DNA from: a virus
Virus record (IMG/VR): IMGVR_UViG_3300027848_000081
Span: 1 to 27,010 of that record
DNA length: 27,010 nt
Direction: 5' to 3' (one strand)
Shown piece after piece: positions 1 to 27,010 of this stretch. The notes below the pieces were generated by a model, which had not been told where the DNA came from, made no database searches, and saw nothing but the letters and a program-made list of their open reading frames with translations. The stretch's first letter is position 1. Each line of letters begins with the position of its first letter. The translations under genes and the position numbers were made by a program.

Positions 1-588
1 TTAAAAAACTCAGACGGTATACTTGCTGGAATTATTACAGATAATGAGAGTACTGCTAAAACTGATGATGTAGTCGGAACAACCAAGCCGGTTCCAACTG
101 GTAAAACTGGAGACGGAAGTGGAACTGATGTCACAGCAGAATCAATGGGTACCCATTTTAGATATACAATGAGAACTAATGGACTTGATTATGAATGTGA
201 GATAGGAGAAGGTGGAGTAATTGAAATGGAACCAGTAAATGGGAAAGGAGCAATTGGATCAATCGCTTGGGAAAATTCTAAAGTTATATGGTATACTGAC
301 GCAGATAACAATGGTACTATTGATAATTCACCATTAATGATGGACGGAGAAATTGAGAATCCTTACGATAAGAAATTTTTCACATCAATGTTTACGGATA
401 AAGCGTTCAAGGATAAAGTAATTAAGGAATGGGAAGATAAGTACGGAGGATCTGAATTAAATGGCGAAAACCTAAAGGCAATGCTATATTATAGAAATGG
501 AACTCCTATTTTTGCGTCTACTGCATCCAATATAGAAGTAGCAACGGCAGCGGATGATCCATATAAGAAGAAGCTTAAAATATTTTAA
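1..588 (+). CDS. Hypothetical protein, 3' part (start lies before the window)
   Basis: The frame is open from base 1 to the TAA at 586-588, giving 195 residues. The first in-frame ATG is at 145, but the codons before it read as a normal low-complexity linker rich in Thr, Gly and Asp, so the true start is probably outside the window. The visible part is acidic and soluble, with a Gly/Thr/Asp-rich stretch (about residues 20-48) followed by a mixed alpha/beta region with many Asp and Asn. There is no membrane segment. I recognise no family. The next gene on the same strand starts only 16 bases downstream, so the two are probably co-transcribed. A virion or tail-related role is inferred from the neighbourhood only. 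Confidence 0.75.
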   Translation, partial: LKNSDGILAGIITDNESTAKTDDVVGTTKPVPTGKTGDGSGTDVTAESMGTHFRYTMRTNGLDYECEIGEGGVIEMEPVNGKGAIGSIAWENSKVIWYTDADNNGTIDNSPLMMDGEIENPYDKKFFTSMFTDKAFKDKVIKEWEDKYGGSELNGENLKAMLYYRNGTPIFASTASNIEVATAADDPYKKKLKIF

Positions 589-604
589 AAAAAGAACTAT
601 TATA

Positions 605-2158
605 ATGTATAACACAGAAATTTATAAGAATAGGAAATTGAATGAGCAGACTGCTGTTATTTCTAAGGACTATGATGAGCGACTTAAGGGATATCTAGAT
701 AATGAAGATTTCTTAGAAGTATTAAGTGATGCGTTTAAAGGCTTAGAAGACGGGGATAAAACTACAACAACTGAGCTTGCAATTGATGGTAAGGAATTTG
801 GAATATTATCAGACGATGTTATTTATATAGAAGTAGATAAAAAGGACGAGAACGCTCCTAAATTTACACTATATGTCGTAAACGATGAATATGTATTTGA
901 CGGAGTTAATATGGCAGTCGCAGCAAATTTATTTAAACAATCTACGAAAGGAGATATTGGAGTAGTCGGAACAGGTTTAAATTATCTAGGATCACTAGTT
1001 GGACTAGGAGATCCAGGAGATGATGGAACCGATGAGACAATGTTGATTGGAGTAGCTGCTGCACTTGGTGCAATTGCTGCAGAAAAGAGATTAGATCCAA
1101 AGGTATATTTTGATGCACTTGCTGGTAAAGTAGGAAACATCTCTGGAATGTTAGAAACTGAATTCTCAGGTAGAGCAGAAGCAACATCGCTGAATTTATT
1201 TAGACGACCAATATCAGATTCATGGACTAGAGGAATTAGCCTAGGTTCAATACTTGGAGATATAGCATTAACAGTAGGAACATTAGGAATGGGAACAGTT
1301 GCTAATGCTACATTGAAAGGAGCAGCAGCAGCTGCTAAATTAGGATCTAAAGCTTCTAAAATTGCTAAATCAACGAAGGTTGGAAGAGGAGTAATTAAAG
1401 TAGGAGATAAAGCATTAACTGGAGTAAAGGGAGTAGTATCAAGAATTCCAGGATGGAAGAAACTTGCAGGATCAACTAAGATAACACATCTTGGGCAACA
1501 TGTAAAGGTTGGATCAACGATAACGCTAAAGGGTTCTAAATATCCAGCTAAGATTCTTAAGACGAGTCCAACTAAAGGAGTATTTATGAAAAGTACAGAA
1601 GGACCAGGTAAAAATCTACCAGGATTCTGGACATCAACTGATGATTTCTTAGTACAAGTAGATCCGGGATTAGCAAATAAAATATTAAATAGCGCAGGAG
1701 TAGGATCAACTGCAGCAGCGGTTGCATTAGCTACTAAAAAAGCAGGAGATTTAGGGGATGCACCTTCAATGAATGTTGCAGAGATCATTGGATGGTATGA
1801 TTCAACAACAGCTGATCCATCGGATTACATAGCAGGAGTAGAGGAAGCAGATATTGAAACACTAGCAACTATGTTAGTAGATCTTAAAGCAGGAACTGGA
1901 TTTTTTGGTAATACAACAGATACTGAAGAATTACAAATCGCATTAATTATTACTTCACTTTCTCCAGAAGGAGCAAAAGAGATAGATGAAGAATATAAAA
2001 AATTAGATCCAGGAAATACTGTATATGCATTGCTAGACGATGAGCTTGGAGGAGACATGGGAGATATGGCTAAAACATGGTGGGCAGCAATTACTGGTGA
2101 TGGAATTGATAATCATCCAGAAATAGCTAAGTATAAAGAAGCAATTAGCAAAATGTAA
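605..2158 (+). CDS. Large virion-type protein with two annexin-like segments and a hydrophobic/basic centre
   Basis: This is a 517-residue protein. I chose the ATG at 605: an in-frame ATG at 554 would overlap the previous gene by 35 bases and adds a poor, basic leader. Residues 139-200 carry a GTDE motif followed later by an EFSGR segment. Residues 417-497 read TDTEEL, then SLSPEGAKEI, then EEYKKL, then DELGGD. Both resemble the order of elements in an annexin repeat (G-T-D-E ... R/S-S ... Y ... L-x-x-E-L-S-G). Between them lie a Gly/Ala-rich hydrophobic stretch (about 211-245), a Lys-rich part (245-290) and a beta-rich SH3-like part (about 295-352). There is no signal peptide. The annexin comparison is from memory of the family pattern, so function (membrane association or translocation during infection) is inference. 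It converges on the 638-residue minus-strand gene. Confidence 0.8.
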   Translation: MYNTEIYKNRKLNEQTAVISKDYDERLKGYLDNEDFLEVLSDAFKGLEDGDKTTTTELAIDGKEFGILSDDVIYIEVDKKDENAPKFTLYVVNDEYVFDGVNMAVAANLFKQSTKGDIGVVGTGLNYLGSLVGLGDPGDDGTDETMLIGVAAALGAIAAEKRLDPKVYFDALAGKVGNISGMLETEFSGRAEATSLNLFRRPISDSWTRGISLGSILGDIALTVGTLGMGTVANATLKGAAAAAKLGSKASKIAKSTKVGRGVIKVGDKALTGVKGVVSRIPGWKKLAGSTKITHLGQHVKVGSTITLKGSKYPAKILKTSPTKGVFMKSTEGPGKNLPGFWTSTDDFLVQVDPGLANKILNSAGVGSTAAAVALATKKAGDLGDAPSMNVAEIIGWYDSTTADPSDYIAGVEEADIETLATMLVDLKAGTGFFGNTTDTEELQIALIITSLSPEGAKEIDEEYKKLDPGNTVYALLDDELGGDMGDMAKTWWAAITGDGIDNHPEIAKYKEAISKM

Positions 2159-2175
2159 TATTACTTAATAAACTT

Positions 2176-2202
2176 AAAAAGCCAGCATTAGCTGGCTTTT
2201 TT
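2176..2202. terminator. Bidirectional intrinsic terminator between convergent genes
   Basis: A GCCAGC stem (2181-2186), ATTA loop and GCTGGC stem (2191-2196) are flanked by five A on the left and six T on the right. Either strand therefore gives a hairpin plus U-tract. It sits between the stops of the plus gene (2158) and the minus gene (2222). Confidence 0.9.
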
Positions 2203-2221
2203 ATTGTCTTATAATTTGTGA

Positions 2222-4138
2222 TTAGAGTTTAAATTTACGAATATGTCTATATGAATTACTTTCGTAAGTTTTTTCAACCTTTGTTTTATTTTTCTTAGGC
2301 GTAATGTCGCTTTCAATTTTATCAATCTCAGCTTGTTTATCGTCATATGCAAAATTCCAAAAATCTTGAACGTCTTGTGGAATATCATCTTTGTGTCTGT
2401 TTTGTGCATATGCTACCATTCCGATATCAACTAGGTTAATTAGTTCTGCATTCTTTTGTAATCCTCCGTGAAGAACCTCAGTTGCCGAACTATCATTTAT
2501 TGTATCTAATATTGGAACAACATATGCTGCCTTTGGATTCTCAGCTAATTCTCTATTAATTCTATCCTGCATGGATTGGTTAATAGATACTGCTCCAAGA
2601 TTCTCTAATTCTCCATCTGTCATTCCAGATACATCAAATCCCATTATTAATTTAGCAACCTGTTTTCCTATGAAGAGTGTTAGGTTTCTTGAGAATTTAA
2701 ATGCGGTACGACCGACCTTCGCTGCTCCTTTTGCGTATGAAACTGTTTTACCATAATTACGCTCAATGTGCTTTAAATTATCAGCAAGTTCTCTATAAAA
2801 ATTAAGAACATTTCCTTCAGTACGTTTTGCATACTTTTTACCTATTTCACTTGCTAATTCTGGACCATATCTCTTTTGAAGGAAGTTTACAGATTTTAAT
2901 ACTGATCCGTCTAATTGTTTTAAGATAGCTCCTTGTGAATCCTTAATTATTAACTTATTTCCACTTGCAGTAATCATTGTTCCTTGTCTACTAGCAGCTG
3001 CTTCAAAAAATTCATCAATTTGTTTAACATGACCTTGTTTTATAATCTGAGGAACGTCATCTGCAAACTTAGCAGATTTACTAGAGAATGTCCCGAACAT
3101 CTCTGCAATCGATGCAAAGAATTTCTTCAATGGTTTACCTAAGAAAGGTACCCATCCTACAACTGTTCCTAAAAACTTGTTAAAGAATGTGTCCATCATT
3201 TGTCCAACTAATGGTATTGATTTCTTAGATGCCTTTGCTACGTATTCTAATGCTTTTTCTCCTTCCGGTCCTGCTTTAGCAAGTAGTTCTAATGCTTCAT
3301 CAGATACTTTAGCGCTTCCGGTCTTAACTCCCTGTTCAATTGTAGTTTTACCTCCTTTAGTTACAACCTTTTCAGCTTGCATATACTCAGTGGTTACCTT
3401 AACAATTGATTTTCCAGCTTTACTTACCTGGAACATTCCTTTCATAATATTTCCGGCGAATGGTATAGCTGCTGCTGCGAATGATATAAGAGCGAGAGCC
3501 CATTTTCCAGAGTCTCCATTGATCGCTCTGATCATATAAATAACTCCATTTAAAACATCGAATATTGCTCCTGCGTTTCCAAATAAATCTCCTACTAATC
3601 CAAGAATATCTAAGATGAAATGTATAATTCCTATCATTGATCCTCCTTCAGTTAAGGCACTAAGTAGTCCCTTTAGCATTCCAAGAATTCCACCACTTCC
3701 AGTATCTCCAGTTCCAACACCATCTGTTGTACTTTCAATATTAGTCATTACGTTATTCCAGTCTTCATCTCCCATTGCAGCAGATGCTACATTAGGATCA
3801 GTCGTAATTGCCTGTTCATTCACCCTAGGTGATTTAAGTTTTGAGATTGTAGACTTAATACGCTCTTCAATTTGAACAATCTGGTCATCTGAGATGATCC
3901 CTGTTGCTTTTTCTAAAAGGATATTCTTACCATTAATTAAAGCTCTATGATATTCATCAACTTTCTTAAATCCTTCTTCTAGTAATTGTTTAATTTCTAA
4001 TTGAATAAGGATATCTCCTGGAATTAATGAATCCGCTCTCTGTAATATAGTTGATTCATAAATCAACGAATCTGCATAAGAAGGATTAGATATTCCAAAC
4101 GATTGGATATTATCTACATACGGAATTATGTGGCGCAT
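2222..4138 (-). CDS. Large protein with a polymorphic-toxin-like hydrophobic (pretoxin/translocation-type) segment
   Basis: This is a 638-residue protein starting at the ATG 4138-4136, 20 nt after a late-promoter element. Residues 45-110 are helical and charged and 140-165 are Gly-rich. Residues 172-247 form a long hydrophobic segment containing DVLNGVIYMIRAINGD and then SFAAAAIPFAGN, followed by a Lys-rich VSKAGKSIVK. This resembles the hydrophobic segment that precedes toxin domains in RHS and other polymorphic toxins (pattern LNGxIYxxRGD ... AAxxIPFAG). A second hydrophobic/amphipathic stretch (about 306-350) has WVPFLGKPLKKFF. The C-terminal half is helical and basic, ending in a Lys-rich tail. 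I see no known toxin catalytic domain. Possible roles are an ejected internal virion protein, a membrane-active penetration protein, or an effector; none is proven. Confidence 0.8.
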   Translation of the reverse strand: MRHIIPYVDNIQSFGISNPSYADSLIYESTILQRADSLIPGDILIQLEIKQLLEEGFKKVDEYHRALINGKNILLEKATGIISDDQIVQIEERIKSTISKLKSPRVNEQAITTDPNVASAAMGDEDWNNVMTNIESTTDGVGTGDTGSGGILGMLKGLLSALTEGGSMIGIIHFILDILGLVGDLFGNAGAIFDVLNGVIYMIRAINGDSGKWALALISFAAAAIPFAGNIMKGMFQVSKAGKSIVKVTTEYMQAEKVVTKGGKTTIEQGVKTGSAKVSDEALELLAKAGPEGEKALEYVAKASKKSIPLVGQMMDTFFNKFLGTVVGWVPFLGKPLKKFFASIAEMFGTFSSKSAKFADDVPQIIKQGHVKQIDEFFEAAASRQGTMITASGNKLIIKDSQGAILKQLDGSVLKSVNFLQKRYGPELASEIGKKYAKRTEGNVLNFYRELADNLKHIERNYGKTVSYAKGAAKVGRTAFKFSRNLTLFIGKQVAKLIMGFDVSGMTDGELENLGAVSINQSMQDRINRELAENPKAAYVVPILDTINDSSATEVLHGGLQKNAELINLVDIGMVAYAQNRHKDDIPQDVQDFWNFAYDDKQAEIDKIESDITPKKNKTKVEKTYESNSYRHIRKFKL

Positions 4139-4150
4139 GAGCTATAGTTA

Positions 4151-4166
4151 TTTTTATTATTTATTC
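4151..4166 (-). promoter_or_regulatory. T4-type late promoter for the 638-residue protein
   Basis: Read on the minus strand, GAATAAATAATAAAAA. The AATAAATA core ends at 4158, 20 nt before the start codon, like the other late elements in this window. It lies between the terminator of the preceding unit and the ATG. Confidence 0.7.
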
Positions 4167-4178
4167 AACTATATAGAC

Positions 4179-4202
4179 AAAAAAGGCCCTCAATTGAGGG
4201 CC
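4179..4202 (-). terminator. Intrinsic terminator of the glucosyltransferase operon
   Basis: On the minus strand there is a perfect 7-bp stem, GGCCCTC / GAGGGCC, with an AATT loop (4185-4202), followed by TTTTTT (4184-4179). It lies 26 bases after the stop of the glucosyltransferase gene and just before the next late promoter. Confidence 0.9.
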
Positions 4203-4227
4203 TTCCTTGAATTATATAAGTAGTAGC

Positions 4228-5238
4228 TTACATGTTGAATATTCTTCGTAATTCGGCTCTTTGTCGATTAATTAGATCTGGAGAATATGCAGCGATTAAT
4301 CTCTTAACGTCTTCTTGATTCTCTACATATAATAAATCTCTAAGAAATGGATCTTGAATTAGAGTTTTTTCCGGATCATATTCGATTTGAATAGCAGCGA
4401 GACAGTTAGATGCTAATGTTTCATAGAATCTATATGTCGTAACATTATTAAGATGTTCTTCGTCACCTGTGATAAATGATACTTTTACTTTATCCAATTG
4501 AACCATTAAATCTTCATGCTTTAATTTCTTCATGAAATCTCCAGGAACCTTATCTGATTTATATCCAATCTTAAGGTTTTTAGTATCTGCAGGAAAATAC
4601 TTTCGTAATTGATTTTCTCTAAATGATCCGCGTTTATCTCCGAAATAAACTAAGTCGTATTCTTTTTCAAGAGTTTCATCAGCTGGAGCAAATACGTCAA
4701 ATTGATCAGAATTTGTAAATCGTTCCTTAAAAATGTAAGTGAACCAATCTACTTGTTGCCAATAATCAGGCTGATATCCTAGGAATTGCTTGATATTTTT
4801 TCCGGCAAATAGATAAGTTGCTTCCTTTAAGATTCTTTCCCATGGTTCAACTGAATCATTACATAAATCAAATCTCTCAGAAATGGTTTTTGCATAATTC
4901 ATTGGCGGGATACGTGGATCATTAATAAGGAAATAAATCTTTCCTTTAAACTTTGCAAGGTTATTACAAATAGTTTCACAATGTTCTCCCATAACTCCTC
5001 CGAAGAAATTAGGTGTAGATAATTGAACAATAACTGCTCCGTATTCTGAGAAATCATTATCCGTATAATTATGATAGAAATCTAAATCTTTCATGTTTCG
5101 ATTTTTATATCCAACACAATCAACTTGAGCTCCTTTTTCTTCCATCATCTTCTTAAAGAACATTGCCTCTAATCCTCTATGATTTAAATCATTATACGTT
5201 AAATTTGCGAATACTGATGTTAGTGCTATTTTTTTCAT
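4228..5238 (-). CDS. bgt: DNA beta-glucosyltransferase-like enzyme (T4 BGT family)
   Basis: The protein has 336 residues; T4 BGT has 351. Similarity to T4 BGT is visible along the whole chain. FFGG at 78-81 and IYFLINDPRIPP at 101-112 match T4 NFFGG and IYYLFTDIRLPF, so Asp107 sits at T4 catalytic Asp100. FGDKRGSFREN at 199-209 matches the Arg191/Arg195 nucleotide-binding segment. TGDE and then TYRFYETLASN (268-278) match T4 TLRVWETMASD, placing Arg270 and Glu273 at T4 Arg269 and Glu272. The family moves glucose from UDP-glucose to 5-hydroxymethylcytosine in phage DNA, protecting it from host nucleases. The start overlaps the stop of the upstream gene by four bases (ATGA), so the two are translationally coupled. 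The exact base acceptor (hmC, hmU or another) cannot be told from the sequence. Confidence 0.85.
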   Translation of the reverse strand: MKKIALTSVFANLTYNDLNHRGLEAMFFKKMMEEKGAQVDCVGYKNRNMKDLDFYHNYTDNDFSEYGAVIVQLSTPNFFGGVMGEHCETICNNLAKFKGKIYFLINDPRIPPMNYAKTISERFDLCNDSVEPWERILKEATYLFAGKNIKQFLGYQPDYWQQVDWFTYIFKERFTNSDQFDVFAPADETLEKEYDLVYFGDKRGSFRENQLRKYFPADTKNLKIGYKSDKVPGDFMKKLKHEDLMVQLDKVKVSFITGDEEHLNNVTTYRFYETLASNCLAAIQIEYDPEKTLIQDPFLRDLLYVENQEDVKRLIAAYSPDLINRQRAELRRIFNM

Positions 5239-5513
5239 TTTTTCTCGTTTTCGTAGTTTTCTAGTCCTTGAATATATGCAACCGCATCTAATAGATTATC
5301 TTTCTTGTGATTATAGGACTCACGAGAGAACTTCAAAGCTATTAATGCTTTGAACATATCACCTCCAGTAACCTGATGTCCTGTCATGCCATTAAATATC
5401 ATAGCGGCACGTTCCATACCCTCTGAGAATGGTCCGTAGTTTCTATCTGCTTCTTCTGAGCGATTATTTACTATATCGTTTGCTTCTTCTAATATTGATT
5501 GTTCTTTTGCCAT
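5235..5513 (-). CDS. DUF6378-like small phage protein
   Basis: This is a 92-residue, all-helical, soluble protein. An N-terminal ILEEANDIVNNR, a central YGPFSEGMERAAMIF and a C-terminal KALIALKFSRESYNHKKDNLLDA follow the pattern I know from the DUF6378 phage family (A-x-x-I-V ... YG ... F-x-R-x-A ... K-x-x-R ... H-K-D-N-x-x-D-x-x-x-Y). The KDNLLD segment resembles the acidic metal site of MazG-type nucleotide pyrophosphohydrolases, but this similarity is weak and the function is unknown. It is the first gene of an operon with the DNA glucosyltransferase, whose start overlaps its stop by four bases. A role in nucleotide or DNA modification is guilt by association only. No late-promoter element precedes it. 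Confidence 0.65.
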   Translation of the reverse strand: MAKEQSILEEANDIVNNRSEEADRNYGPFSEGMERAAMIFNGMTGHQVTGGDMFKALIALKFSRESYNHKKDNLLDAVAYIQGLENYENEKK

Positions 5514-5560
5514 ATTGTATTATTTTATACTACAAATTATACTTCCGTTTCATGGGACAT
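5514..5560 (-). promoter_or_regulatory. Probable non-late promoter region of the DUF6378-bgt operon
   Basis: This 47-base leader between a terminator and the ATG lacks the AATAAATA late element. On the minus strand it contains TATAATTTG and, closer to the gene, TATAAAATAATAC. Either could be a -10/-7-type box; the first is one base longer than the Bacteroidota TAnnTTTG pattern. No clear -35 or -33 box is visible. Confidence 0.35.
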
Positions 5561-5585
5561 AAAAAAAGCGGATAATTTTATCCGC
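5561..5585 (-). terminator. Intrinsic terminator after the 616-residue gene
   Basis: On the minus strand GCGGATA / TATCCGC forms a 7-bp stem with a four-base loop (5585-5568), followed by seven T (5567-5561). It lies 26 bases downstream of the stop at 5612. Confidence 0.9.
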
Positions 5586-5611
5586 TTTAGTATTATTTAG
5601 TAATGTTTTAA

Positions 5612-7462
5612 TTATGAGCGTAATTTACCATATTTAGCCATTAGCACTGAAGTATCAACTGACTCGTTTACTTTACCTTTTTCCTCTTTATCGTCGTCAT
5701 CGTCCTTTTTAGAATCTTTTACTTTATCCTTTTTAGAATCTTTAGCATCTTCGTCTTTTTCATCTTTGTCTTTCTTTCCAGCTTTCTTAGCATTTTTCTT
5801 ATCGTGATATGCTTTAAGTCCAGCTGGCATTTCTCCTTCGTTTACTTTAGCCTTTGGAGATTTAATCTCAGCTTTAGATAAATCAACGTTAATGTAATCT
5901 TCTTTCAATCTAGAAATAGATTCTTGAATATTAGTTTTAAGTTTTTCTAATTCTACGATTTGAGATTTATCTACGTCTTTAGAATTAATAGTTTCATTTA
6001 ATTTCTTAACTGATCCTTCTAATTTAGCAACGTTTTCTAATATCCCGGCCTTAGCGGCTTCAACTCTTCTTTTAGCTTCAATTGACTCATCAATTTTAGA
6101 TTTGAAAATTGGGCTAATGTCATATTGAAAATTTTCATTAAAGAAATCAAACATTTGATGTTCATCAACTTTACTCCAAACTCTTTCAGCTGAATTAGGT
6201 TTATTACAAACTACATAGTTTCCAGATAATTCAAAAACTGTAGCTTCTGAGATCAATCTATCATTAGTGATATTCTTAATGAATTCAAAAGTAACGATGC
6301 TATTGATATTCTCAAATACATAATTTACTCTGTTTCTAACATCTGGAGTTTCCATAACTAATGCTTCAGATAAATTAATAGAACCTAATCCATCAACTTT
6401 ATTATCATTTAAATAAATATCTAATCCATTAGATTCATTAGTATTTAATCCAAGTTTAAAGTTTCTGATAGAATTACTTTCTACTCCTTCTCTTGAAGAT
6501 GAAGGTTTAAATCCTAATGTAGCAAATGCTTCAGCTAGGCTATAAAATTCTGGGAATTTAGCTTGAACGAATTCCGGATTCATTGTAGCAATTGTGAAGT
6601 TTTCATTGATGTGAACTTCAGTTTCATTTCCAGTTAACTTAGTTGATTCTGAGATTTTAATAAATCTACCATCAGCATATGTTAAGATACCATTCTTAAG
6701 TTTCTTTGCCGGAGCAATTAAGTTTTGAATTTTAGTATCTGATGTTCCAGCTCCTAATGTGAATGATCCATCCTTTGATGATTCCATAATTCTTAGGTTA
6801 TTAACCAATTGAGTTACAAGTGGAAGATTTGATTCTCCATGCATTAAGTTAATAATGTCTGCGCTGTATTTGTTATCAACTAATGATTGCTTCAATGTAG
6901 CAGAAATAGACTCATATAATCTAGTAACTCCCTTTGAGTTATCCATCATATGAATTGTATTTAATACTTCTAAATCATTTGCTCTATTTTCAAGAACATT
7001 AACTACTTGATCAACTGCAGACTTAACTGATTTCTCATGGATATGCTGTGTGAATTCACTGATAAAAGAAGGATATAATTGGAATTCAGCGTTTCCAGTA
7101 TTAAGTGCATTCTGGTAATTATCTACCTTAGACTTAATAATTGGATTTGAATAGGCATTCGATTCTCTAATTAGAGAAAGCTTACCATTTAAATTAGCAA
7201 CCTTACTCATTTCATTTAGAATTGAATTAGGAGTACTTTCTTGTTTTTTAAATTGAGACAATAATGCGTTTAGCTTATCACTTTTAAGGTGCTCATTAAT
7301 TCCGATTAAGGAATTTTTAAGTTCCACGTATATATTATCATATGTGTTATTACTAGCGATCGACTTGTTAGTTGATTCTATGACTAGTCTCACTAAAGAG
7401 TTCTCATTCAATTTAGAGTCGCTCTTTAATTCGATTATTACGTTATTTACAAAATCCTTCAT
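5612..7462 (-). CDS. Large virion-type protein with coiled coil and Lys/Asp-rich tail
   Basis: This is a 616-residue protein of no family I recognise. The N-terminal two thirds are mixed helical and beta, rich in Asn and Ser, with no membrane segment. A predicted coiled coil covers about residues 455-535 (many Glu/Lys with heptad Leu/Ile/Val). It is followed by a MPAGLKAYHDKKNAKKA segment and a strongly charged tract (about 560-600) made almost only of Lys, Asp and Glu, then a short ordered end. The gene is a single unit with its own late promoter and terminator, so it is probably needed in large amounts or with its own timing. A start at 7462 is supported by AGGA five bases upstream. A capsid-internal or scaffold-like role is possible from the charged tail, but this is inference. 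Confidence 0.75.
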   Translation of the reverse strand: MKDFVNNVIIELKSDSKLNENSLVRLVIESTNKSIASNNTYDNIYVELKNSLIGINEHLKSDKLNALLSQFKKQESTPNSILNEMSKVANLNGKLSLIRESNAYSNPIIKSKVDNYQNALNTGNAEFQLYPSFISEFTQHIHEKSVKSAVDQVVNVLENRANDLEVLNTIHMMDNSKGVTRLYESISATLKQSLVDNKYSADIINLMHGESNLPLVTQLVNNLRIMESSKDGSFTLGAGTSDTKIQNLIAPAKKLKNGILTYADGRFIKISESTKLTGNETEVHINENFTIATMNPEFVQAKFPEFYSLAEAFATLGFKPSSSREGVESNSIRNFKLGLNTNESNGLDIYLNDNKVDGLGSINLSEALVMETPDVRNRVNYVFENINSIVTFEFIKNITNDRLISEATVFELSGNYVVCNKPNSAERVWSKVDEHQMFDFFNENFQYDISPIFKSKIDESIEAKRRVEAAKAGILENVAKLEGSVKKLNETINSKDVDKSQIVELEKLKTNIQESISRLKEDYINVDLSKAEIKSPKAKVNEGEMPAGLKAYHDKKNAKKAGKKDKDEKDEDAKDSKKDKVKDSKKDDDDDKEEKGKVNESVDTSVLMAKYGKLRS

Positions 7463-7477
7463 TCCTATGCAAATTAT

Positions 7478-7493
7478 TTTTTATTATTTATCA
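7478..7493 (-). promoter_or_regulatory. T4-type late promoter for the 616-residue protein
   Basis: Minus strand TGATAAATAATAAAAA. The core ends at 7485, 23 nt before the ATG, just downstream of the stop of the preceding gene. Confidence 0.7.
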
Positions 7494-7496
7494 GCC

Positions 7497-9521
7497 TCAA
7501 TTAATCTTTTTAGTCAATTTTGAGAAAACAACTACATCCTTTAACTTCTTTCCAGCATTAGAAACTTCTGTTCTAATTTTCTTAGGATTAGGCATCCCAT
7601 ATCTATTAACAGCAGGTGCAACTGCCTTTTGTTTGATTAATGAGTTTCTAGTAATTGAGAATTTCTTTTTATCTTCGTTTAAAACCAACTGGGCAATTTT
7701 ATTTTCGAGATTAGTTATCTTAGCTTCTCTATTTTCTACCTCAGCATATGCGCTTTTTGCTGCTTTAATAGCCGCATCTACGTCACGTTGTTGTGTAGGT
7801 TTTCTCCACTGTCCTGAGTACATTAAAGTTTCAGTTCCTTCTTGTGAAACTGATGTAATATAAACAGTTTGATTGCTTGATTTAAGAACAGTGGAGCTAT
7901 CTGTTTTAGATACCTTAAATGATATTTCACCGCTTGCTAAATTCTCAGTAACATCACTATTATCATTATGAATCTGTATTTTACCCTCGGTAGTTTCAAA
8001 TGTCATTCTATACGAAGCAGCATTTAAATTAAGATCTAATGGAAATGGCTTCGTATTGATGATGTTGAACATCTTTAATTTAATAACGTTATCAAATGGT
8101 GACATTATAAATCTCAATGCTCCTGGTCCAAATATTACTTCATCTGCTATATCTCTAGTTTTTAACATTCCGTTATTATTAGATATTGATATATTGTTGC
8201 TATTAAAAAATACTGGGATATATTCAGTAGTAGTTAATGGTGTAATTTGAACTGGGAAATCTCCTTCAAATCCTGGAGCAAACGAAGGTTCGATGAATAA
8301 CTTAGTTGCTTCAAAATCCTTTTTAATTATCTTATTGTATACTTTCTGAGATTGTGGTTCGTCAGATAGTGGAATAACATTTAATTTTCTTCCATATTTT
8401 TTAGGAGATAATAATGAATATGATGCTTCTCTAATAATTTGTTCTCCATTTCGTCTATTAGTTAATCTAGATAACAAGTCAATTGACATACTCACCGCAG
8501 ATCCAGCGTATTTTAATACTGGACGATATACTAATGGTTCGTCCCAGTCATCTTCTTGAAATATAATTTGACGTGATGTGTTATGGAATGAACTTCCTAC
8601 TTGCTCAAACACACTAAGTTGATGGATTATTACCCAGTCATCGTTTGGGTTTCTCTTATTTAAAATTGAGATTAGTTCCTCAGGAAATCCTCCATTCCAA
8701 GTTAAATAATATTCTATGAAATCTCCACCTGTTGCCTCGCCGACATATGTTCCTACATTATCAAATTCGTTTGTTTGAGAAACTGATGCTGAATAGTTTT
8801 CAGTAATTTCAAATACGTCATATTTAACGTTAATATTTGTTGCTAACTTAGAACGTTTAGCACATTCAGATAATGAAACTGTAATTGGTGCATTTGTTAT
8901 GAATCCACTATATCCTCCATCAGTTGGAGTAATCATAGCCGAGAATGTTATAGCTTTATTAGGAGCAGTATCAAAATCTTGATTTATATTTTTAATGGAT
9001 GGAACTAATACGTCAATGTATCTATCAAATTGAGAATCCGATAAAAATAAAGGCTTAGAATTAAATGTGATTAGTTCACCAATGGTTTCAGGAGCAAGTA
9101 GTATATTCGTGAATAAATGATTTTCACCATTATTTTGCTTATTCATTATTGCTAGAATTAAAGCCTCAAATCCAGCAAAATCAAATCCTGAAATAAAATG
9201 GAATCTTACTCTGTCATAAACTACGTTATAACCAGTAAGAGATGATTCAGTCATATCACTATCAAATCCCGTATAGTTAGGAGTCTTCTCGCTGTCTAAA
9301 TATACATTCTTGTTATTTCCAATATGAGTAACTGTTAAATCTTTTATATTTCTAGTAGTTGACAAGGATCCATCATCGTTGTATATTTGATATACACCAG
9401 ACTTGTCATTTTTCAATAACTTGATGTTGTCATTTAGGAAGTTAGATGAACCGATCGGTTCAAACATATACTCAACTAAACAATACGATGTTAAACTTAT
9501 AAATCTGCTTTGAGTTGCCAT
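7497..9521 (-). CDS. Large virion structural-type protein, family not recognised
   Basis: This is a 674-residue, mainly beta-rich protein. The first 550 residues contain many short beta strands separated by Asn/Asp/Gly turns, as in baseplate or neck proteins. A short helical coiled-coil part follows (about 575-625), and the C-terminus is very basic (last 50 residues, many Lys). There is no signal peptide or membrane helix. An AGAAGA segment lies just upstream of the ATG at 9521. It is the last gene of a four-gene unit that starts at 12061, with gaps or overlaps of ten bases or less, so it is expected to be a late gene. I cannot assign it to a named T4 protein. Confidence 0.75.
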   Translation of the reverse strand: MATQSRFISLTSYCLVEYMFEPIGSSNFLNDNIKLLKNDKSGVYQIYNDDGSLSTTRNIKDLTVTHIGNNKNVYLDSEKTPNYTGFDSDMTESSLTGYNVVYDRVRFHFISGFDFAGFEALILAIMNKQNNGENHLFTNILLAPETIGELITFNSKPLFLSDSQFDRYIDVLVPSIKNINQDFDTAPNKAITFSAMITPTDGGYSGFITNAPITVSLSECAKRSKLATNINVKYDVFEITENYSASVSQTNEFDNVGTYVGEATGGDFIEYYLTWNGGFPEELISILNKRNPNDDWVIIHQLSVFEQVGSSFHNTSRQIIFQEDDWDEPLVYRPVLKYAGSAVSMSIDLLSRLTNRRNGEQIIREASYSLLSPKKYGRKLNVIPLSDEPQSQKVYNKIIKKDFEATKLFIEPSFAPGFEGDFPVQITPLTTTEYIPVFFNSNNISISNNNGMLKTRDIADEVIFGPGALRFIMSPFDNVIKLKMFNIINTKPFPLDLNLNAASYRMTFETTEGKIQIHNDNSDVTENLASGEISFKVSKTDSSTVLKSSNQTVYITSVSQEGTETLMYSGQWRKPTQQRDVDAAIKAAKSAYAEVENREAKITNLENKIAQLVLNEDKKKFSITRNSLIKQKAVAPAVNRYGMPNPKKIRTEVSNAGKKLKDVVVFSKLTKKIN

Positions 9522-9531
9522 TGTCTTCTAG

Positions 9532-10314
9532 TTATAAACCATACGGTTTAAGTAATTTTTTAATGTGTCTATTTAAATTATAAGTTGCAGTAAGCCCAAC
9601 TGTGAATCCATGACTGATGTTTCCACTTGGATTAAATACTACTCCATATCCTATAGACGGTCCGAATACTACTGGACTCTCTTTTGATGTAACCATTTTC
9701 TTATCTAGAATTGCTCCTTGAATATCAGTTACTACAAATCCTGGGTAATCTGATTTTATGAATATCTCATAGTGATCCTTTCCTTCCTTAATTCCTGTGA
9801 TGAATGACATTCCAATCTCATTTGAATTTATGAATGTAGTTGGGTTACGAATTCCAAGTGAATCGTATATGAATCTAGTTTCACCTGCTAGTTTTTGATA
9901 ATTACCAATACTATACGTCGTATCCCTACTCCAATTTAATCCTGTATATCCATTTGGATATTGTGTAATATATGTATGAACTTCAAACGGTACCTCTTTG
10001 ATAGTAACAGTGTTCTTGATTACTATTTTGGGATTGCCTACTAGATTCTTAACCTCATCATATAATTCTTTATTAAGATCCTTTAATTCTTTCTCAGACG
10101 CAATTAGAATGCCTTTCTCATATGTTAGATCTCCTGCCTTATCTCTATATGTAGTTATACTATCATTGAGTACTAACTGATTCATATGAGCAATTTTAAG
10201 ATCGTTGTCTAGATTAGAAGATCTATTGCACTGTTTTAAATATAACAATGCTAGAACTACGATAACTATCATTAGTATCGTATTAAGATTGATTTGTTTT
10301 AGTTTTTCTAACAT
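9532..10314 (-). CDS. Inner-membrane-anchored coiled-coil protein with C-terminal beta hairpin (spanin-like)
   Basis: This is a 260-residue protein. One transmembrane helix at 11-27 (ILMIVIVVLALLYL) is followed by KQC (Cys29) and a coiled coil of about 65 residues. A soluble middle part follows, then a C-terminal block, FGPSIGYGVVF ... HGFTVGLTATYNL, with the alternating pattern of outer-membrane-type beta strands. Phages of Bacteroidota often carry proteins of this plan in their lysis or late regions. The topology (N-in, long periplasmic part) fits an inner-membrane spanin or a protein linking the two membranes, but there is no clear homology to Rz. No separate Rz1-like lipoprotein frame was noticed inside it. 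It begins two bases after the stop of the upstream gene, so it belongs to the same transcript. Confidence 0.7.
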   Translation of the reverse strand: MLEKLKQINLNTILMIVIVVLALLYLKQCNRSSNLDNDLKIAHMNQLVLNDSITTYRDKAGDLTYEKGILIASEKELKDLNKELYDEVKNLVGNPKIVIKNTVTIKEVPFEVHTYITQYPNGYTGLNWSRDTTYSIGNYQKLAGETRFIYDSLGIRNPTTFINSNEIGMSFITGIKEGKDHYEIFIKSDYPGFVVTDIQGAILDKKMVTSKESPVVFGPSIGYGVVFNPSGNISHGFTVGLTATYNLNRHIKKLLKPYGL

Positions 10315-10316
10315 AA

Positions 10317-10556
10317 TTATGAATTTACTATTTCATTAAGAACCTCCTGTGTGATCTTAGATCCAGTGTCTTCTTCTAATTTATTTATTAGAGATATCTC
10401 AGACTCTCGTAAATTATATAGTTCCGATGAAATTATATTCTTAGCGTCAACTAACTTTAACATTTCATTCTCTAATTTACTAATTTCAATATGTATCTCA
10501 GCATATCTATTAACGATTGCTTTAAGTTCGATTTTATCTTCTTGTTTAATATTCAT
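10317..10556 (-). CDS. Small coiled-coil protein
   Basis: This is a 79-residue protein, almost wholly helical and charged. Residues 5-65 have hydrophobic residues in a heptad-like pattern (VNRYAEIHIEISKLENEMLK and following). It starts with ATG overlapping the stop of the upstream gene by one base (TAATG), so translation is coupled, and it ends two bases before the membrane-anchored gene. It has no cysteine, signal or membrane helix. The function is unknown; an oligomerising accessory or assembly factor is a reasonable guess from size and position. Confidence 0.7.
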   Translation of the reverse strand: MNIKQEDKIELKAIVNRYAEIHIEISKLENEMLKLVDAKNIISSELYNLRESEISLINKLEEDTGSKITQEVLNEIVNS

Positions 10557-12061
10557 TAATCTACGATTTTAACTTCTAACGGACTAGATAATAGATTTTC
10601 TATTTTTCTAAGTCTTGCTTCTACTCCTGACATATCAGTCATTGAATATCCTGCACTATTATTCTCTGATTTATTACCCTCGTTGTTTGTAACATTTGAA
10701 GAATTATCAGTTGTTGTTTTATTATCCGATCCAGCAGTTTCAGATTTAACTTCAGTTAGAGTAACGTCACTACCCTCTGGAGAAGCAGGCTTAGCTACTT
10801 CAGCAGGAGGTGGAGTATTAATTGGTGCAATCCTTTTATCTATTCCTATCTTTTCTTTCAATACCTCAGTCTCGCTCATTACTTCGTCGATTACTGAATT
10901 TTCATTATCTCCTATCGCCTGAGAGCTATCTTCATTTAATTCATTAATTATACTGTTTGATTCCTCTACATCACTCTCCGATTCAGGATTATTGCTCTTA
11001 GTTAAGAATGCTAGTTCATTTGCTGTGTATGCATCCATATCATCACTAAATTCTCCACTATTTGATGACGACGACGAAACTGAACTTGTATTATTAATAA
11101 AATCAGACGTGGAATCTGAACTTGTATTATTAATAACATCAGGCGTGGAATCTGAACTTGTATTATTAATAACATCAGACGTGGAATCTGAACTTGTATT
11201 ATTAATAACATCAGACGTGGAATCTTCTTTCTTATCTAAATATGATCTATCATTACTAGAAGCATCATTTATTGAATTATCAATATTTGATATATTACTA
11301 GCTTCAGTTACTAATTCATATCCTGATTTACTCATCAACTCAGCACGTGATTCCTCACTTAATTTAGCAGGCTCCATTATGTTTCCTAGCGAAGTATTTT
11401 GAAGTTGATCAATTAGTGTCAATTCTCCTTCTAATCCAGGAGTATTCTCGGTAACTTCTCCCTCTAATATTTCATCCCTTTCAGTAGTTTCTCCATTAAG
11501 TGGATTTTCACCATCTATTGCCTCATCTACTATATCCTCGTCATTCAACGTATTAACAGCTTCATCAGATTCACTACTATTTAGTTCTTTGAATGCCAAT
11601 TGAACAATGTTATTATCAGCATCAAGTCCATCAATTTCTGCATTGATTAATATGTCACTATATGCTTCTGTAAAATCGTCAGATTCTGAATTTAGTAAAT
11701 CTGTGATACTTAAACCGGATCCTGCTATTCCAGAAATAACCGCGCTATATCTAGCATTAAGCTCTTCACTTGGATCAATTGATTTTAGTTTCTCATTTTG
11801 TTCAAGTTTACGTAAAGTACTTGCACCCTTTTTTAATCTATTATATAGATCTGGATTCCGGTTCATTGCTAATACTTCAACGTCATTCTGTTGACTATTA
11901 GTTTTACCATTATCATTGAATAACAATTTAAATGGTGATCCATTATCTAGTGCATTTAACTCATCAATAGGATACGGATGTTCTTCCGCATACTTGATAT
12001 TCTCTTGTATTCGATTATCACGTTTCTTATTGTAGTTTTCTATGTAATTTGCAACACTCAA
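10556..12061 (-). CDS. Acidic, mostly disordered protein with a four-copy 12-residue repeat
   Basis: The frame gives 501 residues from a TTG start at 12061. No ATG occurs in frame until well into the protein, and a late promoter ends 18 nt upstream, which supports TTG. The sequence is dominated by Ser, Asn, Asp, Glu and Thr with few aromatic residues, so most of it is likely disordered. Around residues 280-328 there are four copies of a 12-residue unit of the form DSTSDVINNTSS. Only the N-terminal about 120 residues and the last 30 (a short coiled coil, GVEARLRKIENLL) look ordered. The function is unknown. It is the first gene of a four-gene late unit. Length may vary between relatives by repeat gain or loss. 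Confidence 0.75.
   Translation of the reverse strand: MSVANYIENYNKKRDNRIQENIKYAEEHPYPIDELNALDNGSPFKLLFNDNGKTNSQQNDVEVLAMNRNPDLYNRLKKGASTLRKLEQNEKLKSIDPSEELNARYSAVISGIAGSGLSITDLLNSESDDFTEAYSDILINAEIDGLDADNNIVQLAFKELNSSESDEAVNTLNDEDIVDEAIDGENPLNGETTERDEILEGEVTENTPGLEGELTLIDQLQNTSLGNIMEPAKLSEESRAELMSKSGYELVTEASNISNIDNSINDASSNDRSYLDKKEDSTSDVINNTSSDSTSDVINNTSSDSTPDVINNTSSDSTSDFINNTSSVSSSSSNSGEFSDDMDAYTANELAFLTKSNNPESESDVEESNSIINELNEDSSQAIGDNENSVIDEVMSETEVLKEKIGIDKRIAPINTPPPAEVAKPASPEGSDVTLTEVKSETAGSDNKTTTDNSSNVTNNEGNKSENNSAGYSMTDMSGVEARLRKIENLLSSPLEVKIVD
11079..11222 (-). repeat. Four in-frame 36-bp tandem repeats
   Basis: Four head-to-tail 36-base units (11079-11114, 11115-11150, 11151-11186, 11187-11222) differ by only a few bases each. 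Each encodes 12 residues, so changes in copy number keep the frame. There are no spacers, so this is not CRISPR. The repeats sit in the disordered part of the acidic protein. Confidence 0.95.
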
Positions 12062-12071
12062 GATTTACTAG

Positions 12072-12087
12072 TTTTTATTATTTATTA
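12072..12087 (-). promoter_or_regulatory. T4-type late promoter for the acidic-repeat operon
   Basis: Minus strand TAATAAATAATAAAAA. The core ends at 12079, 18 nt before the TTG start, and overlaps the stop codon of the upstream small frame. This position is the main support for the TTG start. Confidence 0.7.
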
Positions 12088-12390
12088 GGATTTTAAATGA
12101 GAAGGTAAGTTTACGAGCAACGGAGCACCACTCGCTTCCTTATGTCTTGAAATCTCTGAAATTCTTTCGTTTTCTTCTTCAATATCCTTATTAATGATAT
12201 TTAATAGTAGCGAATATTCCATGTATTCTAAATTATATAATGTGTCGAAACTTTGGTTAAGCTTCACCGCTAATCGAGCATTAAGCTCAAATAAGTTCAT
12301 CAAGTCCAGCTGAAACAATGAAAATATCTTTGACAGTGAAGCTTCCTCCCAAAAAAATCGAGCTCTCCAATCGGGATTTACATTTCTCAC
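12085..12390 (-). CDS. Small protein overlapping the gp26-like gene (possible gp51-position or assembly-chaperone-like product)
   Basis: The open frame runs from a GTG at 12390 to 12085 (101 residues) and overlaps the 3' end of the gp26-like gene by 104 bases in the +1 frame. Three ways to make it are possible: start at GTG 12390; start at ATG 12300 (71 residues, 14-base overlap); or a +1 (or -2) ribosomal slip on a T7 run at 12357-12351, giving a C-terminal extension of the gp26-like protein. Neither start has a strong ribosome binding site. The protein is helical; FFWEEASLSKIFSLFQLDL and the following Glu-rich helix recall the T-type part of tail assembly chaperones. In T4, gene 51 directly follows gene 26, so the position matches, but I see no clear sequence match to gp51. 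Confidence 0.6.
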   Translation of the reverse strand: MRNVNPDWRARFFWEEASLSKIFSLFQLDLMNLFELNARLAVKLNQSFDTLYNLEYMEYSLLLNIINKDIEEENERISEISRHKEASGAPLLVNLPSHLKS

Positions 12391-13297
12391 AGACTCCAGT
12401 CGCTTTATTAACAGCGGACTTTCGTAACATTTCTGTGAACTTATGAATGATCGTGAATTTAAGATCTGACCATCCGAATGTATCTTGTTTTAAATTAGAC
12501 ATTGATATTCTATTCAATTGTTTAAAATCTGAAACTAAGTAGGGTCCGACATTGTAAAATGCCTTATCTATTTCTATTCCGGCTTTTTCCTCTTCCTTTC
12601 TCTTCTCTCTGAATTTATCAATAACTCCAGATGTAGGTAAATAGAATTTAATAGTTTCTTCTAGCTTAGGGGAATGTAGCACGAAGCATTTTTCCTCTTC
12701 GTTGTAATATTTATATAGTTCATCAGGTACTTCAAATCCCAATAGATTTTTACTAGTAACCTGAATCTTATTAACGTGTTTACAGCTTCCACTTGCACAT
12801 CTTAATTTTGCCATCAACTTATTCTCTTGATTAGGGAATGTTAATTCGTAAATTCTAAATAGAATGTAATATTTATCTGCATCTGAATAATCACTAAAAT
12901 TCATAAGTCTAGGATTTCCTCTGACTTTAAATTTTGTACATTTATTAAGAACAAAGTTTATTTTTTCTCTTACATCTAATGGATCATGTTCATCCATAGT
13001 AGACCAGTGTCTAATTTCTTTACCTTTTGCTGATTTGATTAATAACTCAGCATCTTGAGGGTAAAACATTCCACGAGATGGAAGTAAGTCTAGATTTAAC
13101 AGTTTCCACGGTGAATCCTCAGCCGCTGACATTCCAGTGTCATGATGTTCGTAACTCTTAGCTTTACCAAGAGAAGTAACGAGTTCTGATTTTTCTACAA
13201 TTTCTTCTGCTAAGTGTGTATCAATAGGTTTATTAACTCCACCTTCTGCATCCATTGCATCTAGTGCATTAAGATCGTCATTTTGGTTCTCATCCAT
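12287..13297 (-). CDS. Baseplate hub protein, T4 gp26-like
   Basis: This is a 336-residue protein. An acidic, flexible N-terminus (1-65) is followed by LLPSRGMFYP at 71-80, a hallmark of the T4 gp26 / phage baseplate family (LPS-K/R-G-x-x-Y). A helical and beta core follows. Four cysteines in two pairs, Cys167/Cys172 (RCASGSC) and Cys303/Cys306 (CEKC), look like a zinc-binding site formed by distant parts of the chain. In T4, gp26 takes part in assembly of the central hub of the baseplate. The start is ATG 13297. The 3' end overlaps another reading frame (see the gene at 12085-12390). The late promoter lies unusually far upstream, with a hairpin terminator in the leader. Confidence 0.65.
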   Translation of the reverse strand: MDENQNDDLNALDAMDAEGGVNKPIDTHLAEEIVEKSELVTSLGKAKSYEHHDTGMSAAEDSPWKLLNLDLLPSRGMFYPQDAELLIKSAKGKEIRHWSTMDEHDPLDVREKINFVLNKCTKFKVRGNPRLMNFSDYSDADKYYILFRIYELTFPNQENKLMAKLRCASGSCKHVNKIQVTSKNLLGFEVPDELYKYYNEEEKCFVLHSPKLEETIKFYLPTSGVIDKFREKRKEEEKAGIEIDKAFYNVGPYLVSDFKQLNRISMSNLKQDTFGWSDLKFTIIHKFTEMLRKSAVNKATGVCEKCKSRLESSIFLGGSFTVKDIFIVSAGLDELI

Positions 13298-13323
13298 AAA
13301 TAATAGGTTTTTTAATCTTATAT

Positions 13324-13360
13324 AAAAAAAGAAGCCGCTAGTTTTAGAAACTTCGGCTTT
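13324..13360 (-). terminator. Intrinsic terminator lying in the leader of the gp26-like gene
   Basis: On the minus strand AAGCCG pairs with CGGCTT (13359-13354 with 13337-13332), and an inner AGTTT / AAACT stem sits on a CTA loop. The hairpin is followed by C and seven T (13330-13324). It closes the unit ending at 13381, but it also lies downstream of the late promoter at 13361-13378. Confidence 0.85.
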
Positions 13361-13378
13361 CTATAATATTATTTATTT
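13361..13378 (-). promoter_or_regulatory. T4-type late promoter upstream of the gp26-like gene
   Basis: Minus strand AAATAAATAATATTATAG. The core ends at 13370, 73 nt before the ATG at 13297, much farther than the 15-24 nt of the other late elements. The terminator hairpin falls between promoter and gene. Confidence 0.6.
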
Positions 13379-13380
13379 GA

Positions 13381-13845
13381 TTATGAGTTAATGAACTCTG
13401 AGAAACTAAATGCTCGATATTTAGACTCATATAGACGTTCGATCGAATCTATGTAAATTTCTTGAGTATCTAATGTTTCCGGATCTTTGATATATGCTTT
13501 GATCGTATGATCACGTCTATTAATATCAATTTTTTCTAATTTACCTATTACTACTCTTCCGTGCTTAGAATCAAGTTGTGAATTAACTAGTAATCCCCTA
13601 ACTCTCATTCCTGGTCTAAAGTAATGCTTGATAATATTTACGTTAGTATCGAATTCAGTCATACCAACATCACTATTTAAAGATAGATCGCTGAGTGGAA
13701 GTTGTTTAATTGATATTCCAGGTGTAAATTGACTACGTCCAGTTACAAAGTTAAAATCGCCAGATTGACCTGTGAAGGGTAATCCCGCCATTTGATCTCT
13801 TTGTTGAAATCCATTATATCCTCTAGCTTCGTCTAATTTACTCAT
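13381..13845 (-). CDS. Small virion-type protein with a beta-rich C-terminal domain
   Basis: This is a 154-residue protein. The first 70 residues are Gly/Gln/Ser/Asp-rich and probably extended. Residues 74-145 look like a small beta barrel of SH3/KOW type (RPGMRVRGLLV ... GRVVIGKLEKIDI ... HTIKAYIKD ... EIYIDSIERLY). There is no membrane segment. The start overlaps the stop of the upstream gene by one base (TAATG). It is the last gene of the unit that starts at 15986. Extended N-terminal arm plus small barrel is a plan found in capsid decoration, neck and baseplate proteins, but I recognise no family. Confidence 0.75.
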   Translation of the reverse strand: MSKLDEARGYNGFQQRDQMAGLPFTGQSGDFNFVTGRSQFTPGISIKQLPLSDLSLNSDVGMTEFDTNVNIIKHYFRPGMRVRGLLVNSQLDSKHGRVVIGKLEKIDINRRDHTIKAYIKDPETLDTQEIYIDSIERLYESKYRAFSFSEFINS

Positions 13846-14246
13846 TACAGTAAAGGTTGTGTATTCTTTCTATGTCCCATGATAGTGAATGTTCCACCAT
13901 CGACTGGAGTTCCAGAATCGTCTGTAAATTCAAATTTATATAAAACTACATTTAGTGTTTTACCTTCTAAATATGTTTTTGGGTATATTACAGCGGATGC
14001 ATCATTGTTATGAATTCCCCAGATCTTAATATGAGTTGCTGTTATTAAATTAACGCTTACGAATTCAACCTTTACGATTGCACCTAATGCGTTACCAATT
14101 TTATCAGCAACTGTTGGACCACCAACTTGTAAATATTTCATTGTAGTTTTAGTAATATCAACCTGTCTAGTGTCAGTGCTAATATAAATTGGCTTATATG
14201 ACACATTGTTACTAAGAGCAATTATTTCTGTTGCGAAATCGTTCAT
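13845..14246 (-). CDS. Small beta-rich virion-type protein
   Basis: This is a 133-residue protein. Alternating hydrophobic segments (VKVEFVSVNLITATHIKIWG, LNVVLYKFEF, TFTIMGH) indicate a mostly beta fold. It has no cysteine or membrane helix. It starts ten bases after the stop of the 179-residue gene and overlaps the next gene by one base. The 179-residue neighbour has a similar layout, with a beta core and a hydrophobic C-terminal strand, so they may form a complex. Function unknown; a late virion component is inferred from the operon. Confidence 0.7.
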   Translation of the reverse strand: MNDFATEIIALSNNVSYKPIYISTDTRQVDITKTTMKYLQVGGPTVADKIGNALGAIVKVEFVSVNLITATHIKIWGIHNNDASAVIYPKTYLEGKTLNVVLYKFEFTDDSGTPVDGGTFTIMGHRKNTQPLL

Positions 14247-14256
14247 TTGTATATTA

Positions 14257-14796
14257 TTATTTTACTTTTCCGTAGACTATTAATGCCATTATCGAAACTG
14301 CGTACATTGAATTAGGATTAACTATCTTTATTCTATTTATCAGATGACGTGGGTCATTTGACTTAGGATTCGTAAACATCACAAATAAATTATATAATGG
14401 ATGCTTCTTATAATCTAGTGTTTCTGCGTCTTCTATCCATATTTCAACGTTCTTGTCTACTATATCTATTTCTTCTCCGTTTGAATCATTAGTAGGATAT
14501 TTGATTTTCACCATAATCCCTCTTACGTAAATTGAATCAGACATTAAGTCTAATACAGGAGATCCTGCTGTTAATATTTGATTATCAAATAATGTTAATT
14601 CTCCTCCGTCCATGCTTCCTTCTAACGCAATGCATGATTTACCATCTACTGGGAAAGCAAAGTCATCAAGGCAGAATGAAGTTTCGGCTTTTGCACCATC
14701 TACTATCTTAAAACATTTGTCGTCAAATAATTGTAAAATAGGTTGATTGTCGGCAGCATCATTGCTACATACAGTATTGAGTTTAGGTATCGCCAT
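14257..14796 (-). CDS. Small virion-type protein, family not recognised
   Basis: This is a 179-residue protein of mixed beta and turn structure. Four cysteines lie in the first 55 residues (Cys10, Cys28, Cys42, Cys55), and the C-terminus is hydrophobic (YAVSIMALIVYGKV), likely a beta strand rather than a membrane helix. The start codon lies inside the 3' end of the upstream membrane-protein gene (14-base overlap), so it depends on translation through that gene. It is probably a late virion or assembly protein. No named family is recognised. Confidence 0.7.
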   Translation of the reverse strand: MAIPKLNTVCSNDAADNQPILQLFDDKCFKIVDGAKAETSFCLDDFAFPVDGKSCIALEGSMDGGELTLFDNQILTAGSPVLDLMSDSIYVRGIMVKIKYPTNDSNGEEIDIVDKNVEIWIEDAETLDYKKHPLYNLFVMFTNPKSNDPRHLINRIKIVNPNSMYAVSIMALIVYGKVK

Positions 14797-15670
14797 GGGG
14801 TTTGATTATTTTATGGGTAAATTTACCAGTCCGAGGATCTATCATCTTAGAATAAATTGGAGTAGTTCCGCGTGAATAATTAAGTTCTTCGTCTATTCCA
14901 GCTTTAGTATGAGGATCCTCTGGTTTAATTACCTCAGGCTCGGCAGCCTTTTTAAGTTCTTCGTCAATCTTAGCATCTATCTCAGCTGCTTTATCCATTG
15001 ATTTTTCAAGTTCTTCATCTATGTTATATGAAGTAAATGCAAGAGCAGATGGTTCATCATCAATCATTTGTTGATATTCTTCGTATGTCATGCTATCTTT
15101 CCTAGCATTTCCCATTTCTTTTGCTTTTTCAAATACTTTCTTAAGTTCAAGATCTTTTGCGTTTTTGATTATATCATCATTAGTTGGCTCAATTGGAGTA
15201 TCTTCTATTTTATCATCCTTTAAATCTGAGAATTTAATGTAGAAGTGAAGTGCAGTTAACGACATAATAGGTAATGTTCCACCCTGTATAGTTGCTAAAA
15301 AACGTCTATGGTCAAGTACGTCCCAGTCCTCAAACATCGGTCTAATAAGTTCAATCCATGATAAGAAGTTTTCTCCTGTTGGATTTATATCTCTAAATTC
15401 ATAGAATATATTTCCAGTTATCTGAATTAATGTAACTAATCCAAATAGGAACCATATTGATCCTCTTTTCATTTTAATAGATGAGGCGGAAACTGATGCT
15501 AATGCGAATATTTCTATTGCGACAGATAAGTATATTGCCCAACTATATGGATTTCCTATATCATACCAACTAACTACGTGACTAATTGACATAATTACAA
15601 CCAATAAAATTGGAAGTAAGAATGAGTTACGTATAATTGAGTTTCTATTATCTCTGATCCATTTAATCAT
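14783..15670 (-). CDS. Four-helix membrane protein with long charged cytoplasmic tail
   Basis: This is a 295-residue protein. Hydrophobic segments lie at about 16-34, 42-64, 71-90 and 129-147, giving four probable transmembrane helices. An Asp/Glu/Lys-rich soluble tail of about 145 residues follows. The tail repeats the theme IDEELEK / IDEELKKA / IDEELNYS (about residues 220, 235 and 260). It ends with YSKMIDPRTGKFTHKIIK. It overlaps the small membrane gene upstream by eight bases and the virion-type gene downstream by 14. Being inside a late structural unit, it could be a holin-like, exclusion or assembly-site membrane protein; the family is not recognised. Confidence 0.75.
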   Translation of the reverse strand: MIKWIRDNRNSIIRNSFLLPILLVVIMSISHVVSWYDIGNPYSWAIYLSVAIEIFALASVSASSIKMKRGSIWFLFGLVTLIQITGNIFYEFRDINPTGENFLSWIELIRPMFEDWDVLDHRRFLATIQGGTLPIMSLTALHFYIKFSDLKDDKIEDTPIEPTNDDIIKNAKDLELKKVFEKAKEMGNARKDSMTYEEYQQMIDDEPSALAFTSYNIDEELEKSMDKAAEIDAKIDEELKKAAEPEVIKPEDPHTKAGIDEELNYSRGTTPIYSKMIDPRTGKFTHKIIKPHGDT

Positions 15671-15986
15671 TCTGAAGACTCTTTATTTTATCTTTTATAA
15701 GAGTATGGAATCCCATTAATTGAGGAGTTCTATCTACTCTTGATATTGTATCATCTAATGCTAAATATATTGATAATTTATCGGTTCTCAACAATTCAGG
15801 TATTGAATCCAATTTAGCATTATTTATAACAATGATATTACTTAGACTATCAATTGAATTTGTGAATTCAGTTTCAGCCTTTTCAAATCTATTAATATTT
15901 CTTGATTTTCCACATGATCTAATGAATACAATAGCTAATATTGCACATATGATGTAGAATTTATATTTAATTAGAAAATCTTTCAT
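15663..15986 (-). CDS. Small protein with N-terminal membrane anchor
   Basis: This is a 107-residue protein. One transmembrane helix (about 8-22, FYIICAILAIVFI) is followed by RSCGKSRN, then a helical soluble domain of about 75 residues. The segment after the helix resembles the KQCNRSSN that follows the helix of the 260-residue membrane-anchored protein at 9532-10314. It is the first gene of a late unit; the promoter core ends 23 nt before its ATG. A spanin- or lysis-related role is possible; direct evidence is only the topology. Confidence 0.7.
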   Translation of the reverse strand: MKDFLIKYKFYIICAILAIVFIRSCGKSRNINRFEKAETEFTNSIDSLSNIIVINNAKLDSIPELLRTDKLSIYLALDDTISRVDRTPQLMGFHTLIKDKIKSLQND

Positions 15987-16000
15987 TTTTCAATGTGTTT

Positions 16001-16017
16001 ATTTTTATTATTTATTA
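16001..16017 (-). promoter_or_regulatory. T4-type late promoter for the membrane/virion unit
   Basis: Minus strand TAATAAATAATAAAAAT. The core ends at 16009, 23 nt before the ATG at 15986, just after the stop of the sigma operon's last gene. Confidence 0.7.
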
Positions 16018-16025
16018 AGCAAATG

Positions 16026-16499
16026 TTATAATATACTTTGCACTCCTAATATGATGCCGATCGCGGTAATTGCACTTAATGTTGCCATATATCCGATATC
16101 GTATTTAAATTTACGAGGTTTATAATTTTTATAATCAAATTGGATTAATACTACGTATCCGTAGAACTCATCAGTTGATACTCTTTCATAATCTGCCGTT
16201 ATAACATCTAGAATTCCTTCATTTTGTAAAAAGTCAGTGTATTTTCTCATTGCATCAGATACGAATCTTAATTCAACTGATTCTTTAGAGTCCTCAGTAT
16301 ACATTAATAATTCAGGGTTTAGGTTCACTCCAATGAATAACGTGCTACCTTCCTTTTTGATTCCAAGACGTTCAAGTTTTCCTTCGTTTTCTAAATCATT
16401 TAGGATATTAGTATATTTAGAAAAGTATGCTCGATCCTTTAATGCAAGCATGAGTGACTTGTACACTCGTTTCGGGTAAATGTAATCTTTAGTTTTCAT
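16026..16499 (-). CDS. Tail-anchored small membrane protein of the sigma operon
   Basis: This is a 157-residue protein. A soluble mixed alpha/beta domain (1-130) is followed by one C-terminal hydrophobic helix (about 137-156, MATLSAITAIGIILGVQSIL), which suggests tail anchoring in the inner membrane. The start overlaps the stop of the sigma-factor gene by four bases (ATGA), so it is translated with it. Genes coupled to ECF-type sigma factors are often membrane anti-sigma factors, but those usually have a cytoplasmic N-terminal anti-sigma fold, which I cannot confirm here. Function unknown. Confidence 0.7.
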   Translation of the reverse strand: MKTKDYIYPKRVYKSLMLALKDRAYFSKYTNILNDLENEGKLERLGIKKEGSTLFIGVNLNPELLMYTEDSKESVELRFVSDAMRKYTDFLQNEGILDVITADYERVSTDEFYGYVVLIQFDYKNYKPRKFKYDIGYMATLSAITAIGIILGVQSIL

Positions 16500-17134
16500 A
16501 TGTCAAAAATGTGATTTAATGTTTCCTTAAATTCTGGATTTTTTTCTAAAACTCTAGATTTAATATCAGTTCTTATTTTTCTGAGTTTAGTTTTTACTGT
16601 ATTCTCGTTGATGGAATACGTGTCAGCAATAGACTTTACTTTGTGCTTTTTAATCATTTTATCAACTGCAATATTTCTAAGAAGCGTATCTTCAATTCCA
16701 TGTATCTCTGAAACAGTTAGATTGTACATTGAATTGAAATCACTTTCAAAATCTTCGAAATCATCAACCTCTGAATATCCACCAACATCAGTATTATCAG
16801 TGATTCCATCAAATGAACCAAACGAATTTCGTTTTTTCATGTGTAGATAATAAAGGGTCTCATTCCTAGCAATTGTGTAAATCCACGTTGTAAATCTTCC
16901 CTTCTCAAAATCAAATTTAGCAACGTTATTAAAAATCTTTTTTAGAGTCCATTGTAACGCCTCATCTGTGTCGTCATTATCCATGCAAAATTTCCATATA
17001 TGATAGCGTAACTTAGGGTATATCAAGGATGCAAGCTCGTTTCGTTCACGTTCGGTTATCGAGTTATCTCCAAATTTTACTGCTATTTTCTGAATTCTTT
17101 CATTAATAATCTTGTTCGTTAGTTCAAATCCCAT
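16496..17134 (-). CDS. Sigma-70-family (ECF-like) RNA polymerase sigma factor
   Basis: This is a 212-residue protein. Residues 33-102 read as sigma region 2: YPKLRYHIWKFC, a DEALQWTLKKIF segment, then FDFEKGRFTTWIYTIARNETLYYLHMKKR, with the typical F-x-x-W-I-x-x-I-A-R-N motif. Residues 148-196 form region 4 with a helix-turn-helix (KSIADTYSINENTVKTKLRK). An acidic linker (110-135) lies between them. It should bind host core polymerase and direct it to phage promoters. T4 gp55, the late sigma, lacks a normal region 4 and needs gp33 and the clamp; this protein has both regions. It overlaps its neighbours on both sides (16 and four bases). The late-type promoters of the window are its most likely targets (inference). 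Confidence 0.85.
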   Translation of the reverse strand: MGFELTNKIINERIQKIAVKFGDNSITERERNELASLIYPKLRYHIWKFCMDNDDTDEALQWTLKKIFNNVAKFDFEKGRFTTWIYTIARNETLYYLHMKKRNSFGSFDGITDNTDVGGYSEVDDFEDFESDFNSMYNLTVSEIHGIEDTLLRNIAVDKMIKKHKVKSIADTYSINENTVKTKLRKIRTDIKSRVLEKNPEFKETLNHIFDI

Positions 17135-17460
17135 TTCTGACTTTGTTTTTTTACGTAGTTAATGTCATTAATTATATTTACGCAAACTTGGCATTTTTCG
17201 TATTCCTCTAATTTTTCAAAAAAGGAAATGCATCGGTTCAAAATTGGAGTAAATTTATCTCTAGTTAGAGCAATTACATGATCTTTTGATTGTGTAGATA
17301 TTTGTACCACATTAATTTCATTTATTTCTAGATTTTTGTAATTTTTTTCAATTAGTGTTAATACATTATTGTATATCTCACGTTTATGAACTTCATATAT
17401 CTCCTCAATCGTAGCGTCTCCCGTGAATTGTATTTTTCTCATATCAGTTGTATTTCGCAT
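17119..17460 (-). CDS. Small protein co-expressed with the sigma factor
   Basis: The frame allows 113 residues from ATG 17460; an ATG at 17442 (107 residues) is the better start if the TATATTTG box at 17469-17476 is a -7 element, because 17460 would leave almost no leader. The protein is helical and charged, with KCQVC (a CxxC) near residue 90. The 3' end overlaps the sigma gene by 16 bases. I recognise no family. Position suggests a regulator or partner of the sigma factor, such as a co-activator or anti-sigma protein, but this is only inference. Confidence 0.65.
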   Translation of the reverse strand: MRNTTDMRKIQFTGDATIEEIYEVHKREIYNNVLTLIEKNYKNLEINEINVVQISTQSKDHVIALTRDKFTPILNRCISFFEKLEEYEKCQVCVNIINDINYVKKQSQKWDLN

Positions 17461-17468
17461 ATTTAATG

Positions 17469-17486
17469 CAAATATATTATACCACT
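17469..17486 (-). promoter_or_regulatory. Host-type promoter box before the sigma operon
   Basis: Minus strand GTGGTATAATATATTTGC. TATATTTG (17476-17469) fits the Bacteroidota -7 pattern TAnnTTTG, and an overlapping TGGTATAAT looks like an extended -10. No clear TTTG -33 box is visible upstream, only a T-rich run. There is no AATAAATA late element here. The box lies between terL and the 113-residue gene. Confidence 0.45.
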
Positions 17487-17492
17487 TTGAGA

Positions 17493-19466
17493 TTAAGATT
17501 TAAAAAATTTGTCCTGTAAATTTTTCATGTGTTGTATGGAGTCAGTATTAAATACATCAACTTTAATTGTGTTTCCACTTCTAGTTCCTCCATCTTGACC
17601 TGAATTCAGTCTTCTGATTTCATCAAAATCATATGCCGACTTTTTTCCGCCATTTCTATGTATGCTGAAAATATCTTCTTCTAGTTGTTTTACATATTCA
17701 GGAGATTGACGTTCAAATGTTTCGATAGCAATATCCCAAAACTGAGATGATTCAAATAGAGAAGACATATTAACTGATGTCATTGCTAAATCATCATTTC
17801 CATTTTGTCCACGATATACTCCACCCTTAGATCTACCGAACGATTGAAGTTCCGTAATTGTAAATTCGTCGTTTGGGATTATTCTATTGATCGTAACTAG
17901 GTATTTAAACTTCTCACAATATTTAATTTTGTTAGAAGGTCCTAATCTTAATCCTGGTTTAAAGTTAACTGCTGCTTGAGTATGCTTAGTGTGAACCATT
18001 TGACCTGGCCAATATTTATCATTTTCTCTAAATCTATCTAATATAATATCTCCCTTGTGATTAAGCTCTAACACTATTCTAGTTTGATCAGTATTAAACA
18101 CGTTATATATTATATGTTCACATGCGTGAGAGAACTGTCCAATATCTAATTCATTAGATCTTAGGTAGCCTACTTGAACGATTGATATTGCATCCATTTC
18201 ATTCTTAACGATTTCTTTCTTTTTCATAAGTTCCCTAATTGGCATACTTACTACTTTATAAATATTAAGAACTGAATAATCTGCACCAATTCCATCTGCG
18301 GTATCAATACTGAATACGTAATTGTCCATGTCCGATTTAAAATCGTCAAGCGTTCTATTTGAATAATTCTTATGGAAAAATAAATAGTCATTAATATGAG
18401 ATAAATCCTCTTCTAGAATTAAATTAGTTTGTACATATGCTTTCTTAATTACGTCTAATCGTTTAAGATCTCGTGAATTAAGTAATAATTTATCAGATGA
18501 GAAAAATTGTAATCCATATTCCTGGTTAAAATCTTCTACTGAACCTAAATCGGCAATTACTTCATTTTTCCAAACATCTCCACGTCCAGGTACTTGCCAC
18601 CAGTCTACTCTTAATGGAACATATCTTGATTTTTTATCGACTGCATCTTTCCAGATTTCCCAGAATTTATTTTTACCATTTGGAGTAGATGTTAAAATAA
18701 TCTTACCATTTGGATCGGCAGTAACAGTAGGGAAAATTGCTCTATAAAACTCGTCAATATTTGCTTCGCTAATATGGGCAAACTCATCCACGTATAATAA
18801 GTTAACAGTAAGACCGATACCTGATTTCTTAGTCGTTGTACGACCAACTAATCTAGATTTTGAATCGAATCTTACGTTACTTGAATTGATTGATGATATT
18901 CCAGGTTTCATAAAGAATGGTAACCCCTCCATCGCAATTTTAAATTTCTCAATAAGTTCTTTCGTCGTCGTAAAGTTATCTGCCACACATAATGCAGTTT
19001 TTTCAGCATGAAATAATAAAAACCATAGAATGTATAATGCAGACGTAACGGTTTTACCAGTTTGACGACTTGCCATTAATATATTTAGATTGTTGTTATT
19101 ATATGTTGCTAATATTTGTTCCTGGAAGTCCCTAAGACCACCGATGTCCCTAACTAGTTTTCTACCATCATGTGTTTGTATAATGCAATAATTAATTACG
19201 AAATATAAAAGACTTGCTTTACATTTAGCAAGCTCATTTATTTCTAATGCATTATACTCAAATGGTAATTTTTCACGTTTAAGATTAATATCATTGTCTT
19301 TAAATGGAGAGTTCTTTAGTTTTCTAATGTCCTCGACACCATTGTTAATATCTTCTACTAACTTATCAATTTTCTCAGTAGTCCATATATAACTATTACC
19401 ACCATCTCCGATTGAAGATACCTTAATCGACGAGAAACTACCGGTATTTGACATTATATCTCTCAT
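17493..19466 (-). CDS. terL: Terminase large subunit (T4 gp17-like ATPase-nuclease)
   Basis: This is a 657-residue protein (T4 gp17 is 610). The ATPase domain shows Walker A ASRQTGKT (132-139), Walker B LLYVDE (223-228) and the coupling motif ILTSTPNG (257-264). The C-terminal RuvC/RNase H-like nuclease domain has SIDTADGIGADYS (386-398, Asp388), VLELNHKGD (465-473, Glu467) and NGNDDLAM (555-562, Asp558/Asp559). All key acidic residues are present. The enzyme cuts concatemeric DNA and pumps it into the prohead. The start may be ATG 19466 or ATG 19454; the second has GAGAG a few bases upstream. It follows terS by four bases and is the last gene of the unit starting at 22130. Confidence 0.97.
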   Translation of the reverse strand: MRDIMSNTGSFSSIKVSSIGDGGNSYIWTTEKIDKLVEDINNGVEDIRKLKNSPFKDNDINLKREKLPFEYNALEINELAKCKASLLYFVINYCIIQTHDGRKLVRDIGGLRDFQEQILATYNNNNLNILMASRQTGKTVTSALYILWFLLFHAEKTALCVADNFTTTKELIEKFKIAMEGLPFFMKPGISSINSSNVRFDSKSRLVGRTTTKKSGIGLTVNLLYVDEFAHISEANIDEFYRAIFPTVTADPNGKIILTSTPNGKNKFWEIWKDAVDKKSRYVPLRVDWWQVPGRGDVWKNEVIADLGSVEDFNQEYGLQFFSSDKLLLNSRDLKRLDVIKKAYVQTNLILEEDLSHINDYLFFHKNYSNRTLDDFKSDMDNYVFSIDTADGIGADYSVLNIYKVVSMPIRELMKKKEIVKNEMDAISIVQVGYLRSNELDIGQFSHACEHIIYNVFNTDQTRIVLELNHKGDIILDRFRENDKYWPGQMVHTKHTQAAVNFKPGLRLGPSNKIKYCEKFKYLVTINRIIPNDEFTITELQSFGRSKGGVYRGQNGNDDLAMTSVNMSSLFESSQFWDIAIETFERQSPEYVKQLEEDIFSIHRNGGKKSAYDFDEIRRLNSGQDGGTRSGNTIKVDVFNTDSIQHMKNLQDKFFKS

Positions 19467-19470
19467 ATAC

Positions 19471-20208
19471 TTAAATTATTTCATCAAGATCAATGAACTC
19501 ATCATCTATATCCTCATCAAACGTAATATCTTCATTTATATTTTTGAGTAACGCAGTTTTATTTCCTGGGTCAATTAAACTATTGTCAGTTATAATTAAA
19601 TCTGCTTCAGTTACTTCAACTACTGGTAAATTGTCGATTACATTCTTGGTTCCAACCGATACAAAGAATTGTCCTTCTCCTGGTGAAGAGTGAACTTGTG
19701 CACTATCGGGGTTGGCGGGCGCTTCACTATTAAGTTTCTTATAAGTATCTTCTAGGAAAAGAACATAGTTTGCCTGCATCTTTGTAATGTTGGCCATTTT
19801 GTCCTGTAATTGTCCCATTACTTCTATTAATCTAGGGTGAGTATTTCCAGATGTAATTTCTTCCATTACTTTCATAATGGTGATTTTAAGAGTTCTTAAT
19901 TGGAAGAATAGATTAGAAATATTGATCGTGTCTAATTCCTTCTTATGTCGAGCATAATCATTCTTTTCGAATATTCCAATATCCACGAAGTTTTTAAATA
20001 ATGAATCAGTGATTGCTTTCGCTTTAACTGTATACTCATCGCTCATTGCTTCGAAATCATACGGACTTGGAGCTCGAGTTTCAGCAGCAAGCTCATTGTC
20101 AATTAATAGATCCTCATTTGGTTGAGAATTAATTGTGCTCAATAGAGATTCTATTTCATTTTTTAAATGAGTTCTAGTCTCTTTTCTAATTTTACCGTCT
20201 TCTGACAT
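19471..20208 (-). CDS. terS: Terminase small subunit, T4 gp16-like
   Basis: This is a 245-residue protein (T4 gp16 is 164). Long helices occupy about 95-160, including HPRLIEVMGQLQDKM (124-138), which matches T4 gp16 SPRHMEVFATLMGQM in the oligomerisation core. Further on, GQFFVSVGTKNVID (about 178-191) resembles the gp16 segment ATVFMGSPTELMD. The extra length is an acidic N-terminal region and a very acidic tail (EDIDDEFIDLDEI). The small subunit recognises viral DNA and regulates the large subunit. It starts directly after the 81-residue gene and ends four bases before terL, as expected for a packaging pair. Confidence 0.75.
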   Translation of the reverse strand: MSEDGKIRKETRTHLKNEIESLLSTINSQPNEDLLIDNELAAETRAPSPYDFEAMSDEYTVKAKAITDSLFKNFVDIGIFEKNDYARHKKELDTINISNLFFQLRTLKITIMKVMEEITSGNTHPRLIEVMGQLQDKMANITKMQANYVLFLEDTYKKLNSEAPANPDSAQVHSSPGEGQFFVSVGTKNVIDNLPVVEVTEADLIITDNSLIDPGNKTALLKNINEDITFDEDIDDEFIDLDEII

Positions 20209-20454
20209 TTAATTAATTTTATTTTCATACTTGTCAACTGCCGGATTTGCGAATATTTTAATTTGTTTAACTGACTCAATCCAATTATAGACAATGTCGT
20301 TTATACGTTTGATAAACTTATCTAAATCTGGATTAGCGCCAAACATTTGATTAGACAGAGTGTTCTTCATGATATTGTCTCTGTAATCATATCCACGATG
20401 CAACCTCTTTTCCCTTCTCTCATAAATTGGTCTATATATGCTATCTTTTACCAT
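20209..20454 (-). CDS. Small basic protein between the wedge protein and terS
   Basis: This is an 81-residue protein with an Arg/Lys/Tyr-rich N-terminal half (YRPIYERREKRLHRGYDYRD) and a helical C-terminal half. It has no cysteine, signal or membrane helix. It lies eight bases after the wedge gene and directly abuts terS, so it is co-transcribed with the packaging genes. The family is not recognised. A role in packaging or tail assembly is possible from position only. Confidence 0.7.
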   Translation of the reverse strand: MVKDSIYRPIYERREKRLHRGYDYRDNIMKNTLSNQMFGANPDLDKFIKRINDIVYNWIESVKQIKIFANPAVDKYENKIN

Positions 20455-20462
20455 AATTCTAT

Positions 20463-22130
20463 TTATTTCATAATCGGCCTAACTACTATGTCACTTATTT
20501 TTATATTCACTGCTCCTAATGAATCCTCTGAAATTCCCGATTTGTATTCATTTCCATGTCGATCTGTAAATCCTCCTCGTATTATTGGTAATTCATTTGT
20601 GTTAATTATAATATCGTTAAACTCGTCTAATCCGACATTAGCTGAGTTTGAGTTTAGTTTCTTAGCATTTTCATTGTTCTTAGAAACTAATGTGATTGCA
20701 ACTGAATCAACTCCGTTTACATCTTCGATTAATTTTATCAAATCACTTTTAGGGGTCCTTTTTCTTCTTATATTTTGAACGAAGTAATCTCCTATTGCTG
20801 AGTATATGTCATTTTTAATTAGTTCAATTGAAACATCATCAAATACAATAATTGATGTATTTAAAACATATCGCGTTATAATTGGATCTACCATCTTAAT
20901 GTCTGATCCAATTAATTTAGTTCCTGATTTTTCAATATATCTTAAAATTTCCGATTGTTGATATTTACTTAATACGAATCTATCTAAATCCGCTGAAAAA
21001 TAATCTTGTATGTTACTAAATGTTTTTCTGATATCTGGTATTAAAAATAGATTTAACATTCTGCTATCAAATTCGTCTAGATAAACAGATATCATCGAAA
21101 ACATGTTTAATTTTCTTAGAGTTATTTCGTAATGATCTACATTAACGAGTGCAAAACTCTTAGATGTTCTAGGTGCAATTAATCTAGTCAATTCTGAACT
21201 TTCAGGATTTGCTCCAAAGAAAGGAGGATGTATAGTGTTGATAATAATATAGTCATTCAATTCTATTTCATCTCCTAGTATTGAGAATCCAGTATCTTCA
21301 AATGTAAATTTTACGCTATCTGAATCATTTGTTCTGATGTTTCCCCTTGGACCTTCATTTACGATATATTCTACAATTATCTCAGATCCACGATTAGGGA
21401 CTGATCCAAATGAATTGTTTCCAAAATATATATCTAATCCACTAGTTATCCCGGTTTTAGTAATATATCCCTTAGCTCCCTTTGGAATATCTAACATCGA
21501 ATCATATTTTATCCACTTTTCTCCGTTTACGTATACATTAACAAAAAAGTTATCTATAAAATAATTCTGAGGACTACCAACTGAGAAACTTTCTAATTCT
21601 CTACCTTGAGATATAAGTGTCTGTGTTTCTATAATCCCCTGTCTTACATTCAATGCTAATCCATTGTTATCTCCGTTTAGAGAGAATTTAACTTCATCTT
21701 GCGGAAGATCTAGTACATAAGTAAGTCCGTTATTTAAACAATTTACCCTAGTTAAGTTAGGAATAATTACGAAATGAACTGGAAATTCTTCAGCGTCAGT
21801 ATTTATAAATAACGATATTTCGCCAATCGCTGACATTGCTCTACTTGGATTATGTCCAGCAAGTGTAGCAAGTGAATATATTGAAGTTAGTCTAGATGCC
21901 TCATTCATATTCAATTCAGTAATTGCATCTTCGATATAGAAAAATATCAACTGAGATAAATTTTCAACTACTATTAAAATCTGTCCGAATGGAGATGCTG
22001 CAGTAAACACTGACTTGCTTTGATTAAATCTACCTGATAGGTATTGAACTGTGTCTATTAATATATCCTCGACGGTCGCCTTGAGCGTCTTAAATATCTT
22101 ATAGTTTCCAAGTTGTGTATTCGCTGCCAT
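20463..22130 (-). CDS. Baseplate wedge protein, T4 gp6 / baseplate J-like
   Basis: The protein has 555 residues from ATG 22130. The frame could start at 22190, but two overlapping TATAAATA late promoters lie between 22162 and 22144, inside that extension, so 22130 is preferred. Residues 241-264 (FGSVPNRGSE ... GPRGN) and 304-336 (FFGANPESSELTRLIAPRT, then VDHYE) match the conserved J/gp6 core: beta domain with PxxG and a G-x-R-G turn, then GG-x-(D/N)-x-E-x-x-x-x-x-R-x-x-APR ... xxDYE. In T4, gp6 forms the inner ring joining the wedges and drives sheath contraction. Residues 60-110 are helical, and the C-terminal third is mixed alpha/beta. It is the first gene of the unit with terS and terL. 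Confidence 0.8.
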   Translation of the reverse strand: MAANTQLGNYKIFKTLKATVEDILIDTVQYLSGRFNQSKSVFTAASPFGQILIVVENLSQLIFFYIEDAITELNMNEASRLTSIYSLATLAGHNPSRAMSAIGEISLFINTDAEEFPVHFVIIPNLTRVNCLNNGLTYVLDLPQDEVKFSLNGDNNGLALNVRQGIIETQTLISQGRELESFSVGSPQNYFIDNFFVNVYVNGEKWIKYDSMLDIPKGAKGYITKTGITSGLDIYFGNNSFGSVPNRGSEIIVEYIVNEGPRGNIRTNDSDSVKFTFEDTGFSILGDEIELNDYIIINTIHPPFFGANPESSELTRLIAPRTSKSFALVNVDHYEITLRKLNMFSMISVYLDEFDSRMLNLFLIPDIRKTFSNIQDYFSADLDRFVLSKYQQSEILRYIEKSGTKLIGSDIKMVDPIITRYVLNTSIIVFDDVSIELIKNDIYSAIGDYFVQNIRRKRTPKSDLIKLIEDVNGVDSVAITLVSKNNENAKKLNSNSANVGLDEFNDIIINTNELPIIRGGFTDRHGNEYKSGISEDSLGAVNIKISDIVVRPIMK

Positions 22131-22143
22131 TATGATTTCTCGT

Positions 22144-22162
22144 CTATTTATATTATTTATAC
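22144..22162 (-). promoter_or_regulatory. Two overlapping T4-type late promoters for gp6-terS-terL
   Basis: The minus strand has two TATAAATA octamers, at 22161-22154 and 22152-22145, nine bases apart. Both match the T4 late core exactly. They end 24 and 15 nt before the ATG at 22130. A further AATAAATA is present at 22198-22191. Confidence 0.8.
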
Positions 22163-22212
22163 TGAAATTAAGGTGTTTAGGCTCGTTCATATTTATTTAA
22201 CCCCTGATGTAT

Positions 22213-22230
22213 CAAATAAATAAATTAAAG
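22213..22230 (+). promoter_or_regulatory. T4-type late promoter, divergent from the gp6 unit
   Basis: Plus strand CAAATAAATAAATTAAAG. The AATAAATA core (22215-22222) ends 22 nt before the ATG at 22244. Together with the minus-strand elements this makes a divergent late-promoter region of about 110 bases. Confidence 0.65.
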
Positions 22231-22243
22231 ATTATGAATTCTT

Positions 22244-23560
22244 ATGTACAGAGAACTAGATAAACGTAATATTTATGAGAATGCATTATTATCATTTTCA
22301 TTCGAGTTTAAATCCCCGATTAGAAGAAGAGACCTCGCTTCTAAGTTATCTAAGAATTTAGGTAAGAAGATAAATTGGTTTAAAGGAGTAGATGAAAGCT
22401 TTTCTGCAAATTCAGAAATATTCAAACTTTCTAATAAATTCAATGCAAATACAAAAATGTTTGTGTTTGAAACAGGATTTATGAAATATCAAGATGCTAT
22501 GCATACGATGTTGAAAACCATGAATCTCGTGGATCACTTCGGGTACACTGACGATCGTTGCGAAGTTAAAGTGAATATCTCTATAAATGAGAGACATATT
22601 GAATCAGGTGTACATATTTCTAAACTAAATAGATTCAAATATCTAATTGGATTAGATGAATCGTCTATTTTAAATGATTGGAATACAGAATCAACTGATA
22701 GACATAAGATAAATCAAAATCAATTTTTTAATATTCACGCTAAAAATCCTTATAACACTATTATTTCATCATCACTAGTTGAGAGAATGGATCCAATGGC
22801 TTTTAATTTTCCAGACTCAGAATTCTTTGGACATGATTTTTCTAAATTAAACGAGGGATATTTGACAATTAATTATATTGGCGGAAAAGATTATCAAAAA
22901 AGAAAATCTGAAGCTACTAACACTATTAATACAGTGATAAATCGATTGTATGAAACTCTTTCTACTAATTATCAATATGGAACAGATGAAAAAAGAAAGA
23001 TTGAGAGAATTGTAGAAGAATACAAAACAACAGTAAAAGCAACCAAGCACCCAATGGATCTTAAAGCTAATTACCCAGATATCAACATATACTATAATTT
23101 AAAGTCTATGGCATATTTGATAGAATCCAATTATCATCACTTTAGAGATAAGATATTTGAATTGCTTGTATTCGGAGGAGTATCTGAAGCAGATATTAAT
23201 TATGATAATGATAGAAAAATCATTCAGGTAAAGGATGCTACGATTCATAAGAATGTAATCATAGAGAATTTCGAATTTTATAATTGTGTAGTTGAGGCAG
23301 ATGCTAGGAATTGCCTATTTAGTAACTGTACGATTAAGAATTCAAAATTAGAAAACTGTGATATTGTATCTGGTAACTATATTAAACAATCAAAAATAAT
23401 TGAATGTAAATATCACGGATCTGATAATGAAATAGCAAATAGTTATTTAAATAATAATCCAAAGGATATGATCGATGCTAAACTTACCAACTGTCTTGTT
23501 GCAAAAGGAAACTTTACATTAGCATCAGAAGTAGATAAGTATACGATAATACTTAAATAA
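22244..23560 (+). CDS. Amidoligase-like phage protein with C-terminal beta-helix repeats
   Basis: This is a 438-residue protein. LSFSFEF (16-22), FETGFMKYQDAMHTML (75-90), GYTDDRCEVKVNIS (100-113) and LNRFKYLIGLDES (128-140) follow the order I know from amidoligase-like proteins of T4-type marine phages (FEFEF ... TGPxxYxEA ... GxTxxRCGxHxNIS ... LxFxLxxDE). In those, the RCGxHxN core carries the conserved Gly and His; here it reads RCEVKVN, so activity may be lost. Residues 330-425 have short repeats with regularly placed Asn, Cys and Ser (FYNC, LFSNCTIKNSKLENC), as in a right-handed beta-helix. A structural or fibre-linked role is likely. It stands between gp6 and the fibre genes and has its own late promoter. 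Confidence 0.55.
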   Translation: MYRELDKRNIYENALLSFSFEFKSPIRRRDLASKLSKNLGKKINWFKGVDESFSANSEIFKLSNKFNANTKMFVFETGFMKYQDAMHTMLKTMNLVDHFGYTDDRCEVKVNISINERHIESGVHISKLNRFKYLIGLDESSILNDWNTESTDRHKINQNQFFNIHAKNPYNTIISSSLVERMDPMAFNFPDSEFFGHDFSKLNEGYLTINYIGGKDYQKRKSEATNTINTVINRLYETLSTNYQYGTDEKRKIERIVEEYKTTVKATKHPMDLKANYPDINIYYNLKSMAYLIESNYHHFRDKIFELLVFGGVSEADINYDNDRKIIQVKDATIHKNVIIENFEFYNCVVEADARNCLFSNCTIKNSKLENCDIVSGNYIKQSKIIECKYHGSDNEIANSYLNNNPKDMIDAKLTNCLVAKGNFTLASEVDKYTIILK

Positions 23561-23600
23561 GCATATGGTTAATTTTGTAATGCTCTTATTGACAGTATCG

Positions 23601-23620
23601 TTAATAAATAAAATAAAATA
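23601..23620 (+). promoter_or_regulatory. T4-type late promoter for the first fibre gene
   Basis: Plus strand TTAATAAATAAAATAAAATA. The core AATAAATA (23603-23610) ends 23 nt before the ATG. A GAGGA Shine-Dalgarno-like sequence (23621-23625) follows, eight bases from the start codon. Confidence 0.7.
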
Positions 23621-23632
23621 GAGGATAACTAG

Positions 23633-25150
23633 ATGTCATCAATATACACTAATTTAGAAGGAATACGACAGTTAAGCAATTCAAGTTTAACTTCGATAAT
23701 TGATGTCACTAATTTAAACTTTAAGAATTTATCCAACGCAAACCTTACATTTTTAAAGAATATCAAATATGATGAATCTGCAAATGATCTCACTGTAAAT
23801 AAGGGTACATTTAGAAACGTTGAATTAACAGATAAAATTTCATTTACACTAGATGGAATTCCTACTTTTACAATAAATTCATTAGGTAAAGCAGAGGGAC
23901 AAGAGTTACTAGTTGTAGTTTCAGAATCACAAAGACATAGATTTACAGATTTTAATGATTGGCCAGAAGTTGGAGTACCGGGTGAAGTAATTTACACAGG
24001 AATTCAAAACAATCGACCTGAGTTCGGAGAAGATTTTATAGGTTATCTTGACGGAAGAGGTTGGGTAAGTTTAACAAATCTAACTGCACCGGTTAATGGA
24101 ATATATTTTTTACCAGAAGCAGGTAGCCCACTTATTATTCCAACTGTACCAAACGGACGTGGATTAATATGGATTGGACCTCCTGGGGTACAAAATAAGT
24201 ACGAACCAGTAAACACAACAGTTTACTTTACAGATGATGAAGGTAATACGTACGACATCATGACAGATTTTGCTTGGGAAATAATAGGAGAAAACGCTAA
24301 GTTCAAACCTGTTGGAAAAGCAATAATAGGTGACGTATTCAATCCTGGAAAATTTCAATTCGTAGATAACAATCAATCAGCAGGTTATATATTACATGCA
24401 GATGGAAATGGTAATGCATATTGGGGACCTAATGTAGGACCAGGAGGACCAGGAGCAGCAAATTACTCATATTGGGAAATTAAGGATTATCTGGAAGACG
24501 TTACTCAAACAGTGTATCATAATTTACAGACATTAAATGTAGTAGTTAATTTAATCGATGTTACAACTAATGAGAAAGTAGATGGTCATGTAGATAATTA
24601 CCAAACTAATTCAATCAATGTTACACTAATAGAAGACAATCCTAATGTAAAAGTGGTCGTATTAGGTGCAGGTGGAGATGGTGGTAGTGGAGGAGTAACC
24701 TTCTTATCAGAATTAAATGATGTGACACTCATGTCTCAGATTTTAGATGGAGATGTGTTAATATACAATTCAATGAGTGGACAATGGATCAATTCTCCAA
24801 ATATAGTATCACAGCCTTCTATACAAACGCCAGATGATAAGTTTTTAAATGCAATTACAACAGATGCAGACGGAGATCCTGCATCAGTAGGAACAATCAC
24901 TAATACACCGATTGATGGATGTTATGTTGAGGTTAAGATTAACGGTATTGAATATGAAGTAGGAAATGGAGTAACAAATAAAGTTTGTTATTTTGCTAAT
25001 CCTGCTACTCCAACGTTAGCTAGAGGATTTTCATCAGCTCATGCAAACGGACAAGTTCAAGCAGGAGACCGGTTATATTGGAATGGATCAATTATAGGAT
25101 TTCAATTATTAAATGGTTGGAGAGTGTCGTTTCACTACTTAAATACTTAA
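23633..25150 (+). CDS. Tail fibre / receptor-binding-type protein 1
   Basis: This is a 505-residue protein. The N-terminus (1-100) is helical then beta, probably the attachment part. Residues 264-275 are Gly/Pro-rich (GPNVGPGGPGAA). Residues 280-346 (YWEIKDYL ... VYHNLQTLNVVVNLID ... INVTLIEDNPNVKVVVLG) match a beta-sandwich module common in phage fibres (H-N-L-x-x-x-x-V-x-V-x-L-x-D). Residues 357-387 (FLSELNDVTL ... GQWINS) are a typical fibre repeat (L-x-D-L-x-D-V ... W-x-N). Residues 425-503 form a C-terminal domain with INGIEYEVGNGV, CYFA and GDRLYWNGSIIGFQL. It probably binds the host surface at the baseplate or fibre tip. The C-terminal domain has a counterpart in the next gene. Confidence 0.7.
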   Translation: MSSIYTNLEGIRQLSNSSLTSIIDVTNLNFKNLSNANLTFLKNIKYDESANDLTVNKGTFRNVELTDKISFTLDGIPTFTINSLGKAEGQELLVVVSESQRHRFTDFNDWPEVGVPGEVIYTGIQNNRPEFGEDFIGYLDGRGWVSLTNLTAPVNGIYFLPEAGSPLIIPTVPNGRGLIWIGPPGVQNKYEPVNTTVYFTDDEGNTYDIMTDFAWEIIGENAKFKPVGKAIIGDVFNPGKFQFVDNNQSAGYILHADGNGNAYWGPNVGPGGPGAANYSYWEIKDYLEDVTQTVYHNLQTLNVVVNLIDVTTNEKVDGHVDNYQTNSINVTLIEDNPNVKVVVLGAGGDGGSGGVTFLSELNDVTLMSQILDGDVLIYNSMSGQWINSPNIVSQPSIQTPDDKFLNAITTDADGDPASVGTITNTPIDGCYVEVKINGIEYEVGNGVTNKVCYFANPATPTLARGFSSAHANGQVQAGDRLYWNGSIIGFQLLNGWRVSFHYLNT

Positions 25151-25155
25151 CGTAA

Positions 25156-25176
25156 GAATAAATAAATAAAAATAAT
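25156..25176 (+). promoter_or_regulatory. T4-type late promoter for the second fibre gene
   Basis: The plus strand has two overlapping AATAAATA cores (25157-25164 and 25161-25168) followed by AAAAATAA. The core ends 20-24 nt before the ATG at 25188. It lies just after the stop of the first fibre gene. Confidence 0.7.
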
Positions 25177-25187
25177 TAACAAGAGAA

Positions 25188-26519
25188 ATGGGACAAACTA
25201 GATTAAAGCAAATTTTAAAAGATTCGCAATTTGACTTTACGTCATTATTTAAAATAACTAACCTTGCAAACGGTACAGCATCAAACGATGCTGTTAACTT
25301 TGGGCAATTAAAATCAGTAGTTGACACTATTAATGGATTAGAATGGCAAAATTCAGCATTGGATTATGTTACTGATAACACAGCAGTACCGGCAACTGAG
25401 GTACTAGGAGACCGATATATATTATCTACTACCGGTGGAACTCCAAATGCGGCATGGGACGGAGCTGTGATAGGAAGTATTGTACAATTTAATGGTACCA
25501 TATGGATTGCTACATCTCCTACTACTGGTATGTTTATATCAGCAGATAATGAAAATACACTGTTGTATTACTGGGGAGGATCTGCATGGACAACTAAAGA
25601 ATTTGAATCAACTACAGCATCTACTGGATTAACTAAAGTAGGATTTGATATTAGGTTAGATGCATCAGCTGCAGGTAATGGTATCGGATTTTCAGCTGGA
25701 GTTCTTAGCTTAAACCTAAGTGAATTAACAGGAGCGGTAATTGATGTTTCAGCAGATTCAATTGCATTCTTAGATGTAACAGATAGTTCAACTAAATTGG
25801 AATCAGTTTCAGATTTTGTAAATATTATCGCAGGTACCGTAACTACTTCAGGTCTATCTGCAACTAGTGGAGTTTTAAGTTTAAATATCAATGGATTAAC
25901 AACAGACACTGCGTTAGCTGGAACTGAAGTATTTGCAATGTTTGATGGTGCAAATAAGAAAATAACATGGACTAACATGTTAACTGCTATTGATACTTCA
26001 ATATTTACGGCTGCTAATTTTGTTGACGGAACTACTATTGATTTTACCGTTACTTCCGGAGCATCAGTAACAGCATCAGTAAAAACAGAAAGTTTAACAG
26101 CAGCATATTTGAATGACGTTAACGTTCCTACAGCAGGTCAGGTATTATCTGCAACAACATCAGTATCAGGAACAACATTCACATGGGTTGACAACGGAAT
26201 AGCAGGTACTCCAAAAAGAGTAAGAGCAGCTGCACACGCAGTAGCTTCAGGAGAAGGAGTTGCAATAACTGACGTATTTGGATCAGATGATCCATCAGCA
26301 GATATTATTCCAATGGTATTTGTAAATGGAATCGCAGTATTTATTGGAGACGTAGGAGACGAAGCTACAGCAGACTGCTGGTTTGCAGAATCTGGAGTAA
26401 ATGGGACGGCAGTTTCATTTGCTAATATTAATGGAAACGAAAACTTAGTATGGGATGTAGTTAATGCAAATTATGCATTAGATACAAATGATACTATTGA
26501 AGTTAGATACACAGTATAA
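25188..26519 (+). CDS. Tail fibre-type protein 2 with DUF2793-like module
   Basis: This is a 443-residue protein. An N-terminal helix has TRLKQI (4-9), followed by ITNLANGTASNDAVNFGQL, a common fibre-attachment pattern. Residues 55-138 (LGDRYIL ... GSIVQFNGTIWIATSPTTGMFI ... LLYYWGGSAWTT) match the DUF2793-type module of tail fibres. The middle (140-335) is a repetitive Thr/Ser/Ala/Gly-rich beta region. The last 80 residues (VFVNGIAVFIGDVG ... CWFAESG ... DTIEVRYTV) resemble the C-terminal domain of the preceding fibre protein. There is a weak GAGA-like ribosome binding site. It is followed by a strong terminator. Confidence 0.7.
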   Translation: MGQTRLKQILKDSQFDFTSLFKITNLANGTASNDAVNFGQLKSVVDTINGLEWQNSALDYVTDNTAVPATEVLGDRYILSTTGGTPNAAWDGAVIGSIVQFNGTIWIATSPTTGMFISADNENTLLYYWGGSAWTTKEFESTTASTGLTKVGFDIRLDASAAGNGIGFSAGVLSLNLSELTGAVIDVSADSIAFLDVTDSSTKLESVSDFVNIIAGTVTTSGLSATSGVLSLNINGLTTDTALAGTEVFAMFDGANKKITWTNMLTAIDTSIFTAANFVDGTTIDFTVTSGASVTASVKTESLTAAYLNDVNVPTAGQVLSATTSVSGTTFTWVDNGIAGTPKRVRAAAHAVASGEGVAITDVFGSDDPSADIIPMVFVNGIAVFIGDVGDEATADCWFAESGVNGTAVSFANINGNENLVWDVVNANYALDTNDTIEVRYTV

Positions 26520-26537
26520 TATAACAATCAATAATAT

Positions 26538-26570
26538 GGGGAAGATAGTAATTGTATCTTCCCCTTTTTT
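26538..26570 (+). terminator. Intrinsic terminator after fibre gene 2
   Basis: A perfect 10-bp stem, GGGGAAGATA / TATCTTCCCC (26538-26547 with 26555-26564), a seven-base loop and six T. It lies 18 bases after the stop codon. No late element is seen between it and the next ATG. Confidence 0.95.
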
Positions 26571-26588
26571 ACAAAAATTAATTAACAC

Positions 26589-27010
26589 ATGTCAGACGCG
26601 ACCAGAGTAAAGCAAATAAAAGGAGACACAGTAGGTAGTGTTCTATTTATTGGTGCAGGCGGACAAGCTACAGAGAAAAATTCTAATTTATTCTGGGATA
26701 ACACTAATAATTATTTAGGTGTAGGAACATCAACTCCAACAGCTAAACTTGAAATTTCAGGAGATATAAAAACAACAAACAACAACCTAAAATTCACAGG
26801 AAATTCACTATATGCAGGAAACGCAGATGCATCAACAATAGCATACACTCCATCTGACGGTATAAGTTCTATCACAGATGTAAGATCAATAACGTCGGAT
26901 TGGGCAAGTACCGCTAAATATAATGGTCAAACATTAGAAAGATGTACAGCTGGAGAAACAATAACAAAAGGACAATTAGTACATTTATCTACCCGTGGAG
27001 AATGGTTGTT
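26589..27010 (+). CDS. Tail fibre-type protein 3, 5' part (continues beyond the window)
   Basis: Open from ATG 26589 to the last base, 140 complete codons with no stop. The N-terminus TRVKQIKGD (5-13) resembles TRLKQILKD of the preceding fibre gene. Residues 34-60 (FWDNTNNYLGVGTSTPTAKL) carry the motif L-G-(V/I)-G-T-x-x-P-x-x-K-L, typical of fibre and adhesin stalks that often end in an intramolecular chaperone endosialidase domain; that end would lie beyond the window. A start at 26589 is weakly supported (no strong ribosome binding site). There is no late-promoter element upstream, so it may depend on read-through of the terminator at 26538-26570 or on another signal. Confidence 0.75.
   Translation, partial: MSDATRVKQIKGDTVGSVLFIGAGGQATEKNSNLFWDNTNNYLGVGTSTPTAKLEISGDIKTTNNNLKFTGNSLYAGNADASTIAYTPSDGISSITDVRSITSDWASTAKYNGQTLERCTAGETITKGQLVHLSTRGEWL

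Follow-up and report, generated by a model that had tools for sequence, protein, structure and literature searches.

The 517-aa protein encoded in the phage DNA studied here very probably carries an annexin-like unit at its C-terminal end, as judged from sequence profiles and a predicted fold. New here are an apparent T4-like capsid-targeting/prohead-protease site at the start of this protein (KLNE/Q, the slash marking the putative cut), and the presence of a packaging-type site on annexin-repeat proteins of three unrelated viral-contig groups as well.

The DNA comprises positions 1-27,010 of IMG/VR record IMGVR_UViG_3300027848_000081 and is called the window below. Its source is a T4-type tailed phage, and its genes include those for the terminase large subunit, a gp6-like baseplate wedge protein and a T4-type beta-glucosyltransferase, together with tail-fibre-like genes. 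Among the nearest annotated relatives of the terminase, with identities of about 30%, are those of Sphingomonas phage PAU, Flavobacterium phage MaF61 and Tenacibaculum phage PTm1; by this weak relationship, the host is probably a member of the Bacteroidota. By reading, the 212-aa product of 16496-17134 (-) is a candidate sigma-70-family factor, whose position and role may resemble those of T4 gp55. The 501-aa protein encoded at 10556-12061 (-) contains an in-frame repeat of SDVINNTSSDSTS and very few positive charges.

The gene of the 517-aa protein is an intact frame at 605-2158 (+). We placed its start at 605 and not at the in-frame ATG at 554, because its relatives begin at the corresponding MYNxExYK. 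These relatives, with 72% and 71% identity over the full length, were found on two IMG/VR contigs, L002 and L003, which come from related T4-type phages; the family as used here consists of the three sequences from the window, L002 and L003. No relatives were found in 50,697 phage records or in the GTDB genomes, no family was assigned to the full-length protein by Pfam or PHROGs scans, and a PDB sequence search with either the protein or the segment gave no match. A match to Salmonella phage SSBI34 (E 0.2) was rejected as too weak. The gene order is kept in both relatives: a 332-aa gene, then the 517-aa gene, then a facing gene of 637/639 aa. In the window the first of these is represented by its 3′ part (1-588, +); it runs in the same direction, and its start, MGNTFKSWNDVSE/S, looks propeptide-like too. 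The relatives also have an adenylosuccinate synthetase-like gene (L003: 13184-14323, -) between a DUF6378 gene and a vWA-like gene; it is missing from the corresponding place in the window, and MaF61 has one annotated.

When the segment 426-501 alone was searched against the whole Pfam library, its sole match was Annexin (PF00191), with 13.4 bits (E 0.086), which stays below the gathering cut-off of 25 bits. The eukaryotic profile A2, made from 15 annexin repeats in PDB structures, ranked the 517-aa protein first among the frames of the window (E 0.0015, 11.2 bits; next frame 0.43). The extended annexin HMM, which adds bacterial and viral repeats from other genomes to A2 and was trained with the window family left out, gave it 19.9 bits (E = 2.6e-6 in the window set; next 0.23), and the L002 and L003 relatives scored 18.2 and 18.4 bits. 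When the whole protein was shuffled 3000 times the best score was 9.2 bits, and when the C-terminal part was shuffled 5000 times it was 11.4 bits. The score of segment 417-497 with this HMM, 18-20 bits, is beyond chance. Profile-profile comparison of the segment with annexin gave 86% probability with 54 columns in register. Against a prokaryotic profile from one sequence, hhalign gave 35% probability only, yet none of the 400 control tiles did as well. Alignment with 17 annexin repeats showed the helix A-E pattern in the segment, with a longer A-B loop. Another annexin match, in L004 (G002 at 110 kb, E 0.0175), was taken as chance, since it lies in an 87-residue frame without gene support.

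With the three-sequence alignment, AlphaFold2 modelled the whole 517-aa protein poorly (mean pLDDT 41.7). Residues 412-500 (1838-2104, +) were predicted as five helices in order (417-428, 441-450, 454-467, 473-481 and 483-497), with a pLDDT of about 50-83 and preceded by a short helix (406-413). All of the 50 structural matches listed by VIA-align 2 were annexins or annexin fusions, matched as single whole repeats with Z of 9.0-11.0, where a Z of up to 13 is possible by chance for helical bundles. The matches covered about 75-98 residues (mostly 76-80), with rmsd mostly about 2-3 Å and identities of 10-23%. Foldseek against PDB placed annexins among its top rows, none with E under 0.3, and Foldseek against BFVD gave nothing usable for the 517-aa protein. 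Since sequence and predicted fold agree, an annexin-like unit in residues 412-500 is likely. The A-B loop, residues 429-440 (AGTGFFGNTTDT; 1889-1924, +), is longer and rebuilt at the place of the canonical GxGTD calcium motif. This motif is lost from the segment, which has GTGFFGNTTDTEE there, and classical calcium binding is therefore unlikely. An aromatic pair (FF or FW) is kept in the loop and, judging from the sequence, could stand in as a membrane contact.

At the other end of the protein, residues 1-14 (MYNTEIYKNRKLNE; 605-646, +) make up a candidate capsid-targeting propeptide with a T4-type prohead-protease site at E14/Q15. The N-terminus reads MYNTEIYKNRKLNE/QTAVIS, and the cleavage-type site is KLNEQ, KLNEQ and KINEQ in the three sequences, with LNE at residues 12-14 of the 517-aa protein. 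The prohead protease of T4, gp21, cleaves behind L/I-X-E, and those T4 internal proteins that are to be ejected have at their N-terminus a short capsid-targeting peptide with a gp21-type site at its end (PMC9026906). The L/I-X-E ending of T4-type ejection propeptides was thus found in the 517-aa protein, and as LNE/INE in its relatives. In the 128-kb related contig, [LIV][NSAD]E[QASGNT] lies within residues 6-30 of 15 of the 169 proteins, where shuffles expect 4.8 ± 2.1 and none of the 2000 shuffles reached 15; the motif is short, and this significance is overstated, because its exact form was picked after the sequences had been viewed, and the T4 rule is independent of that choice. The strict form, [LIV]NE[QASG], occurs 8 times within the first 30 residues of the proteins of this contig and 0 times within the next 30. 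Many sites are preceded by an aromatic pair, as in FKEFSKLNE/Q, FKGFMSSKAINE/Q, FNKWDILNE/A and, in the upstream neighbour, FKSWNDVSE/S. From this motif, its conservation, its enrichment at N-termini and its occurrence on unrelated phage annexin proteins, packaging of the 517-aa protein in the phage head appears likely.

A search for a gp21-like prohead protease in the fragments of 27, 33 and 128 kb, run without a positive control, gave no match, and no MaF61-like capsid protein was found in the contigs. Many proteins of L063-L069 (contig IMGVR_UViG_3300026097_000012) share an N-terminal 'aromatic-x-x-aromatic ... [LI]NE/[QAG]' and make up a candidate set of head-packaged proteins for this phage group, with a NUDIX-like 155-aa protein among them. 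The window also encodes, at 5612-7462 (-), a 616-aa protein with a tail rich in lysine and aspartate and several NE[GSN] sites, including KVNEG at 540 and KVNES at 598. It matched no family and has, from its sequence, something of the look of a T4 gp22-like scaffold that is cut into pieces.

The function that we propose, and to which we give an even chance, is that of a head cargo (ejection) protein ending in one divergent annexin-fold domain and acting at the host inner membrane. Its first step, the folding of residues 412-500 as one annexin repeat, is fairly secure given the profile and the predicted fold. The protein would then be made late, residues 1-14 would draw the precursor into the prohead core, and a gp21-type prohead protease would cut after E14. 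Next, the protein would be ejected with the DNA, as follows from T4 biology provided that targeting and cleavage hold. Finally, in the least secure step, the annexin-like domain may bind or enter the inner membrane from within, and so help DNA entry or alter the membrane for takeover. The middle of the protein would perhaps contribute to this step. It contains a hydrophobic stretch of transmembrane length at residues 211-233 (1235-1303, +), with the best 19-residue window at 211-229 (mean hydropathy 1.5), followed by a basic centre at residues 241-320 (1325-1564, +) with a net charge of +17, namely +9 in residues 241-280 and +8 in 281-320. The rest of the protein is mostly acidic. This bears out the first-pass annotation, made from the sequence, which had described a hydrophobic, then basic centre.

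A possible but less probable reading accepts the annexin-like domain as real but gives it no part to play at the membrane: it would be a module for binding other proteins or for packing, in a protein that is either packaged in the head or structural. An ejected protein of this kind could serve host takeover or anti-restriction, as T4 IPI does by protecting glucosylated DNA. Alt and IPI, two of the internal proteins of T4, both have host enzymes as their targets (PMC9026906). The loss of the GxGTD motif from the C-terminal segment and the acidic, not basic, surroundings of the domain are in line with such a role. So is the T4-type beta-glucosyltransferase gene at 4228-5238 (-), 2 kb from the 517-aa gene (PF09198, 34.4 bits, above the cut-off), which suggests that the phage DNA contains glucosylated modified cytosine. 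However, the hydrophobic stretch at 211-233 and the aromatics kept in the A-B loop fit membrane contact, and the bacterial annexins described so far have links with delivery systems.

The first-pass annotation had proposed two annexin-like segments, and the residues that it quoted were found at the numbers given. If both were true units of one split annexin core, the protein would form a membrane platform with its two units placed about a transmembrane hairpin; we regard this as doubtful, and as slightly less probable than a packing module. The first segment, residues 139-200 (GTDE ... ETEFSG; 1019-1204, +), gave a weak signal. Its GTDE and ETEFSG are kept in all three sequences, about 2 in 5000 shuffles score higher than it does with the annexin HMM, and its hhalign P of 0.001-0.0016 is better than the 0.0024 of the best of 400 control tiles. 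At the calcium motif it has DDGTDE, with GTD present and the first G absent. But the HMM score is only 7.4 bits, and more than 200 residues separate the two segments. Folded alone, the region gave a model of low confidence (pLDDT 43) with helices at 144-160 and 165-186 that lack the A-E pattern; the structural list for this model held no annexin, its best match being to unrelated chains (Z 4.0). The proposal of two segments is therefore retained for 417-497, on profile and fold, and reduced to a weak sequence signal without a confident model for 139-200. The fold test named in the annotation, comparison with annexin bundles, likewise came out in favour of the second segment and, at pLDDT 43, was uninformative for the first.

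It is improbable that the similarity arose by convergence or accident, with an ordinary bundle of five helices happening to match in register: identity in the structural alignments is low (10-23%), the calcium motif is lost, the Pfam score is sub-threshold and the family is small (three sequences), but sequence and fold give the same boundaries and register, the score climbs from 11.2 to 19.9 bits once prokaryotic repeats are included, and shuffles stay far below the score of the second segment.

The 517-aa gene converges with a 638-aa gene (2222-4138, -), to which it is linked in both relatives and whose product has hydrophobic segments at residues 168-203 and 214-232. Between them lies a bidirectional intrinsic-terminator-like hairpin at 2176-2201, with an 11-bp stem and T-runs in both directions, so that the two genes do have a terminator in common, as had been noted earlier. 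Convergent genes with one terminator are frequent in phages and give little information on function. No toxin domain was found in the 638-aa protein by Pfam and PHROGs scans, and it has no detectable homology with the 517-aa protein. Its match to Sinorhizobium phage Phosso (E 0.7) was discarded as too weak. At residues 106-109 it has VNEQ (3812-3823, -), a second candidate prohead-protease site, in which NEQA is invariant in three sequences. The putative NEQ site on both proteins is compatible with both being head cargo. We infer that the two may be partners at the host membrane.

Annexin-like repeats had also been called rare in viruses. A 2014 survey (Kodavali et al.) indeed found no annexins in viruses (PMC3894181), but seven other IMG/VR contigs (L008-L014), of putative phages, carry annexin repeats that exceed Pfam's cut-off, with clear matches in most of the proteins. 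No T4-type terminase was found in the sequences of these contigs, and no Pfam-level annexins were found in a set of seven large phages whose terminases are similar, among them PAU, PTm1 and MaF61. An [LV]NE/[NAQ] site lies within the first 35 residues of the annexin proteins from L011, L013 and the mutually related L009 and L014. Among the 9 and 10 ORFs of L009 and L014, respectively, the site is carried by the annexin protein alone, against 0.10 and 0.15 per locus expected from shuffles. L008 encodes at 4264-6078 (+) a row of small proteins that begin with a hydrophobic anchor and end with an annexin repeat. The protein encoded in L011 at 2922-5555 (+), and found also in L012, has 878 aa and contains two annexin repeats (PF00191, 45.6 bits) in addition to a peptidoglycan-binding domain (PF01471).

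We tentatively suggest that annexin-fold proteins fitted with a cleavable capsid-targeting peptide are packed into the heads of several large phages, unrelated to one another, and are then injected. If true, this would be a phage counterpart of the annexin modules in phage-tail-derived injection particles, and annexin domains would be a general module for cargo that meets its target membrane from inside a contractile machine. The existence of a phage annexin, and its link to a packaging-type signal at the N-terminus in four groups that are unrelated, would put annexin domains among the injected phage proteins. It would also suggest concretely what some of the many uncharacterised ejection proteins of large phages are, and connect with the annexin modules found in eCIS cargo. 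In eukaryotes, annexins have a central role in organising membranes, and their origin has been traced to bacteria.

Compared with the eukaryotic annexin repeat (PF00191), the 517-aa protein has the same five-helix order, with one complete repeat in register, and, following helix D, a conserved acidic position (DDELGGD, where annexins have SELSGD). However, eukaryotic annexins have a core of four tandem repeats and the GxGTD motif, whereas the 517-aa protein has one clear unit, with GTGFFGNTTDTEE at that place and 13.4 bits against a cut-off of 25. Because it differs in score, calcium motif and repeat number, we do not file it under PF00191. With the proteins of L008-L014 it shares an annexin repeat in a viral-contig protein and, in L009/L014, L011 and L013, the N-terminal [LV]NE site, but outside the repeat they are not homologous to it; the L011 protein has its extra peptidoglycan-binding domain, and those of L008 have N-terminal hydrophobic membrane anchors instead of the site. 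T4 Alt, IPI-III and the ejection proteins of phiKZ/SPN3US begin, as the 517-aa protein appears to do, with a short propeptide ending in a prohead-protease-type site, and in both cases there are several such genes per genome. These proteins have no sequence similarity to the 517-aa protein, whose packaging and cleavage are predicted. Annexin repeats in bacteria adjoin the eCIS core domain of phage-tail-like injection particles (PMC8213781), a role in delivery across membranes has been proposed for them (PMC3482391), and their calcium motif is partly substituted in many cases (PMC3894181). Among the bacterial annexin-repeat proteins that we collected, two also hold the eCIS core domain, in agreement with the earlier reports. 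The whole 517-aa protein gave no match to this domain (PF13699) up to E = 10, and none to a toxin domain. While bacterial annexins are often tied to phage-tail-like injection particles, the 517-aa protein belongs to a lytic-type T4-like phage and has a head-packaging-like propeptide. Like it, the bacterial annexins, some of them fused to PF13699, have single or few divergent repeats within larger proteins (PMC3894181). The 517-aa protein would work like the bacterial annexins and is probably a remote relative of them.
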